Origin: Halobellus captivus
GTDB taxonomy: Archaea; Halobacteriota; Halobacteria; Halobacteriales; Haloferacaceae
NCBI RefSeq assembly: GCF_007655485.1
Contig: NZ_VJXQ01000002.1
Coordinates: forward strand, 531,434-595,433
Direction of reading: 5' to 3'
DNA: 64,000 nt
The translations under genes and the position numbers were made by a program. Below, piece by piece: positions 1-64,000 of the stretch (position 1 is its first letter; each line of letters starts with the position of its first letter). The notes under the pieces were generated by a model. The model had not been told where the DNA came from. It ran no database searches and worked only from the letters and a program-made list of their open reading frames with translations.

Positions 1-76
1 ACCCGATAACTGAGAGCGCATTCAACTCCTTGCCGCATACTTCACAAGGCTTATTCACTCTTTCCGAAACAGTCAT
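1..76 (-). CDS. Possible zinc-finger protein, 5' part only, cut by window edge
   Basis: A minus-strand frame opens with ATG at 76 and stays open to the window edge. It encodes about 25 residues with a CxxC pair (CEVCGKEL) that resembles the start of a small zinc finger. Only 6 bases separate its start from that of the divergent aglB, so either each promoter lies inside the neighbouring gene or one of the starts is wrong. The composition looks coding, but the fragment is too short to assign a family. It may be chance. Confidence 0.33.
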   Translation of the reverse strand, partial: MTVSERVNKPCEVCGKELNALSVIG

Positions 77-82
77 TCCATA

Positions 83-3000
83 ATGGGTTCGCGCAGTGAA
101 ACAGACGATGCTGGGGGACAGTCCATCCTCGATATCGTAGAGGACTGGTATCATATCCCTGCACTCCTCCTCGTTGTCGTCGCGATGGCGGCAATCCGAC
201 TGCAGTCGTATAGTAACTTCATTCGAAACGGAGAGGTGTTCTTCTCCGGGAACGACGCGTGGTACCACCTTCGGTCGACAGTATACACCGTCCAAAACTG
301 GCCATCGACGATGCCGTTCGACCCGTGGACGAACTTCCCGTACGGGACGTACGTCGGCCAGTTCGGGACCCTATATGATCAGATCGTCGCGACAGCCGCC
401 CTCGTCATCGGACTGGGTTCGCCGAGCCCCGAACTCATCGCGAAGACGCTTCTCGTTGCACCTGCGGTCGCAGGCGCGCTCACGGCAATCCCGGTTTATG
501 TCATCGGAAAGCGCATCGCAGGTCGGTTCGCTGGGCTCTTCGGCGCGGTCGTGCTCCTGTTACTCCCAGGATCGTTCCTCAACCGAACCCTCGTCGGCGT
601 CGCCGACCACAACGCCGTCGAGCCACTGGCGATGGCCCTCGCAGTCGCCGGTTTCGTGATCGCCCTCCAGAAAGCCCAACAGACGCTCCCCGTCTGGGAA
701 GTCGTCCGGGAGGAAGTGATCGAGAACCGCGAACTCGACTCGTTGGAAGAGCCGCTGAAATGGAGTCTCCTCGCCGGATTCCTCACCGGCATCTACGTCT
801 GGGTGTGGCCACCGGCGGTTGTACTCGTGGGCATCGTCGGTGTCTTCGCGATTGTCAAGATCACGAGTGACGTCGTCACCGGCCAGACACCGGAGCCGAC
901 GGCATTCGTCGTGGCGACGAGTATGCTGGTCGTTACGATAATGGCTCTACTCGCGTTCGAGCAGTCGGGCTTTACGACGACGATCCCGTCGCTCATCCAA
1001 CCCCTGGCAGCGCTCGGCGTGGCAGTCGCAGCGATCGCCTTATCGTGGCTCGCCCGCGTCTGGGAAGGGACTGAGTTAGATACGGATCTGTACCCGATCG
1101 CTGTCGCGGCGATCGGTGCCGTCGGAGTCGGTATCTTGGCGATCCTCCCGATCGGTCTCCTCGACCTCGTCGTCGGCAACCTCCTCGGTATCGTCGGCTT
1201 CTCTGCGAGCGCCACCGCTCGAACCATCGGCGAGGCCCAGCCGTTCATCTCTCCTGGTTCGCTCCAACGCTACGGCGTCGATGCCGCCGGACGGATTTCG
1301 CTCGAATACGGTCTGACGTTCTTCACGGGCATCCTCGCAGTCGTGTGGCTCCACGCTCGCCCGCTCGTAAAGAAGGGAACGACCAGAGCGTACGGCTACA
1401 TCAGCGGCGCACTCGCCGTCATCGCGCTGCTCTTCCTCGTCCCCGCGATTCTCGGCGGAATCGAGAGCGCCACCGGTATCGACGACCAAGTCGCTGGCCT
1501 GCTCATCATCTCGGCGCTCATCGTCGGTGCGACCCTTATGACGAACTACGACGCGGACAAACTCTTCCTCGTGGTCTGGGCAGTGTTCATCACGTCGATG
1601 GCGTTCACCCAAGTCCGCTTCAACTACTATCTGGCAACCACCGTCGCCGTCTTCAACGCCTACCTGTTCGGACAGGTCCTCTCGTGGCTTGATCTCAACG
1701 TCTCCGCGCGTGAGGCCGTCGACGACATCGACGGCTATCAGGTGCTAGCGATCGTCGCCACCGTCCTGCTGATTCTCGGTCCCGCACTGGCCGTGCCGAT
1801 AACTGTTGGCAACACGTCGACGTCGCCCGCGTGGGAGTCCGCGCAGAACAACGGTCCCGGCGCGGTCACCGTCTGGGACGAATCCCTCGAATGGATGCAG
1901 GGCAACACGCCCGAAGAGGGGAATCTCGGAGGAGCTGGTAACGAAGGGGAAATGGAATACTACGGCACCTACGAGCGCACTGAGGACTTCGAGTACCCTG
2001 AAGGAGCCTACGGCGTGATGTCTTGGTGGGACTACGGCCACTGGATCACCGTCGAGGGCGAACGCATCCCGAACGCGAACCCGTTCCAGGAGGGCGCGGG
2101 CGACGCCGCGAACTTCCTGCTCGCTCCCGATGAGGAACAATCCGAGGACGTCCTCGCCTCTCAGAGCGACACGGGCGAGCAGACCCGCTACGTGATGGTC
2201 GACTGGCAGATGGCGACGCCGGGATCGAAGTTCGGCGCGCCGACGGTGTTCTACAACGCGGAGGAGAACGTCTCGCGCGAGGACTTCATCCGGACGATGT
2301 ACCGCTTCGACGACGAGAACGAGGGGCAGTTCGTCGGGACCACCTCCGTTCGGACGGACCGTTTCTACGACAGCACGATGACGAGGCTGTACTACTACCA
2401 CGGCAGCGCGCAGGATCCCTCGCCGATCGTCGTCGACTGGGAGGACCGCCAGGTCCAGACCCAAGGCGGCGACGCGGTGACCGTCCCCGCCAACCCGCAG
2501 GGTGAGGACACCTTCGTCCGGACGTTCGATAATATGAGTGCCGCCGAGGAGTACGTCGAGGAGGACGGCTCCGCACAGGTCGGCGGGGTCGGCTCCTTCC
2601 CGACCGAGCGCGTCGACGCGCTCGAACACTACCGGCTGGCGCACGTGAGCGACACGTCCGCGGCGAACTCCATCCTCCGGACCACCGGCCGCAACTCACA
2701 GATCGCGGGCGTCAACCCGCAGGCGGTCGTGCCGAACAACCCCGCGTGGGTGAAGACCTTCGAGCGTGTGCCCGGGGCGACGGTACAAGGCAGCGGTGCG
2801 CCCGCGGACACGACGGTGACCGCACAGACCGAGCTACGGATTCCGAATACGAACTCGACGTTCACCTACACCCAGCACGCGGAAACGAACTCGGACGGCG
2901 AATTCGAGATGACGCTGCCGTACTCGACGACCGGCTACGACGAGTACGGGCCAGAGAACGGCTACACGAACGTCAGCGTGCGCGCGACCGGCCCGTACAC

Positions 3001-3247
3001 GGTCGCGACGTCGCCCACACTGAGCGATAACGGCACGCTCGTCTCCTACCAGTCGAACCTCTCGGTCTCGGAGGGCGACGTCAACGGTGACGGAGACGGC
3101 ACCGTCAGCGTCGAACTCGAACAGAGCGAACAGGAACTCAATATCGGCGGCGGCTCCGGAGACGACGGCTCGACGGACGAGTCGACAACGGATGGTTCTT
3201 CGACTGACGGCGCGGCGGCCGATACCTCGTCCGATACGCAGGGTTGA
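83..3247 (+). CDS. aglB: Oligosaccharyltransferase AglB (STT3 family)
   Basis: Membrane enzyme that transfers a dolichol-phosphate-linked glycan to Asn of N-x-S/T sequons on secreted proteins at the outer face of the membrane. At 1054 aa it has the usual size and plan: an N-terminal multi-helix membrane domain (about residues 25-590) and a large soluble C-terminal domain. The first external loop holds the acidic metal/catalytic motif SGNDAW (Asp58). The STT3 signature WWDYGH is at residues 648-653. The tail is Ser/Thr/Asp-rich (GSTDESTTDGS type). The start at 83 suits the short cytoplasmic N terminus seen in the family. It lies directly upstream of the S-layer glycoprotein gene, its expected main substrate. 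Function is confident from the motifs; the glycan is unknown. Confidence 0.96.
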   Translation: MGSRSETDDAGGQSILDIVEDWYHIPALLLVVVAMAAIRLQSYSNFIRNGEVFFSGNDAWYHLRSTVYTVQNWPSTMPFDPWTNFPYGTYVGQFGTLYDQIVATAALVIGLGSPSPELIAKTLLVAPAVAGALTAIPVYVIGKRIAGRFAGLFGAVVLLLLPGSFLNRTLVGVADHNAVEPLAMALAVAGFVIALQKAQQTLPVWEVVREEVIENRELDSLEEPLKWSLLAGFLTGIYVWVWPPAVVLVGIVGVFAIVKITSDVVTGQTPEPTAFVVATSMLVVTIMALLAFEQSGFTTTIPSLIQPLAALGVAVAAIALSWLARVWEGTELDTDLYPIAVAAIGAVGVGILAILPIGLLDLVVGNLLGIVGFSASATARTIGEAQPFISPGSLQRYGVDAAGRISLEYGLTFFTGILAVVWLHARPLVKKGTTRAYGYISGALAVIALLFLVPAILGGIESATGIDDQVAGLLIISALIVGATLMTNYDADKLFLVVWAVFITSMAFTQVRFNYYLATTVAVFNAYLFGQVLSWLDLNVSAREAVDDIDGYQVLAIVATVLLILGPALAVPITVGNTSTSPAWESAQNNGPGAVTVWDESLEWMQGNTPEEGNLGGAGNEGEMEYYGTYERTEDFEYPEGAYGVMSWWDYGHWITVEGERIPNANPFQEGAGDAANFLLAPDEEQSEDVLASQSDTGEQTRYVMVDWQMATPGSKFGAPTVFYNAEENVSREDFIRTMYRFDDENEGQFVGTTSVRTDRFYDSTMTRLYYYHGSAQDPSPIVVDWEDRQVQTQGGDAVTVPANPQGEDTFVRTFDNMSAAEEYVEEDGSAQVGGVGSFPTERVDALEHYRLAHVSDTSAANSILRTTGRNSQIAGVNPQAVVPNNPAWVKTFERVPGATVQGSGAPADTTVTAQTELRIPNTNSTFTYTQHAETNSDGEFEMTLPYSTTGYDEYGPENGYTNVSVRATGPYTVATSPTLSDNGTLVSYQSNLSVSEGDVNGDGDGTVSVELEQSEQELNIGGGSGDDGSTDESTTDGSSTDGAAADTSSDTQG

Positions 3248-3630
3248 GTGGCTCGCCGTTCGAATCTGTGATGGCGAACGTGGTCTGATTTTATCATCGT
3301 ACTCGTCGGGTTTTGCGATTCCTGCTCATTGAGTGACGTTTGAAGTGGACGTATGCGTGTGTCACATATCTAAAAAATAGCACTCACGCACTCAATTATC
3401 GCCCACAATTGTGTGTGATGCTCTATCACAATATATCGGTCTCTCGGGGGCGTTTGCGGCCGATTAGCGTCAGACGACTACACAAAGTATTTACCGGACG
3501 TAGTACTTGGTTGTCCCGTACCCCTACCCATGGTGGCACCAGCGAGTACTGCGGACCGCCCGATCGGTCAACTGGCCGAACTCCGGTGCGCGTAAAACTG
3601 CTGTCGCCGATTGTGGTAACACAACAAACT
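3248..3630 (+). promoter_or_regulatory. Promoter and leader region of the S-layer gene
   Basis: No convincing gene lies in these 383 bases between aglB and the S-layer start. The stretch 3360-3440 is AT-rich and contains a perfect palindrome, CACAATTGTG (3404-3413). A TATA-like box AAGTATTTA at 3485-3493 would place transcription start near 3515-3520, leaving a leader of about 110 bases before the ATG at 3631. A long leader is unusual for haloarchaea, where most mRNAs are leaderless, but fits a very highly expressed surface-protein gene. The open frame continues upstream of 3631, but that extension lacks a signal peptide and is not used. Confidence 0.55.
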
Positions 3631-5955
3631 ATGACAGGAAATACAAACAAGACCCGCGCGGTCATTCTCGCGGCGCTTATGGTTTTCAGCGTTTTCGCTG
3701 GGACCGTGGCGTTCACGGGAACGGCTGCTGCGGCTAATGCGACCTATGCTGGTGGCGCCGTCCACTACGACAACGCCAGCGATGGGTCCAGTAATTTCGT
3801 TATCGAGGTACCGTTCGAAGACAATGCTGGTCTTGCCAGTGAAAATCTGACTGCGCAGAACTTCACCCTCTACGACGGAGACACTAACGTCTCTGGTCAG
3901 GTGAACTACGGTGACAGTTGGACTGACGGCAACACCGTCTACCTGAACACCAGTGGCTCTGCTATCGCGTCGAACGATCTGGAGCTCGAACTGTCGAGCC
4001 AGGTTGTTGACAGCAGTAGCAGTCAGACCATCACCGTGGCATTCGCGGCTGAGTCGTACAACACGAGTCAGCTCAACACGGATCGAAACGTCTACCAGGG
4101 CACGACAATCGCCGTTTACAACGGAAGTACGCCACCGAGTGACTTCGATATCACGGGCGATGACTACTTCCGAAGCTTCTCTGCCGGAACAAACAGTGAA
4201 GTTTTCTACGTAAACACCGCTAACCTTGAAACTGGCACGTACGACTTCGACGGCCAGTCGAATTTCACGGTTCGCGACCTCGGTCTGTCGGTCTCCGTTG
4301 ACGAACTGAACGTCACCACTGAGGACGACATCGAAGGAACCGTCGAGGCGACGGCATCCAACCGCAACATCCTCGTCGAACTCGTCGACAGTGACGGCGA
4401 CACCGTCGAGAGTGACGGTGCTTCTCTCAGTGGTCAGGGCGACTACGACTTCAGCTTCAGTGCTGACCGAGACACGGGCGATTACACGGTTCAGGTGACG
4501 GACAACGCGTCCGCTGTCGAAGTCGAATCTTCGACGGTCACCATTAGCGAACCCGCTGACGACGACGTCAACTTCGCCGACGGTGTCATCACCGAACAGC
4601 GCGGTGACGTCTTCGAGTTCACCGTCGAACTCGACAGCACCGACACCGCGAGTGTCGAGTTCGGTTCGAGCAGCGACGGAGTCGTCGCTAACGCCACCCT
4701 TGTTGACGACAACAACGATGGTGAAGTGACGGCCTACCTCGATACGAGTGCACTGTCCGACGATGTTGGCAGTGACACCGTGTTCATGCTCGACTCCGAC
4801 AGCGACGACGTGATCGACGAGCAGTACCTCGCAACGAACACGTCGGACCTCGTCGATGCGGGCGACTACGACTTCGAGGCCTACGCAGCTGATAGTACCT
4901 CGGGCGACGACTCCACGGACATCGCGACGGTCACGCTCCAAGAGCGCGGCACGGACGCGGTGAACACGTGGACCCTCCCGGACGGAACCTCTGTCTCTGA
5001 TCTCGAGGACGTCACGGCAGCCGTCGAAGACGGTGAACTGACTGAATCCTCCGAAATCGCCAACGGCGACCAGCTCGTCGTTGAAATTCAGGCCTCCGGT
5101 CTTGAAGGCGCACTCGGCGCCCAGGACAGTGAATCACTGGATGCAGACACGTATCTCACCGCATCTGCTCACTCCCTCACGATTGAGGAAGCCAGCCCCG
5201 GTGCGAACCAGGAAGCCTACACGCTCAACCTTGGCGGCGACAATACGTCTGTCCTCGCCAACGGTGACGAAGACACCTACTACGTCGTTGTCCAGACTGG
5301 CGACGTCAACACCTCTGAAGGTGACCTGATTGAGGACGACACGGAACTGACCGCTAACTACACGGTCCTCAACCAGAACGACTACCTGTCTGACGAATAC
5401 GACGACGACGAGCAGGAGACGACCGAGACCAACTTCGAGGTCGTCGAACCTGAGGCTTCGGTCGACGAGCCATTCAACGTCACGAACGCTGCCGAGCAGA
5501 GCGTCACCGGTACGACCTCGCTCGCCCCGGGTACGGAGCTCAGCCTCCGCATCCGCAGCACTGGTGACACCAGCCCGAGCTTCCTGAAGTCCGCTTCGCC
5601 TGTCGTCCAGTCTGACGGCACCTGGAGCGCAACGTTTGACTTCAGCGAACAGAGCGTCGGTGACGAGTACGATATCACTATCCGCAGCAGTGGTAGCATC
5701 CTCGGCAGCGACGTGACTGAGTCCGGCACGGTCGTCGAAGCGGTCGACGACTCCACGACCACGGCTGAACCGACGGACGAGCCGACGGACGAGCCGACGG
5801 ATGAGCCAACCGACGAGCCAACCGACGAGCCGACGGACGAGCCCGCTGACGGCGACTCCGATGGCGACTCTGACACGTCCACGCCCGGATTCGGTGTGGT
5901 CGTCGCGCTCACCGCGCTCCTCGCCGCCGCTCTGCTCGCGGTCCGCCGCGACTGA
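3631..5955 (+). CDS. csg: S-layer (cell surface) glycoprotein, PGF-CTERM anchored
   Basis: The 774 aa product forms the haloarchaeal surface lattice. The start at 3631 gives a classic surface-glycoprotein signal peptide (basic MTGNTNKTR, hydrophobic core, cleavage after the TAAAA stretch near residue 34). The body is very acidic, beta-rich and carries many N-x-S/T sequons. It ends in six PTDE repeats, then TPGFGVVVALTALLAAALLA and a basic tail. That arrangement is the PGF-CTERM signal recognised by archaeosortase A, which removes the segment and allows lipid anchoring. aglB immediately upstream supplies the N-glycosylation. Base composition is slightly lower in GC and uses simple, highly expressed-type codons. 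A hairpin/T-tract terminator follows. Confidence 0.95.
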   Translation: MTGNTNKTRAVILAALMVFSVFAGTVAFTGTAAAANATYAGGAVHYDNASDGSSNFVIEVPFEDNAGLASENLTAQNFTLYDGDTNVSGQVNYGDSWTDGNTVYLNTSGSAIASNDLELELSSQVVDSSSSQTITVAFAAESYNTSQLNTDRNVYQGTTIAVYNGSTPPSDFDITGDDYFRSFSAGTNSEVFYVNTANLETGTYDFDGQSNFTVRDLGLSVSVDELNVTTEDDIEGTVEATASNRNILVELVDSDGDTVESDGASLSGQGDYDFSFSADRDTGDYTVQVTDNASAVEVESSTVTISEPADDDVNFADGVITEQRGDVFEFTVELDSTDTASVEFGSSSDGVVANATLVDDNNDGEVTAYLDTSALSDDVGSDTVFMLDSDSDDVIDEQYLATNTSDLVDAGDYDFEAYAADSTSGDDSTDIATVTLQERGTDAVNTWTLPDGTSVSDLEDVTAAVEDGELTESSEIANGDQLVVEIQASGLEGALGAQDSESLDADTYLTASAHSLTIEEASPGANQEAYTLNLGGDNTSVLANGDEDTYYVVVQTGDVNTSEGDLIEDDTELTANYTVLNQNDYLSDEYDDDEQETTETNFEVVEPEASVDEPFNVTNAAEQSVTGTTSLAPGTELSLRIRSTGDTSPSFLKSASPVVQSDGTWSATFDFSEQSVGDEYDITIRSSGSILGSDVTESGTVVEAVDDSTTTAEPTDEPTDEPTDEPTDEPTDEPTDEPADGDSDGDSDTSTPGFGVVVALTALLAAALLAVRRD
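5770..5841 (+). repeat. Six 12-bp repeats encoding PTDE in the S-layer protein stalk
   Basis: Six near-identical 12-bp units (variants of CCGACGGACGAG) encode PTDE six times just before the PGF-CTERM helix. In S-layer glycoproteins this Thr-rich stalk is usually O-glycosylated and spaces the lattice from the membrane. Units differ only at synonymous positions (GAC/GAT, ACG/ACC, CCG/CCA), so copy number may vary between strains. Confidence 0.9.
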
Positions 5956-5971
5956 GCTGAACGGCTGAACC

Positions 5972-6008
5972 ACCGGAACTGATTCCGGTCCTTCGATTTT
6001 CCTTTCTT
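5972..6008 (+). terminator. Hairpin and T-tract terminator of the S-layer gene
   Basis: A perfect 7-bp stem (ACCGGAA / TTCCGGT) with a CTGA loop at 5972-5989 is followed by a T-rich tract (5991-6008, including TTTT and two TTT runs). It lies 17 bases after the S-layer stop codon and is the clearest terminator in the window. Confidence 0.75.
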
Positions 6009-6120
6009 TCGACGCTACATCCGAGAGCGACAGCGCTAGCCACTGGCTCTGCGAGTGAAAACCGCTCCCTACGAGCTCTGTCCGTCTACTTATATGTGCG
6101 CAGTACGGTGACGAAAACGA

Positions 6121-6389
6121 TCACCGTAACCGAAGGGGCGTCTGATCCGGCATCTTCTCAGCACTCTCAGCGCTGCACGGTACTTCTCGAAGGGATCATC
6201 TCCGTCCGACGTGGTCGGTTCTCTCTCTTGGATTATGTAGCCGGAATCGACCTCCTCAAACGCGACCTCATCGCCCGGCTCAATTCCGAGCGCATCCCGG
6301 ATTCTCTCGGCGATGGTGACGTGGCCCTTGGTGGTGACGCGTGGCAGATGTGTACTAGCGAGGTAACACCTGATGGGTATTACGTCCAC
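6121..6389 (-). pseudogene. AbrB/SpoVT-type antitoxin remnant, frameshifted
   Basis: The frame opens at a GTG (6389) and contains a swapped-hairpin AbrB DNA-binding core: RVTTKGHVTIAERIRDALG, then EPGDEVAFE. This is the usual domain of haloarchaeal VapB-like antitoxins. After DDPFEKYR the reading frame turns into a basic nonsense tail (stop at 6090). Moving one frame near 6171-6177 restores a family-like tail (AESAEKMPDQ) that soon stops at 6121. No toxin gene follows. I read it as an orphan antitoxin broken by a small indel, in an accessory patch. If the frame is intact, it is an AbrB protein with an unusual basic C terminus. Confidence 0.6.
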
Positions 6390-6498
6390 TCTCAGACACC
6401 CATAGAAAGTGACACTAAGCCACCGAATCGAGATCCGCTCTGTTCGAGTTTTTAGAACTATCGAGAGCCGCTATGGGACGGATTGGTGGTGGCGCCGC

Positions 6499-6762
6499 CT
6501 ACTCCCGATCGTCATCGGACTTCTCACGCACTGCGAGGATATCCCTTGCGACGTCCGCAACGCGCTGCTGGTGGGCGGCTGACGTCTGTAGGCTTTGAGC
6601 TGCATCGAGTTGGCCGTTGACAATCGCATTCTGCTGTGACCCCCACTTCTCCGGCGGTTCTGATCGGATGTATTCAACCCACCGCTTGATACCCTCGATG
6701 CGTTGCTCGCGGTTTCGTTCGTGCTTCGCATCGAGGCGCTTATGCGCGTTTGAGTCGCTCAT
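6499..6762 (-). CDS. Small hydrophilic protein paired with nucleotidyltransferase
   Basis: An 87 aa charged, probably helical protein (KHERNREQRIEGIKRWVEYI near the N terminus, then a Gln/Ala-rich central helix). I do not recognise a named family with certainty. Its ATG at 6762 overlaps the end of the upstream nucleotidyltransferase gene by 23 bases, so the two are translationally coupled. An alternative ATG at 6777 adds five residues. The pairing of a minimal nucleotidyltransferase with a small helical partner resembles MNT/HEPN-like and other nucleotidyltransferase toxin-antitoxin loci, but no HEPN RxxxxH motif is evident. Confidence 0.65.
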   Translation of the reverse strand: MSDSNAHKRLDAKHERNREQRIEGIKRWVEYIRSEPPEKWGSQQNAIVNGQLDAAQSLQTSAAHQQRVADVARDILAVREKSDDDRE

Positions 6763-7342
6763 ATTCGTCTTCGACATCGAGCCGCGTTACCCACATTTCG
6801 AGGCGAGACACACTAAGACTTTCCGCGAAAAGCGTATACAGGTGGACCGCATCCTCAATGTCCTTCTGCGCGCCGAGATGAAGTTTGTAGGCAATCTGTA
6901 GCTCCAACGGTCCAATCGCGAGGGGGGTATCGTCGATTTCGGCCGTGATCGCGTTTTCGAGGGATGCGCGGTCGAACTCGTCGCGTGGGAACTTGACTTC
7001 GAGATGCGGCGTGATCTGGTCCGTCGGCGCAACCCAAATGTTATCGCCGTGATCGAGCATCTCGTACATCGATGTGAGCGGCATCGCCGGTCCCCAAAAG
7101 CCCTCCTCGTCAAGCGTCTCTACGAGCGCTTCTGCAGTTTCTTCGTCTATTCGTTCGATGAGGACGTCGACGTCTTCGGTAGAGCGCGCCCGCCCGGCGA
7201 GGATCGAGACGTAACCCGCGATGTAGACGTGCTCGATATCGAACCGATCGAGAACGTGAGAAAACGCAATCGCTAACTCGTCTAGCTGGTTTAGCTCACG
7301 TTCGACGGCGAGTGTTCCGTTCCGTAGTTCGATACCGCCCAT
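6740..7342 (-). CDS. Nucleotidyltransferase-fold protein (DUF6036-like)
   Basis: A 200 aa protein with the minimal nucleotidyltransferase signature. The helix-strand IAGYVSILAGRARSTEDVDVLIE (about residues 41-63) supplies the G...D-x-D metal-binding pair, and LEVKF near residue 114 could provide the third carboxylate. Proteins of this type transfer NMP to tRNA, protein or antibiotic targets; several are toxins. It is the first gene of a two-gene minus-strand unit with the small protein at 6499. Lower GC than its neighbours and its place beside a tRNA gene suggest acquisition by transfer. The substrate cannot be read from sequence. Confidence 0.75.
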   Translation of the reverse strand: MGGIELRNGTLAVERELNQLDELAIAFSHVLDRFDIEHVYIAGYVSILAGRARSTEDVDVLIERIDEETAEALVETLDEEGFWGPAMPLTSMYEMLDHGDNIWVAPTDQITPHLEVKFPRDEFDRASLENAITAEIDDTPLAIGPLELQIAYKLHLGAQKDIEDAVHLYTLFAESLSVSRLEMWVTRLDVEDEYERLKRA

Positions 7343-7550
7343 AGACGTCGATCAACAGGTGGACAGATAAATCGTCGGGAGTGATTTCGTGATTTTCACC
7401 TGAGACGATCGATCCAGAATCGGAGAGTCCGCACGTCGACTCCTCGGAGGCCAAGTATCGTTTCTTCGCGATGATCGCGGTCGCGGGGAACGTGATCACG
7501 AGTGAAACGGTACAACCGATCGTATCACGTCGTTCGTGACAGCAGTACTC

Positions 7551-7555
7551 AAAAA
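7551..7555 (-). terminator. T-run terminator of tRNA-Met
   Basis: On the minus strand a run of five T residues begins two bases after the tRNA discriminator base. This is the common oligo-T stop signal of archaeal tRNA genes. Confidence 0.6.
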
Positions 7556-7556
7556 G

Positions 7557-7711
7557 TGCCCGGGGTGGGCTCCGAACCCACGATCTCCGCATGTCCCAGG
7601 TCCGAGGCTCGGCGGGCCCCGTGGGGAGCGGCGGAGGCTTCCAAGGCGTACCGCACCGAATCTCAGGAAACCCTATGAGTGCGGCGCTATGTCCAGCTAA
7701 GCCACCCGGGC
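7557..7711 (-). tRNA. tRNA-Met (CAT) with an 81-nt intron
   Basis: On the minus strand the ends pair as a 7-bp acceptor stem (GCCCGGG / CCCGGGC, discriminator A). D arm and T arm (GTGGG TTCGGAG CCCAC) are present. The anticodon stem CCGCA/TGCGG flanks a loop with anticodon CAT. Exon 1 is 7711-7674 and exon 2 is 7592-7557. The intron (about 7673-7593) sits after position 37, the canonical site, and is GC-rich and foldable. Boundaries could shift by 1-2 bases depending on the bulge-helix-bulge. CCA is not encoded. Haloarchaeal elongator tRNA-Met is known to carry an intron here, so this is elongator Met. Confidence 0.93.
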
Positions 7712-7817
7712 TCATCTCCTCGTAAGCCGATGACGTTCTTAAACCTTCGCAAGTCCGACGACGGCGTCGCGGTCGTCGTCTGTCGATCTCGGGTCATCGC
7801 TCGCGTACGCAACGCCC

Positions 7818-8486
7818 TCAAACCTCGTTACCGTTGTCTCCACCCGCACCACATCGATCCAGATACCAGTCGTACGCGACCGGTCCCAAGAGGAGCACCG
7901 CCGTCAGTCCCGCGGCGACGACCACGCGGGGATCGAACACGTTGCTGACGTCACTTACGAGGAGCGACTCCGCGGACGCGCCCGCGAGCACACCCGCGAC
8001 GACCCACGGAACCTCACCGATCGCAGTCCCGACGAGGAACGTCGAGAGGCGAACGCCCGCGATACCTGCCGCGACGCTCACGACGTCGGAGGGGGCCGGT
8101 ACGAGTCGACTGGCGACGACGCTTCGCACGCCGCCCGCTCGATCGACGAACGCCTCACCCGCGTCTGCGAGCCCGCCCGTCCGTCCGTAGCGCCGCGCGA
8201 GGAGAAACGGCGGCACGCTCGTCAGCGTGACGAGCGCGAGCGCCAGCGGGAATCCGACCGGACCCAGGCCGTAGCCGAGAAGGACGGCCAAAAGCGTCGT
8301 CGGCCACGCGAGGAGGGGACGCACGGCGGCGAGTGCGATCGAGGCGGCGACGAGCCGCCACGGATCGGCGACGAGCCACGAGGCGCGCGAGAGCACCATC
8401 TCCGGCGAAACGACGACCGCGGCGGCGACGACCGCGGCGATCGTCCCCCCGACGACGACGCGCACGCGCAGGCGGGACCGGTCCAT
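7818..8486 (-). CDS. TVP38/TMEM64 (VTT-domain) membrane protein
   Basis: A 222 aa protein with about five to six hydrophobic helices. The VTT/DedA-like core is visible: RPLLAWPTTLLAVLLGYGLG (about residues 55-75), a re-entrant-type segment, then SRLVPAPSDVVSVAAGIAG (about 125-143), where the family has its conserved Arg and Pro/Gly positions. Family members include lipid scramblases and transporters; the substrate here is unknown. It stands alone beside the tRNA and is divergent from the next gene. Confidence 0.85.
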   Translation of the reverse strand: MDRSRLRVRVVVGGTIAAVVAAAVVVSPEMVLSRASWLVADPWRLVAASIALAAVRPLLAWPTTLLAVLLGYGLGPVGFPLALALVTLTSVPPFLLARRYGRTGGLADAGEAFVDRAGGVRSVVASRLVPAPSDVVSVAAGIAGVRLSTFLVGTAIGEVPWVVAGVLAGASAESLLVSDVSNVFDPRVVVAAGLTAVLLLGPVAYDWYLDRCGAGGDNGNEV

Positions 8487-8556
8487 CGTCTCCGCGTCGC
8501 CGCCCCGCGGGCATAACAGTTATTTTGTCGCTGCGGGACCGACGACCGGTCGAACC

Positions 8557-9084
8557 GTGGCCGACGAGGAAGAGCGACAACCCGATCTCTCGACGTTCGG
8601 CGGGGACCGCGAGCGCGACGACGGGAGTGGAGAACGCGACGATACCGATGCCGAGAGCATCGCCGGGACTGACGAGTTATCAGAATCCCCCGTCGAACGC
8701 GAGCGACGGCCCGTCGCGGAGCTCGATCGGACCGGGCGCGTCGAACTCGGCGTCGACCTGCTGGCCCATCTCGAACACGAGTCGCTGTCGCTCTCAGAGG
8801 CGGTCGACCGCATCGAGTCGGTGACGACGAACCCCGCGCTCACCAGAGAGATCCTCGACACGGCGGAGCTACGGGGCGTCATCGAGCGTGAGGACGGGCG
8901 ACTCCGGACGCGCCGGGGCGGCACGTACGTTCGATTCGAACAGCAGGTGGTCGAACGGACGGGTGACTACGAATGCCGACGCTGCGGCGCGAGCCTTTTG
9001 ACCGGGCACTTCGTGAAATTTGAGGCGGGTGAACTCGGTCCCTTCGGCCCTTCGTGCGTGCGGAAAGTTCTCGGACGGGAATAG
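8557..9084 (+). CDS. Haloarchaeal DUF5830-type protein with C-terminal zinc motif
   Basis: A 175 aa acidic protein starting at GTG 8557. The N-terminal 45 residues are low-complexity and charged. The conserved part begins near RVELGVDLLAHLEHE, holds a helical/winged-type segment (RGVIEREDGRLRTRRGGTY) and ends in a CxxC...C zinc-like module (YECRRCGAS, then FGPSCVRKVLG). I recognise it as a conserved haloarchaeal family (DUF5830) of unknown role, perhaps nucleic-acid binding. The last codons and stop are the first unit of the tandem repeat at 9069-9152. Confidence 0.75.
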   Translation: MADEEERQPDLSTFGGDRERDDGSGERDDTDAESIAGTDELSESPVERERRPVAELDRTGRVELGVDLLAHLEHESLSLSEAVDRIESVTTNPALTREILDTAELRGVIEREDGRLRTRRGGTYVRFEQQVVERTGDYECRRCGASLLTGHFVKFEAGELGPFGPSCVRKVLGRE

Positions 9085-9152
9085 TCGGACGAGAATGATC
9101 GAACGAAAATAGTCGGACGGGGGTGGTCGGACGAAAATAGTCGGACGCGAGT
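9069..9152 (+). repeat. Six 14-bp tandem repeats overlapping the stop codon
   Basis: Six imperfect 14-bp units (consensus like AGTCGGACGAGAAT) run without gaps. The first contains the last codons and TAG stop of the gene ending at 9084. Later units repeat the segment, with AATAG or AATGA recurring. The period is not a multiple of three, so it does not come from a protein repeat. The block sits in a convergent intergenic region. Confidence 0.9.
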
Positions 9153-9216
9153 CGCTCTCGGTGAGCAAAGATCACACACGGATGAACAGCAGAACAAACC
9201 GCTCCGTCGTGACCGA

Positions 9217-10455
9217 CTATCGGCCGCGACGGAGTTCTTCGATGAGCTGTTCGATGAGTTCGCGCTGCGTCCGAATCTCGTCGCTTTGCTGCTCGACCGT
9301 TTCGCGGAGCTCCGCCAGTTCGTCGAGGACGCGTTCGTCCGCCGGAGCCGCCGCCTCGAAGCCCGATCCCGCGAAATCGGATGGATTCGGTTTCGAGTCG
9401 TCGGTATCCCGCGCACCCCGCGTCGAACGGGATTCTCCCGCCTCGCCGGTGGATTCCGTCGAGCCGCTTTCAGCCGGACTCACACCCAGCGGATCCGACT
9501 CCCCGGCGTCCGAAGCCGTCGTCGCCGCGGGTGATTCGGGAGCCGACCCGCTCTCGGTCGCGTCGGACTGCGACGGCGAATCGGCTTTGACGCCTCCCGA
9601 CGTCTCGTCTTCGGGACGCCGCTCGACCTGTTGGGCGAGGGCGTCGACGTTCCCCGGCGCTGACTCGTCGCCTCGTGATTCTTCGGCCGATCGGGTCGCG
9701 TTCGCCGGGAACTCCTCGGGTTCGGACGGGTCGGCGATCAACGGGTCCGGTCCGTCGCCGAACGTGACCTCCTTCGAGTCGGCCGCCTTGGCCTCGGCGT
9801 CCGTATCGTCTTCTTCGGGTTCCGCGGCCGCCCGAAACTCCTCGATCGAATCGACGTCCCAGTAGGACAGAAGCGTCGTCTCCAACGCCGCGCGGACCGC
9901 GCGGGCCTCGTCGTTCGGCGCTTTGAACCGCTCTTGTCGACCGTCGACCGTCAGAACGATCGACGTCGCGACGCTGCCGTCCTCGAAAACGAGATCGGTG
10001 ACGTCGCCGAAGTGGTACGACTCGAAGTCCTCATCCCACAGGCTCTCGCCGATGTGTCGAACCACGCGCTCGCCCGCGATCGCGACCGTGAGCTCGCTGA
10101 ATCGGAAGAGCCGCTCCATCGGTTCGTCGGGTTCGAGAACGCCGTTTGCCTTCAGAACGCCCTCGACGATCGGGTGCAACGCGCGCTCGAACCGCTTCGC
10201 GGGGAGCGATATCGTCTCTTCGCCGTCGAGACCGTAATCGAGCGTCACCTTCGCCTTGCGGCGGCCCTCCGAGACGGTGATCCGCTCGGCCTCGTGGGGG
10301 TACTCCTTGACGGACTCGTCGGAGAGTAAGCCCTCCGCACGGTAGAGCAGCGTCCGCGTCGGCGTCACGTACAGTTCGTCCTCGCCGCCGAGGTCGACTC
10401 GAGCGACCACGTCCTCGTCAGCGAGGTCGGCCTGGACGATCTCCGGTTGGCTCAT
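9217..10455 (-). CDS. Conserved haloarchaeal protein (DUF7115-like) with C-terminal coiled coil
   Basis: 412 aa from the ATG at 10455 (MSQPEIV...); a longer frame to 10515 is possible but less likely. Residues 1-190 form a conserved domain that reads like two PH-like/DUF7115 halves (each with strands such as YVTPTRTLLYRAEG and a hydrophobic core). Residues 210-370 are disordered, Ser/Glu/Asp-rich. The last 35 residues are a heptad coiled coil (LDELAELRETVEQQSDEIR) ending in RRGR. Function unknown. The domain order suggests a soluble oligomeric scaffold, by inference only. Confidence 0.7.
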   Translation of the reverse strand: MSQPEIVQADLADEDVVARVDLGGEDELYVTPTRTLLYRAEGLLSDESVKEYPHEAERITVSEGRRKAKVTLDYGLDGEETISLPAKRFERALHPIVEGVLKANGVLEPDEPMERLFRFSELTVAIAGERVVRHIGESLWDEDFESYHFGDVTDLVFEDGSVATSIVLTVDGRQERFKAPNDEARAVRAALETTLLSYWDVDSIEEFRAAAEPEEDDTDAEAKAADSKEVTFGDGPDPLIADPSEPEEFPANATRSAEESRGDESAPGNVDALAQQVERRPEDETSGGVKADSPSQSDATESGSAPESPAATTASDAGESDPLGVSPAESGSTESTGEAGESRSTRGARDTDDSKPNPSDFAGSGFEAAAPADERVLDELAELRETVEQQSDEIRTQRELIEQLIEELRRGR

Positions 10456-10591
10456 AGATCCGTCCACCGTCCGTTTCGTCATAAATCCGTGGGTATCCTT
10501 CGCCGGGGTTGACACTGAAACGGCCGCTGATCGTTCTCGTGGGGTGTGATCCGACAGAATTCGTGATAACGGAGACCGATTCGTCGGCGAC

Positions 10592-10680
10592 GGTCAGTGA
10601 ACTCAGTCGCCGTCGATGGTCGGTGAACTCAGTCGTCGGGGGATGCGATCTGTCGTCGGGGATGCGATCAGTCGTCGGCG
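10592..10680 (-). repeat. Compound tandem repeats built on the carA stop region
   Basis: Two 26-bp units (from 10592 and 10618) share GGTCAGTGAACTCAGTCG with one mismatch. They run into two and a half 19-20-bp units (10632-10680) of GTCGTCGGGGATGCGATC. Read on the minus strand, the recurring core is GACGACTGA, which is exactly the Asp-Asp-stop end of carA. Copies of the gene's own terminus thus extend into the spacer. Confidence 0.85.
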
Positions 10681-11732
10681 ACGGCGTGGTGGCTCGTACT
10701 CGTCATCTCGAGGACGTCGTCAAAGAACCCCAGCGAGTCGTGCGGGCCGGGATGGGCCTCGGGGTGGTACTGTCGCGTGATGACGTCGAGTTCGTCGTTC
10801 GCGAGCCCCTCGGCGGTGCCGTCGTTGACGTTGACCTGCTTCACGTCGAGTTCATCGCCGGGTTCGCCGACGGTGTAGCCGTGGTTCTGCGTAGTCATGA
10901 CGACCTGCCCGGAGTCGAGGTCGCGAACGGGCTGATTGACGCCGCGGTGGCCGAAGTCCATCTTCTCGGTGGTGCCGCCGAGCGCACGCGCGACGACCTG
11001 CTGGCCGAGGCAGATGCCCGCGATGGGAACCTCACCGACGTACTCCTCGACGAGCGTCTGGGCGGCCCCGAAGTTCGCCGGGTCGCCCGGGCCGTTGGAG
11101 ATGAACAGGAGGTCGGGGTCGACCTCGGCGAGCTCCTCCGGCGTGGTGTTGTAGGGGAGCACCTCGACCGTCGCGTTCCGCTCGACGAGCGACTCGACGA
11201 TCGACAGCTTCGCGCCGCAGTCGACGAGCGCGACGTCGATGTCGCCGTCGCCGTAGGTGGTGTGCTCGACGGTCGTCACCTGTTTGCCGATGTCGACGTG
11301 CTCGCTCATACCTTTGCACTCCGCCAACTCGGCTTTGGCGTCCTCGGGCGTGACGTCCTCGCCGACCGCGATCCCGCACTTCATCGCCCCCTCTTCGCGG
11401 ATGGAGGTGACCAGATCGCGCGTGTCGATGTGATCGAGCGCGGGGACGTCTTCCTCGTCCAGCCACTCGACGACATCCTCGGTGAACTCGTGGGCAATCG
11501 CCGCGCGCGGGTGGACGCGGTCGGACTCGAATCGCTCCGTTCGGACGCCGTAGTTTCCGATGAGCGGGTACGAGAACGTCAGGACCTGCTCCTCGTAGGA
11601 GGGATCGGTCAGGCTCTCCTCGTAGCCGGTGTAGGCGGTCGTGAACACTAGCTCGCCGCGGGTCCGTCCCGGAGCGCGTCCGCGGGCCTCGATTACGCGG
11701 CCGTCCTCCAGGGCCAGATAGGCGTCCGACAT
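10668..11732 (-). CDS. carA: Carbamoyl-phosphate synthase small subunit
   Basis: The 354 aa glutaminase subunit hydrolyses glutamine and channels ammonia to CarB for carbamoyl phosphate, feeding pyrimidines and arginine. The N-terminal CPSase_sm domain (EDGRVIEARG, YTGYEESLTDPSY) is followed by a class I amidotransferase with nucleophile Cys241 (AGICLGQQ) and the partner His323/Glu325 (YHPEAHPGP). It is full length. carB is not in this window. A TATA-like box (minus strand, ACTTATACC near 11758) lies about 27 bases upstream, so the mRNA is probably leaderless. It is divergent from an Lrp-type regulator, with shared half-sites between them. Confidence 0.96.
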   Translation of the reverse strand: MSDAYLALEDGRVIEARGRAPGRTRGELVFTTAYTGYEESLTDPSYEEQVLTFSYPLIGNYGVRTERFESDRVHPRAAIAHEFTEDVVEWLDEEDVPALDHIDTRDLVTSIREEGAMKCGIAVGEDVTPEDAKAELAECKGMSEHVDIGKQVTTVEHTTYGDGDIDVALVDCGAKLSIVESLVERNATVEVLPYNTTPEELAEVDPDLLFISNGPGDPANFGAAQTLVEEYVGEVPIAGICLGQQVVARALGGTTEKMDFGHRGVNQPVRDLDSGQVVMTTQNHGYTVGEPGDELDVKQVNVNDGTAEGLANDELDVITRQYHPEAHPGPHDSLGFFDDVLEMTSTSHHAVADD

Positions 11733-11798
11733 TACGAGAAACGCACGGTATCCGGGGGTATAAGTGTTGCTTTCGTAGCTCAGTTACGATTTTCGTAA
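11732..11798. promoter_or_regulatory. carA-lrp intergenic operator: repeated TTACGA/TCGTAA half-sites
   Basis: The 97-bp divergent spacer contains a perfect inverted repeat TTACGA-TTT-TCGTAA (11784-11798), a further degenerate half-site TCGTAG just before it (near 11774), and another TTACGA at 11732-11737 touching the carA start codon. The inverted repeat covers the probable TATA region of the regulator gene (start 11830), and the outer site covers the start of carA. This is the arrangement expected for an autoregulated Lrp/AsnC protein that also controls carA. Binding is inferred. Confidence 0.6.
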
Positions 11799-11829
11799 TC
11801 GGTAAGCCCCTGCGGTTCGTCGGGCCCGT

Positions 11830-12252
11830 ATGGACGACCTCGATCGGCAGATCCTCGACATTCTGCGACGGGACGCGCGGACGCCGTACACCGAAATCGC
11901 CTCGCAGATCGGGACCTCCGAGGGAACGGTCAGAAACCGGGTCGAACGGCTGACCGAGGAGGGGGTCATCGAGCGGTTCACCGTCTCGACGCGCACGGGG
12001 AACATCAAGGCGATGATCGAGGTGTCGGTGAAGGTCGACGTCGACACCACCGAGATCACGGACCAGATGACCGAGTGGGAGCAGGTCGACTTCGTCTGGC
12101 AGGTATCGGGCGAAGAGGACGTCGTGCTCGTCGTCGACGCCGCCGACACCCGTGCGGTGAATCAGCTCATCACTCGCGCGCGCGAGCTCGACGAGGTGAA
12201 GAACACCAAGACGCGACTCATCCTCGACGAGCAGTTGGGCCGGTCGCCGTAG
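11830..12252 (+). CDS. Lrp/AsnC family transcriptional regulator
   Basis: A 140 aa protein: an N-terminal HTH (LDRQILDILRRDARTPYTEI, then GTSEGTVRNRVERL) and a C-terminal RAM/AsnC ligand-binding alpha-beta domain (about residues 60-135). Such proteins form octamers that sense amino acids. The gene is divergent from carA, an arrangement I recall as conserved in haloarchaea, so nitrogen/glutamine-linked control of carbamoyl phosphate synthesis is plausible. The short spacer with TTACGA half-sites supports autoregulation. Confidence 0.9.
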   Translation: MDDLDRQILDILRRDARTPYTEIASQIGTSEGTVRNRVERLTEEGVIERFTVSTRTGNIKAMIEVSVKVDVDTTEITDQMTEWEQVDFVWQVSGEEDVVLVVDAADTRAVNQLITRARELDEVKNTKTRLILDEQLGRSP

Positions 12253-12338
12253 TTCCTGTGAGTCCTTCGAGGTCGTCTCCACATCGATTTCGACGGTGCC
12301 ACTCCGAACGACACAGTACAGCGCCTGCGGAACGAATC

Positions 12339-12346
12339 GTTTTAGT
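12339..12346 (+). promoter_or_regulatory. TATA-like box of the S17e gene
   Basis: GTTTTAGT is centred about 28 bases before the ATG at 12370. This spacing predicts a leaderless transcript. Confidence 0.45.
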
Positions 12347-12369
12347 GCTCGCTGACGGAACAGTGGAGT

Positions 12370-12570
12370 ATGGCGATCAAACCCAAATACGTCAAGCAGC
12401 TCGGAAAGGTGCTTTTAGAGAAGTATCCCCAGGCGTTCAACACGGACTTCGAGACGAACAAAGAGAGCGTCGCGAGCCTGACGAACGTTGAATCGAAGGG
12501 CGTCCGAAACCGCATCGCGGGCTACATCACGCGCAAGAAGGGCAGCTCGGCACCTTCCTCCTCGGCGTAA
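12370..12570 (+). CDS. rps17e: 30S ribosomal protein S17e
   Basis: The 66 aa archaeal/eukaryotic small-subunit protein. MAIKPKYVKQLGKVLLEKYP, the FETNKESV segment and VRNRIAGYITR match S17e over its full length, with a short Ser/Ala tail. It is monocistronic, with a promoter giving a leaderless mRNA. The position of the ATG right after the promoter supports the start. Confidence 0.95.
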   Translation: MAIKPKYVKQLGKVLLEKYPQAFNTDFETNKESVASLTNVESKGVRNRIAGYITRKKGSSAPSSSA

Positions 12571-12652
12571 TTTGGATCTCGATTCTCGGTAGCTAGCGAC
12601 GTGGTGAGCGGGAGCTTCGGGTTCAAACGCGCAACCGCGTCTGCGCCACCGG

Positions 12653-12955
12653 TCAGAACCGATCCGCACGCGCCGCCGCAGTCCACTTCTCACGCGGCGC
12701 GCCGTCGGGGACGCGTCGAACGCGTCGGCCGCTCGTCGCGCTCACGCGACCGGCGAACGCCCATTTCTCGCCGTCCCACGTCGGCCCCGCGCGGGCCGCT
12801 GCGGCGGCGACAGCGACGGCCGCGCGCTCGCCGTCTGAGACGTGTGCGGCGACCGCCGCAGCGATCGCAGCGGCCTCCTCCTCGTCGGCGACGTCGGGGA
12901 TCGATAGGCAGTCGGTGAAGTCGTCTTCCCCCTCGGCGACGTTCTCGCTGTTCAT
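12653..12955 (-). CDS. pccX: PccX-like small subunit/accessory protein of acyl-CoA carboxylase
   Basis: A 100 aa acidic protein (Ala/Glu-rich, with [11 protein letters not shown] near residue 60 and [20 protein letters not shown] at the end). The C-terminal pattern WxxxxRxDRF and its place 6 bases behind pccB match PccX, the small protein shown in Haloferax mediterranei to be needed for propionyl-CoA carboxylase activity. It begins with a helical [15 protein letters not shown] segment that looks like the mini-subunit typical of beta/epsilon-type carboxylases. The biotin carboxylase/BCCP gene is not adjacent here; S17e lies convergently downstream. Confidence 0.7.
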
Positions 12956-12961
12956 CGGCGA

Positions 12962-14506
12962 TCAGATCGGGAGGTTCCCGTGTTTCTTCTCGGGGAGCGA
13001 CTCGCGCTTCGAGCGGAGCAGTTCGAGGTCAGAAACCAGTCGCGCGCGCGTCTCCGGCGGCTCGATCACGGCATCGATGAAGCCGCGGTCGGCGGCCGTG
13101 TACGGGTTCGCGAACTCGTCGCGGTACTCCTCGATCAGTTCCTCGCGGCGCTGTTCGGGGTCCTCCGCCGCCGCGAGTTCGTCGCTGTAGAGGATGTTCA
13201 CCGCGCCCTGCGGCCCCATCACGGCGATTTCGGCCGTCGGCCACGCGTAGTTGACGTCGGCTCCCAGGTGCTTCGAGGCCATCACGTCGTACGCGCCGCC
13301 GTAGGCCTTCCGCGTGATGACGGTCAGAAGCGGCACCGTCGCCTCCGAGTAGGCGTACAGGAGTTTCGCGCCGTGGCGGATGATGCCCTCGTGCTCCTGA
13401 TCTGTGCCGGGCAGGAAGCCGGGGACGTCAACGAAGGAGACGATGGGGATATTAAACGAATCGCAGATCCGGACGAACCGCGAGGCCTTCTCGGACGCCT
13501 CGATGTCGAGCGTTCCGGCGTTGACGCGCGGTTGGTTGGCGACGACGCCGACGGAGTGGCCGTCGAGGCGGGCGAAGCCGACGAGGACGTTCTTCGCGAA
13601 TCCCTCGTGAACCTCGAAGAAGGAGCCCTCGTCGAGAACGCCCTCGAAGACCTCGCGCATATCGTAGGGCTTTCTCGGCTCGTCAGGTACAACAGAATTC
13701 AACGACTCGTCGGCGCGTTCTGGATCGTCCCAGGGATCGACGCGCGGCGGGTCCTCGACGTTGTTCGGCGGGAGATACGATAAGAGACGCCGGATGTCGT
13801 CGAGCGCTTCCTCCTCACTCTCGCAGGCGAACTGGGCGACGCCCGAGGTGGCGGCGTGGGTGACCGCGCCGCCGAGTTCCTCGAAGCTCACCTCCTCGCC
13901 CGTGACGGTCTTGATCACGTCGGGGCCGGTGATGAACATGTGGCTCGTGTCCTTCACCATAAAGGTGAAATCCGTCAGCGCGGGCGAGTAGACCGCCCCG
14001 CCCGCGCACGGGCCCATAATCGCCGAGATCTGCGGGACGACGCCCGATGCCTCGGTGTTTCGGCGGAAGATCTCGCCGAAGCCCGCGAGCGACTGGACGC
14101 CCTCTTGGATCCGCGCACCCGCGGAGTCGTTGAGGCCGACGACCGGCGCGCCCACCTCGACGGCTTTGTCCATCACCTTCGTGATCTTCTCGGCGAGGAC
14201 CTCGCCGAGCGAGCCGCCGAAGACGGTGAAGTCGTGGGCGAAGACGAACGTCTTTCTCCCGTCTACCTCGCCGTAGCCGGTCACGACGCCGTCGCCCGGA
14301 AGCCGTTTCTCCTCCATCCCGAAGTTGTGATTTCGGTGCGTTCGGAGCTGGTCGATTTCCCGAAAGGTCCCGTCGTCGAGGAAGTACTCGATCCGTTCGC
14401 GGGCGGTCATCTTCCCCTTGTCGTGCTGGGCGTCGATGCGCGACTGTCCACCCCCTTTCAGCGCGCGCTCGCGCTTTTCGCGTAGCTCCTCGATACGGTC
14501 CTCCAT
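12962..14506 (-). CDS. pccB: Acyl-CoA (propionyl-CoA) carboxylase, carboxyltransferase subunit
   Basis: 514 aa from ATG 14506 ([12 protein letters not shown]), the normal PccB length; the open frame upstream is not family-like. Two crotonase-fold halves are clear: N-terminal [17 protein letters not shown] with oxyanion [11 protein letters not shown], and C-terminal [22 protein letters not shown] with [12 protein letters not shown]. The enzyme moves CO2 from biotin on the partner subunit to propionyl- or acetyl-CoA, giving methylmalonyl-CoA (propionate breakdown) or malonyl-CoA (for PHBV precursors). It forms an operon with pccX. An AT-rich promoter region lies at 14580-14650. Confidence 0.95.
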
Positions 14507-14684
14507 CGTCACGTCGGACCACCTCCGATCATCGTCCCGTACGTACCGACGGGAGGCAAAAGGGTTTCCGCAATCCGACAAGGGAAGGTTCGTTGAATGT
14601 CGATAATCCATCCGCAATTCCGGCAAAAGGATACGAATAATAATTATACTTATTATGGCGGAAGCCGTGTTAGATGATAGCACA

Positions 14685-14882
14685 ATGGCGAGCACGTACA
14701 GATCACCCTTCGAGCGGCTCAAAACGCAGTACAGCCAGGTCGACCTCGTCTGTCCGAAGTGCGGCTACGACGACACCGACGGCGAGTGGCAGGCGGTGAC
14801 GACCGGCGGGGTCGTCCAGTACCGGCACATCTGTCCGAGTTGCGGCGCAATTCGTCGGCGGACGATCTCGCTCGGCCCCTGA
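14685..14882 (+). CDS. Small zinc-ribbon protein (HVO_0649 type)
   Basis: 65 aa from the ATG at 14685. It contains a two-knuckle zinc ribbon, CPKCGYD and [10 protein letters not shown], separated by about 28 residues. An upstream in-frame ATG at 14655 exists, but the TATA-like sequence TTATACTTATT (about 14644-14654) would start transcription after it, so 14685 is preferred. Haloarchaea carry many such micro zinc-finger proteins, some tied to motility or biofilm phenotypes; the role here is unknown. Divergent from pccB. Confidence 0.8.
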
Positions 14883-14942
14883 GAGCGGTACCGTCGCGAG
14901 CGAGTTCTCACCGATTCCGTCGGAAACGTGCGTCCACGCGGG

Positions 14943-16376
14943 CTACACCAGCGATCGCTCGGTCCGCACACCGAGGAACGCCGCGGCACCGACGAGGACG
15001 GCGACGCCGACCGTCGGCCAGAAGCCGATGCTGGCGTCGATGCCGAACGTCGTCAGCAGCGTAAAGAGGAGGAAGATGGGAAGAACGACGCCAGCGCCGA
15101 GCAGCCACGGCGTCGCGAGCGCGTCCGTGAGCCCGCCCGCGCCCGATCGGAGTTCCGCCACGGCGTCGCGTCCCATCACCCAGCCGACGAAGACTAGGAC
15201 GGCGGCCAGCCCGGCCGTCAGGAGCGTGTCGACGAGCGGGCCCGCGACGAACCCGAACACGCCCACACCCGCGATGGTGGGATTCATCGCACAGACGCCA
15301 CCCGTCACGACCACCGCGGCGGTGACGAGCGCCACCGCGCGCGGTCGCGAGAGGTCGTACTCGTCGACGAGGAAGGAGACGGGAATCTCGAGCATACTGA
15401 TCGACGACGACAGCGCCGCGAGGACGACGACGCCGAAGAACGCCGTCGCGACGAGCGCGCCGGCGGGGAGTTGGGAGAACGCGCCAGCGAGACCGACGAA
15501 CAGCGCGCCCGGACCGGGAGCGGTCTGGGAGGGATCAACGCCGAGCGAGAAGAGCAGCGGGAAGACGACGAGCCCCGCGAGAACGCCGACGAGCGTGTTG
15601 AGCACGGCGATAACGGTTCCATCGAAGGGCAGCGAGCGGTTCTCGTCGATGTAGGACGCGTAGGTGATCATCGTCCCCGCGCCGAGCGAGAGCGTGAACA
15701 GCGCCTGTCCCGCGGCGGGGCCGAGGACGTCGAAGAAGTTCGCCCGGACCGTCGCGATATCGAAGCTGAGGTAGAACGCATACGCCTCGGCGGCACCGGG
15801 GCGCGTTCCGGCCCAGACCGCGAGACCGATGAGCAGCGCGAGGACGGCGGGCATCATCACTTTCGTGCCGAGTTCGATCCCGCGGCGGACGCCCGCGTAA
15901 ACGACGACCGCTGTCAGGCCGAGAAAGAGCAGGTGAAAGCCGAGCGCGTCCAGCCCCGCGGAGGCGGCACCGAAGTACGCGCCCGGTTCGGCGAAGTACG
16001 CGGGCTGTGCGCCGGCGAGTCCCAGCGCGCTCGAACCGAAGTATCGGAGGATCCACCCGCCGACGACGCTGTAAAACGAGATCAGCGCGATCGCGGTGAC
16101 GACGTAAAAGACTCCCCAGAGGCCCCACGTTCGCGAGCCCGACAGATCCCTGAACGCGCCGACGGGACTTTTCTTCCCGCGCCGACCGACGACGAACTCG
16201 CCGAGGAGTCCGGGTACCCCGACGAGGAGCACGATACCGAGATAGACCAATAGAAATGCGCTTCCCCCGTTGTCCGCCGTCACCCACGGGAAACGCCAGA
16301 TGTTTCCCAATCCCACTGCAGAGCCCGCGGCAGCGAGGATGAATCCCACGCGCGTCGCCCACGTCTCTCGTGTCAT
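14943..16376 (-). CDS. Na+-dependent NSS/SNF family transporter (first copy)
   Basis: The 477 aa neurotransmitter:sodium symporter is full length, with 12 membrane helices. Signature elements: helix 1 GFILAAAGSAVGLGNIWRFPW with the unwound Na+/substrate site, and helix 6-7 LGAGTMITYASYIDENRS. Bacterial/archaeal homologues take up amino acids with Na+; the substrate cannot be predicted. A second family member (17317-18690) lies on the same strand 2 kb away, with a TrkA-type gene between them on the other strand. Confidence 0.93.
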   Translation of the reverse strand: MTRETWATRVGFILAAAGSAVGLGNIWRFPWVTADNGGSAFLLVYLGIVLLVGVPGLLGEFVVGRRGKKSPVGAFRDLSGSRTWGLWGVFYVVTAIALISFYSVVGGWILRYFGSSALGLAGAQPAYFAEPGAYFGAASAGLDALGFHLLFLGLTAVVVYAGVRRGIELGTKVMMPAVLALLIGLAVWAGTRPGAAEAYAFYLSFDIATVRANFFDVLGPAAGQALFTLSLGAGTMITYASYIDENRSLPFDGTVIAVLNTLVGVLAGLVVFPLLFSLGVDPSQTAPGPGALFVGLAGAFSQLPAGALVATAFFGVVVLAALSSSISMLEIPVSFLVDEYDLSRPRAVALVTAAVVVTGGVCAMNPTIAGVGVFGFVAGPLVDTLLTAGLAAVLVFVGWVMGRDAVAELRSGAGGLTDALATPWLLGAGVVLPIFLLFTLLTTFGIDASIGFWPTVGVAVLVGAAAFLGVRTERSLV

Positions 16377-16569
16377 TGGCTCTCAGTCCACCGCTCGCGA
16401 GTAAGTGGCTTTCGGACCGCATCTTTCTCAATTGGCCGATACAACGGACGTTCGTGATGAATCCGGCGGTCGTCGACCTCCTCCCAGTCCGCCGATAACC
16501 GAGACACCCTTTTGAAACCCATCAGTAGCTCGGGCTGACGCTTATCTGGGCCTACTATAATGAACAAAT

Positions 16570-17223
16570 ATGGATGATTCGGCACACGTCGTGATCGCTG
16601 GAAGCGGACGAGTCGGACACCGCGTGGCACAGTACTTCGCCGACCGGGAGCGACCCGTCACCGTCGTCGACCCCGATCCGGACGGCGCGATCGAGGGTGA
16701 CGACATCGAGGTCATCCAAGGGGACGCGACGAAGCCCTCGGTGCTCGAAGCGGCAATCACCGATCGGACGGGCGTCGTCGGCGCGCTCACGGACAAGGAG
16801 GACACGAACCTCGTGATTTGTATGGCCGCAAAGCGGTACGCCACGGGGCTCCGGACCGTCGCCCGCATCGACGACCGGGCCGGAGACGAGTACGAAGAGT
16901 ACGTCGACGAGGTGTATCTCCCCGAGCGCGCCAGCGTCCGCGCGGCGGTCAACGCGCTCACCGGGAGCGACGTTCGAACCCTAGAGGAAGTCACCGGCCA
17001 ACTCGAAGTGCTGGACGTTCGAATCGACTACGACGCGCCAGCCGCAGGTTCGGTCGTGGCGGACGCGCTCCCGGAGGGTTCCGTCGTCATCGCCGAATCC
17101 GGCGGCCACGTCGCCGTCCAACACTCAACAAAACTGATCGAAGGGCGTCGCTACCTCGTCGCCGCCGACCGCGACGTCGTCGGCGAAGTCATCGAACAGT
17201 GCCGAGGCCGAGGGGGGTCCTGA
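16570..17223 (+). CDS. TrkA-type K+ channel/transporter regulatory subunit (RCK)
   Basis: A 217 aa single RCK unit. The N-terminal Rossmann domain (VVIAGSGRVGHRVAQYFAD, acidic VVDPDP, GDATKPSVLEAA) binds NAD(H)/ATP. The C-terminal TrkA_C domain (about residues 135-215, with GSVVADALPEGSVVIAESGG) senses ligand. It gates a separate membrane K+ pore protein that is not encoded in the window. It lies between two Na+-coupled transporter genes on the opposite strand. A TATA-like GCTTATC near 16543 suggests a leaderless mRNA. Confidence 0.9.
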   Translation: MDDSAHVVIAGSGRVGHRVAQYFADRERPVTVVDPDPDGAIEGDDIEVIQGDATKPSVLEAAITDRTGVVGALTDKEDTNLVICMAAKRYATGLRTVARIDDRAGDEYEEYVDEVYLPERASVRAAVNALTGSDVRTLEEVTGQLEVLDVRIDYDAPAAGSVVADALPEGSVVIAESGGHVAVQHSTKLIEGRRYLVAADRDVVGEVIEQCRGRGGS

Positions 17224-17316
17224 CGACTCCGGCGCCGCCGCTGAACCGCGTTGATTCGTCGCTGTCCCCACCCATCCGCCGCGATCGACCTCTCCAAAGG
17301 TCGCCGGTCCCGGCGT

Positions 17317-18690
17317 CTACAGCGGCGGGATGATCGCGGGGCTCTCCGCGAAGAACAGCGTCTGAACACCGAGCGCTAGCGTGAGCAGGACGCCGAGAAC
17401 GACGACCGTTCGGACGAGCCACAGCCACGTCAGGCCGACGCCGTCACCCAGCGACGATCCCGAGAGGAGTTCCTCGACGGCCGGGCGGCCGTACACCCAA
17501 CCGATGAAGAGGAGAACGCCCAGGACCGACAGCGGGAGCAGCAGTTGGTACGCGAGCGTGTCGAACCAGGTGAGCCACGACGTGTTCCACGCCGAGGGAA
17601 TACCGAGCAGGAAGATGAGTCCGCCGAGCCCGGCGGCGACCTGTGGACGGCGCGCGCCGTAGTTGTCGACGACGTACGAGGTGACCACTTCGAGCAGGCT
17701 GATCGCCGACGACAGCGCCGCGATGAGGACGACGGCGAAGAAGGCCGCGCCGACGAAGCGACCCGCGGGAAGCTCGGCGAACGCGGTCGCCAGACTGACG
17801 AAGAGCGCACCCGCGCCGCCGCTGCCGGGTTCGATCCCCTGCACGAACAGCAGCGGGATGACGACGAGACCGGCGAGGATACCGACCGCGCTGTTGAACA
17901 CGACGACGGTGACGCTGTCCCCGAAGAGGCTCTGATCGTCGCCGACGTAGGACGCGTAGGTGATCATCGCGCCCATTCCGAGCGACAGCGAGAAGAACGC
18001 CTGGCTCACGGCGAAGGGAATGATCTCCGTGAGCGGCCCGCTAAAGGACGGAAGGGGATCGAACGAGACGCTCAGACTGAGCTGTGAGAGGTCGGGCGAG
18101 AGGAAGTAACTGTAGCCCGGTCCCGCCCCCGGAAGGGTGAACACCCACACGGCGAGGGCGCCGAGGATGACGACGATGCTCGGCACCATCAGCTTCGTCG
18201 CCTTTTCGATGCCGTCCTCGACGCCGCTCGCGACGATCGCGACGACGAAGATCATAAACAGCGCGTGGAGCGCGAGCGCCTCGGGTCCGGCCGAGACCTG
18301 CCCGAAGTAGCCCGCCGGGTCGGCGAAGTAGCCGCCGGTGAGGCTCCCGCCGATGTAGCGGAGCACCCACCCGCCGACGACGCTGTAGTACGACAGGATC
18401 CAGAAGCCGGTGGCGACGCCGAGGACGCCGACCCACTTCCAGGAGCGGTGTCCCAGCTTCTCGAACGCGCTGATGGCGTTCAGGTTGCTCTTTCTCCCGA
18501 TGACGAACTCCGCGAGCATCGCCGGGAGCCCGATCCCCAGTGCGGCGACCAGATAGACGACGAGGAACGTCGCCCCGCCGTACTCGGAGGTCTTGAAGGG
18601 GAACTGCCAGATGTTTCCCAATCCGACCGCCGAGCCGACGGCGGCGAGGATGAACCCCGCGCGCGTCGCCCAGGTCTCTCGTTGACTCAT
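17317..18690 (-). CDS. Na+-dependent NSS/SNF family transporter (second copy)
   Basis: 457 aa with the same plan as its paralogue at 14943: helix 1 GFILAAVGSAVGLGNIWQFPF and helix 6 LGMGAMITYASYVGDDQS. Paralogue identity is high in helices 1-2 and lower in loops. Trp/Gln replace Trp/Arg at the extracellular gate position of helix 1 (WQF against WRF), where NSS transporters normally carry an Arg in the extracellular salt bridge; this suggests a different gate or substrate. Likely an amino acid:Na+ symporter. Confidence 0.93.
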   Translation of the reverse strand: MSQRETWATRAGFILAAVGSAVGLGNIWQFPFKTSEYGGATFLVVYLVAALGIGLPAMLAEFVIGRKSNLNAISAFEKLGHRSWKWVGVLGVATGFWILSYYSVVGGWVLRYIGGSLTGGYFADPAGYFGQVSAGPEALALHALFMIFVVAIVASGVEDGIEKATKLMVPSIVVILGALAVWVFTLPGAGPGYSYFLSPDLSQLSLSVSFDPLPSFSGPLTEIIPFAVSQAFFSLSLGMGAMITYASYVGDDQSLFGDSVTVVVFNSAVGILAGLVVIPLLFVQGIEPGSGGAGALFVSLATAFAELPAGRFVGAAFFAVVLIAALSSAISLLEVVTSYVVDNYGARRPQVAAGLGGLIFLLGIPSAWNTSWLTWFDTLAYQLLLPLSVLGVLLFIGWVYGRPAVEELLSGSSLGDGVGLTWLWLVRTVVVLGVLLTLALGVQTLFFAESPAIIPPL

Positions 18691-18857
18691 GTCGGCTCGA
18701 TCTAATCAGTGGGGAAGTGATAAGACACGCGATTATCGGGCGCGCCCGCTGCGAAAAGTGAACACACACGTCTCAAAACGGACAGTTCTGTACGTTCGTC
18801 GATAGTGGTCTAACGCCTCTGTATCGATGGCCAGCGCGTCGGAGCGAACAGCCGAGG

Positions 18858-19133
18858 CTACGCTCCGAGATACTGGTTCAGTTCGCGGAATTGCTCGGAC
18901 GAGAGGATACCCTCGGTATCGAACGCATCGAACCGCTCGAAGTCGTCGTCGATCGTCAGCACAGTGTTCACGCCCTCGTCGATTGCGGCCCCCGCGTAGT
19001 ACCCGTCCCGTCCGCCGACATTCGCATCGCTGGCCTGAGAGAACGCGTTTCGGACGACGCTGTGGGTGATTTCGTCGTACCAACGGAACCGTTTCGCATC
19101 CAAGAGATTCTGTAGTCGACGACGCGAACCGCT
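18858..19133 (-). pseudogene. PIN-domain (VapC-like) C-terminal remnant
   Basis: An open frame (first usable start TTG 19103; open upstream into the stop of the next gene) encodes the C-terminal half of a PIN nuclease: DANVGGRDGYYAGAAIDEGV followed by VNTVLTIDDDFERFDAF. These hold the third and fourth acidic positions of VapC-type PIN domains. The N-terminal half with the first catalytic Asp is missing, and the frame runs into the 3' end of the quinone reductase gene at 19133. No antitoxin is adjacent. I interpret it as a toxin relic truncated by rearrangement. Confidence 0.65.
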
Positions 19134-20089
19134 TACAACGTGACGACTAACTTCCCGACGAAGCTGTCCTCCAGAACGGCCCGCTGCGCTTCTGCGGTCT
19201 CGTCGAGGGCGTACGCCCCGTAGATCACGGGTTCGACTTCGCCGCGGGCGCAGAGATCGGCGAGTCGTTCCAACACCGCGCCGATGTCGTCGGCGTTGTA
19301 CATCGACATGAACTGATAGCGGATCTCTTTGCCCTTCGTGATCCCGATATCGTCGAATGAGCCACTGGAAGTGTCGTTACCGATTCCGATTACGCGCGCG
19401 CCCGCGTTCGCGACACTCGCGTTGAACTGGAGGTACTGATCCATATGCAGATCGACGACGACGTCCGCGCCGCCCGCGTCGACGACGGCGGCTTCGAGAT
19501 CATCGCGCGTGTAGTCGAAGACCTCGCTCGCGCCGAGCGCTTCGAGGTCCTCTGTGTACTCGGACGAGGCGGTCGTGTGGACGCGCGCGCCCATCGTCTC
19601 CGCGAGTTGGATGGCGACGTGACCGACGCCGCCGCTGCCACCGTGGACGAGTACCGTCTCCGCTGGCTCGGCGGCCGCGTGGTGGACGAGCGCCTGCCAC
19701 GCGGTCGTGCCGACGAGCGCGAGCGCCGCCGCGTCCGCGAAGTCGACTGCTTCGGGTAGGTGTGCGATGAGGTCCGTGGGCGCGGCGACCGCTTCGGCGT
19801 ACGATCCGGGGCGTCCGTTTCCGAGACCCGTTCCGAACACGCGGTCGTCGATATCGAACTCCTCGACGCCGTCGCCGACGGCCGCGACAGTGCCCGCGAC
19901 GTCGGAGCCGCCGATGAACGGGAGGTGTGGAACGGGGTACGCGCCCTCGCGGAAGTACGTGTCGACCGGGTTCACCGCGGCGGCCTCGACGTCGACGACG
20001 ACCTCGCCATATTCGGGTTCGGGCTCGTCGACCTCGTCGACCGTCAGTACGTCGGGTCCGCCGTGCTCGTGGAATCTGACTGCGCGCAT
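19133..20089 (-). CDS. Zinc-independent MDR: NADPH:quinone reductase-like
   Basis: 318 aa from ATG 20089 (MRAVRFHEHGGPDVL). Medium-chain dehydrogenase/reductase with a GroES-like N-terminal domain (AAAVNPVDTYFREG) and a Rossmann domain (VLVHGGSGGVGHVAIQLAE). Catalytic-zinc cysteines are absent, as in quinone oxidoreductases (QOR/zeta-crystallin). It reduces quinones or other enones with NADPH in the cytosol. The natural substrate is unknown. Confidence 0.88.
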   Translation of the reverse strand: MRAVRFHEHGGPDVLTVDEVDEPEPEYGEVVVDVEAAAVNPVDTYFREGAYPVPHLPFIGGSDVAGTVAAVGDGVEEFDIDDRVFGTGLGNGRPGSYAEAVAAPTDLIAHLPEAVDFADAAALALVGTTAWQALVHHAAAEPAETVLVHGGSGGVGHVAIQLAETMGARVHTTASSEYTEDLEALGASEVFDYTRDDLEAAVVDAGGADVVVDLHMDQYLQFNASVANAGARVIGIGNDTSSGSFDDIGITKGKEIRYQFMSMYNADDIGAVLERLADLCARGEVEPVIYGAYALDETAEAQRAVLEDSFVGKLVVTL

Positions 20090-20228
20090 TGCTGTGAGTT
20101 TGGAGAGGGCGATCATAAAATCGGTCGGAACTGCACGGCTGCGAAGCTGGTGTTTCACTCCCGGTGTCACCGAGTATATCGGTTCAAATCGCCGGTGAAC
20201 CGAGTACGCCGAGAATAATATCGACGGG

Positions 20229-20235
20229 CTTTATG
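20229..20235 (+). promoter_or_regulatory. TATA box of sucCD
   Basis: CTTTATG is centred about 29 bases before the sucC ATG at 20261, predicting a leaderless sucCD mRNA. Confidence 0.5.
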
Positions 20236-20260
20236 CGCGCGCACGCCGGAGTTTCGCACG

Positions 20261-21406
20261 ATGCGCTTACACGAATATCAGGCGAAGGACGTCTTCGCCG
20301 ACGCCGGTATTCCGGTACCCGAGTCTCACCTCGCGACGACTGTCGAGGAGGTCGTCGAGGCGGTCTCGGAGATCGGATTCCCGGCGGCGATCAAGGCACA
20401 GGTACACGTCGGCGGACGGGGCAAGGCCGGTGGGATCAAGATCGCGACCGACGAGGCGGAGGCCCGACAGTACGCCGACGAGATCCTCGGAATGGACCTC
20501 AAAGGCTACACCGTCGAGAAGGTCCTCGTCGAGGAGGGGGTCGACTTCGAGAACGAACTCTACGTGGGGATCACGATGGACCGCGGCGAGGGCGAGCCCG
20601 TCGCGATGGTCTCTACTGAGGGCGGTGTCGACATCGAGTCCGTCGCCGAGGAGACGCCGGACGCGATCGCCCGCGAGCACATCGATCCCGCGTTCGGCCT
20701 GCACCCCTACCAGGCGCGGAAAGTCGTCTACGACGCTGAGATTCCTCGCGACGTCGCAGGCGACGTCGCTTCGATTCTCTCGACGCTCTATGACCTCTAC
20801 GAGTCGAAGGACGCCTCCGAAGTCGAGATCAACCCCGTGATGATCACCGCGGACCGCGAGGTCATCGCCGCGGACGCTGTGATGAACATCGACGAGGACG
20901 CGCTCTTTCGGCAACCAGACCTCGCCGAGATGGAGGACGAGGCTGCCGCGGACGACCTCGAAGCCAAGGCCAACGAGTACGGCTTCGACTACGTTCGGCT
21001 CTCGGGCAACGTCGGCATTATCGGCAACGGCGCGGGCCTCGTGATGACGACGCTGGACCTCGTCGATCACTTCGGTGGAACGCCCGCGAACTTCCTCGAT
21101 ATCGGCGGCGGGGCGAAGGCCGAGCGCGTCGCGAACGCGCTGGATATGGTCTTCGCCGACGAGAACGTCGACGCGGTCGTCTTCAACATCTTCGGCGGCA
21201 TCACCCGCGGCGACGAGGTCGCGAAGGGAATCAACGAGGCGCTCGAATCCTTCGACGAGATCCCGAAGAAGGTCGTCGTCCGACTGGCGGGGACGAACGC
21301 CGAGGAAGGAATGGAGATTCTCAACACCGACCTCGTCGAGGTCGAAGCGACTCTCGAAGACGCGGTGCAGCGAGCGGTCGAAAACGCACAGGAGGCAGGA
21401 CAATGA
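20261..21406 (+). CDS. sucC: Succinyl-CoA synthetase beta subunit
   Basis: A 381 aa ATP-grasp subunit that binds nucleotide and succinate in the TCA cycle step succinyl-CoA to succinate. It starts [20 protein letters not shown]. Also visible are [16 protein letters not shown] (nucleotide loop), EINPVMIT and the C-terminal [20 protein letters not shown] CoA-ligase domain. Its stop overlaps the sucD start by four bases (ATGA), so the two subunits are made in a coupled way. Confidence 0.97.
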
Positions 21407-22272
21407 GCATCTTCGTCGACGACGACACGCGCGTTGTAGTACAGGGAATCACCGGTGGGGAGGGCAAGTTCCACACCGAGCAGATGATCGAGTACGGTAC
21501 GAACGTCGTCGCTGGCGCGGTCCCCGGCAAGGGCGGTCAGGAGGTTGCGGGCGTCCCCGTCTACGACACCGTCGATCAGGCGGTCGACGCCGAGGACGCC
21601 GACGCGTCCGTGGTGTTCGTCCCGCCCGCGTTCGCGGCCGACGCCGTTTTCGAGGCGCTCGATACCGATCTCGACCTCGTCGTCGCGATCACGGAGGGAA
21701 TCCCGACCCAGGATATGGCGAAAGTGAACAAGCGCCTTTCCGAAGTGGATACCCGTCTCATCGGACCGAACTGCCCCGGGATCATCACGCCCGGCGAGGC
21801 CAAGTTGGGCATCCTGCCCGGCAACATCTTCGAGTCCGGAGACGTGGGACTCGTCTCGCGCTCGGGCACCCTGACGTACCAGGTCGTCTCGAATCTCACT
21901 GAAAGAGGAATCGGCCAGACCACCGCCATCGGCATCGGCGGCGATCCGATCATCGGCACGTCGTTCGTCGACTCGTTGGAGGCCTTCGAGGCTGACAGTG
22001 AGACGAAGGCGGTCGTGATGTGCGGCGAGATCGGCGGCGAGGACGAAGAGCAGGCCGCGAAGTTCATCGCGGAGAACATGGACACGCCGGTCGCGGGCTT
22101 CATCGCCGGGCGCACCGCGCCGCCGGGCAAGCGGATGGGCCACGCGGGCGCGATCGTTTCAGGTTCCGGGACCGGAACCGCGGAATCGAAGATCGACGCG
22201 CTCAACGACGCGGGCGTCCCCGTCGGCGACACGCCGAACGAAGTCGCCGACTACATCGAGGACTTCCTGTAA
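21403..22272 (+). CDS. sucD: Succinyl-CoA synthetase alpha subunit
   Basis: 289 aa. An N-terminal CoA-binding Rossmann domain ([31 protein letters not shown]) and a C-terminal ligase domain with the phosphorylated histidine, His247 in [22 protein letters not shown] is the usual alpha-subunit signature. Full length, overlapping sucC by four bases. Confidence 0.97.
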
Positions 22273-22330
22273 CTGGCCGTTCGGTCCCGAACGCCGTTTT
22301 TCTATGCTGTCGTACCCAGTACGTCGAAGT

Positions 22331-22720
22331 TCAGTACGTGACTACGTCGATATCTAGACGCTCGAAGTCATCGACGTTCCGCGTGAGGACCGGCTCTTCC
22401 AACACAGCCGCAGTCGCCGCGATGATCACGTCACCGTCCCCGACCGGCGTTCCCTCGTTCTGCAGTTCGCCGGAGAGTCGGCCAGCCTTCCGCATCACAG
22501 CGGTATCAGCGGGATAGATCGGTTTTGATTCGAGGATTTCTTCGACTGTATTGCGTTCGGACTCTGTGTCCATCGCTCGCGCGACACCGTAGTACAACTC
22601 GAACAGCGTCATCGACGAAATCCGCTGTTGGACGAGATCGCGCTCCACCTCGCGAGCTTTCTCAATGGCCCCCTCGTCGCCATTCATCAAGTCGATGAGA
22701 AATGCCGTATCGAGGAGCAC
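22331..22720 (-). CDS. vapC: VapC-type PIN ribonuclease toxin
   Basis: 129 aa from GTG 22720, one base behind the antitoxin stop. The PIN fold has all the acidic positions: VLLDTAFLIDLM (Asp at residue 4), LFELYYGVARA (Glu in the middle), and VGDGDVIIAATAAV then LTRNVDDFERL at the end. VapC toxins cut tRNA or rRNA when freed from VapB. Complete, unlike the PIN relic at 18858. Confidence 0.92.
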   Translation of the reverse strand: MLLDTAFLIDLMNGDEGAIEKAREVERDLVQQRISSMTLFELYYGVARAMDTESERNTVEEILESKPIYPADTAVMRKAGRLSGELQNEGTPVGDGDVIIAATAAVLEEPVLTRNVDDFERLDIDVVTY

Positions 22721-22721
22721 C

Positions 22722-22958
22722 CTATGCCTCCCGCATCCGCTCTGCAATCGCTTCGAGTTCCTCGCCGCGTCGCCCTCGCCGCTCGGAGACCGCTTCTCGG
22801 AGTGCGTCGGTTTCCTCATCGCTCAGGATTCCCGCGAGGTCGAGGAGCGATCGTTCCCCGGCCAACCGGAGAACGACCTCTGAAAACGTCTCGTCTTCGC
22901 GTTTGTGCGCAGCGAGACGATCGTACGCCTCCTCGGAGAGGCGGATACTTTTGGACAT
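22722..22958 (-). CDS. vapB: VapB-type antitoxin (RHH/DUF7557-like)
   Basis: 78 aa from ATG 22958 (MSKSIRLSEEAYDRLAAHK). The N-terminal SIRLSEEAYDRL...ETFSEVVLRL is a ribbon-helix-helix-type DNA-binding/dimerisation domain of the antitoxin family common before archaeal VapC. The C-terminal half (DEETDALREAVSERRGRRGEEL) is a charged toxin-binding helix. The stop is one base before the vapC GTG (TAG-g-GTG), which implies translational coupling. Another ATG two codons upstream (22964) lies within the inverted repeat. Confidence 0.88.
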   Translation of the reverse strand: MSKSIRLSEEAYDRLAAHKREDETFSEVVLRLAGERSLLDLAGILSDEETDALREAVSERRGRRGEELEAIAERMREA

Positions 22959-22959
22959 A

Positions 22960-22977
22960 TGCATACGGTTGTATGCA
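22960..22977 (-). promoter_or_regulatory. 18-bp inverted repeat, probable vapBC operator
   Basis: TGCATAC-GGTT-GTATGCA is a perfect 7-bp inverted repeat immediately before the vapB start. A TATA-like AAGTACTTTG is centred near 22990, about 30 bases before the start, so the repeat lies over the transcription start. The position suits repression by the VapBC complex. Confidence 0.7.
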
Positions 22978-23053
22978 GACGAACAAAGTACTTTCTCCGG
23001 GAGATTGCCGGACGGGCGCAATCCGTTATGTGATATCGATTGAACGTTCGGTA

Positions 23054-23491
23054 ATGCGCGTCAGCGACATCTGCTCGTCGACGGTTGTCACGGTGGACCT
23101 CGGCGCGTCGCTCGCCGATGCCGTCGGGGAGATGCTCGACGCGGACGTCGGGAGCGCGGTCGTCACCGACGACGGCGCGCCGGGTGGAATCGTGACCCAG
23201 CGCGACGTGTTGGAAGCGACGCACCGCACCGGTGAGTCGCTGTCGTCGATCGGTGTCAGGAGGGCCGCGAGCGCGCCGCTGATCACGATCGGTCCCTCGG
23301 CGACGATGCGGCGTGCAGCGGAAACGTTGCGCGAGAACGACGTTCACCGGTTGGTCGTCGTCGACGGGATCGACGTCGTCGGTATCGTCTCGACGACGGA
23401 TCTCATTCGGAACTACGCCGGACTTCGCGAAGCCGAGCGCAGACGCGCGGATGCGGAGTACGACTGGCTCACGCGCGAGGATGTGCGGTGA
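23054..23491 (+). CDS. Paired CBS-domain protein
   Basis: 145 aa from ATG 23054. Two CBS motifs form one Bateman module: MRVSDICSSTVVTVDLGASL...GIVTQRDVLEA (residues 1-60) and PLITIGPSATMRRAAETL...GIVSTTDLIRNY (residues 70-122). Such stand-alone modules bind adenine nucleotides and regulate partners. The partner is unknown; the neighbours are unrelated in function. The longer upstream frame overlaps vapBC on the other strand and is not coding. Confidence 0.88.
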   Translation: MRVSDICSSTVVTVDLGASLADAVGEMLDADVGSAVVTDDGAPGGIVTQRDVLEATHRTGESLSSIGVRRAASAPLITIGPSATMRRAAETLRENDVHRLVVVDGIDVVGIVSTTDLIRNYAGLREAERRRADAEYDWLTREDVR

Positions 23492-23583
23492 CCCGACGGT
23501 TTTCCGACAGCTTCGGTTCGTTCGCTGAGAGCGAGAACCTTCGGAACCGTCATCACTGTCGACGCGTAACCTGGCATCGAGAG

Positions 23584-24696
23584 ATGGAACGTCCTCGAAA
23601 CCCGTCGTCGCGATCGAGCACGACCCGGCGAGCGTTTCTCGGCGGCGTCGCCGCCGGTGGAGTGGTCGGCACTGCGGGTTGTCTTCAGGCGCTCGGCTTT
23701 CAGCGGGAGTCGGCGTGGCGCGATCCGCCGCTGGCCGCCGACCGTCCGGACGCGGTGTACGTGCCCGCGGTCACCGAGGGGATGGGAATGTACGGACGGA
23801 CGACGACGGGTCGGTACGGCGTCGCGCTCACGTACTCCTACCCGCACCGCTTCTGGACGCTCACGGGCAGTGAAACGTCGAAGACGGTCGTCGAGGCTGA
23901 CGACGACGTCCACCTGATGGTGTCGCTGTGGGACACGGAAACCGAACAGGTCCTCCCCGTCGATTCGGGACTGACGATCGAGATCCGGGACGAGGGCGGG
24001 ATCGTCACACAGGAGGTCGCCTACCCGATGCTCTCCCAGCAGATGGGGCTGCACTATGGCGACAACTACGCGCTCGCCGGGGAGGGCGCATACGAGGCGC
24101 GGATCCACGTCGGCGGGATTTCGACGCGACGAACCGGCGGATTCGAGGGCGCGTTCGAGTCGCCGGAGACTGCGACGATCCCCTTCGAGTTCCACGCCGA
24201 CGATTTGTCCGCAATCGAGATTTCGGAACCGGACGGTGCGGGGGAGCGCGGGGCCGTGCCGCCGATGGAGATGCACGACGCTCCGGTCGGCCGAGCCCCG
24301 GACGCGGCGTCGTTGCCGGGGCGGCATCTCGGGCGGGCGACCTCGGGCGACGTCGTCTTCGAGGCGTTCGTTGTCGACAACGAGGAGGTTCCCGGGCGGT
24401 CCGAGGGGGAGTCGTATCTGTACGTCTCGGCGCGGACGGCGCACAACGGGATCCTGCTGCCAATGATGGGACTGGCGGCGACGCTGACGCGCGAGAACGA
24501 GACTGTATTCGACGGTAGATTGACGTCCACGCTGGATTCGGAGATCGGCTACCACTACGGTGCGGCCGGATTCGATGCCGACGTGCGGGCGGGCGACGAG
24601 CTCACGATCTCAGTCACGACTTGGTCGCAGATCGCCCGTCACGATGGCTACGAGACGGCGTTTTTCGCGTTGGACGACGTCTCTGTGAGAGCCTGA
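23584..24696 (+). CDS. Tat lipoprotein with tandem P19/Tp34-like iron-transport domains
   Basis: 370 aa from ATG 23584. The N terminus has a twin-Arg motif (TTRRAFLGGVAAGG) and lipobox-type cysteine (GTAGCLQ), so it is a Tat-exported lipid-anchored protein. Two similar beta-sandwich halves follow. The first has LMVSLWDTETEQVLPVD and PMLSQQMGLHYGDNYAL; the second has YLYVSARTAHNG, LPMMGLAATLT and SEIGYHYGAAGF. The Met/His pattern (MGLHYG, GYHYG) is like the metal site of P19/Tp34 Fe2+/Cu2+-binding proteins. Haloarchaea annotate this type as DUF7350. A role in metal uptake is inferred; no FTR1 permease is adjacent. Confidence 0.75.
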   Translation: MERPRNPSSRSSTTRRAFLGGVAAGGVVGTAGCLQALGFQRESAWRDPPLAADRPDAVYVPAVTEGMGMYGRTTTGRYGVALTYSYPHRFWTLTGSETSKTVVEADDDVHLMVSLWDTETEQVLPVDSGLTIEIRDEGGIVTQEVAYPMLSQQMGLHYGDNYALAGEGAYEARIHVGGISTRRTGGFEGAFESPETATIPFEFHADDLSAIEISEPDGAGERGAVPPMEMHDAPVGRAPDAASLPGRHLGRATSGDVVFEAFVVDNEEVPGRSEGESYLYVSARTAHNGILLPMMGLAATLTRENETVFDGRLTSTLDSEIGYHYGAAGFDADVRAGDELTISVTTWSQIARHDGYETAFFALDDVSVRA

Positions 24697-24731
24697 AGCG
24701 GGCCCGTCACTCGTCGAAAACGATTTCGAGC

Positions 24732-24965
24732 TCAGTCGAGGTCGGGTTCGGGGTCTTCGTTCCCCATCCCGCCTCGCATCGCCTCGCGCTCGTCGGGTTC
24801 GTCGCGACCGAAGTAGTCGACGAGCCAGAGGACCGCCCCGACGATGATGAGCGCGATCCCGATCAACGAGGTCGGCGGCGCGGGGATGAAAAACAGGACT
24901 GCGCCGACGAGGATCATCATCCCGGGACTCAACCAGGCGACCCATTCGCGTGCTGTGTGTGGCAT
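24732..24965 (-). CDS. Small two-helix membrane protein
   Basis: 77 aa from ATG 24965 (MPHTAREWVAWLSPGMMILV); ATG 24977 is an alternative. Two hydrophobic segments (about residues 15-32 and 36-52: LVGAVLFFIPAPPTSLIGIA, LIIVGAVLWLVDYFG) end in an acidic tail. The pattern matches small haloarchaeal DUF6199/phospholipase_D-nuclease-like membrane proteins, but I cannot name the family with confidence. Confidence 0.65.
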   Translation of the reverse strand: MPHTAREWVAWLSPGMMILVGAVLFFIPAPPTSLIGIALIIVGAVLWLVDYFGRDEPDEREAMRGGMGNEDPEPDLD

Positions 24966-25200
24966 CCTTCGAACCATAGCGGAACGCACGACCGAGACCG
25001 TATTTGTAATGAACGCAGTTCGAAAAGTGACGGTGCCCGTAACCGAACCCCCGATCGCGTAAGGACCACGTACCCTCGCGCCACACACGATATCGAAAGC
25101 GACGGTCTGTGAACACCGGAAAGGGTGATTCGGCGCGGTACCGGTGGCTTTCTCGGCCACACAACCAACGTCTTTACCGTATCACGCCCAACCACCGGGT

Positions 25201-26145
25201 ATGGATTCGATCAACCGGATGGCCATCGAGCTCGTCGACGAGGCCATCGACTTCGCGGGCGAACTCCGCGTCGTACCGCACGAACTCGACTCGGGGGCGA
25301 CCGTCCTCGACTTCGGGGTCGACTCGCCCGGCGGCGTCGAGGCCGGAATGCTGCTCGCCGAGATCCAGACCGCGGGTCTTTCGACGGTGCAGACGCGGAT
25401 GGACGACGTCGCTGGCGCGCCGACGCCGTACGTCGAACTCCAGACGGACCACCCCGCGCTCTCGCTGCTCTGCTCGCAGAAGGCGGGCTGGGAGCTGACC
25501 TTCGACGACCCCCCGTTCGACGGACTGGGGTCCGGTCCGGCCCGCGCGCTTGTCGCCGAGGAAGACGAGTTCCACGCGATGGAGTACTTCGACGAGTTCG
25601 ACCTCACCGTGCTCTCCGTCGAGAGCATCGACCTCCCGAGCGATCGGATCGCCGAGCACGTCGCCGATCGCGCGGGTGTCGAGCCCAGTGCCGTCTTCCT
25701 CCCGGCGTACGCGACCGGGTCGACCGTCGGTAGCGTCACGGGGGCCGCCCGCGCGGCCGAACTCGCGCTCTTCAGACTCTTCGAGCTCGGATACGACGTC
25801 CATAACGTCCAGTCGGCGTTCGGCTCAGCCCCGATCGCTCCCGTCAGCTACGACGAGAGCGTCGCGATGGCCCGCACCAACGACGCCGTCGCCTACGGCG
25901 GCGAAGTACATCTGACCGTCACCGAGGACTTCGACGACTTCGATCGAGTCCCCTCCAGCGCACGCGAGGAGTACGGAACGCCGTTCGAGGCGATCTTCGA
26001 CGACGCGGAGTGGGATTTCTACGAGGTCCCCGAAACGATCTTCGCGCCCGGAAAGGCGACGATCGACGTCGTCGACGGCCCCACGCACGTCCTCGGCGAC
26101 ACCGACGAGGGGCTCTTGGCCGAGTCGTTCGGCTACCGATCGTAG
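25201..26145 (+). CDS. mch: Methenyltetrahydromethanopterin cyclohydrolase
   Basis: 314 aa from ATG 25201 (MDSINRMAIELVDEAI); the frame upstream is not family-like. Mch interconverts N5-formyl and N5,N10-methenyl groups on the C1 carrier. Family motifs: GGVEAGMLLAEIQTAGL, GSGPARALVAEEDEF, PAYATGSTVGSVTGAARA, HNVQSAFGSAPIAPV and the final FAPGKATID. In non-methanogenic haloarchaea it is a known retained gene, thought to act with a folate-type carrier. It would connect to the glycine cleavage genes at 34.9-39.2 kb, which load C1 units. The gene at 26155 follows by 9 bases. Confidence 0.95.
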   Translation: MDSINRMAIELVDEAIDFAGELRVVPHELDSGATVLDFGVDSPGGVEAGMLLAEIQTAGLSTVQTRMDDVAGAPTPYVELQTDHPALSLLCSQKAGWELTFDDPPFDGLGSGPARALVAEEDEFHAMEYFDEFDLTVLSVESIDLPSDRIAEHVADRAGVEPSAVFLPAYATGSTVGSVTGAARAAELALFRLFELGYDVHNVQSAFGSAPIAPVSYDESVAMARTNDAVAYGGEVHLTVTEDFDDFDRVPSSAREEYGTPFEAIFDDAEWDFYEVPETIFAPGKATIDVVDGPTHVLGDTDEGLLAESFGYRS

Positions 26146-26154
26146 GAGGCCGCT

Positions 26155-26643
26155 ATGCGATTCAAGCTCCTCCCCGAACTGCCGGATTCCCTCGACCGCG
26201 TCGCCGACGCCCAGCGCGCCGTCCCGCTCGTTCCGGGAACCGAGGACGACTGCTGCGCCCGGCTGATGCGTCGACTCGGCTTCCCCAGCCGCGACGTGGC
26301 GCGAACGTGGCTCACGTTCCTGCGGGCGCTCGAGCTCGCCGCCGAAACGCCGTCGGGATTCGTCCGCGAGTCGACGGAGCCGACGCCCGAGCACCTCCGG
26401 TCGGCGTTTCGAGAGCGCGTCTACGGCGCGCGGGAGGTCCTCGATGGTCTCGACACCGACGAGCCCCGAACGGTCGACGAGGTGTTCGACGCGTTCGAGG
26501 AGCGCGTTCCCGTCTGGGAGACCCACCGCGCCGCTGGCGACTGGCGCGACGTGTGGCGCGAGCGCGTCGAGCGCATCCTCGGATGGGCGGTCCTGCTCGG
26601 CCTGGCGGACGAGCGGGACGACGGATACGTTCGCGTCGAGTGA
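26155..26643 (+). CDS. Conserved haloarchaeal protein downstream of mch
   Basis: A 162 aa acidic, mostly helical protein of no family I can name. It looks like a small winged-helix arrangement: CCARLMRRLGFPSRDVARTWLTFLRALELA (helices), then RILGWAVLLGLADERDDGYVRVE, a typical wing end. It has two adjacent Cys near the N terminus (DDCCARL). The 9-base gap makes it part of the mch transcript. DNA binding is possible but unproven. Confidence 0.75.
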   Translation: MRFKLLPELPDSLDRVADAQRAVPLVPGTEDDCCARLMRRLGFPSRDVARTWLTFLRALELAAETPSGFVRESTEPTPEHLRSAFRERVYGAREVLDGLDTDEPRTVDEVFDAFEERVPVWETHRAAGDWRDVWRERVERILGWAVLLGLADERDDGYVRVE

Positions 26644-26685
26644 CTCGACCACGGGAATTCCGGGTCGCGCTCGGTCATCGAGAAA

Positions 26686-27987
26686 TCACGTCGCCGACGG
26701 CGGGACGTCGGCGTCGGGATCGCCCTCACCGGAGGCCTCCGCGCCGTACCGCTCGCGAAGCCGACGAATCCGCTCGGGGATCGGCGGGTGCGTCAGATGG
26801 AACGCGGCGTAGGCGGGGTGCGGGAACGGATTGCTGAGGTTCTCGCCTGCGAGCGTCTCCAGCGCCCGCGTCATCGATTCGACCTCGCCCATCGTCTCGG
26901 CGGCGAAATCGTCAGCCTCGCGTTCGTGCGCCAGCGAGAGCCGGTTCGTCAACGGTGCGGTGAGCGAGAGCAACGGCCCGGCGTACAGGAGGCCGATCCC
27001 GAGCGCGGCGTACGTCTCCGCGGGGAGGCCGAACGCTTCGTACACCCACGCCGAACTCGTCACCCACCACAGGAACGCGAAGACGACGGCCATCTGTACC
27101 GCCGACGCACCGATCTGCTTCCAGATGTGTGCCTTCTTCCAGTGGGCGAGTTCGTGGGCGAGCACGGCCTGAATCGCCTCGCGGTCCATCTGCTCGACGA
27201 GCGTGTCGAAGAGGACGACGCGCTTCGCTCGCCCGAAGCCGACGAAGTAGGCGTTCGAGTGCGACGACCGCCGACTCGCGTCCATCTCGTAGACCTGCTC
27301 ACAGGAGAAGCCCGCGCGCTCGAAGACGTCCTCGACGGCCTCTCTGAGCGCCCCCGATTCGATCGGCTCGAAGTCGTTGAACAGCGGTGCGATGACGCGG
27401 GGATACAGCACCATCATCACGAGCGAGAAGCCGACGACGAGCGCCCAGCCGACGACCGGCCAGCGCGTGGGAAGCGCCTCCACGGCGAGGAGGACGCCGC
27501 CCGCGACGATACCGCCGATGACGAGGGCGACGACCGTTCCGACGAGGAGATCACGCAGCCACAGCGTGAGCGTCCGGTTGTTGAACCCGAAGCGCTCCTC
27601 GACGACGAACGTCTCGTAGAGGTCGAAGGGGATCGAGAGAAGTCGGCCCGCGAGGACGGCCCCTGCGAGGAGGAGCACGCCCTGCGCGACGCTCGAAAGT
27701 CCGGTTTCGGACAGTGCCATCGCCGCGTCGCCGTAGAGTCCGGAGACGACGACCGCGAGAACGGCGAGCACGCCGAGCCACGACTGTCCGTTCGAGAGGA
27801 GCGTCTTCGAGCGCTGGTACGCCACCATCTCCTCGGGATCGTCGACGCCGAGCGACGACCGAATCCACTCGTCGGCGTCGCGGACGGCGCGAGCGCCGTA
27901 GCGGAGATTCAGCCGGTCGAGTACCGATTCTAAGAGCTGCACGCCGCCGAGAAGGGCGACGAGTGCGAGCGCGGGCGCGGAGATCAT
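26686..27987 (-). CDS. M48 family membrane metalloprotease (Ste24/HtpX-like)
   Basis: A 433 aa integral-membrane zinc protease. N-terminal membrane helices and the family segment VEERFGFNNRTLTLWLRD come first, then the zinc motif HELAH (near residue 275), then LAHEREADDFAAE with the third ligand Glu (near 345). The length and the FGFNN motif point to the Ste24 (CAAX protease) branch rather than HtpX. Haloarchaeal substrates are unknown; membrane protein quality control is the general role. Its upstream region holds the 23-bp repeats. Confidence 0.92.
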   Translation of the reverse strand: MISAPALALVALLGGVQLLESVLDRLNLRYGARAVRDADEWIRSSLGVDDPEEMVAYQRSKTLLSNGQSWLGVLAVLAVVVSGLYGDAAMALSETGLSSVAQGVLLLAGAVLAGRLLSIPFDLYETFVVEERFGFNNRTLTLWLRDLLVGTVVALVIGGIVAGGVLLAVEALPTRWPVVGWALVVGFSLVMMVLYPRVIAPLFNDFEPIESGALREAVEDVFERAGFSCEQVYEMDASRRSSHSNAYFVGFGRAKRVVLFDTLVEQMDREAIQAVLAHELAHWKKAHIWKQIGASAVQMAVVFAFLWWVTSSAWVYEAFGLPAETYAALGIGLLYAGPLLSLTAPLTNRLSLAHEREADDFAAETMGEVESMTRALETLAGENLSNPFPHPAYAAFHLTHPPIPERIRRLRERYGAEASGEGDPDADVPPSAT

Positions 27988-28013
27988 TACTGCTGACTCG
28001 GGCCCCGCGGGAC

Positions 28014-28128
28014 TTCAACGTCGCGGGCGCACCGGTGTGAACGTCGCGGGCGAGTCGATGTGAACGCTGCGGGCGAATTTATGTGTACGCCGCGGGCGAA
28101 TCAATGTGAACGCCGCGAGCACGACGTA
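28014..28128. repeat. Five 23-bp tandem repeats between M48 protease and GTPase genes
   Basis: Five units of 23 bp (from 28014, 28037, 28060, 28083, 28106) share the core GTGAACGCCGCGGGCGA with substitutions. They fill most of the 178-bp spacer, starting 38 bases after the GTPase stop and ending 26 bases before the protease start. No protein-coding reason is evident. Confidence 0.88.
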
Positions 28129-28165
28129 GCCGATCAAGGTGACGAGGCGGTACAGAAACGAGCCG

Positions 28166-29782
28166 CTACGACGTCCCACCGACGTCGACGACGGTGCCGA
28201 CGCCCTTCGACCGGCCCTCGCGGAAGACGAACCGCTGGCCCTCCTCGACGAGATACGGCCGGAACTTGAACTCGACCGTCGCGGTCCCCGTGTCGCCGGG
28301 GAGGAGCTGTCCGCCCTCCGGTTTGAAGATGACCGCCTCGCTCACCGTTTCGAGGTGTACGACTGGCTCGTAGCCCTCGCGGATCCGCGTCGGATGGTTG
28401 AGCACCATCACCTCCGCCTCGAAGGAGCGGACGGCGGTCGGGTTCGCCTCCGGCGAGAGCAGCGCCATTCCGCGCTCCATCTCCGCTTCGCGGACGCCTT
28501 TCAGGGCGATACCGACGATCCGACCCGCCTTCGCCCGGTCGACGCGGTGGTGGTGCATCTCGATCGATCGCACCTCGACCTCGCGGAAGGAGCCGTCCGG
28601 CATCGGGCCGAGCAGCAGCTCGTCACCGGCCTCGACGCTCCCGGCGTTGACGGTGCCGGAGGCGACCGCGCCGACGCCCGTCACCGAGTACGTCCGGTCG
28701 ATGTACATCCGGAAGTCCGCGCCGGACTCCCGCGTGGTCTTCGGGAGCCGCTCGAACATCGCATCGAGGTCGTCGAGCCCGTCCATCGTGACCGCGCTGG
28801 TCGTGAGGACCGGCACGACTGAGTCGCTGATCTCCTCGACGGCGGCGTCGACGCCGTATCGGTCTGCCCGGAGGGGAGTCCGGCCGACGTCGCGGAGCAG
28901 CCGCTCTACCTCGCGTTCGACGGATTCGAGCCGCTCCTCGTCCACTGCGTCGGCCTTCGTGATCGCGACGATCGTCGGCAGTTCCATCGCGAGCAGGATG
29001 CCGAGGTGCTCCCGGGTCGTCTTCGTGGGGCCGTCGTCGGCGGCGACGACGAGCAGGCCGTAATCGAGCCGCTGGCCGACGAGTCCGCGGATCGTCGTCC
29101 GTAGCCACGGCTCGTGGCCCACGGTGTCGACGAAGGAGACCAACCGCTCGGCCTCCTCGACGACGCGCGCGCGGTCGGACTTTCGATGTGGGTTGTCCAT
29201 GTGGACCGGGCTGTCCGCCGTGAATCCGTAGACCGCATAGGAGAGGTCCGCCGAGAGCCCGCGTTCGACCTCGTGGGGCTGGACGTCGAGGAATCCGCGG
29301 GTCTGGCCCTGCCCGTCGTCGGCGGTACCGGTCACGAGCGAGCCGACGAGCGTCGATTTCCCGTGGTCGACGTGGCCCGCGGTCCCGACGACGATGTGGT
29401 CGTCGTCGACGTCGAGCATCGCGCCCTCCTGGAGGGTCGCGACGCCGACGAGTCCCCGATCCGCCTCGTCGCCGACGCCCCACGTTTCGACGTCTTCGAT
29501 GTGTGCGCCCGCCTCCTCGGCCAGGATGGAGAGAACGTCCATCGATTCGGAGAAGGCGTCGGGTTCGATGCCGGCGATTCCCCCGTCGTCGGTGACGCCG
29601 ACGACGTAGGTCGCCGTGCCGTCGCCGGAGAGCACGCGGTGACGCAGTTGCGCCGCCAGACTCTCCAGGCGACCGTCGGCGAGGTGGAGCTCTCGCGAGA
29701 GCCGCTCTTTGAACTCGACGCTGCCGCCCTCCTCCTCGCCGCGCTCGAGGGCCGATTCCAGAACGGCCCGATCAGCGCTCAT
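28166..29782 (-). CDS. GTPBP1-family translational GTPase
   Basis: 538 aa. An N-terminal GTPBP1-specific region (to about residue 120) is followed by a translation-factor G domain: P-loop GHVDHGKST (about 135), DTVGHEPW (G3) and TKAD (G4). EF-Tu-type beta-barrel domains 2 and 3 follow (GVGAVASGTVNAGSVEAGDE; VVDVGGTS end). Related proteins (GTPBP1/2) are elongation-factor-like GTPases linked to ribosome rescue and mRNA surveillance in eukaryotes. The archaeal role is less defined. Standalone, with a 23-bp repeat block downstream. Confidence 0.92.
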   Translation of the reverse strand: MSADRAVLESALERGEEEGGSVEFKERLSRELHLADGRLESLAAQLRHRVLSGDGTATYVVGVTDDGGIAGIEPDAFSESMDVLSILAEEAGAHIEDVETWGVGDEADRGLVGVATLQEGAMLDVDDDHIVVGTAGHVDHGKSTLVGSLVTGTADDGQGQTRGFLDVQPHEVERGLSADLSYAVYGFTADSPVHMDNPHRKSDRARVVEEAERLVSFVDTVGHEPWLRTTIRGLVGQRLDYGLLVVAADDGPTKTTREHLGILLAMELPTIVAITKADAVDEERLESVEREVERLLRDVGRTPLRADRYGVDAAVEEISDSVVPVLTTSAVTMDGLDDLDAMFERLPKTTRESGADFRMYIDRTYSVTGVGAVASGTVNAGSVEAGDELLLGPMPDGSFREVEVRSIEMHHHRVDRAKAGRIVGIALKGVREAEMERGMALLSPEANPTAVRSFEAEVMVLNHPTRIREGYEPVVHLETVSEAVIFKPEGGQLLPGDTGTATVEFKFRPYLVEEGQRFVFREGRSKGVGTVVDVGGTS

Positions 29783-29945
29783 AGCCGCGGATAGGGAACC
29801 GCCTATTAAAACCCTTTTCGTGGTGTGAGTTCGCGTGTCACAGTAGGGCTATTGCGGTAGCGGATCGGCGAATCTACGCGGGATGGTTTGTCGCAGAACT
29901 CGTTGCCGAACGCGAACAGCGGTAGCCAGGCGAACGTCCGCCCGC

Positions 29946-30509
29946 TCACTCTTTGAGCCGTTCGTACGCGCGGTTCACGCGCTTGAACTGCTCCTCGTCG
30001 CCGCCGTCGGCATCGGGATGCGCCGTCTTCACCCGCTCGCGATAGGCGGCTCTCACCGCGTCGGCGTCGGCGTCGGCGTCGAGGCCGAGCGTCCGATACG
30101 CCTCCGCGAGTGTCGGTTCGGTCGGGTCGCGTCGCCGGTCAACCCGTCGCCAGTCATCCCGTCGCCGGTCACTCTGCCGCTGACTGCCTCGTGCCCGGTT
30201 TTCGTGTCCGCGGCTCCCGGTCGCTGCTCGTCGACCGGGGCCGAAGCCCTCGAAATCACCCGGACCGCGTCCGGCCGCGTTCGCGCTCCGGCGGCGCTGA
30301 CGTCGCGCGCCCGCAGCGCTCGCGGTCGTCCGCTTGATCCGCTCGCCGAGGCGACCGCTCGCGTGGTACCAGATGAAGTACGTCGCCGCGGCGAAGATGC
30401 TCGCGAACAGCAGGAGCAGCGGCTGATAGGCGATTCCGAGAACGACGAAGAGCACTGTCGTCCCGGCGAGCACCGCCGTAATTCCGATGGCGAGTCCGTC
30501 TTCGTCCAC
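29946..30509 (-). CDS. Membrane-anchored J-domain protein
   Basis: 187 aa: two N-terminal membrane helices (about residues 5-50), an Arg/Gly-rich linker (60-130), and a C-terminal J domain (LAEAYRTLGLDADADADAV... to the end) with the HPD motif at 164-166. J-proteins stimulate DnaK ATPase through HPD. Having the J domain at the C terminus, tethered by N-terminal helices, suggests recruitment of Hsp70 to the membrane. It lacks the zinc and substrate-binding domains of DnaJ. Confidence 0.88.
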   Translation of the reverse strand: MDEDGLAIGITAVLAGTTVLFVVLGIAYQPLLLLFASIFAAATYFIWYHASGRLGERIKRTTASAAGARRQRRRSANAAGRGPGDFEGFGPGRRAATGSRGHENRARGSQRQSDRRRDDWRRVDRRRDPTEPTLAEAYRTLGLDADADADAVRAAYRERVKTAHPDADGGDEEQFKRVNRAYERLKE

Positions 30510-30612
30510 GGGCGAACAAGGCGATCGAGAACCGTAAGCGTCCCGGCGTTCCTCGATCGGACGTCGAAGCCGAGGCGACAGAACAATGATCGGCGTCGCG
30601 AAACCTCTTCCT

Positions 30613-31047
30613 ATGATCCCCCTCGAGGAGACCTACATCGAGAATCGGGTGCTCGTCCAGCCCAACGACACGAACAACAACGACACGGCCCACGGCGGCA
30701 ACGTCGTCAAGTGGATGGACGAGGTCGGCGCGATGTCGGCGATGCGCTTCGCGGGCGAAACCGTCGTCACCGCGAATATGGAGAGCGTCGACTTCCACCG
30801 GCCGATCCCCCGCGGCAACGCCGCGCTCATCAAGTCGTACGTCTACGACGCGGGCACGACGAGCGTGAGCGTCTACCTTCGGGTGTTCAGCGAGAACCCG
30901 CTCACGGCCGAGACCGAACTCACCACGGAGTCGCACTTCACCTACGTCGCGATCGACGACGACAACAGACCGACCCCCGTGCCCGATCTCGAAATCGACA
31001 GCGAACGGGCGATCGAACTCAGAGACGCCGCCAACGGGGAACACTGA
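30613..31047 (+). CDS. Acyl-CoA thioesterase (hotdog fold)
   Basis: 144 aa from ATG 30613 (MIPLEETYIENRVLVQPNDT). The hotdog fold of the YciA/BACH family: NNNDTAHGGNVVKWMDEVGAMSA contains the Asn/Asp catalytic region, and VDFHRPIPRGN follows. It hydrolyses acyl-CoA esters in the cytosol. The chain-length preference cannot be read from sequence. Confidence 0.9.
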   Translation: MIPLEETYIENRVLVQPNDTNNNDTAHGGNVVKWMDEVGAMSAMRFAGETVVTANMESVDFHRPIPRGNAALIKSYVYDAGTTSVSVYLRVFSENPLTAETELTTESHFTYVAIDDDNRPTPVPDLEIDSERAIELRDAANGEH

Positions 31048-31069
31048 CGGAACTCGGGGAATCAGCCGC

Positions 31070-31831
31070 TCATCGACTCAGATAGCCGCCTTCGACGCCG
31101 AGCGCCTCGCCGGTGACGAACGACGCCTCATCGGAGCAAAGCCAGCAGACCGCGTCCGCGACTTCCTGGGGCGTGCCCAAACGATTCATCGCGTGTAACC
31201 CCTCGATCTGCTTGCGCATCTCCGGATCCGACGTGATTCCGCCCGAGTCTAACAGGGGCGTCTCGATGAAGCCCGGACAGACGGCGTTGATACGGACGCC
31301 CGTCTCGCCGTTCTCCAGCGCGGCCGTCTTCGTCAGGCCCAACAGGCCGTGCTTCGCCGCGACGTAGCCCGACGACGAGGCGAAACCGACCTGGCCCAGG
31401 ATCGAGGAGTTGTTGACGACGGCCCCGCCGCCCTGCGCCTGCATCTGTTCGATCTCTGGCTTCAGGCAGTTGAACACGCCCACGAGATTCACGTCGATGA
31501 CGGTCTGCCAGTCGTCGGGATCGTAGTCGGTGATCGGCGTCTGCGCGCCGCCGATCCCGGCGTTGTTGAACGCGAAATCGAGCCGCCCGTACGCGTCGAC
31601 CGCGACGTCGACCATCCCCCGCGTCGCCTCGGGATCGGTGACGTCGGTCTCGACGAAGCGCGCGTCGCCACCGGCGTCCTCGATAGCCTCGACGGTCGCT
31701 TCGCCACCTTCGATATCGACGTCGGCGACGACGACGCTCGCGCCGCGCTCGGCGAACTCGATCGCCGTCGTTTCGCCGATGCCCGACCCGCCGCCCGTGA
31801 CGACTGCGACCCTGTCGATGAACGAACCCAT
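31070..31831 (-). CDS. Short-chain dehydrogenase/reductase
   Basis: A 253 aa classical SDR: Gly-rich cofactor motif VVTGGGSGIGETTA (residues 10-23), NNAG at about 91-94, catalytic Ser in NNSSILGQVGF, YVAAK (Tyr/Lys about 156-160) and PGFIETPLL. Asp after the second strand (VVADVDIEG) favours NAD(H). The substrate is unknown. The intergenic region towards the HTH gene carries a palindrome at 31930. Confidence 0.92.
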   Translation of the reverse strand: MGSFIDRVAVVTGGGSGIGETTAIEFAERGASVVVADVDIEGGEATVEAIEDAGGDARFVETDVTDPEATRGMVDVAVDAYGRLDFAFNNAGIGGAQTPITDYDPDDWQTVIDVNLVGVFNCLKPEIEQMQAQGGGAVVNNSSILGQVGFASSSGYVAAKHGLLGLTKTAALENGETGVRINAVCPGFIETPLLDSGGITSDPEMRKQIEGLHAMNRLGTPQEVADAVCWLCSDEASFVTGEALGVEGGYLSR

Positions 31832-31929
31832 AGTGAAAAATCACAGTGGTTTCGCAAAAAAGTGACGGGGAAGAGAGAGAGAATATCATCGAGATAGATG
31901 CGCTACCTTCACAAATTGGCATTCACTCG

Positions 31930-31939
31930 TGTGATCACA
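31930..31939. promoter_or_regulatory. Palindrome TGTGATCACA in SDR/HTH divergent spacer
   Basis: A perfect 10-bp palindrome, extended imperfectly on both sides (CGTGTGATCACAACACG), sits mid-way in the 170-bp divergent spacer between the SDR gene (start 31831) and the DUF7344 HTH gene (start 32002). It is a candidate operator for the HTH protein. Confidence 0.4.
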
Positions 31940-32001
31940 ACACGCTCTCCCGTGAAATTGTGTGCGCCTTACGCTACTGGAGCGAAAAATAACGACAATA
32001 G

Positions 32002-32346
32002 ATGAGAGAACAGATCGTCACGGAATCATTTGATTCCCAACTCGAAGCGCTATCACACGTCGAGCGTCGTCGGTTGCTCGTAGCACTATTGAAGGCGACG
32101 CGGAACGACGGGACGCCGATCGATGCCACTGAGATCGAATCCGACGCCGACGTGAGTGAGCTCTCGATCCGAATGGCTCACGTTCATCTGCCGAAGTTGA
32201 CGGGAGACGGATACGTCGACGCCGCTACGAACGGATCGAGCCGAAGTCTCGACCGGGTGACTGTCGGGCCACGATTCGACCGGATCAGACCGCTTTTGGA
32301 ACTCCTCGACGCTAATTCAGGGCAGTTGCCTGACGACTGGAGGTAA
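32002..32346 (+). CDS. DUF7344-type winged-helix regulator
   Basis: A 114 aa haloarchaeal HTH protein: LSHVERRRLLVALLKATRN (helix 1) and ELSIRMAHVHLPKLTGDGYVD (recognition helix ending in the HVHLPKL signature of the family) followed by a wing. These small proteins are thought to be transcription regulators. It is divergent from the SDR gene, with a palindrome between. Confidence 0.8.
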   Translation: MREQIVTESFDSQLEALSHVERRRLLVALLKATRNDGTPIDATEIESDADVSELSIRMAHVHLPKLTGDGYVDAATNGSSRSLDRVTVGPRFDRIRPLLELLDANSGQLPDDWR

Positions 32347-32430
32347 GGGAACGACGGATTCAGCGCCAGCTCATCGAACTCGTGCGGTCTCGTCTGGTCC
32401 CCCGAACGAGCAGCCCGGACATCGCAACGG

Positions 32431-33237
32431 CTATTTCCTGTGGGGATCACGCCCCGGAAACAACCCCTGCGAGAGCAGCCGCCGGGAGATCACGATGAGC
32501 CCGTTCCGGAACCCACCGCCGAAGATCGCCTGCTCCTCGCGCGTGTCGGGAACGATAGTGCTAACGAGAATGTTCGACCGATCCACGAGTAGCAGGCGGC
32601 CGATCGACAGTTCGTCACCGGACTCCCGCTCGGGGCGCAGCCATTCGAGCCCCGAGACGAACGTCGTCGCGTTCGGGAGCGCGTCCCGGAGGTGTTCTTC
32701 GAGCGATTCGGTCACGGCACCGACAAGGACGTCGACGTCCTCATCGAGGCCGTTCACGGTCTCGACCAGTTCCTCGGTCAACAGCGAGTCGTGGCCGAGG
32801 ACCAACACGACCTCCTCGTGTCCGCTTTCGACGAGCTGATTCGATCGGTTCGCGATCGCGTCCGAACCGGACAGCGCCCAGATTTCCTGTACTGAATCCT
32901 CGTCGTCCGGTTCGATCTCACCCGCCGTTTCGAGGGCCTTTGCGAGCCGCTCGACGCGGGCCTCGTACTGGTCGCGAAGCGTCTCGGTCGCTTCCGCCAA
33001 CGGAACCGCCCGAAAGCGCTGCGGGCTCGAGTGCTGAATCTCGACGAGCCCCTGCGCTTCCAACACCCGAACCGCGTCGTAGACCCGCGTTCGCGGCACG
33101 TCCGTTATCTCGCTGAGCTGTTTCGCGGTCCCCATCGAGAGCCGGGAGAGACCGACGAAACACTTCGCCTCGTACTCCTTCAGTCCCAGCTGTTGGAGCA
33201 CCTCTGTTGCCTCCTCTAGTGCGTTTTCTGAATTCAT
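32431..33237 (-). CDS. TrmB-like transcriptional regulator (first of a divergent pair)
   Basis: 268 aa from ATG 33237 (MNSENALEEATEVLQQLGLK). The N-terminal TrmB wHTH (LGLKEYEAKCFVGL, ITDVPRTRVYDAVRVLEAQGLV) is followed by a linker coiled coil and a C-terminal PLD-like alpha-beta effector domain (about 120-260). It is shorter than sugar-sensing TrmB (about 340 aa). It is divergent from a close paralogue at 33617; both share the VPRTRVYDAV recognition helix, so they may bind the same operator and regulate each other. Confidence 0.88.
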   Translation of the reverse strand: MNSENALEEATEVLQQLGLKEYEAKCFVGLSRLSMGTAKQLSEITDVPRTRVYDAVRVLEAQGLVEIQHSSPQRFRAVPLAEATETLRDQYEARVERLAKALETAGEIEPDDEDSVQEIWALSGSDAIANRSNQLVESGHEEVVLVLGHDSLLTEELVETVNGLDEDVDVLVGAVTESLEEHLRDALPNATTFVSGLEWLRPERESGDELSIGRLLLVDRSNILVSTIVPDTREEQAIFGGGFRNGLIVISRRLLSQGLFPGRDPHRK

Positions 33238-33257
33238 GTGTCCCAACCGATAACCCG
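33230..33257. repeat. Direct repeat, copy 1, between the TrmB paralogues
   Basis: GAATT-CAT-GTGTCCCAACC followed by GATAACCCG. The second copy is at 33530-33553. This copy overlaps the start codon of the leftward regulator gene. Candidate TrmB-type operator. Confidence 0.5.
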
Positions 33258-33484
33258 GGTTCTCCCCGAAGTCCTCAGAACGTCGCGCCGCTGGACAAAT
33301 ATGTGTTGTCACTACGGGAGGGACGCCGAGCCACGGTCAGCCGGACAGGTGACTGGGAACGCTGGCGATGACGACACCGGATGACTAGTTGTGAGGATGG
33401 ACGTAACAAAATTCAAAGAAAGAGGTATCTTCGATACACGCCCACCTCGGCACGATACAGGATTCACTCGGTTAATCACAAAAT

Positions 33485-33493
33485 CATTATAGG
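33485..33493 (+). promoter_or_regulatory. TATA-like box for the rightward TrmB paralogue
   Basis: CATTATAGG in an AT-rich stretch predicts a start near 33515 and a leader of about 100 bases before ATG 33617. The repeat copy at 33530 would lie just after the transcription start. The rest of the 379-bp spacer (33238-33616) holds no gene. Its left part also contains ACATATTTG (minus strand, near 33298) as a probable promoter of the leftward gene. Confidence 0.45.
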
Positions 33494-33529
33494 CAACGGG
33501 GCAGTAGCGTTCACCCGGCGTGCATCCCG

Positions 33530-33553
33530 GAATTGTGTCCCAACCACAACCCG
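33530..33553. repeat. Direct repeat, copy 2, between the TrmB paralogues
   Basis: GAATTGTGTCCCAACC followed by ACAACCCG, matching copy 1 (33230-33257) apart from a 3-base gap (CAT) and two further differences. It lies about 65-85 bases before the rightward regulator start. Confidence 0.5.
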
Positions 33554-33616
33554 CCTGCGCGCCGACTCGGTCACAGTTCGTGGCCGGGTTTTGCCGCGTC
33601 AGAGGCACAATCGCCT

Positions 33617-34414
33617 ATGAGTTCCGATCCAATTGATGACCCGCAAACTGCGGCGATCGAGCAACTCGAACAGTTCGGACTGAGCGCGTACGCCGCGCGG
33701 ACGTTCGTGGCGCTCGAGAAACTCGGAACGGGCACTGCCATACAGGTGAGTAGCATCGCCGACGTCCCGCGAACGCGGGTCTACGACGCCGTCGCAGAGC
33801 TGGGCGACAGGGGACTCGTCGACGTTCAGCACACCGTTCCCAAGGAGTTCTGGGCGATCTCGGCCGAGAGCACCGGCCGGAAGTTCGAGCGGGAGATGGC
33901 GCACCGAACAGCCACCCTGACTGCCGCGCTGGGCGACCTCGAACCCGTAGAGTCTCGGGACGAACAACGGGGAGTCTGGACGGTCGACGGACGGCCCGCG
34001 ATCACGGATCGCGTCGTCGAGTTTCTGGAGACCGCGGAAGACGAGATCGTCTATATGAGCGTCGAGGAACTGCTAACCGGCGAGGTCGTCGACAGCCTAC
34101 ACGCGGCCGCTGATCGGGGCGTCGAGATTAAGCTCGCGGGACTTTCACCGACGGTCCAAGCGCGCCTCCAAGAGCGGATTCCGGAGGCCGAGCTGTTCGA
34201 CTCGCTCTGGCTGTGGTCTGATACTCCGGCCGGGCGGCTGCTGATGGTCGACGGAACTGAGACGCTCGTGAGCGTCCTCATCGACGACGAGCAGTCGTCG
34301 GATTCGCAGCAGGAAACCGCCATCTGGGGGGCAGGCGAAACGAACAGTCTCGTCGTCGTACTAAAGGCGATTTTCACGTGGCGGCTGGGAGCGACTGGCG
34401 AGGAAGACTGCTGA
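33617..34414 (+). CDS. TrmB-like transcriptional regulator (second of a divergent pair)
   Basis: 265 aa from ATG 33617 (MSSDPIDDPQTAAIEQLEQF). Same plan as the leftward gene: TrmB wHTH (FGLSAYAARTFVAL; IADVPRTRVYDAVAELGDRGLV), a helical linker, and a PLD-like C-terminal domain (EIVYMSVEELLTGEVVDSL, RLLMVDGTETLVSVL). The effector is unknown. Both proteins keep an identical nine-residue recognition helix while the sensor domains differ, which suggests shared target sites with different inputs. Confidence 0.88.
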   Translation: MSSDPIDDPQTAAIEQLEQFGLSAYAARTFVALEKLGTGTAIQVSSIADVPRTRVYDAVAELGDRGLVDVQHTVPKEFWAISAESTGRKFEREMAHRTATLTAALGDLEPVESRDEQRGVWTVDGRPAITDRVVEFLETAEDEIVYMSVEELLTGEVVDSLHAAADRGVEIKLAGLSPTVQARLQERIPEAELFDSLWLWSDTPAGRLLMVDGTETLVSVLIDDEQSSDSQQETAIWGAGETNSLVVVLKAIFTWRLGATGEEDC

Positions 34415-34693
34415 ATTCATAAGAACACAGCAGAGTGGAACAGAGTCGAGTCGCGGTCGAAGAAACGTCCGACAGATTCCGCTGCCGACAGCGACGAGGG
34501 GTGTCGAGAACGGTACGGTTGGGGTCGAAGGTGCTCCCGACCACGACTGTCGAAGCACTCGCGATGGCGACCGAGAAACAGCTCTAATCGGCAAATCTCT
34601 GGATCGTGTCACGGTCGATATCGCATTATAAGATATATCTCATCGGCTGCGGCCTTCCAAATCAGTATATTCAACACCGCCCACGCGAGATCT
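34415..34693 (+). promoter_or_regulatory. Spacer with TATA boxes for the zinc-ribbon gene
   Basis: No credible gene is seen in most of this spacer. AT-rich boxes ATTATAAGATATAT (34625-34638) and AGTATATTC (34663-34671) precede the small gene at 34694. The second is about 27 bases before the ATG, giving a leaderless mRNA. Confidence 0.45.
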
Positions 34694-34861
34694 ATGGGTA
34701 TGAGCCTCGAACGGGAGTACGAGTGCCCCGAGTGCGGTCAAACTGGCTTCTGGAAAACGGCGTCGATGGAGCTGCACCTCGGCACGAAGACGAAGTGGCG
34801 CTGCAACGAATGCGGCTACGGCTTCATCGAGATCAACGGCATCAGCACCGCGAAAGCGTAA
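34694..34861 (+). CDS. Short zinc beta-ribbon protein, 55 aa
   Basis: MGMSLEREYECPECGQTGFW opens a 55 aa protein with two CxxC knuckles (CPECG and CNECG) about 22 residues apart, ending GFIEINGISTAKA. It matches the DUF7838-type putative zinc beta-ribbon found across haloarchaea. The ORF is below usual length cut-offs and easily missed. A TATA box about 27 bases upstream and strong third-position GC support expression. Role unknown, probably nucleic-acid or protein binding. Confidence 0.82.
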   Translation: MGMSLEREYECPECGQTGFWKTASMELHLGTKTKWRCNECGYGFIEINGISTAKA

Positions 34862-34884
34862 TCGAGGGGGTTCGACGCCGGAGG

Positions 34885-36306
34885 TTACTCTTCTTCGCCG
34901 AGCGCGCGCCAGGAGAGCCGCGGGTTTCGCGCGGCGCGAGCCTGATCGATGCGTCCCGCAGTCGTCTTCGACGGCGCGGGTTCGAGTTCCGCGTCCGAAT
35001 CGGCCATCGCGGCGTCGAACGCGGCCGCCAAGTCGTCCAGCGAGTCGAGACTCTCCGCCTCGGTCGGCTCTGTGAGCATCGCCTCGGGGACGAGTTCGGG
35101 CCACTTCGTCGTCGGCGGGTGGACGCCGTAGTCGAGCATCCGTTTCGCGACGTCCGCGGCGTCGCGATCGCCCGCCGTCGCGGCGAACTCGTGGTGGAAC
35201 GGCCCGTAGGGGATGTCGTAGTCGATCTGTGAGGCGAGGTAGTTCGCGTTCAACACGGCCTTCGCGGAGGCGTCTTCGAGCCCCGAATCGCCGAGTCGGG
35301 CGATGTAGGCGTACGCCTTCACGAGGACGAGCCAGTTGCCCTGATAGCCGTGGACCTTGCCGATGCTCCGCTCGGGATCGTACAGTTCGTAGTGGCCTTC
35401 GCGCTCGCGGACCCGCGGGCTTGGGAGGAATTCGGCGAGTTCCTCGGTGACGCCCACCGGTCCGGCACCGGGGCCGCCGCCGCCGTGCGGCGTCGCGAAC
35501 GTCTTGTGCACGTTGTAGTGCATCACGTCGAAGCCCATATCGCCGGGTCGAACGCGACCGAGCAGCGCGTTGAGGTTCGCGCCGTCGTAATACAGCAGCC
35601 CGCCCGCGTCGTGGACGATCTCCGCGATTTCGACGATGTCGCGCTCGAACACCCCGACGGTGTTGGGGTTCGTGAGCATCAGCGCCGCGGTCTCCTCGGA
35701 AACCGCGGCCTCCAGGGCTTCGAGATCGACGCGGCCGTCGTCGCCCGAAGGGAGTTCGACGACGTCATAGCCCGCCATCGCGGCGCTCGCGAAGTTGGTC
35801 CCGTGCGCCGACGCGGGGATGATGACTTCCGAGCGGTCGTCGTCCCGCGATTCGTGGTACGCCTTCGCGACGAGGATGCCCGTGAACTCCCCGGCGGCCC
35901 CGGCGGGCGGCTGCAGCGTCACCGCGTCCATCCCGCCGATCCGGGCGAGAGAGTCCTGCAGCCCGTAGAGCACTTCGAGCGTGCCCTGAACCGTCCCGTC
36001 GGAGCGATCCGGGTGAACCGCCCCGTTCGGGTCGGCTGCGACGTCCTCGGTGAACGAGGGGTTGTACTTCATCGTACACGAGCCGAGCGGGTACGGCCCG
36101 CTCTCGACGCTCCAGTTCATCTGCGAGAGCCGCGTGTAGTGTCTGGCCAGCTCGGGCTCGGAGAGCCCCGGCAGTTCGAGGCTGTCGCGGGTCAGATCGT
36201 CCGGCAACGGCGACGACTCGCCGACATCGACGGTCGTCGTGTCCTTCTCGGAGAGCAGCGGTTCGTACCGGTCGTCATCGCCGTAGCGTGCCTGATCGTA
36301 GTTCAT
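34885..36306 (-). CDS. gcvPB: Glycine dehydrogenase (P-protein) subunit 2
   Basis: 473 aa from ATG 36306. C-terminal half of the split archaeal/Gram-positive P-protein. It binds PLP: the lysine lies in MHYNVHKTFATPHGGGGPGAG. With subunit 1 it decarboxylates glycine and passes aminomethyl to GcvH. Its start overlaps the gcvPA stop (TAATG), so the two halves are coupled. It is last in the gcvT-H-PA-PB operon. Confidence 0.95.
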   Translation of the reverse strand: MNYDQARYGDDDRYEPLLSEKDTTTVDVGESSPLPDDLTRDSLELPGLSEPELARHYTRLSQMNWSVESGPYPLGSCTMKYNPSFTEDVAADPNGAVHPDRSDGTVQGTLEVLYGLQDSLARIGGMDAVTLQPPAGAAGEFTGILVAKAYHESRDDDRSEVIIPASAHGTNFASAAMAGYDVVELPSGDDGRVDLEALEAAVSEETAALMLTNPNTVGVFERDIVEIAEIVHDAGGLLYYDGANLNALLGRVRPGDMGFDVMHYNVHKTFATPHGGGGPGAGPVGVTEELAEFLPSPRVREREGHYELYDPERSIGKVHGYQGNWLVLVKAYAYIARLGDSGLEDASAKAVLNANYLASQIDYDIPYGPFHHEFAATAGDRDAADVAKRMLDYGVHPPTTKWPELVPEAMLTEPTEAESLDSLDDLAAAFDAAMADSDAELEPAPSKTTAGRIDQARAARNPRLSWRALGEEE

Positions 36307-37652
36307 TAGAGCGCCTCCTCGAAGGCCTCGACCAGCGCCTCCGTCCGCGCCGCGTTCACGTCGGTGACGCACACCTGTAGCAGGTGGTCGTCGACGACGT
36401 GGACGGCGAACCCGCTCGCTTCGAGATCCCGCGCGATCGCCGGGGCGGGCTGGTCGGTTCGCACGAGGAACTCGCGGAAGTGATGTCGGTCGTGGACGGG
36501 CGCTTTGACGCCTCGGAGCTCACTCAGCGCCGTCGCGAGCGATCCGGCCTCGCGGACGCACTGGCTCGCGAGGTCGACGAGGCCGTCGGGTCCGAGGTAC
36601 GCGATGTGCATCGCGGTCCGCAGCGCCACCCACGCCTGATTCGTACAGATGTTCGACGTCGCGCGTTCCTTCCGAATGTGCTGCTCGCGCGTCTGCAGCG
36701 TTAGCGTGTACGCTCGCTTGCCAGCGGCGTCCTCGCTCGCGCCGACGAGACGGCCCGGGACTTGCCTGAGGAACGTCTCGCGGGTGGCGAATACGCCGAG
36801 CCCCATCCCGTAAGCGGTCGGGAGTCCCAGCGCGTCGGCCTCGCCGACGACGACGTCAGCGCCGACGCTGGCCGGTTCTTCGAGCAGGCCGAGCGCGACG
36901 ACGTCGGTCCCGAGACAGAACAGCGCGTCGGCCCCGCTGGCGACCTCGCCGATTTCGGTGAGTCGCTCCTCGATCGTCCCGCGAACGGTCGGGTTCTCCG
37001 CGTAGATCATCACCGTCTCCTCGCCCGCGAGTTCCGCGAGCGCGTCGACGTCGACGATACCGTCGTCCATCGGGTACGTGTCGATTTCCAGACCGGTGCC
37101 GTCGACGTAGTTGTCGAGCACTTCGCGCTTGTTCTCGTGGATGACCTCGGGGATCAACACCGTCGATCCCGACGTCTGACGGACGCGTCCGGCGAGTCTG
37201 GCCGCCTCGCCCAACGCCGTCGCCGCGTCGTACATCGAGCAGTTGGCGACCGGGAGGCCGGTCAGTTCGACGAGCAGCGACTGGTACTCGAAGAGCGCCT
37301 GCAGGAATCCCTGAGTGATCTCCGGTTGATACTGCGTGTAGGAGGTCAGAAACTCCGAGCGCCGCGAGAGGTCCTCGACCACCGACGGCACGTAGTGTGA
37401 GTGGTGTCCCCGACCGAGGAATTCGGTCAACTCGTCGTTCTTCGCGAGCGTCCCGGACAGTTCCGCCCGAAGTTCGCGTTCGCTCCGCGGTTCGATTCCG
37501 AGGGCCCCGTCGAAGCGGACTTCCTCCGGCACGTCGAAGAGGTCGGCCTCGCTCTCGACGCCCACCGCTTCGAGCATTGCAGCCGTCTCCGCTGGCGTGT
37601 GCGGCGCGTACGGACTCCCGTCGTGGTGTTCGTGTCTGGATGTATCAGTCAT
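36306..37652 (-). CDS. gcvPA: Glycine dehydrogenase (P-protein) subunit 1
   Basis: 448 aa from ATG 37652 ([20 protein letters not shown]). N-terminal half of P-protein, with [33 protein letters not shown] and [15 protein letters not shown] typical of the family. It lacks the PLP lysine, which is on subunit 2. It follows gcvH after 115 bases, the largest gap in the operon. Confidence 0.95.
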
Positions 37653-37767
37653 CTCGTACACTTCCGAGTCGGACAGTGCTCACAACGCAGACCGGGGCGG
37701 TTCGCGCCCCCGACTGCGCTGCGTTGATTCGATCACAGATCGACGCGTCGGTCGTATTCACGGCCGT

Positions 37768-38148
37768 TCACTCGGTCTGTTCGCGGTATTCCTCGGCGGA
37801 GAGGAGGTCGTCGAACGCCGATTCGTCGGCGACGTCGATTTCGAGCATCCACCCGTCGCCGTAGGGGTCTTCGTTGACCAGTTCGGGCCGGTCGAACAGT
37901 TCCTCGTTGACGGCGGTGACCGTCCCCGAGATCGGCGCGTAGAGATCCGAGACGGCCTTGATCGACTCGACGACGCCGAACGCTTCGTTCTGCGTGATCT
38001 CGTCGCCGACGGCGGGCAGTTCGACGAACACGACGTCGCCCAGTTCGTCCTGCGCGAAGTCGGTGATGCCGATCGTTGCGGTCTCGCCGTCGGTGGTGGC
38101 GTATTCGTGCGACTCCTGGTACTTCCGGTCTTCAGGTACTTCGAACAT
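37768..38148 (-). CDS. gcvH: Glycine cleavage system H protein
   Basis: The 126 aa lipoyl carrier. The lipoylated Lys is in [18 protein letters not shown]. It shuttles the aminomethyl group from P- to T-protein. Its ATG overlaps the last base of the gcvT stop (coordinate 38148 shared), so the two are translationally coupled. No lipoate ligase or lipoyl synthase is in the window. Confidence 0.96.
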
Positions 38149-39236
38149 TAGTTGTCCTCGATGAATGGCGTAGAGACGATTTCAGCGCGTTTCTCCTGGT
38201 CGCGAACGACGACCGCAATCTCCGTTCCGGGCGTCGAAAGCGACGACGGCACGTAGCCGAGGGCGATCGCCTCGCCCAGGGTCGGGCTCATCGTGCCGCT
38301 CGTCACGTGGCCGACGACGTCGCCGTCGACCGCGATATCGTAGCCGTGACGGGCGATTCCCCGCTCGCGGAGCACGAGGCCGACGAACGTCTCCTCGACG
38401 CCCGCGGCTTCGATCTCCGCCAGCGCGTCGCGGCCGACGAAGTCGGTGTCGAGCGCGACCGTCCAGCCGATCCCGGCCTCGTAGGGGGTCCGCGGTTCCG
38501 CGTCGGGGTCGAAGTCCTGCCCCGAGAGGAGATACCCCATCTCGGTGCGGAGCGTGTCCCGCGAACCGAGCCCACAGGGCGTACAATCGCCCTCGAAGGC
38601 GGACCAAAGAATCGGTGCTTCCTCTGTCGGACAGAGGATCTCGAAGCCGTCTTCCCCGGTGTAGCCCGTGCGCGCGGTCAGCGATTCGACCCCGTCGATT
38701 TCGGCGGTGACGACGTCACCCTTCGACAGGGACGTCACGTCGACGTCCGTCACGCGGTCGACCGTAGCTGCGGCGTCTGGCCCTTGTACCGCCACCATCG
38801 CCCACGCCTCGGTTTGGTTTTCGACAGTCGCGTCGAGATTCCACTGGTCACGGTAGTCGACCCACCGGTCGTGGATCTCCTCGTCGTGACCGGCGTTCGG
38901 GACGAAGAGGTACTCCTCTCCTTCCGGGAGCCGATATACGATCGTATCGTCGAGGATGATTCCCGACTCGTCGGTGATCGCCGAGTACTGCGATTCGCCC
39001 GGCGAGAGCCGGGTTATGTCGTTCGACGCGAGGCGTTGCATCAACTCAGTCGCGTCGGCTCCGCTCACGACGATCTCGCCCATATGCGAGACGTCGAAGA
39101 TTCCGACGGACTCCCGAACGGCCGTATGTTCCGCCCGGATCGAGTCGAACTCGACGGGCATCTCCCACCCGCCGAACTCGGTGAACGTCGCCTCGGCGGC
39201 GTACGCGTCGTACAGCGGCGGCTTCCGAAGGGCCAT
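38148..39236 (-). CDS. gcvT: Glycine cleavage system T protein (aminomethyltransferase)
   Basis: 362 aa, starting [20 protein letters not shown]. Folate-binding aminomethyltransferase; signatures [29 protein letters not shown] and [10 protein letters not shown]. It releases ammonia and makes methylene-tetrahydrofolate, feeding the C1 pool that Mch also uses. First gene of the gcv operon. Its promoter is in the AT-rich part of the spacer towards the MscS gene. Confidence 0.96.
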
Positions 39237-39422
39237 ACGTGAGCGTTGGTTCGCGGCAAGAAATGTTTTGGTATGTCGGCCGTGAACGCAGGTCGCTCCG
39301 AGCGCAGGTAAATCATATAGTGCTATAGTAAATTTAGTGAGTCCGATGTCATTCGCTTTCTGAGCACCGGGCGACTCCGTTCACCGGGAAACGGTTATCT
39401 CACAGAGCCGCCACCAAGTGGT
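39237..39422. promoter_or_regulatory. Divergent promoter region of gcvT and mscS
   Basis: An AT-rich patch in a GC-rich surround contains the inverted repeat TATAG-TG-CTATA (39316-39327), followed by TAAATTTAG. It can serve as TATA elements for both directions, though it lies 80-100 bases from either start, so either leaders exist or there are other boxes. No gene in this stretch. Confidence 0.4.
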
Positions 39423-40601
39423 ATGATCGAACCGTTCATCCTCCTTTTTGAGGGGCTCTCGGCGATCGAAGCGACGGTCCTCGTCCTCGTCATCTCCGTC
39501 GCGGCAGCGGTCGTGATGGAATTCGTCGTCCTCAGACTCGCCACCCGGTACGTGTCGAACACCGAGACAGTCTACGACAACATCGTCATCTCGTCGCTCC
39601 GCGCACCGATGGTCGTTACCGCCGCGCTGGCTGGCGTGTACGTGCTCACGCAGGTCCCGTCGGTACGCTCGTCGGTCCTGCTCGATCCCGGGACCCTCGA
39701 TGACCTGTTCGGGAAGCCGTCGCTCTCAGTCATCGTCCTCGTGTGGGCGTACGCCGCGAATCAGGTGGTGAACCGACTCGTCGCCGCCGTCAACGAGGAG
39801 GGCAGCCGGTTCGATTTCGCCCCCGTCTTTTCGAACGTCTGGACGCTGTCGGTTCTCGTCGGCAGCGCGGGGACGCTGCTGTGGCTCTGGGGGATCGAGA
39901 TCACGCCGCTTCTGGGCGCCGCTGGAATCGCCGGTATCGCCGTCGGCTTCGCGGCGAAGGACACCGTCGCGAACTTCTTCGGCGGCATCGCCCTGTACTT
40001 CGATGACACCTACAAGCTCGGCGACTACATCGTCCTCGACGATGGCACGGCCGGGACCGTCATCAAGGTCGGCGTCCGCTCGACGACGCTTCTCACCCGC
40101 GACGAGGTGATGGTCACCGTCCCCAACGCCACCCTCAACGCGTCGAAGGTGACGAACGAGTCGGGCCCGCAGCGCCGCCGTCGCGTCCGGGTCCCCATCA
40201 GCGTCGCCTACGGGACCGACATCGACGCGTTCGAGGAACTCGCAATCGAGGTCGTGACGGCGGAGTCGCTCGTTCTCGACTCGCCGAAGCCGCGGGCGCG
40301 GTTTCGATCGTTCGGCGACTCGGCGCTGGAGTACGAACTCCTCTGCTGGGTCAATGGTCCCACGCGTCGGCGACGCGCGCAGCACAAGCTCAACCGCGCG
40401 CTGTACAAGGCGCTGAACGCGGCGGATATCGAGATCCCCTACCCGAAGCGCGACGTGACGGTCACCCGATCCGCGTCCGACTTCGTATCCGACGCCGCGG
40501 CCGTCGACGACGGACAGGCCACGACCGGCGCTGATCGGTCCGCCTCAACTTCCGCGACCGGGGCGGACAGAGACGGCCACCAGACGAACGGTTCGACGTA
40601 G
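39423..40601 (+). CDS. MscS family mechanosensitive channel
   Basis: 392 aa. Four to five helices are followed by the MscS core: the pore-lining AAGIAGIAVGFAAKDTVANFFGGIALYFD (about residues 163-191), the beta domain (GDYIVLDDGTAGTVIKVGVRSTTLLTRD) and the alpha-beta C-terminal domain. It releases solutes on hypo-osmotic shock. An acidic 55-residue tail follows. The stop codon starts the 21-bp repeat block. Confidence 0.94.
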   Translation: MIEPFILLFEGLSAIEATVLVLVISVAAAVVMEFVVLRLATRYVSNTETVYDNIVISSLRAPMVVTAALAGVYVLTQVPSVRSSVLLDPGTLDDLFGKPSLSVIVLVWAYAANQVVNRLVAAVNEEGSRFDFAPVFSNVWTLSVLVGSAGTLLWLWGIEITPLLGAAGIAGIAVGFAAKDTVANFFGGIALYFDDTYKLGDYIVLDDGTAGTVIKVGVRSTTLLTRDEVMVTVPNATLNASKVTNESGPQRRRRVRVPISVAYGTDIDAFEELAIEVVTAESLVLDSPKPRARFRSFGDSALEYELLCWVNGPTRRRRAQHKLNRALYKALNAADIEIPYPKRDVTVTRSASDFVSDAAAVDDGQATTGADRSASTSATGADRDGHQTNGST

Positions 40602-40724
40602 GTGAGCGAGGTCCGCCGCCGTAGCTGAGGTCTCGTGGCCGTCAGCTGTGATCTCGCGGTCATTGTCTGTGATGTCGTGGTCGTCACCAGTGATCTCGCA
40701 GTCGTTTCCTGTGACACCGTGGTC
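40598..40724 (+). repeat. Six 20-23-bp tandem repeats starting at the mscS stop codon
   Basis: Units begin at 40598, 40621, 40641, 40662, 40683 and 40704. Each holds a GTGA/CTGA core followed by a CTCG-TGGTC-like end (for example GTCACCAGTGATCTCGCAGTC). The first unit contains the mscS stop TAG. The last ends 29 bases before the next gene. The period near 21 keeps a frame open (hydrophobic VSCDLAV repeats), but it lacks a sensible protein. Confidence 0.85.
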
Positions 40725-40753
40725 GTTATGTTTGTCGCCGTATATGCGGCCGT

Positions 40754-41263
40754 ATGGACTTTCAGGGAGCCCCGGACGACGAAGAGTGCGACGCGGCGGA
40801 TTCGTCGGAACCGCGGGTCGCGCTCTTCGTCGACGGGCCGAACGTCCTCCGCGATGAGTTCGACGTCGACCTCGACGACGTCCGCGAGGCGGCCGAAACT
40901 GCCGGGCAGGTGACCGCGCTCCGACTGTATCTCGACGAACACGCGACGCCGGGGCTGATTCAAGCCGCGGAAGCGAGGGGATTCGAGGTCGTCGTCACGA
41001 GCGGCGACGTGGACGTGCGGCTCGCGGTCGACGTGACCCGCTTCGCGGTCGAGAACCGCGCGGACGTCATCGCGATCGCCTCCCGCGACACGGACTTCAA
41101 GCCAGCTATCGAGACCGCGAACGCCTACGGGTGCCGGACGTTCGCGATTGCGCCCGGAGAGTTCGGCCGATCGGACGCGCTTCGGAACGCGGCGACCGAG
41201 CAGGTCACGATCGAGCAAGGGGACGAAGAGGACGGCCCCACACTCGTCGGTTACGATACGTAG
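40754..41263 (+). CDS. NYN-domain (LabA/DUF88-like) protein
   Basis: 169 aa. VALFVDGPNVLRDEFDVDLDD (about 18-38) holds the first catalytic Asp; VVVTSGDVDVRLAVDVTRFA and VIAIASRDTDFKPAIETANA carry the others. This is the PIN-like NYN fold of the TIGR00288 archaeal group, predicted RNases. A short acidic N-terminal extension. Probably monocistronic, just after the 21-bp repeats. Confidence 0.9.
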   Translation: MDFQGAPDDEECDAADSSEPRVALFVDGPNVLRDEFDVDLDDVREAAETAGQVTALRLYLDEHATPGLIQAAEARGFEVVVTSGDVDVRLAVDVTRFAVENRADVIAIASRDTDFKPAIETANAYGCRTFAIAPGEFGRSDALRNAATEQVTIEQGDEEDGPTLVGYDT

Positions 41264-41329
41264 CGCGCGTCGGGTCTGAGAGGGCCCCCGACCGAACGAT
41301 CTTTTGTGATTGCGACGCCCAGCGGGCGT

Positions 41330-42178
41330 ATGGAAGACCTCGGAACGCCTGTTCTCGACAATCACCTGCATCTCGATCCTGTGCGCGGCCGCGGACTCGA
41401 CGCGGTCCGAGACTTCGTCCACTTGGGCGGCACGCACCTCCTCGTGGTGAACAAACCCTCGTGGCACCTGGGCGTCGAGCCCGAGTCGGGTGCGGACTTC
41501 CGCCCGGTCTTCGAGACGACGTGCGACGTCGTCAGGGAGGCGAGCGAGATTCTCCCCGGGCGGGCGTGGCCCGTCCTCGGCGTGCATCCCGGCCTCGTCT
41601 CGCGGTTGGTCGACGAGCGCGACTTCTCCCCGGAAGAGGCGAGCGAACTGATGCGCGCGGGACTCGATCAGGCGGCCGAGTTCGTCCGCGCGGGGGACGC
41701 GCTCGCGGTGAAATCCGGGCGACCGCACTACGAGGTCACCGACGCGGTGTGGGACGCGTCCAACGAGGTGATGAAACACGCGTTCGAGTTGGGTGCCGAC
41801 CTCGACTGCGCCGTCCAACTGCACACCGAAGCGGCCGACGACCTCACCGAGGTAGCCGGGTGGGCGGAGGACCGGGGGCTGCCGTCACATCAGGTTGTGA
41901 AACACTACGCGGGCGGCACGCTCGCCGGTCCGACGCCGAGCGTGATGAGCGAGAAGGATCGACTGGCCGTCGCCGCCGACTCCGGCGAACCGTTCCTGAT
42001 GGAGACCGACTTCGTCGACGACCCCGACCGACCGGGCGCGGTGCTCGGCCCGAAGACCGTCCCGCGCCGCGTTCGGTGGCTGCTCGACGACGAGCGGGGC
42101 GACGCTGTCGAGCGCGCACACGTCGAGACGCCAAAGCGGGTGTACGGAATCGACACGCGGGCGACGCTGTCGCGATAA
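41330..42178 (+). CDS. TatD-related metal-dependent hydrolase
   Basis: 282 aa from ATG 41330 (MEDLGTPVLDNHLHLDPVRG). TIM-barrel amidohydrolase: NHLHLD metal site, VLGVHPG, CAVQLHTEAADD, HQVVKHYAGG and final Asp in METDFVDDP. This is an archaeal TatD branch (COG1099 type). Family members are 3'-5' exonucleases or other phosphoester hydrolases; the exact activity is not certain. Confidence 0.88.
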   Translation: MEDLGTPVLDNHLHLDPVRGRGLDAVRDFVHLGGTHLLVVNKPSWHLGVEPESGADFRPVFETTCDVVREASEILPGRAWPVLGVHPGLVSRLVDERDFSPEEASELMRAGLDQAAEFVRAGDALAVKSGRPHYEVTDAVWDASNEVMKHAFELGADLDCAVQLHTEAADDLTEVAGWAEDRGLPSHQVVKHYAGGTLAGPTPSVMSEKDRLAVAADSGEPFLMETDFVDDPDRPGAVLGPKTVPRRVRWLLDDERGDAVERAHVETPKRVYGIDTRATLSR

Positions 42179-42333
42179 GCGACCTGACAGACGCGGCGGG
42201 CCATCTCGCCGACTCACTGAAATCGCGTAACGACACTGTATCGGTGAATCACCCGGTGTGAGCCACCCGCTGGCATCCACCACCCCGGCTTCCGACAAGA
42301 AAGGCATTTGAATCCGGGCGGGAATGGTGGAGT

Positions 42334-42930
42334 ATGACCGAGGCCGAGGAGACCTACTACACCGAAGAACGCTGGCAGAACTGGCTCGCGCGCGTCGAGG
42401 AAGAAGAACTCGACCCCGAGAACGAAGACTCCGCGCGGCTCCTGTTGAACCTGCAGGACGACGCCGCCATCGCGGTCGCGAAGATCGTCTCCGCGCACGA
42501 GGAAGGTCGCCTCGATGACGAGGAGGCGATCGAGGAACTCGAACGCGTGCGGACGATCGTCCTCTCGGAGCCCGAACTGGAGATCGAAGACGAGGCCGCG
42601 CGCGAGGACAAAGTGATGCTCATCGACGGCGTTCAGACGAGCCTCATCTGCGTCTTCTACGCCGCCGAGGAGTACATCGTCGCGGGCGCGGCCGAGGAAG
42701 CCCCGCTCGAAGAGTACGTCGAGGCCGCCGCCGCGGCAGAGAAAGAGGACGATATGGACGCTGCACTGGGCTACCTCGTCCAGGCCGGGACGCGGATCAT
42801 CACCGGTGACGAACTCGATATGACCGTCGCCGAGAGCTTAGAGTACGGCCTCGTCTCCGAGTGGGTCAACGGTCTCGACAGCCTCCAGAGCGCGATGAGC
42901 GACCCCGAAGTCGTCGAGGAAGAGGACTGA
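42334..42930 (+). CDS. DUF2150 family protein
   Basis: A 198 aa acidic, helical archaeal protein: ERWQNWLARVEEEELDPENE, then IDGVQTSLICVFYAAEEYI and YGLVSEWVNGLDSLQSAM. It matches DUF2150, found widely in haloarchaea and some methanogens and of unknown role. A 7-bp GC hairpin (GCGGCCG/CGGCCGC, 42940-42960) follows the stop at 10 bases but lacks a T-run. Confidence 0.88.
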   Translation: MTEAEETYYTEERWQNWLARVEEEELDPENEDSARLLLNLQDDAAIAVAKIVSAHEEGRLDDEEAIEELERVRTIVLSEPELEIEDEAAREDKVMLIDGVQTSLICVFYAAEEYIVAGAAEEAPLEEYVEAAAAAEKEDDMDAALGYLVQAGTRIITGDELDMTVAESLEYGLVSEWVNGLDSLQSAMSDPEVVEEED

Positions 42931-43239
42931 GAAGGGAGCGCGGCCGTGGCGTTCGGCCGCACCCGACAATCCAATCATCACGACGACTCGGCCTCGTTTC
43001 GTCATCCATCACACCGCTTTTCGGGTTGGTGTCCGTTCTCGATCGGGATTCCCCCGGTAGTCGCTGCGCTGCCGACAGCAACGCGCCGCCGGGTCTCCGA
43101 AACCAACGGTCCCTGTGCCCCCGGTGTCAACGCATCACGTGCTGCCGATACGCAACGAGTGTTACAGAATCGTGTCATTCGACGGATGACGTACCGAATT
43201 ATCGACAAACCCATATGGGCAGCCTCGAAATGCGCGGCT
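42931..43239 (+). promoter_or_regulatory. Spacer upstream of hmgB
   Basis: This 309-base gap holds the GC hairpin after DUF2150 and, near its right end, a TATA-like GAATTATCG (43196-43204) 38 bases before hmgB. The middle is lower-quality coding-like sequence open in the hmgB frame, but it shows no family similarity and is not called. Confidence 0.4.
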
Positions 43240-44577
43240 ATGACTGCCGTCGGCATCGACGCAATCGAGCTCCGGACCGGAAAGCTTCGGCTGGATCTCC
43301 CAAACACGTTCGCACCGGTAAAAGGCGAAGACCCCGGAAAGTACACGAAGGGGATCGGCATCGAGTACTCCTCGCTGCCGGACGTCTACGAGGACATCGT
43401 CACGATGGGCGCGAACGCGGCGAGGAATCTGATGGACCGCAAGGGCCTGGCGCCCGACGATATCGGCCGAATCGACGTCGCGACCGAGTCGGCGTTCGAC
43501 AACTCAAAACCCGTTTCCACCTATATTGCAGGCTGTTTAGAGCAGGTGTACGACGGCGACTTCCACCACGCGAACAAGGGCGAGCGGAAGTTCGCCTGTC
43601 TCTCGGGGACCCAGGTCATCGACGACGCGTACAACTGGATCCGCGCGGGTCGCAACCGCGGGCGCGCGGCGCTCGTGATCGCGACGGACACGGCGCTGTA
43701 CGAGCGGGGCGACCCCGGCGAGGCGACGCAGGGTGCCGGTGCGGTGGCGATGCTCATCGACGAGGACCCCGACGTCGTCGCGCTCTCGACCGAGCAGGGC
43801 TACGGCAGCGCCGACGAGACCGACTTCCTCAAGCCCAACCAGCAGTTCCCGAGCGTCGACGGCAAGCGCTCGATTCAGGTGTACCTCGCGCGGATGCGCG
43901 AGGCCCTCGAAGACTACGAGTCAGTCGCCGGTGACACCCACCCCGACGACTTCGTCTACTTCCCGTTCCACACCCCCTACCCGGGGATGGTTCGAAAGGC
44001 CGCGCTGCTGGGCTACCGACACATCACCCGCGGGACGGACATCGAGGATGCGCTCGCCGACGACATCGGGATGCAGCCGCGCGAAGCCGACTTCGCCACC
44101 TGGGAAGACTACGAGGAGGCGATCCGCGCGTACATGGACGAACTCAAGGAGACTCGTCGGTACCGCGAGTGGTACGAGCGAGCGATCGAGCCGACGATCG
44201 GGATCTCCGGGCAGGTCGGCAACTGGTACACCGGCTCCGTGCACGTCGCGCGGCTGTCGGCGCTCAAGGAGGCGGCCGCCGAAGGCGTTGACCTCGCGGG
44301 CGAAAAGCTGCTCGTCGGCTCCTACGGCTCCGGCGCGCAGGCGGAGATTCACGCCGAAACGGTGCAGGACGGCTGGCGGGAAGCCGTCGACGCCGTCGAC
44401 GTCGACGACCAACTCGACGACCGCTACGACCTCTCCTACGACGAGTACGAACTCGTCCACGACGTCCACAACCACGAGAAGGAGGTCGACGTCGAGGAGT
44501 TCACCCAACCCGCCGGGGAGTTCGTCTTCACCGGCTGGGGCCGGATGAACGAGCGTCGATACGAGTACGTCGAATAG
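43240..44577 (+). CDS. hmgB: Hydroxymethylglutaryl-CoA synthase
   Basis: 445 aa from ATG 43240 (MTAVGIDAIELRTGKLRLDL), the normal length for haloarchaeal HMGS. It condenses acetoacetyl-CoA with acetyl-CoA, the first committed mevalonate step towards archaeal lipids. The thiolase-fold catalytic Cys is in KFACLSGTQVIDDAYNWI; also GAGAVAMLI, FPFHTPYPGMV and the final FTGWGRMN. The acetoacetyl-CoA thiolase and DUF35 partners of other archaea are absent. Convergent with an HTH regulator. Confidence 0.95.
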   Translation: MTAVGIDAIELRTGKLRLDLPNTFAPVKGEDPGKYTKGIGIEYSSLPDVYEDIVTMGANAARNLMDRKGLAPDDIGRIDVATESAFDNSKPVSTYIAGCLEQVYDGDFHHANKGERKFACLSGTQVIDDAYNWIRAGRNRGRAALVIATDTALYERGDPGEATQGAGAVAMLIDEDPDVVALSTEQGYGSADETDFLKPNQQFPSVDGKRSIQVYLARMREALEDYESVAGDTHPDDFVYFPFHTPYPGMVRKAALLGYRHITRGTDIEDALADDIGMQPREADFATWEDYEEAIRAYMDELKETRRYREWYERAIEPTIGISGQVGNWYTGSVHVARLSALKEAAAEGVDLAGEKLLVGSYGSGAQAEIHAETVQDGWREAVDAVDVDDQLDDRYDLSYDEYELVHDVHNHEKEVDVEEFTQPAGEFVFTGWGRMNERRYEYVE

Positions 44578-44619
44578 CGCGACAGCGTGGTCTGCGTCTC
44601 TGCGACAGTGCCGGGGACG

Positions 44620-45327
44620 CTACGGCAATCGCCGCAGATCCTCGAGCATCTCTTCTAAGTCGCGGTTCGAGATCGCCAGCGAGAAACCGTCGATAGTCGC
44701 GAGTGCGGGCGCGTGCTCCCAGAGGTCGTCCTCGGTGAGTCCGTGGAGGATGACGGCGTTCGGCGTGGGGTTGACGACGCGCATCGCGACCAGCGGCGAC
44801 TCTCCGCGCGTGACGCCCGTGAAGACGAGCGCGCGCGACGTCGACTGCCCGTAGAGGCGGTAGAACTCCTCCGAGGAGAGCCGCGTGATCGCCTCGATGC
44901 TGTTGATCACCGTGTGACCGCTGATCCGATCCTGGTCCCCGCGGACGAGTTCGGTCGCGTCCATCGCCTCGTACAGCGTCTCCAGCGGGATCGACGTGGG
45001 GTACTCCCGGAGGTCCTGAACGATATCGCTCTCGAAGCCTGCCGAGATCACGCGCGCGTACTGGCGGATACGCCCGCCGCCGCGGGACTCGTCGATGTCG
45101 AGCAGCGCCTCGACCATCCGCCGGACGACGCCGATCCCGGGGCTCTCGCGTCGGCCGCTCTCGTAATCGGAGATCACCGATGAGGAGACGTCCAACTGCT
45201 CTGCGAGCGCGGTCTGGGAGACGTCGAAATCCGTGCGCCACTTTCGAAGCGTCGCGCCGGGATCGTCACTCAACGTAATCTCGCCCGCGATTCGCCGCGC
45301 GAGGTCCTCTCTGGGCACCGACGTCAC
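44620..45327 (-). CDS. XRE-type HTH regulator (COG1395-like)
   Basis: 235 aa from GTG 45327. An N-terminal XRE helix-turn-helix (WRTDFDVSQTALAEQLDVSS, then VISDYESGRRESPG; about residues 30-60) precedes an archaeal-specific C-terminal domain (about 120-230: ETLYEAMDATELVRGD, YGQSTSRALVFTGVTRGESPLVAMRVVN). The combination is typical of archaeal COG1395 regulators. It lies convergent to hmgB, so regulation of that gene is only a guess. The longer frame upstream of 45327 has no HTH-family similarity. Confidence 0.85.
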   Translation of the reverse strand: MTSVPREDLARRIAGEITLSDDPGATLRKWRTDFDVSQTALAEQLDVSSSVISDYESGRRESPGIGVVRRMVEALLDIDESRGGGRIRQYARVISAGFESDIVQDLREYPTSIPLETLYEAMDATELVRGDQDRISGHTVINSIEAITRLSSEEFYRLYGQSTSRALVFTGVTRGESPLVAMRVVNPTPNAVILHGLTEDDLWEHAPALATIDGFSLAISNRDLEEMLEDLRRLP

Positions 45328-45543
45328 GATCGACAAACCTCCGCAATCGGTCGCTCTCGGTTCATACTGCTCGCATCTGTGGGAGGCGACCGCAAAAGCG
45401 TATCGAACACGGGGTTCGACGAACGCCGATATCGGAGACGCATTCGGTCTCGTCGCGTCGTCGACAGCCGATACGTGTCTGTCAGGCATCACGTCTCGGG
45501 AGAGATACCAGCGCTCTTGTCGGCTCCGTGACGAGGTGCACTG

Positions 45544-46062
45544 ATGACCGAGAACGCCTCCGAATCGAACGCTACCGTGCGCCCGTTCGACGAGCAAGCC
45601 GACGCCGAGGAACTCTGGGCGCTCAAGCGCGGCTTCGAGTTGGGGATCGGTGCGGGGACCGGCGGCGACGAGAAGGGAGCGATCTACGAGGAGAAGCTGA
45701 CAGAAACGTATCGCGAGCGGTGGCTCGACTGGGTAGCACGCTGCGTCGACGACGATCCGGGCTGTGTCATCGTCGCCGCCGATGACGATGCCGATCTCGT
45801 CGGCTACGCGTTTCTCCTGCCCGAGTCGATGTCGTTCGTCTGGGACGCGGCAGTTCTCAACGAACTCTTCGTCGACCCCGAGTACCGCGGGACCGGCGTC
45901 GCCGACGCGTTGATGGCGGGCGTGCTCGAATATGCCCGGTCTCAGGATCTCCCGCTCGACCGGCTCGTGCTCGACGTGGACCGCGAAAACGACAGAGCGC
46001 GGTCGTTCTACGACCGCTACGGCTTCGAACACTGGGGCGAGATGGTCGCCAGAGAGCTGTGA
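45544..46062 (+). CDS. GNAT family N-acetyltransferase
   Basis: 172 aa. The acetyl-CoA-binding motif A (LNELFVDPEYRGTGVADALM, about 100-119) and motif B (LVLDVDRENDRARSFYDRYGF) are clear. The N-terminal half is acidic. The acceptor is unknown; Rim- and Pat-like roles are possible. Convergent with the membrane protein at 46193, with repeats in between. Confidence 0.9.
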   Translation: MTENASESNATVRPFDEQADAEELWALKRGFELGIGAGTGGDEKGAIYEEKLTETYRERWLDWVARCVDDDPGCVIVAADDDADLVGYAFLLPESMSFVWDAAVLNELFVDPEYRGTGVADALMAGVLEYARSQDLPLDRLVLDVDRENDRARSFYDRYGFEHWGEMVAREL

Positions 46063-46089
46063 GCAGAAGGTCGGGGACCGCGGTTCGGT

Positions 46090-46204
46090 TCGAGGCTGCG
46101 TCCTCACCGGGTAGAGGCTGCGTCCTCACCAGGTAGAGGCCGCGATCTCATCGATTCGAAGCCGCGACCTCAGCGATTCGGGGACCGCCTTCTCAACGAT
46201 TCGA
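46090..46204 (-). repeat. Five 22-bp tandem repeats overlapping the stop of the 46193 gene
   Basis: Units begin at 46090, 46112, 46134, 46156 and 46178 (22, 22, 22, 22, 23 bp). On the minus strand each contains CGAATCG-N-TGA or CCNGGTGA followed by GGNCGCGGCCTC. The first, at the gene end, is the Asn-Arg-stop sequence of the membrane protein, so the stop codon is repeated down the block. Confidence 0.88.
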
Positions 46205-46780
46205 AACGAACGATCCCAGCGCGCCGCCGACGCCGCCGAACACGAGCGGGTAGACGAGGCCCGCGAGGAGTGCGGCGGTTACGAGCGTCGGTCCCGCCGT
46301 CGAATCCCCGACGGAGATCGAGAAGAGGAACGCTCCGGCGATCGCCAGCGGGAGGTAGCCGATCGCGACCGACGCGCCGCCGAACGCGCCCGAGAGTGGT
46401 GTCTCGGCGCGGCCGACGACGGCGACGAGTCCGCCCGCGATCAGGAGGACGACCGGCGGGATGACGAAGAGTGCCGCCGAGAAACCGTCGCCGCGGCTGA
46501 TGAGGTTCACCGCCGTCGAGCCGAACAGTCCGGGGATTTCGCTCGTGACGTAGTGGGTGCTGTAGAACACCCAGCCGACGAGTTTCCACGTGCCGGGATC
46601 GCCGGTGGCAAGTTCGAGGATGCGGGCCGCCAGCGAGTTCGCAATCTGCTCGCCGGTCATCGCGTACGTGATCGCGTACGTGATCGCGTAGGAGAGCAGC
46701 CCAGCTATGGCACCCATACCGAGCGTGCGGGAGGCCGGTGCGATTCCATCGGTCGTTGCGGTCGACTCAGGGCGTGACAT
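46193..46780 (-). CDS. Haloarchaeal multi-helix membrane protein
   Basis: 195 aa with about five hydrophobic helices (for example SALFVIPPVVLLIAGGLVAVV, VAIGYLPLAIAGAFLFSI) and a small internal repeat encoding ITYAITYAMT. It resembles the DUF7978 group of haloarchaeal membrane proteins in size and plan, but I do not assign it firmly. Function unknown. The stop lies in the 22-bp repeat block. Confidence 0.72.
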   Translation of the reverse strand: MSRPESTATTDGIAPASRTLGMGAIAGLLSYAITYAITYAMTGEQIANSLAARILELATGDPGTWKLVGWVFYSTHYVTSEIPGLFGSTAVNLISRGDGFSAALFVIPPVVLLIAGGLVAVVGRAETPLSGAFGGASVAIGYLPLAIAGAFLFSISVGDSTAGPTLVTAALLAGLVYPLVFGGVGGALGSFVSNR

Positions 46781-46856
46781 CGTTTCGACGTGGCCACGCC
46801 CCTATAGGTACTTTCTGGTTGCTCGCGATTGCTTTCAGTGCTCTGTCAAAGACGCC

Positions 46857-47315
46857 TCACTCGATTCCGACGCGCGGCTTTTCGCGCCGTCCGGTGAGTT
46901 CGTCCGGGCGGAGTCGATAGAGTTGGTAGTCCAACTCGCGCGGCGGCTCCTCGTAGATCGTCACGAACGGGATGTCGATCGAGCGGATCGCCTCGACGAC
47001 CGTTCCGTCGATCGTCGCTTCCGGGACCTCCGACAGCGGTCCCCGGGCGACGACCGACGCCCACCCCTTACTGTCCTCGACAGTGACCACGAGGGCGGCC
47101 CGATCCGAGCGCGCGAGATACCGTTCCTTTTCGGAATCCTCTCCGAATCCGAGGCGGAGGTATAGCGCCCCCTCGTCGGCGTCGTAGCCGTAGGAGACCG
47201 GGACCGCGTACGGGTCGCTTTCGTCAGCGAGCGCGAGCACGCCGACGCCGCCTGTCCCGAGCAGTTCGTCGATCGCGTCACGCTCCAGCACGACTCCGCT
47301 GTCGTCGTCGGTCAT
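46857..47315 (-). CDS. Pyridoxamine 5'-phosphate oxidase-like (split-barrel) protein
   Basis: 152 aa. DELLGTGGVGVLALADESDPYAVPVSYGYD and LYLRLGFGEDSEKERYL match the flavin-reductase-like split barrel of PNPOx-related proteins; SKGWASVVARGPL follows. Members bind FMN or F420; the haloarchaeal protein may be an F420/FMN-dependent oxidoreductase. Catalytic assignment is uncertain. The promoter faces rfcL. Confidence 0.88.
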   Translation of the reverse strand: MTDDDSGVVLERDAIDELLGTGGVGVLALADESDPYAVPVSYGYDADEGALYLRLGFGEDSEKERYLARSDRAALVVTVEDSKGWASVVARGPLSEVPEATIDGTVVEAIRSIDIPFVTIYEEPPRELDYQLYRLRPDELTGRREKPRVGIE

Positions 47316-47455
47316 ACTGGAAGTTCGCTCCGCGGAGGGTTAAACTGTCGTTCAGGCTAAATAAATGCGAGTACAGCCAACGAACTGGTAAGGGACCCGT
47401 AGAAGCCAAACGGAGACCCGCAGAAGCTAAACGGGACTCCCTCCTTCACCCCACA

Positions 47456-48997
47456 ATGACCGATTGGACCGAACGGTACCGCCCGTCGACCCTCTCGGAG
47501 GTCCGCGGCAACAACAAGGCCCGCGACGCCCTGAAAGAGTGGGCGGAGACGTGGTCCGAGCACCGCGAGCCGGTCGTGCTCCACGGCGCGCCGGGGGTCG
47601 GCAAGACCTCCGCGGCGCACGCACTGGCGAACGATATGGGCTGGGAGGTCGTCGAGCTCAACGCCTCCGACGAGCGGACCGCCGACGCCATCGAGCGGTT
47701 CGCGGGTCGCGCGTCCCGAAACGCGACGCTGGCGGGCTCTCTCGGCGGCGGAGGCGGCGGTCGCCAACTGGTCGTGATGGACGAGGCCGACAACATCCAC
47801 TACCAGTACGACCGCGGCGGTAAGGCCGCGGTCACGAGCCTCCTGAAGGAAGCGAACCAGCCGATCGTCCTCATCGCCAACGAGTACTACGACATGTCGA
47901 ACGGGCTGCGCAACGCCGCCCGCGAGATCGAGTTCCGCGACGTCTCCGCGCGATCGATCGTCCCGGTGCTTCGCGATATCCTCCGCAAGGAGGGAATCGA
48001 GTTCGACGAGGAGGCGCTCGAACGGATCGCCGATGCCAACAGCGGCGACCTCCGCGCCGCGGTGAAGGACCTCCAAGCGACCGCCGAAGGCCGCTCGAAC
48101 GTCACGCTCGAAGCCGTGACCACGGGATCGAGAAACCGCGCGGTCGGCCTCTTCGAGTTCCTCGATGCCGTGTTGAAAGAGAAACCCGCGGAGGAGGCGC
48201 TTCGGACCGCCTACGACGTCGACGAGACGCCCGACGACCTGCTCAAATGGGTCGAGGACAAGGTACCGCTGGTGTACGAGGGCGAGGAGCTCGCCCGCGC
48301 CTACGAGTTCCTCTCGAACGCCGACGTCTGGACGAGCCGCGTCTACGCGACCGACTTCGATTACAGCTGGTGGCGCTACGCGACCGACAACCTGGCCGGG
48401 GGGGTCGCGGCCGCGCGGGACCGAACCCGCGGCGGGTGGACGCGATACGGCGGCGCACCCTATCGCTCGACGCGAAACGCGACCCGCGACGAGGTCGTGC
48501 GCTCGATCGCCGAGTCCGGCGGTTTCTCGATGGCGACCGCGCGACTGGACGTACTGCCGTTTCTCTCGGCGATGACGCACCACTGCAAGCCCCGGGAACT
48601 GACCGTCGCGATGGCCGCGTGGTACGACCTCGACGCGTCGGCCGTCTCCTACGTCACCGGCAGCGGCGAGACGACGAACAAGGTGCAGTCGATCGTCGAG
48701 GACGCGAGCGAATTGCGATCCGAAGCGGTGGAAGACCACGCCAGAGGGGCGTTCGCCCAGCGAGAGGGAACTGACGGCCGCGACAGGAGGGCGAACGGAG
48801 ACGGTGCGGAGACAGACGGCGAAGAGGCGGGCGAGGACGGTGGTCTGACCGATCAGCGGGACGGCGACGACGGCCGAAGCGATCAGCAAACGCTCGATTC
48901 GGAGGCGCTGGACCGCGACGCGGAGTCGGACGCCGCGGAAGGAGACGAAGACCCGGCCGAAGACGACGGGCAGGCCGGGCTGTCGGACTTTATGTGA
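47456..48997 (+). CDS. rfcL: Replication factor C large subunit
   Basis: A 513 aa clamp loader subunit. AAA+ Walker A GAPGVGKTS (about 43-51), Walker B VVMDEADN, sensor region and RFC lid (residues to about 230), then RFC collar (to about 430). An acidic linker (DGDDGRSDQQTLDSEALD) ends in a PIP-box QAGLSDFM (506-513) for PCNA binding. With RfcS subunits it loads PCNA on primed DNA. Full length; no split or intein seen. Confidence 0.96.
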   Translation: MTDWTERYRPSTLSEVRGNNKARDALKEWAETWSEHREPVVLHGAPGVGKTSAAHALANDMGWEVVELNASDERTADAIERFAGRASRNATLAGSLGGGGGGRQLVVMDEADNIHYQYDRGGKAAVTSLLKEANQPIVLIANEYYDMSNGLRNAAREIEFRDVSARSIVPVLRDILRKEGIEFDEEALERIADANSGDLRAAVKDLQATAEGRSNVTLEAVTTGSRNRAVGLFEFLDAVLKEKPAEEALRTAYDVDETPDDLLKWVEDKVPLVYEGEELARAYEFLSNADVWTSRVYATDFDYSWWRYATDNLAGGVAAARDRTRGGWTRYGGAPYRSTRNATRDEVVRSIAESGGFSMATARLDVLPFLSAMTHHCKPRELTVAMAAWYDLDASAVSYVTGSGETTNKVQSIVEDASELRSEAVEDHARGAFAQREGTDGRDRRANGDGAETDGEEAGEDGGLTDQRDGDDGRSDQQTLDSEALDRDAESDAAEGDEDPAEDDGQAGLSDFM

Positions 48998-49004
48998 TCC
49001 TCGA

Positions 49005-49046
49005 TTCGACCACGCGGTCGACCTCGTTCGACTACGCGGTCAGTCG
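49005..49046 (-). repeat. Two 22-bp repeats overlapping the stop of the 49032 gene
   Basis: Two units, TTCGACCACGCGGTCGACCTCG (49005-49026, listed as its two halves TTCGACCACGCGG and TCGACCTCG) and TTCGACTACGCGGTCAGTCG (49027-49046). The second holds the minus-strand stop TAG of the membrane protein at 49032-49034; the first continues towards the rfcL end. Confidence 0.7.
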
Positions 49047-49568
49047 TCCGCGGAGGAACCGAGACGCTGCCGCGTCGAGAGCGACACTTCCGAGCGCGCC
49101 CGGAGCGGCCAGCAACGCGCCGAGCGCCGCGGCTTCGAGTGCACTGGTGAGCGCGATTCCGGCGAGCGCGCCGCCGATCCCGCCGAGAGCGTAGCCCGCG
49201 GTCGCACAGCGGAGCGCGTGCGGCCACGAGACCTCTCGCAAGACGACCGTCACCGCCGCACCGGCCGCGATCGGAATTCCCTCGACGACGACCGCGAGGA
49301 AGAGGCCCGCCACGAGGACGACCGCAGTCGTCCGAAGCAGTCCGACGATCACACCCGCGGCGAGGTCGAGGTCGGTCCCGAGATTGAGGACGGCGACGCC
49401 GACGCCACCGACGAGGGCGACGGCGTGGGTCCCCACCAGCGCCCATTCGATCCGCGCGCTGGTCGCGCGGGCGACGAGCAGGCTCACGGCGGCGAGGACC
49501 GGGAGGGCGAGGAAGAGTCCGATCGCCGCGAGGATAACGACGAATCCGAGACCGGGGACGTTGGTCAC
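49032..49568 (-). CDS. Predicted multi-helix membrane protein
   Basis: 178 aa, Ala/Val/Leu/Gly-rich with about five transmembrane segments (FVVILAAIGLFLALPVLAAV, TAVVLVAGLFLAVVVEGIPI, and AGYALGGIGGALAGIALT). I do not recognise the family. Convergent with rfcL. Its last codons form part of a 22-bp repeat. Confidence 0.7.
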   Translation of the reverse strand: MTNVPGLGFVVILAAIGLFLALPVLAAVSLLVARATSARIEWALVGTHAVALVGGVGVAVLNLGTDLDLAAGVIVGLLRTTAVVLVAGLFLAVVVEGIPIAAGAAVTVVLREVSWPHALRCATAGYALGGIGGALAGIALTSALEAAALGALLAAPGALGSVALDAAASRFLRGRLTA

Positions 49569-49623
49569 GGCCGACGCTACACGGCGGTTCGGTAAGTGTT
49601 TTGTCGGGAATCGAGTTCCCGGT

Positions 49624-50409
49624 TCAAAGGATCTTTGAGAGGAACTGCTCGCCGCGGTCGGTCTCGGGACGCTCGAAGAACGACTCGGGATCGCCGGTTT
49701 CGACGATCCGCCCCTCGTCCATCAGCACGATGCGGTCGCCCACCTCGCGGGCGAAGCCCATCTCGTGGGTGACGACCATCATCGTCATCCCGTCGGCCGC
49801 GAGCTCGCGCATCACTTCGAGCACCTCGCCCACGAGTTCGGGATCGAGCGCGCTCGTCACTTCGTCGAAGAGCATCACTTTCGGGTCCATCGCGAGTGCG
49901 CGGGCGATGGCGACGCGCTGCTGTTGCCCGCCGGAGAGCTGATTCGGATAGGAGTCGGCCTGATCGAGCAACCCGACGTCCGCGAGGAGTTCCTCCGCGC
50001 GCTGTCGGGCCTTCGCCTCCGGAATGCCCCGGACTTTCCGCGGTGCAAGCGTCACGTTTTCGAGCGCGGTCTTGTGCGGGAAGAGGTTGAACGACTGAAA
50101 CACCATCCCGATGCGCTGGCGGAGGCGGTTGATGTCGGCGTCGGGGTCAGAGATCGAGCGACCGTCCAGTCTGATCTCGCCGTTTTGGATCTCCTCTAAG
50201 CGATTGGCACAGCGAAGCAGCGTCGACTTCCCCGAACCGGAGGGGCCGACGACGACGCACACTTCGCCGTCATCGACGTCGAGGGAGACGTCTTTCAGGA
50301 CGTGCGTCTCCCCGAAGTACTTGTCAACGTGCTCGAATTCGAGCAGCACGCGTTCGCTGCTATCGGTCGGTGCGCCGTCACGGCTCGGTCCGTCGGTGTC
50401 GTCGGTCAT
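49624..50409 (-). CDS. Polar amino acid ABC transporter ATPase (GlnQ-like)
   Basis: 261 aa. Walker [14 protein letters not shown]-loop FQSFNLFPH, signature LSGGQQQR, Walker [13 protein letters not shown] and H-loop VTHEMG are intact. [16 protein letters not shown] is typical of the polar amino acid (GlnQ/HisP) branch. It energises import with the permease at 50406 and binding protein at 51267. Start overlaps the permease stop by four bases. Confidence 0.95.
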
Positions 50410-51233
50410 CGTGAATCACCGCCCCAGTCCGAACGAGCTTCGAGATATTCGACGAGCCGCCCCATCGGAATCGTGATCGACAGGTACGCGATCGCGACGA
50501 GCACCAGCGGCGTCCACGGATCGAACGTCGCGCTGTTGACGCTGCGGAACTGCTGGATGAGTTCGGGGACGGCGATGACAGTCAGCAGCGAGGTGTCCTT
50601 CACGAGAATGATCTGATCGTTCCCGACCGCCGCGAGCGCGTTGCGCCACGCCTGCGGGATGACGACCTCGCGCATCGCCTGCACGTAGCCCATCCCGAGC
50701 GAGCGGGCGGCTTCCATCTGGCCCTCGTGAACCGCGCCGATACCCCCTCGGACTGCCTCGCCGACGTATGCCGCGTGGTTGAGCGTCAGTGCGATGATCG
50801 CCGTCGGGATCCCCCAATCGGAGATCGGAAACGTCCCGGGCCACAGCGTCGGAATGCCGAAGTAGACGACGAAGATCTGAAAGAGCAGCGGGGTCCCGCG
50901 GAAGAACTGGACGTACGCCGCCGAGATACCGCTCGTGATCGCCGTCTTCGAGACGCGTGCGAGGCCGACGAAGATCCCGGACGTCACCGACAGCACGCTG
51001 CTCGTGACGACGATGCCGAGCACCAGTCCGTAAGCCCTGATGAACTGCGGTAAGATCGTCGGGATCAGGCCGTAGTTGACCTGTGACGTCAGGATGTACA
51101 GGAGTAAGAGGACGATACCGAGTGCGAACAGACCCGACAGCCCGACGCCGAGATACTTCAGCGTCTGATCGTCGAAGAACCCGTCGGCAGCGGCGTTGGC
51201 TTCGGGTGATGCGCCCGAGTATGAATCAGCCAT
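50406..51233 (-). CDS. Polar amino acid ABC transporter permease
   Basis: 275 aa with five to six helices. HisM/GlnP family: [20 protein letters not shown] (RGTPL motif) and the EAA-type loop [24 protein letters not shown] that contacts the ATPase. A 35-residue cytoplasmic N terminus is unusually long. Middle gene of the three-gene operon. Confidence 0.95.
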
Positions 51234-51266
51234 TGTTGGGGCGAGGTGGGTAGCGTTCTGCGCGCG

Positions 51267-52157
51267 TTATCCGGAGAAGTACTCCGAGTAGATCTCGTCG
51301 TACGTGCCGTCTTCTCTGATCGCCGCGAGCGCCTCGTTGACGCGCTCGCGGAACTCGTCGTCGTCCTGTCGGAAGGCGATACCGTAGTTCTCGACCGTGA
51401 GCGTGAGGTACGGCGGCGCTTCTTGGTCGCTCTCGGCGGCCGCGCCGTCCCCCTCGAGGAAGACGACGTCGTCGCGGTCGTTCGCGAACTCCGCGTTGAC
51501 GGTGTTGTCGTTGATGATCGCGTCGACCTGTCCGTTGATGAGCGCCTGGAACGCCCCGGAGATCTGGTCGTAGCTCTTGATATCGAGGTCGCCGTCGAAC
51601 TCCGTCTGGAGCTCCTCGGCGGCGGTCGCACCGGTGGTCCCCTTCTGGACGCCGACGGGGTGCCCCTGCAGATCCGCTTTCGACGTGATCTCGCCGTCGT
51701 CGCGGACGATAACCGTCTGATAGGCCGTGAAGTACGGATCCGAGAAGTCGACCTGCTCTGCTCGCTCGTCGTTGATCGTCATCGCGGACATGATGATCCG
51801 GAAGTTGTTGTTGTTGAGCGAGGGGATGATCGAGTCGAAACTGGTCGCCTTGAACTCGTAGTCGACGCCGAGCTGGTCTTCGAAGACCGCTGCCGCGATG
51901 TCCACGTCGAAACCGGTGAGTTCGCCCGAGGTCGTCTCGTACTCGAACGGCCGGTACGGGATGTCCGAACCGATGACGACGTTCGAGGGGACGACCGATT
52001 CCGTGGTCGCCGCGTCGGTCTGCGTCGAGTCCGAACCCGAATCGCCGTCCGCTTCGGTCGTCGATTCCTGTCCGCCAGACCCGCCGCCGGTACATCCGGC
52101 GAGGAGACCGCCAGCGAGGACGCCCGCGCCGGTCTTCACGTAGGTCCGTCTGTCCAT
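51267..52157 (-). CDS. Polar amino acid ABC transporter binding lipoprotein
   Basis: 296 aa from ATG 52157 (MDRRTYVKTGAGVLAGGLLAGC). Tat-type twin-Arg and lipobox Cys; a Thr/Ser/Glu linker then the periplasmic type II binding fold: VIGSDIPYRPFEYETTSGEL, GFDVDIAAAVF, DIKSYDQISGAF, YGIAFRQDDDEF. It delivers the ligand to the permease. First gene of the operon; ligand probably a polar or cationic amino acid. Confidence 0.94.
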   Translation of the reverse strand: MDRRTYVKTGAGVLAGGLLAGCTGGGSGGQESTTEADGDSGSDSTQTDAATTESVVPSNVVIGSDIPYRPFEYETTSGELTGFDVDIAAAVFEDQLGVDYEFKATSFDSIIPSLNNNNFRIIMSAMTINDERAEQVDFSDPYFTAYQTVIVRDDGEITSKADLQGHPVGVQKGTTGATAAEELQTEFDGDLDIKSYDQISGAFQALINGQVDAIINDNTVNAEFANDRDDVVFLEGDGAAAESDQEAPPYLTLTVENYGIAFRQDDDEFRERVNEALAAIREDGTYDEIYSEYFSG

Positions 52158-52330
52158 AACATCGTCTCGTAATAGAGAACCATATAACAACGTGTCGTTT
52201 CGGCACACGTCTGTTCACCCGTCTCACCCCGTTTCGACCGTTCCTGCTGCGATATTCCGATCGCGTTCGTGGTCGATCCGAGTGGCAGTCCCTCTCGATT
52301 GGTCACCCTCAATCGATCGCACCCGAACGG

Positions 52331-53170
52331 TCAGTCGCTCCCGGAAATCGCACGTGCGTCGGTCGCGCCGCCGCGGATTCGTGCGACGTACCACGCCGCG
52401 GCGACGAGTCCGAGTGCGAGGAGCGTCCCGCCGACGGAGACGTACTGCAGCGTGCCGCCGTACACGAGCCGTCCGATGACCAACAGCGAGATGACCACGA
52501 GCGCGGCCGCCGCGCTCAGGCGGCGGAGCGGTCGGGACGTCACTCCCACACCCGCCGGAGCGGCCCACACCGCCGCCGCCAAGAGCGCGGTGTAGGCGGC
52601 GAGGCCGAGTGAGTAATACACCGCCTGGACGGTCGGCCCGAAGGTGACGAAGGTGTGCGGCGTCAGGACGAGTAAGATCGGGAGTAACCCCGACGCGGCC
52701 GCGAGCGAGCCTCGTATCCGATCCCGCGCCGCGGCGTCTGTCGCGGGTTCGTACGCCCACGCGGACGCCAGCGCGACGCCCGTGAAGATGATCGAGGCCG
52801 TCCCGAAGTGCGCTAAGAGAATGGCCCACTGGTAGGTCGTCACCGTGAGCGCCCCGAGGATGATCTGGGAGGGGAGAAGGATCGTCGCCCCCGCCAGCGC
52901 CAGGCGAACGCGGCGGTCCGCGCCCTGCCGCCACGCCAGAACCGTCGTTCCCAGGACGACGAAACCGGTGATCATCGCGACGAGTCGGTGGAACCACTCG
53001 ACGAAACTGCTCCAGTTCGCCGGGAACAGCCCGAGATAGCCGTCACAGAAGGGCCATCGACCGGCGCAGGTCAATCCCGCTCCCGTCGAGGCGGTGTACA
53101 CGCCGAGTACCATCAAGATACCCGTGAGCGCGGCGGAAACGCCGACGAACCGTCGGAGACGCGCATCCAT
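52331..53170 (-). CDS. ctaA: Heme A synthase (CtaA/COX15)
   Basis: 279 aa with eight helices. Heme-binding His pairs: EWFHRLVAMITGF (with GAGLTCAGRWPFCDGY in the first external loop) and LAHFGTASIIFTG. It oxidises heme O to heme A for terminal oxidases. Two Cys of the loop are conserved as in the short archaeal CtaA. Stand-alone; ctaB is not in the window. Confidence 0.92.
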   Translation of the reverse strand: MDARLRRFVGVSAALTGILMVLGVYTASTGAGLTCAGRWPFCDGYLGLFPANWSSFVEWFHRLVAMITGFVVLGTTVLAWRQGADRRVRLALAGATILLPSQIILGALTVTTYQWAILLAHFGTASIIFTGVALASAWAYEPATDAAARDRIRGSLAAASGLLPILLVLTPHTFVTFGPTVQAVYYSLGLAAYTALLAAAVWAAPAGVGVTSRPLRRLSAAAALVVISLLVIGRLVYGGTLQYVSVGGTLLALGLVAAAWYVARIRGGATDARAISGSD

Positions 53171-53409
53171 ACGCGCACGTCGGGAGCGAAGCTACTTGAA
53201 TCGCTCTTTCGGAGCGTCCCGGCCGCCATCAAAGACGGCGGGAGACGGGAACAGCCAACTGTTCGAACGGGCGCTGCGGGAGGGATGTCAGAACCGGCGC
53301 AGGGACGCCTCTGACGCCGTCGAGAACTCGTATTCGAGTTGTAGTTCGTCGTCTGTCGAATCACCATTCGACAGATAGCTTTTTTTGTGCCGGTATCATC
53401 GCCGCCGCT

Positions 53410-55653
53410 ATGGGACTGGACGACGACGCGAGAGAGTATCACCGCGAGGAGCCGCCCGGGAAGATCGAAATTTCGACGACGAAGCCGACGAACACCCAGC
53501 GCGACCTTTCGCTGGCGTACTCGCCGGGCGTCGCCGCGCCGTGTCGCGACATCGACGCCGACCCCGCGCGTGCGTACGAGTACACGGCGAAGGGGAACCT
53601 CGTCGGCGTCGTCTCGAACGGCAGCGCCGTGCTCGGCCTCGGGAACATCGGCGCGCAGGCGTCGAAACCGGTGATGGAGGGCAAGGGCGTCCTGTTCAAG
53701 CGCTTCGCCGACATCGATGTCTTCGACATCGAACTCGATCTGGAGGACCCCGACGAGATCGTCGACACCGTTCGCGCGATGGAGCCGACCTTCGGCGGCA
53801 TCAACCTCGAAGACATCAAAGCGCCGGAGTGCTTCGAAATCGAGTCGCGACTTCGCGAAGAGGTCGATATCCCGGTCTTCCACGACGATCAGCACGGCAC
53901 GGCGATCATCTCCGGCGCGGCGCTTTTGAACGCCGCCGACGTGGTCGAGAAGGACCTCGCCGACCTGAACGTCGTCTTCTCCGGCGCGGGCGCGTCCGCG
54001 ATCGCGACCGCGCGCTTCTACACTACATTGGGCGTCGACCGCGACAACATCGTGATGTGCGACTCCTCGGGCGTCATCGGCACCGACCGAGACGACCTCA
54101 ACGAGTTCAAACTGGAGTTCGCCGCCGACACCGACGACGACACGCTCGAAGACGCGCTGGAGGGCGCGGACGTGTTTGTCGGCCTCTCCGTCGGCGGAAT
54201 CGTCTCTCCGGAGATGGTCGCGTCGATGGCGGAGAACCCGATCGTCTTCGCGATGGCGAACCCGGACCCCGAGATCAAATACGAGGACGCGAAGGCCGCC
54301 CGCGACGATATGGTCATCATGGCGACGGGGCGCTCCGATTACCCGAACCAGGTGAACAACGTCCTCGGGTTCCCGTTCATCTTCCGCGGCGCGCTCGACG
54401 TGCGCGCGACGGAGATCAACGAGGAGATGAAGCGCGCCGCGGCGAAAGCGCTCGCGGACCTCGCGCGGCAGGACGTCCCCGACGCCGTCGTGAAGGCCTA
54501 CGGCGACCAACCGCTGCAGTTCGGCCCCGACTACGTCATCCCGAAGCCGCTCGACCCGCGCGTGCTGTTCACGGTCGCGCCCGCGGTCGCGAAGGCCGCG
54601 ATGGACTCCGGTTCCGCGCGGACGGAAGTCGATCTCGACGCCTACGAGGAACGGCTGGAAGCGCGCCTCGGGAAGTCCCGCGAGATGATGCGCGTCGTCC
54701 TCAACAAGGCGAAGTCCGATCCCAAGCGCGTCGCGCTCGCGGAGGGCGGCGACGAGAAGATCATCCGCGCGGCCTACCAGATGCGCGAGCAGGGGATCGC
54801 AGAGCCCATCCTCGTCGGAAACGCGGACAGGATCGAGCGGACCGCGGACGGCCTCGGTTTGGATTTCGACCCCGAGATCGTCGATCCGCGCAGCGGCGAC
54901 TGGGACCACTACGCCGATCGCCTCTACGAACTCCGCCAGCGCGAGGGCGTCACGAAGAACGAGGCTCACGAGCTGATCCGCGGCGACAGCAACTACTTCG
55001 CCAGCGTGATGGTCGAACAGGGCGACGCCGACGCGATGCTCACGGGGCTGACGCATCACTACCCCTCGGCGCTTCGGCCGCCGCTTTCGATCATCGGTAC
55101 CGCGCCCGAAGCCGAGTACGCGGCCGGGGTCTACCTCCTGACGTTCAAGAACCGCGTCATCTTCGCCGCCGACACGACGGTCAACCTCGATCCCGACGCC
55201 GACGTGCTCGCGGAAATCACCAAGCACACCGCCGACCTCGCTCGGCGGTTCAACGTCGAACCGCGCGCGGCGATGCTGTCGTACTCGAACTTCGGCAGCG
55301 TCGACAACGCGGGCACGCGGAAGATCCGTGAGGCGGTCTCGGAACTCCACGGCGATAGCGAGGTCGACTTCCCCGTCGACGGCGAGATGCAGGCGGACAC
55401 CGCCGTCGTCGACGATATCCTTGAGGGCACCTACGAGTTCTCACAGCTCGACGAGCCCGCGAACGTCCTCGTCTTCCCGAACCTCGAAGCGGGGAACATC
55501 GGCTACAAGCTCCTCCAGCGCCTCGGCGGCGCGGAGGCCATCGGTCCGATGCTCGTCGGGATGGACAAGCCCGTGCACGTCCTCCAGCGCGGCGACGAGG
55601 TGAAAGACATCGTCAACCTCGCGGGCGTCGCCGTCGTCGACGCGCAAGGCTAG
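53410..55653 (+). CDS. maeB: NADP-type malic enzyme with phosphotransacetylase-like domain
   Basis: A 747 aa fusion. Residues 1-180 malic N domain ([44 protein letters not shown] metal site), 180-400 NAD(P) domain ([14 protein letters not shown]), then from about 430 a PTA_PTB domain ([37 protein letters not shown]). It decarboxylates malate to pyruvate; the PTA domain is regulatory (acetyl-CoA) in this family. Complete and highly conserved in the haloarchaea. Confidence 0.95.
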
Positions 55654-55715
55654 TCCGCCTCACTCGCTGTCGGTTCTTATGTGCCAATTCGCGGACAGTC
55701 AGAGGCCGATCGCAG

Positions 55716-56405
55716 TTAATCGCTCGCACGTCCCTCGAATCGAGACGGCGGCGGGAACTGCGGATCGGCGTTTTCAGTGCGCTCTCCGAAAGCGGCGGTC
55801 CTCCCGTCGGTGCCGTCGTCGATCGGATCGATCTGGGCGGGGAGGACGCAGCGGTCCAGGCTGCGGTTCACGTGGGCGTACGCCTCCGGCGCGTTCGCGA
55901 GGGGATGAGCGGGGTTATCCCGGCTGTCGATCCGCGCGGCCCGGAGCTCACCGAAGCCAGCGATGCGCGCGCGGATGCCGCGCCAGTGCGACTCGCTTCC
56001 GGACGGGACCCGCGGGCCGTCGCCCGGTCGCCAGCCGGTGTCGCCGCTCGCGTCGACTAGCACCTCGCCGTTCACCGCTGCCGCGAGGGCGTCGTGATCG
56101 ACGAGGACGCCGACGCGCGCGTGCTTCGGTGCCCGCGCGGCCAACACGTCGAGACCGAGGTGGAGCGCGCGGTACTCTGCGACGTTGTTGTTCGGGGCGG
56201 CGTCGGGAAGCGAGAGCCGCGCGACGCGAGTTCCGTCGCGGGCCTCGATGACGACCCCGAGACCGCCGTCCGCGCCGTTTCGGCGATACGACCCGTCGGT
56301 CGCGACGTAGAAGTGTCGGTGGTGGGTGCGCGGCGGGTGCGCGATGTGCGGCGTCGGCGAATCGTCGAACAGGTCACGGAGGGTGGAACGGCCGTGAGCG
56401 GCCAT
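55716..56405 (-). CDS. rnhA: RNase H-fold protein (archaeal RNase HI type)
   Basis: 229 aa from ATG 56405 (MAAHGRSTLRDLFDDSPTPH). The RNase H core occupies about 30-175 with Asp in YVATDGSYRRNG, Glu in NNNVAEYRALHLGL, Asp in VLVDHDAL and Asp in IDSRDNPAHPLANA, so the four acidic metal positions are present. A 65-residue acidic extension follows. It removes RNA from RNA/DNA hybrids. An insertion of about 25 residues (VDASGDTGWRPGDGPR) is unlike bacterial RNase HI. The promoter is shared head-to-head with the CBS gene. Confidence 0.85.
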   Translation of the reverse strand: MAAHGRSTLRDLFDDSPTPHIAHPPRTHHRHFYVATDGSYRRNGADGGLGVVIEARDGTRVARLSLPDAAPNNNVAEYRALHLGLDVLAARAPKHARVGVLVDHDALAAAVNGEVLVDASGDTGWRPGDGPRVPSGSESHWRGIRARIAGFGELRAARIDSRDNPAHPLANAPEAYAHVNRSLDRCVLPAQIDPIDDGTDGRTAAFGERTENADPQFPPPSRFEGRASD

Positions 56406-56497
56406 ACCATCGCTAATTTGCGGGCGTTCATAAAGATATCTCAGTCTCGGTTCTCCCCGCCGCAATAATTAGCCCGTCCGACGACAAACTACCGCGT
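56406..56497. promoter_or_regulatory. Divergent promoter of rnhA and CBS gene
   Basis: A 92-base spacer with ATCTTTATG (minus strand, near 56432, about 27 bases before rnhA) and CAATAATTAG (plus strand, near 56468, about 30 before the CBS gene). Both spacings predict leaderless mRNAs. Confidence 0.5.
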
Positions 56498-57037
56498 ATG
56501 TCCCGGAACCAACCGTTGGCGGCGCGCGATCTGATGACGACCGACGTCGAAACCGTTTCGGCCGAAGACGACGTGAGCGAGGTCCTCGGCCGACTCGCCC
56601 GCGCGGATTTCAACGGCTACCCCGTCGTCGACGAGGAGGAGAGAGTCGTCGGCATCGTCACCCAGCACGACCTCGTGGGCCTGTTTCAGACGAAAGACCG
56701 GACGCTGTGGATCCCGGTCGGGTTCCCGCCGTTTCTGGAGACGCTCACCTACGCCGTCGATATCTCGTGGGATGATCTGGATCTGGGAATCGACCTCCTG
56801 CGGAACACGAACAAACCGATCCGTGAAGTGATGACGGCGGACGTCGTGACCGTCGGACCCGATACGACGATAGACGAGATTCTGGATCTCCTCGCCGACG
56901 AGGAGCGCGACATCAACCGGTTGCCGGTCGTCGAGGACGGGAAACTCGTGGGAATCGTCGCCCGCCAGGACGTCATTCGAGCGATCCGAGACGAGCGGCG
57001 GGCGTCCGGTGAATCGCCGGAACCAAAGGTCGAATGA
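56498..57037 (+). CDS. Paired CBS-domain protein
   Basis: 179 aa. Two CBS motifs: LMTTDVETVSAEDDV...GIVTQHDLVGLF (9-65) and VMTADVVTVGPDTTI...GIVARQDVIRAI (110-167), separated by a 45-residue linker. Likely an adenine-nucleotide sensor. Its stop codon begins the 29-bp repeat block, and the EamA transporter follows 175 bases later. Confidence 0.9.
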   Translation: MSRNQPLAARDLMTTDVETVSAEDDVSEVLGRLARADFNGYPVVDEEERVVGIVTQHDLVGLFQTKDRTLWIPVGFPPFLETLTYAVDISWDDLDLGIDLLRNTNKPIREVMTADVVTVGPDTTIDEILDLLADEERDINRLPVVEDGKLVGIVARQDVIRAIRDERRASGESPEPKVE

Positions 57038-57119
57038 GCGGTAGCGGCTGGCGGGCTGCCGGATGAGCGGTAGCGGCTGGCGGGCTGCCAGATGAGCGGT
57101 AGCGACCCGCGACCGTCCG
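57034..57119 (+). repeat. 29-bp tandem repeats (2.4 copies) starting at the CBS gene stop
   Basis: Units at 57034 and 57063 are near-identical (core ATGAGCGGTAGCGGCTGG then CGGGCTGCC); a third partial copy starts at 57092. The first four bases are the stop region of the CBS gene (TGA at 57035-57037), and the ATGAGCGGTAGC segment is repeated each time. Confidence 0.88.
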
Positions 57120-57212
57120 AACGCGGCCACGGATGTGCGGCCGACAGGATGGCGATCCGCGAACGCGTCGACGGAACGAAACGTTGAGGGCGACCGCCGC
57201 GACAGTTTCGCT

Positions 57213-58142
57213 GTGACCCGGTATCGAAACCTCATCTTATTCGCCCTGCTCGCCGCGGCGTGGGGTTCCGCCTTTATGGCCATCAAGGCCGGACTCGACT
57301 ACATCCCGCCGGTTCTCTTCGCCGCGCTCCGCTACGACGTCGCTGGCGTGTTGATGCTCGCGTACGCGTTCTACGTCACCGATCGACCCCTCCCCCGGAC
57401 CCGCGAGCAGTGGACGGTCGTCGGCATCGGCGCGACGCTGCTCATCGCGGGCTATCACACGCTGCTCTTCATCGGCGAGACCGACCCAGCCGTCACGTCT
57501 GCGGCGGCGGCCGTCATCGTGAGCCTCAGCCCCGTGTTGACGAGCGGGTTCGCCCGGCTGTTTCTCCCCCGGGAACGCCTCACCGCGGTCGGTATTGTCG
57601 GCCTACTCCTCGGATTGGTGGGCGTCGTCGTCCTGTCGAACCCCGATCCGAACAACCTCCTGACGGGCGGTGCCGTCGCGAAGCTCCTGATCTTCGGTGC
57701 GGCAGCCGCGTTCGCGCTCGGCTCGGTGCTGACCCGCCGCGTCGACGCCGACCTCCCGATCGAGACGATGGAGGCGTGGTCGATGATCGGGGGCGCGCTC
57801 ATTATGCACGGGGTGAGCCTCGGGATGGGCGAGTCGATGGCCGACGTCGTCTGGACGATCGAGTCGCTTGCGGCGCTCGCGTACCTCTCGGTCGTCGCGA
57901 GCGCGCTCGGCTTCCTCATCTACTTCGATCTGCTCGATCGGTTGGGCGCGATCGAAATCAACCTCGTCTCCTACGTCGCCCCGATCTTTGCGGCGCTCGC
58001 GGGCTGGGCGGTCCTCGATGAAGTGCCGACCGTCTACACGGGAGTCGGCTTCGTCGTCATCTTCGTCGGCTTCCTGCTCTTGAAACGGCGGGCGATCCGC
58101 GCGGAAGTGCCGCGGCTCCGGAAGCTGGTGTCGCGACCGTAG
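57213..58142 (+). CDS. EamA/DMT family transporter
   Basis: 309 aa from GTG 57213. Ten helices in two EamA halves: LLAAAWGSAFMAIKAGLDY at the N terminus, and ALAYLSVVASALGFLIYF with the typical PIFAALAGWAVLDEVPT near the end. Drug/metabolite exporters of unknown substrate. The extra frame before 57213 is not conserved. Confidence 0.9.
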   Translation: MTRYRNLILFALLAAAWGSAFMAIKAGLDYIPPVLFAALRYDVAGVLMLAYAFYVTDRPLPRTREQWTVVGIGATLLIAGYHTLLFIGETDPAVTSAAAAVIVSLSPVLTSGFARLFLPRERLTAVGIVGLLLGLVGVVVLSNPDPNNLLTGGAVAKLLIFGAAAAFALGSVLTRRVDADLPIETMEAWSMIGGALIMHGVSLGMGESMADVVWTIESLAALAYLSVVASALGFLIYFDLLDRLGAIEINLVSYVAPIFAALAGWAVLDEVPTVYTGVGFVVIFVGFLLLKRRAIRAEVPRLRKLVSRP

Positions 58143-58188
58143 CGCGAGACAGACGGCGAGCGTCGAGAGCGTATCGAGACTCCCTAAC

Positions 58189-58803
58189 TCAGAGTTCGAT
58201 GTCTTTGGTCCGGAACGCGCCCTCGTCGACCTCGGGATCGTACTCCTCGATGGCCGTGAGGACCATCTCCAGCGTCGCCGAGGGGCTCCAGCGCGCGGTG
58301 TTGACCGAGAGATCGTAGAAGGACTGATCGGAGACGTCGACCCCGTAGTACGACTTGTACCGACCGGCCTCGCTGACCTCGCGGACGCGCATCTCGGCCT
58401 CCATCTCCTCTCGGTCGCGCGTCCGATCGACGCGGACCTCATCGGGCGCGTCGAGCCAGATCCGGAGATCCGCACGGTTGCCAGCGAGCCACCCGGCCAG
58501 TCGGGACTCGAGGACGAACGGCTTGTTCGCCGCGCCCCACTGCTCCGCGATCGTCCGGAGGCGACGATCCAGCGCGCGGTCGATCTCGTCGGTCTCATCG
58601 GTCTTCGCGATGAGCTGTGACAGCGACATATCACGCTCGTCGGCGAGTTCGCGGAAGATGTCGCCGCCGGAGACGTAGCCGCAGTCGAGCGCCGCCGACA
58701 GTCCCTCACAGAGCGTCGTCGCACCGCATCCGGGCGGCCCCGATACGGTGATAAAGAGGTTGCTGTCGACCGACCGCGCCGTCGGGACGTCGTCGTCTGT
58801 CAT
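58189..58803 (-). CDS. Cytidylate-kinase-like NTPase lacking the P-loop lysine
   Basis: 204 aa from ATG 58803. It reads as a close relative of archaeal CMP kinase (VSGGDIFRELADERDM, LESRLAGWLAGNRADLRIWL, YYGVDVSDQSFYDLSVNTARW). The P-loop is GPPGCGATTL, with Ala28 where the invariant Lys should be. Later nucleotide-binding residues (Arg in TRDREEMEAEMRVREVSE) remain. It may be a catalytically weakened paralogue, or a binder/regulator. No other cmk is in the window. Confidence 0.85.
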   Translation of the reverse strand: MTDDDVPTARSVDSNLFITVSGPPGCGATTLCEGLSAALDCGYVSGGDIFRELADERDMSLSQLIAKTDETDEIDRALDRRLRTIAEQWGAANKPFVLESRLAGWLAGNRADLRIWLDAPDEVRVDRTRDREEMEAEMRVREVSEAGRYKSYYGVDVSDQSFYDLSVNTARWSPSATLEMVLTAIEEYDPEVDEGAFRTKDIEL

Positions 58804-59112
58804 AGACGTTGGGGACTTATCCCCGAGCCACAAAAAGCCGCGTGACTGAGCCCCGCTTCGACGCTTGCGAGCACGTCACGCGTCGCCACGGGCGGTCGCG
58901 GTACCGTGCCTATTCCCGAAATAATTTCACGTAGTTTATATTTTCCCGCGAAAAAGCGTTAGCGCCCCGGATAAACGGTATCGATCGATCTCCTGGCGTC
59001 GTAAACACCTCTCTAACCGCCTTTCGAGGTCGTAAACGGGCTTAAATCGACGGGAACGCTCGGGCGGCTATATGGGGGATACCACCGTAACGCTGGTACG
59101 GAGTGTCCCCGC
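58804..59112 (+). promoter_or_regulatory. Spacer with AT-rich promoter and leader hairpin
   Basis: The 309-base divergent spacer has no gene. It has AT-rich boxes (TAGTTTATATTTTCC near 58931-58945; CTTAAAT near 59040; CTATATGG near 59070). The last 40 bases before the next ATG hold a hairpin TACCA-CCGTAACGC-TGGTA, flanked by GGGGG and CCCC. GTCGTAAAC occurs twice. It may act on translation of the small membrane protein or may be incidental. Confidence 0.4.
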
Positions 59113-59400
59113 ATGTCTAACTCACACGATCCCTTCGGCTCCGAACGCGTGGCCCGCGCACGCGAGCGGCTTTCGGATCCGTCAGCCGTCCGTCCATCGA
59201 TAGAATCACTCGCCGTCCCCCTCCGCTTCGTCGCGTTCTGGTCGGCGGTCGCCCTCCCGTTTCTGTACGTGCCGCTGCTCCTCGGCGGCCTCGACGGGAG
59301 CGAGCCGACCGTGTTTCTCACGCTCTTCGCGGCGAACGTCGTCGCCCTCCTCGTCGGCCACGGGTACCAGCGGGACGGTCGAAACGCCGAGCACCGGTGA
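59113..59400 (+). CDS. Small two-helix membrane protein
   Basis: 95 aa. A 35-residue hydrophilic N terminus precedes two helices (VAFWSAVALPFLYVPLLLGG and FLTLFAANVVALLVGHG). No family assigned. The spacer in front is long and structured. Conserved coding composition supports it. Confidence 0.68.
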   Translation: MSNSHDPFGSERVARARERLSDPSAVRPSIESLAVPLRFVAFWSAVALPFLYVPLLLGGLDGSEPTVFLTLFAANVVALLVGHGYQRDGRNAEHR

Positions 59401-59523
59401 CGCGAGGGACTTGGTAGCGTACGCGCCGCGTGAACGGAGACGGTTGCTTCCCTCCCCGCCGTCTCGACCCGGTCCGCGGCATCGAACCGTCAGACGTTAC
59501 GGTGCGGCGCGGAATGTACGGGT

Positions 59524-60075
59524 ATGACCGACGCCGACTACGTCGAGACGCTCCGTGCGAACCGCGAGGAGAAAGACGATTTCTTCGGCTCGCACCCGCA
59601 GTCGCCTGTGCCCCCGGAGGCCCGCGACGGGTTCGACGGACTGGACTACTTCGAACCGGCTCCAGCGTACCGCGTCGAGACGACGGTGACGCGTCACGAG
59701 GATCCGGAACCGGTTCCGATGGAGACGAACACGGGCGATGAGGTCAGATACGTTCGCATCGTCACGTTCGAGTTCGAACTCGCCGACGAGCGGCACCGAC
59801 TCCACGGCTACAAACAGCGCCCCGAAGACGGTGAGGAGGCGGTTTTCGTCCCGTTCCGCGATAAGACGACTGGGCAGCAAACGTACCGCGGCGGCCGGTA
59901 TCTCGAACTGCACCCGGAGGATGAACTCGAAGGCGGCGAGACCGTCGTCATCGACTTCAACCTCGCGTACACCCCGTTCTGTGCGTTCAGCGACGCGTTT
60001 TCCTGTCCCCTGCCGCCCGAAGAGAACTGGCTCGATGCCGTCGTTCGCGCCGGTGAAAGGGACTGGTCGGCGTAA
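59524..60075 (+). CDS. DUF1684 family protein
   Basis: 183 aa. REEKDDFFGSHPQSPVPPEA at the start, a beta-rich middle with ELADERHRLHGYKQ, FVPFRDKTTGQQTYRGGRYLE, and FNLAYTPFCAF near the C terminus are the signatures of DUF1684, a small family of beta-barrel proteins with unknown enzymatic role. Full length. Confidence 0.92.
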   Translation: MTDADYVETLRANREEKDDFFGSHPQSPVPPEARDGFDGLDYFEPAPAYRVETTVTRHEDPEPVPMETNTGDEVRYVRIVTFEFELADERHRLHGYKQRPEDGEEAVFVPFRDKTTGQQTYRGGRYLELHPEDELEGGETVVIDFNLAYTPFCAFSDAFSCPLPPEENWLDAVVRAGERDWSA

Positions 60076-60175
60076 CACGTCGCAATCCGCCGCCAGCGCG
60101 CGTCAAGAATCGCCCTCAGCGTCCCTCCTAGCAAAGGTTCATTATCGATTGGCGGGTACCTTCACGGGATGGCCG

Positions 60176-60874
60176 ATGTCCGAAAAAGTCCCCCGTGAAC
60201 GAGACTCGTCGATCCACGAGGTCGAGTTCACGCTACGCGATTCGAAATATCCCTTCGTCGGCGTCTCCGAATCCGAGAACTGTACGGTCGAACTCGTGGA
60301 GATGCTCTCTCGCGGCGACGGTCGGTACTCGGAGTTTTTCAACGTGATCGACGCGGATCCGCAGCGGGTCGACGCCCTCTCGACGGCGCACGGATCGGTC
60401 GACACGACGTTACTCTGTGACTACGAGAGCGGGGGCCTCTTCGAGTTCACCGTCTCCGGTGACTGCCCGGCGTACCACCTCGCCGAACTCGGCGCGCTCC
60501 CGCGGACCGTTCGCGGTGAGAACGGAGAGGGGCGAATCGTCGTGGAGATCCCACCGCAGTACGACTCCAGAGCGATCATCGACGCCTTTCTCGCGAAACA
60601 TCCGAACGCTGAACTCACGGGGAAACGAGAGAAGGACGGCGTCACCCCGATGTTCAGCCGGTCAACGTACCAACAGCTACTCACGTCTGAACTGACAGAA
60701 AGACAGCGAGAAGTCATCCAGACCGCCTTCGAGGCCGGGTACTACGACTGGCCGCGGGAGACGACGGGCGAGGACGTCGCCGCGGAACTCGGGATCACGT
60801 CGGCGACGTTCTCCGAGCACATCCACGCCGCCGAGCGCAAGCTGTTGTCCGCGCTGTTCGCGGAATTGCCGTAG
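60176..60874 (+). CDS. Bat-type HTH regulator (HTH_10)
   Basis: 232 aa from ATG 60176. The C-terminal 60 residues form the bacterioopsin-activator HTH (LTERQREVIQTAFEAGYYDW then EDVAAELGITSATFSEHIHA). The N-terminal 160 residues are the Bat-associated domain. Such proteins regulate stress, redox or light responses in haloarchaea. No PAS or GAF sensor. Convergent with a HalOD1 gene. Confidence 0.9.
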   Translation: MSEKVPRERDSSIHEVEFTLRDSKYPFVGVSESENCTVELVEMLSRGDGRYSEFFNVIDADPQRVDALSTAHGSVDTTLLCDYESGGLFEFTVSGDCPAYHLAELGALPRTVRGENGEGRIVVEIPPQYDSRAIIDAFLAKHPNAELTGKREKDGVTPMFSRSTYQQLLTSELTERQREVIQTAFEAGYYDWPRETTGEDVAAELGITSATFSEHIHAAERKLLSALFAELP

Positions 60875-60883
60875 GGAACGTCG

Positions 60884-61204
60884 CTACCGATGCGAGATCG
60901 GCCGCGAGACGATCGTTCGACGATCGGCGTAGACGGCGACCTCACAGCCTGCAAACTGAAACGTCACGCACACGTCGGTGGAAGCGAGGGAGCGCTCCGC
61001 TTGTCCGTCGATCAGGTCGTCGATCGCGTCGGGGTCGATCGACTCATACAGTGACGGAAGCTTCGTCGGATCGGTTCCGCGCAACTTTCCGACGGCCTCG
61101 ATCACGCTGTTGGAGGGGGATTCGTCCGGCTCACGGGTGTATACGAGCGTCTCTCTGTCGGTGTCGACGTCGTCGATCGACTGTGGATCAGAGTGGTTGG
61201 TCAT
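60884..61204 (-). CDS. HalOD1 output-domain protein
   Basis: A 106 aa stand-alone haloarchaeal output domain: VIEAVGKLRGTDPTKLPSLYESIDPDAIDDLI, then VTFQFAGCEVAVYADR, matching HalOD1 (PF18545). It is usually joined to sensor or response-regulator domains; here alone. Tail-to-tail with the Bat-type regulator, 9 bases apart. Confidence 0.88.
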   Translation of the reverse strand: MTNHSDPQSIDDVDTDRETLVYTREPDESPSNSVIEAVGKLRGTDPTKLPSLYESIDPDAIDDLIDGQAERSLASTDVCVTFQFAGCEVAVYADRRTIVSRPISHR

Positions 61205-61433
61205 AGCGAGGGCCGATAGTCAGGGTAACGGGCCGGAGCGGTATAGGGTACACCCCTACATATCAAGGGTCGAGAGCGCACACAACTCTGAGTGCCCCGT
61301 AGACCGAGATTCAGTGCACGCCGAAAGCCAGCACCCAGTCGGGAGCCACCACACGGCCGAAAGCCAGCAAACAACCGGAACCACGCAGCCCGTGTGGCGA
61401 AAGGCGTTTGGTCCGCACGGACGACCGTCGAGT
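61205..61433 (+). repeat. Spacer with 36-bp repeat upstream of aminopeptidase
   Basis: The 229-base divergent spacer contains GCCGAAAGCCAGCA twice, at 61320 and 61356 (period 36). It is not at a stop codon. GTATAGGG near 61240 may be a promoter element. No gene seen in it. Confidence 0.5.
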
Positions 61434-62525
61434 ATGGACCCGCGAATCCGCGAACACGCACGGATCGTCGCCGACCACTCCACGGGGATCGAGTCCGGCG
61501 ACCGCGTCGTGATCAGCGCGCCCGCCGCCGCCGAGGACCTGGTCGTCGCACTACACGAGGAGTGTGCCGAGCGCGGCGCGCACCCCGTCTCGCTCAACAG
61601 CGACTCCCGCGCGACCCGCGCGTTCCTCCGGAACCGCGACGGCGACTTCGAGACGCCCGAACACCTCCTCGCGATGTACGAGGAGATGGACGTCTACATC
61701 GCCGTCCGCGGCGACGTCAACGCGACTGAAACGGCCGACGTCGACCCCGAGCGCAACGCGGCGTACCGCCGCGCGATGAAGCCCGTCCTGCAGGAACGGC
61801 TCTCGAAGACGTGGTGTCTCACGCAGTTTCCGACCTCAGGCAACGCCCAACTCGCGGGGATGAGCACTGAGGCCTACGAAGGGTTCGTGTGGGACGCCGT
61901 GAGTCTGGATTGGGAGGCACAGCGCGAACACCAAGCGCGGATGGTCGAGATCCTCGACGACGCGGACGAAATCCGCATCCGCTCGGGCGAGGAGACCGAC
62001 GTGACGATGGGTCTCGCGGGGAACAAGACGCTCAACGACTTCGGCGAGGCGAACCTTCCGGGCGGCGAGGTGTTCACCGCCCCCGTTCGCGACGAGGTCG
62101 ACGGCGAGGTCTATTTCGATATGCCGCTGTACCGACAGGGCCGCGAGATCGAGGACGTGCGCGTGCGCTTCGAGGACGGGCGCGTCGAATCCTACAGCGC
62201 CGGTCGCAACGAGGACGTGTTGGACGGCATCTTCGAGACCGACGAGGGCGCGCGCTACCTCGGCGAACTCGGGATCGGGATGAACCGCGCGATCGACCGC
62301 TTCACATACAATATGCTCTTCGACGAGAAGATGGGCGATACGGTCCATATGGCGGTCGGATCCGCCTACCCGGACACGGTCGGCGAGGACAACGAGCGCA
62401 ACGAAAGCGCCGAGCACGTCGATATGATCGTCGATATGAGCGAGAACTCGGTGATCGAAGTCGACGGCGAGGTGGTCCAGCGCAACGGGACGTTCGTCTT
62501 CGAGGACGGATTCGAAGACGCCTAA
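61434..62525 (+). CDS. M29 family aminopeptidase (thermophilic type)
   Basis: 363 aa from ATG 61434 (MDPRIREHARIVADHSTGIE). Two-domain metal aminopeptidase; the conserved sites are FTAPVRDEVDGEVYFDMPL, GELGIGMN, and ERNESAEHVDMIVDM, giving the Glu, His and Asp metal ligands. It trims N-terminal residues from peptides. Full length, clearly in the M29 branch of archaea. Confidence 0.92.
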   Translation: MDPRIREHARIVADHSTGIESGDRVVISAPAAAEDLVVALHEECAERGAHPVSLNSDSRATRAFLRNRDGDFETPEHLLAMYEEMDVYIAVRGDVNATETADVDPERNAAYRRAMKPVLQERLSKTWCLTQFPTSGNAQLAGMSTEAYEGFVWDAVSLDWEAQREHQARMVEILDDADEIRIRSGEETDVTMGLAGNKTLNDFGEANLPGGEVFTAPVRDEVDGEVYFDMPLYRQGREIEDVRVRFEDGRVESYSAGRNEDVLDGIFETDEGARYLGELGIGMNRAIDRFTYNMLFDEKMGDTVHMAVGSAYPDTVGEDNERNESAEHVDMIVDMSENSVIEVDGEVVQRNGTFVFEDGFEDA

Positions 62526-62532
62526 CGGACCG

Positions 62533-63648
62533 CTACGCCACGTCGCGGTCGGCCAGAGAGAGGATCCAGTTATCCGCGGCGAGTACGTCCGCCCCCAACG
62601 CGGTCTCGGCATCGGGAGAAAGCGACCGAACGGCGTGCGTCGTCGGCGTCGCCACACGGTCGAGCGGGAACCCGGCGTCGCTCAGGAAGCCGTGGCGTCT
62701 GAGCACGCCCGGGAACGGCGTCGTCGACGCTTCGAGGCAGTCCGCAGTGGCGTGGTCGCTCACCAGGGCGGCGAGGGCGGCCTCGAAGGCGGGTTTCCTC
62801 GCTGCGTCAGTCACCATCGGCTGGGCGTCGAGAAGCCGCGTGAGGACGGACTCCCCGACCCGCTCTGTCGCCGCGACGAGCGTCACGACCGGACGACCGC
62901 CGTCGCGGGCGACGTAGGTCGTCGTCTTCCAGCGCGGGTTCGCGAACCGCCACGCGAGGAAGGCTTCCTGGCGCGGAACGTGGATCTCTTCGGGCCGCGT
63001 CTCGCCGTACACGGCGCGCACGGCCGACGTCGCGATACCCTCCACCCGATCGACCTCGATGCCGTCCGACGTCGGTGTCACGCGATCGATCGCCCCCAGA
63101 CAGGCCCGAACCACGGGTGAACCCGCACTGGCCGCGGCACGAGCCACCCGCGCCGACGCACCGTCATCGTCGGGGGCGAACCGGGTCAAATTTTGGATCC
63201 GGTACCTGGTCGACACCGAGCCGAGTTCGGTCCACTCGAACTTCTGGAGTCCGGGACGAAGGACCTCACTCGGGAAGTTGAACAGGACCGAGGTTCGATC
63301 CGCGGCCGTCGAGAGCAGTTCCTCGGTCATTCGCGTGAAGAGACCGCGGCGTCTGTGATCGGGATGGACGATCCAATCGACCGGCTGTCTGGCCGTGACC
63401 GTCCCCTCAGCACTGGCGAGCGGGAACGCGAGTAACGGTTCCGCGCCGACGACCTCCCCGCGACGTTCGGCGACGATGATCTCGACGCGGTCGGCGTAGG
63501 GGTTCTCCGCGAACCGCCAATCGAACCACTCGCGTCCCTTCGACCGTCCCCATACCGCCTCGTACAGCGAGAGAAATCCGTCGCGGTCGGCGGGGCGGTA
63601 GCGGCGGACGTCGTACTCCTCCGCCGCCGCCTGTTGTACGTTCGCCAT
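62533..63648 (-). CDS. GNAT family N-acetyltransferase (large)
   Basis: 371 aa from ATG 63648. An N-terminal GNAT fold (about 15-160): RRYRPADRDGFLSLYEAVWG, AEPLLAFPL and WIVHPDHRRRGLFTRMTEEL (acetyl-CoA motif). The C-terminal half is a second, degenerate GNAT-like unit (FLAWRFANPRWKTTTYVARD). Two-domain GNATs of this size in haloarchaea are often near surface glycan genes, but none here. Acceptor unknown. Confidence 0.85.
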   Translation of the reverse strand: MANVQQAAAEEYDVRRYRPADRDGFLSLYEAVWGRSKGREWFDWRFAENPYADRVEIIVAERRGEVVGAEPLLAFPLASAEGTVTARQPVDWIVHPDHRRRGLFTRMTEELLSTAADRTSVLFNFPSEVLRPGLQKFEWTELGSVSTRYRIQNLTRFAPDDDGASARVARAAASAGSPVVRACLGAIDRVTPTSDGIEVDRVEGIATSAVRAVYGETRPEEIHVPRQEAFLAWRFANPRWKTTTYVARDGGRPVVTLVAATERVGESVLTRLLDAQPMVTDAARKPAFEAALAALVSDHATADCLEASTTPFPGVLRRHGFLSDAGFPLDRVATPTTHAVRSLSPDAETALGADVLAADNWILSLADRDVA

Positions 63649-63810
63649 ACCCAACCGTACGGTCTCCGCGCGTCGTTAGTATTGACACGTTATCTATGGT
63701 AGCCCGTGCCATCGGGAAGCTCTCGATCAGATTTCGGGACCCTATCCCGAGTCAGCGTCGGGTTCGGAGGCGCTGCCCGTGCGAGGGACCAGAGCGTGTT
63801 TTTCCGCGAA

Positions 63811-64000
63811 TCACCGAGCTGAGTCCCACCCGAATCCGAGTTCGTTGCGCGGCGCATCCAGCGGACTCCTCGGCAGTCCGGCCGCGACGTCGGGATCGTT
63901 GTACCCGCCGGGGGCGACGTCGTTCGGCCCGTCGGGATAGAACAGCGACGCGAGCAGTTGAATGTGGTCGCGGCCGACGCCGAGTTCGAACTGCCCGCCG
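63811..64000 (-). CDS. 3' part of an unidentified gene, cut by the window edge
   Basis: Minus-strand frame open from the edge to TGA at 63811-63813, with 63 codons. The translation contains FELGVGRDHIQLLASLFYPD, then NDVAPGGYNDPDVAAG and ends ELGFGWDSAR. The codon use is haloarchaeal and the sequence is Pro/Gly/Asp-rich. I do not recognise the family. The upstream part lies outside the window. Confidence 0.7.
   Translation of the reverse strand, partial: GGQFELGVGRDHIQLLASLFYPDGPNDVAPGGYNDPDVAAGLPRSPLDAPRNELGFGWDSAR

Follow-up and report, generated by a model that had tools for sequence, protein, structure and literature searches.

Can a CMP kinase do without the lysine of its P-loop? The question is raised by a gene of the haloarchaeon Halobellus captivus, situated in a 64,000-nucleotide stretch of contig NZ_VJXQ01000002.1 (positions 531,434 to 595,433; hereafter the window), whose product has alanine where a Walker-A lysine would be expected. 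This lysine is a routine criterion for telling active from dead P-loop kinases, and its replacement by alanine is a standard dead mutant. An initial annotation, proceeding from the premise that kinases of this fold need the lysine, had suggested that the protein may be either an inactive paralogue with a binding role or a kinase relying on another residue.

The gene and its product

The gene lies on the minus strand, beginning with an ATG at 58803 and closing with a stop codon that ends at 58189. An alternative TTG start 30 bases upstream would give a protein of 214 amino acids; the alignment of orthologues begins at the ATG. The features discussed below are as follows.

58189..58803, minus strand: coding sequence of the lysine-less paralogue of the archaeal (d)CMP kinase, 204 amino acids (open reading frame, TIGR02173 score, orthologues in the order)
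58714..58740, minus strand: P-loop GPPGCGATT, residues 22-30 (Gly22, Gly25 and Gly27 in 141/141 sequences; residue 29 Thr in 137, Ser in 4)
58720..58722, minus strand: Ala28, codon GCG, at the Walker-A lysine position (translation and site readings in orthologues)
58651..58671, minus strand: NMP-binding segment SGGDIFR, residues 45-51 (Arg51 in 141/141)
58522..58545, minus strand: family-specific motif E-x-W-G-x-x-N-K, residues 87-94 (four-residue insertion)
58489..58509, minus strand: ESRLAGW, residues 99-105 (Glu99 and Arg101 in 141/141)
58360..58434, minus strand: LID region, residues 124-148 (Arg124, Arg141 and Arg148 in 141/141; Arg127 in 140, Arg131 in 136)

The stretch GPPGCGATTL spans residues 22-31, and the GCG codon of Ala28 is at least two base changes away from any lysine codon. 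The CMP-kinase segments that the initial annotation had listed as retained (VSGGDIF, LESRLAGW and YDLSVNTARW) are indeed all found in the translation. The genome itself (3.35 Mb, 99.3% complete) is haloarchaeal, and the closest named matches of the window protein, 88-93% identical, come from Halobellus strains (L032-L037). The normal cmk that was to be sought elsewhere is present in the same genome (L001:1495-2073); it has a lysine-bearing P-loop, GPPGAGKST, is 45% identical to the window protein and neighbours what we take, by eye, to be a truB-like gene.

The window protein matches the model of the archaeal (d)CMP kinase, TIGR02173, over positions 2-169 of 169 with 144.7 bits (cut-off 102.1), and is not a member of the bacterial (d)CMP kinase family TIGR00017 (30.7 bits, cut-off 135.55). 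Cut-offs are also passed for the Pfam families AAA_18 (86.8, cut-off 29.4), Cytidylate_kin2 (70.4, cut-off 28), AAA_17 (46.9) and Cytidylate_kin, PF02224 (30.2, cut-off 26). With Lys, Thr or Ala placed at residue 28, the protein scores 147.0, 146.1 and 144.7 bits, respectively, against TIGR02173, which barely prefers lysine there, and 34.9, 30.9 and 30.7 bits against TIGR00017. A structure predicted from 41 sequences (pLDDT 71.9, pTM 0.74; poor in the LID and at the ends) is closest in fold to 3hdt (Z 16.4, rmsd 3.1, 159 residues aligned) and 3fdi (Z 15.4), followed by the CMP kinases of Escherichia coli (2cmk, Z 14.4) and Thermus thermophilus (3akc, Z 13.9). The match of folds alone names no reaction, because APS, shikimate and gluconate kinases also reach Z 13-14.

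A conserved lysine-less clade in haloarchaea

Orthologues, defined by a full-length match at E <=2.3e-80 or, in six genomes, by split hits at 68-77% identity, occur in at least 118 of the 392 genomes sampled from the order (among the matches listed, which extend to E ~7e-58); the carriers comprise 51, 23 and 44 genomes of the families f1, f4 and f7, respectively. The site was read in all 118, and the alanine that had drawn attention to the locus proves to be the rule: 105 have alanine, 11 valine, one isoleucine and one leucine. Lysine in sister strains, which the initial annotation had named as the mark of a sequencing error, was seen in none of them, and it is likewise missing from all 41 named haloarchaeal loci (L032-L072). 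Among 311 genomes outside the order (G392-G702), the best matches reach E 1e-43 to 1e-44 and none falls within the range of the clade, carriers of the lysine-less orthologue in that comparison having E <1e-99.

Conservation was assessed over 141 unique sequences, including one frameshifted copy whose residues after about position 120 are chance. All 141 share Gly22, Gly25, Gly27, Arg51, Asp75, Asp79, Glu99, Arg101, Arg124, Arg141 and Arg148, and nearly all have Arg127 (140), Arg131 (136) and threonine at residue 29 (137, the other four having serine). The clade also has marks of its own. Its motif ExWGxxNK at residues 87-94 (Trp in 140, Gly in 141 and Lys in 131 of 141) involves a four-residue insertion that neither the 56 housekeeping nor the 35 outgroup sequences used for the tree possess. 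Cys26 and Cys41 are kept in 127 and 140 sequences, respectively, and the LID loop is about five residues shorter than in the housekeeping cmk. The NMP helix of the clade has Gln63 (139 of 141), Leu64 (131) and Ala66 (141); in 49 lysine-bearing housekeeping or related haloarchaeal sequences position 63 is Glu (46), position 64 Phe (37) or Leu (12) and position 66 mostly Lys (25) or Glu (15). Position 65, Asn in all 49 lysine-bearing sequences of the tree set, is Thr or Ile in the clade.

The dN/dS values of 16 intact pairs from the clade (0.027-0.329) and of seven housekeeping pairs (0.028-0.295) are similar; one more pair, L041-L070 (dN/dS 0.70; 17 pairs in total), was set aside because L070 is frameshifted. 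Lysine-bearing housekeeping cmk genes were found in all 16 paralogue-carrying genomes in which the housekeeping copy was read. The lysine-less gene is a real, conserved and accessory paralogue.

Several members of the clade depart from the common form. The orthologue of Natronomonas sp. CBA1123 (L070:4001-4627; the same protein as L162 from genome G259) has its frameshift after about residue 120 in the assembly used. In Haloplanus ruber and the genus g13 (L052, L157-L161) the LID region is enlarged by an insert of some 25 residues. A subgroup from Haloarculaceae and Halobacteriales bins (L054, L060, L068) has the P-loop GRSGAGVTT and, at low dS, the highest dN/dS among the intact pairs (0.29-0.33).

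The P-loop lysine across archaeal CMP kinases

The cmk gene was also read in 35 genomes from within the phylum but not from the order, representing 21 families (30 genomes chosen to spread over families and five from the top of the matches). Here the site is Thr in 28, Ser in one and Lys in only six. The premise that kinases of this fold need the lysine thus finds no support in the family to which the protein belongs: since it is absent from 29 of the 35 outgroup members as well, the Walker-A lysine is no criterion for TIGR02173 membership, and for the same reason inactivity does not follow from its absence. A single cmk match was present in 34 of the 35 genomes (G396 has two, of which one was read). 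Thirty of the outside genomes (29 with Thr or Ser at the site) were searched with TIGR00017 and gave no match over the cut-off, the same search giving one in 10 of 14 control genomes; the matches below the cut-off are mostly the same archaeal gene, with a few elsewhere. Judging from annotation and from no other cmk having been found, the Thr-type enzymes are presumably active.

The Thr form recurs in seven of the 56 housekeeping-type sequences from haloarchaea in the tree set, and the state of the site changes between Lys and not-Lys at least 11 times on a tree of 146 sequences, which marks it as a labile position. Within the one phylum sampled, the lysine therefore does not appear to be a fixed feature of the archaeal CMP-kinase family, and it looks dispensable there. 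The main surprise would be this lability rather than the paralogue itself. Among the best-listed records of the open-access literature, we found no title or abstract opening on lysine-less archaeal CMP kinases. The 2003 classification of P-loop kinases by Leipe, Koonin and Aravind may mention them. Searches of the PDB with outgroup cmk sequences returned no entry titled archaeal CMP kinase (51 of 51 entries; the best 60 of 77).

A family whose members naturally carry Lys, Thr or Ala at this site supplies ready material for studying the role of the lysine, the more so as the Thr form is the sole cmk recognised in many of the sampled archaea. It also calls for caution in annotating lysine-less proteins as inactive or as a generic 'AAA family ATPase'.

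Some genomes contain further cmk-like copies. Those of three genomes of the family f7 (L236, L303 and L304 from G122, G223 and G179, respectively) have the P-loop GPPAAGTTT or GPPAAGTST, in which the second Gly and the Lys are both altered; L236 shares 49% identity with the window protein, and 86% and 91% with L303 and L304, respectively. Plasmid unnamed2 of Salinibaculum sp. KK48 encodes a cytidylate kinase family protein (L196:4983-5678) with GPPGSGTTT and, ahead of the ESR strand, a long insert; genes annotated as DNA polymerase sliding clamp and N-6 DNA methylase lie nearby. Genome G161 has two housekeeping cmk matches of equal score (E 6.6e-59, 56% identity to the query), L244 (C7:114938-115492) and C4:53448-54002, possibly a duplication or an assembly repeat.

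Phylogenetic position and genomic context

In the careful tree a branch supported at 100/99 separates the lysine-less sequences from all others, and the support is 100 when the P-loop columns are left out. There the clade stands outside the main lysine-bearing housekeeping group (support of that group 83/88); in quick trees built with the P-loop columns removed, it nests weakly within that group, and with such a nesting the absence of the lysine would be a real loss. The AU test does not reject the housekeeping sequences as a single clade (p 0.817), the tree constrained to this grouping being 28.55 log units better. The four Thr-type extra copies (L196, L236, L303, L304) form one long-branched group of unsure placement. 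Family labels change five times on the 50 labelled rows of the lysine-less clade and twice on 26 rows of housekeeping sequences from these three families, which might hint at horizontal spread; with differing numbers of rows and thinned sets, the comparison is only suggestive.

No partner gene or operon common to the lineages was found in 62 context loci (L032-L072, L175-L195). The EamA gene and other neighbours seen in the window are kept only in Halobellus, in MAGs labelled Haloquadratum, in Haloplanus and in genomes G248 and G287, and the clear clusters of neighbours are confined to lineages, being shared by 11 Halorubrum loci or by 8-9 loci of the Natrinema side. The larger clusters 1-3 (20-48 loci) consist of chained mechanical ORFs, about half to two thirds of which overlap the gene itself; given the ORFs that do not overlap it, a small neighbour common to the lineages could conceivably exist. 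A search of viral contigs, sensitive to close relatives only, found no relative of the window protein. Among 72,556 plasmid records there are three matches, of which one belongs to the lysine-less clade and lies on a 987-kb Natrinema replicon; this Natrinema copy is annotated as 'AAA family ATPase'.

Possible function of the lysine-less paralogue

Of the two readings offered initially, a lysine-independent kinase fits the sequences better than an inactive protein. Somewhat better than even (a probability of roughly 0.55), in our estimate, is the reading that the paralogue is an accessory NMP kinase that would act without the P-loop lysine, perhaps on a shifted acceptor; its activity, mechanism and acceptor are all inferred from comparison of sequences. 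The enzyme would use ATP-Mg to phosphorylate a nucleoside monophosphate, with the backbone of the P-loop and Thr29 holding the ATP phosphates and Mg, and with the arginines of the LID and NMP domains (Arg51, Arg101, Arg127/Arg131, Arg141 and Arg148) neutralising the transferred phosphate. The changes in the NMP helix (E63Q, F64L, N65T/I and position 66 to Ala) suggest an acceptor possibly unlike the one that the housekeeping enzyme uses.

Going by the order of motifs, mapped by eye and partly through the E. coli sequence and its numbering, we take Arg38, Arg126, Arg171 and Asp175 of the T. thermophilus CMP kinase to correspond to Arg51, Arg101, Arg141 and Glu145 of the window protein, and Arg153 presumably corresponds to Arg127 or Arg131. 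In the ADP-CDP complex of the T. thermophilus enzyme, Lys15 spans the donor and acceptor phosphates, the LID residues Arg153 and Arg171 bind the transferred phosphate, and Arg38 and Arg126 touch the phosphate of the acceptor (PMC7259600). Among the mapped catalytic residues, the lysine alone appears to be missing from the paralogue. A study of Mycobacterium tuberculosis CoaE reports that the K14A mutant kept 81% of kcat with ATP (2.34 versus 2.886 per min), that R140A gave no reaction and that, as the authors suggest, Arg140 could compensate (PMC3019153); for adenylate kinase, another source gives the LID arginines as the stimulators (PMC9599734). Since the arginines are kept and these precedents exist, a lysine-less CMP kinase working through arginines is plausible. 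The K14A change in CoaE is not neutral: the Km for ATP rose from 56.8 to 86.7 µM, and that for dephospho-CoA from 34.9 to 75.8 (PMC3019153). The only conserved candidates seen for a replacement lysine are Lys94 (131/141) and Lys67 (90/141), and Lys94 precedes a predicted strand, at the end that should face away from the active site.

The passing of the TIGR02173 cut-off, the invariance of Arg141 and the housekeeping-like dN/dS all speak for activity; the shorter LID, the Haloplanus insert of about 25 residues in it and a replacement that is hydrophobic rather than polar speak against it. With Ala, Val, Ile or Leu in the clade and Thr or Ser in the lysine-less outgroup, the state of the clade is not simply that of the outgroup, and since a lysine-bearing cmk is present in all 16 genomes read, activity of the paralogue is not demanded.

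The same two facts would suit a pseudokinase, which would bind CMP or another nucleotide, perhaps also ATP, without phosphate transfer and serve as a nucleotide sensor or as a regulator of a partner; the guanylate-kinase-like domain of MAGUK proteins is a precedent for a kinase turned binding module. We hold this possible but doubtful. The conserved new ExWGxxNK, just ahead of a predicted strand, might be a partner surface, and the quick trees without P-loop columns allow a direct change from Lys to a hydrophobic residue. Pseudoenzymes, however, usually lose several catalytic residues, whereas here the other catalytic positions, the LID arginines included, are kept in nearly all 141 sequences, and the context loci disclosed no common partner gene.

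A reading that joins the paralogue with the wider family, namely that archaeal CMP kinases work without the Walker-A lysine, gained and lost repeatedly, with the charge supplied by LID arginines or by K+ bound from a potassium-rich cytoplasm, and that the hydrophobic haloarchaeal clade is the extreme case with an acceptor that may not be CMP, seems to us unlikely as a whole. Also unlikely is a plain duplicate of the CMP kinase that does no more than the housekeeping copy and in which the site drifted as it matters little: the at least 11 changes on the tree would agree with such drift, but the clade is restricted to hydrophobic residues, and the conservation of its own motif, Cys26, Cys41 and the NMP-helix changes favours a specialised role. 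A pseudogene or sequencing error, of which the single frameshifted Natronomonas orthologue might be a hint, is ruled out for practical purposes by the absence of the lysine in 118/118 genomes and 41/41 named loci together with the low dN/dS.

Comparison with known systems

The archaeal (d)CMP kinase family is already known, and the haloarchaeal paralogue is a variant of it, sharing the match to the whole TIGR02173 model above its cut-off and the order of motifs; most members outside the order (29 of 35) lack the lysine as well. It differs from the housekeeping cmk in having a hydrophobic residue instead of Thr, Ser or Lys, the four-residue WG insert, a shorter LID and an N-terminal extension of about 15 residues, and in being accessory (at least 118 of 392 genomes). 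The closest solved folds, the Cytidylate_kin2 proteins (PF13189) 3hdt and 3fdi, are lysine-less too, with Gly at the site (GSGGR and GSGGH), as the initial annotation had held for this family; they are just 14-20% identical over the fold, their P-loop is GSGG as opposed to GxGATT in the window protein, and their PDB titles read 'putative kinase' and 'uncharacterized protein'. The bacterial CMP kinases of E. coli and T. thermophilus (TIGR00017/PF02224) have the same fold (Z ~12-15) and arginines that correspond by motif order, but they keep the lysine, and the window protein scores far under the TIGR00017 cut-off. M. tuberculosis CoaE K14A, in turn, is a related P-loop kinase that, with Ala in place of the corresponding lysine, keeps the greater part of its kcat (PMC3019153); it is an engineered mutant of a different enzyme.
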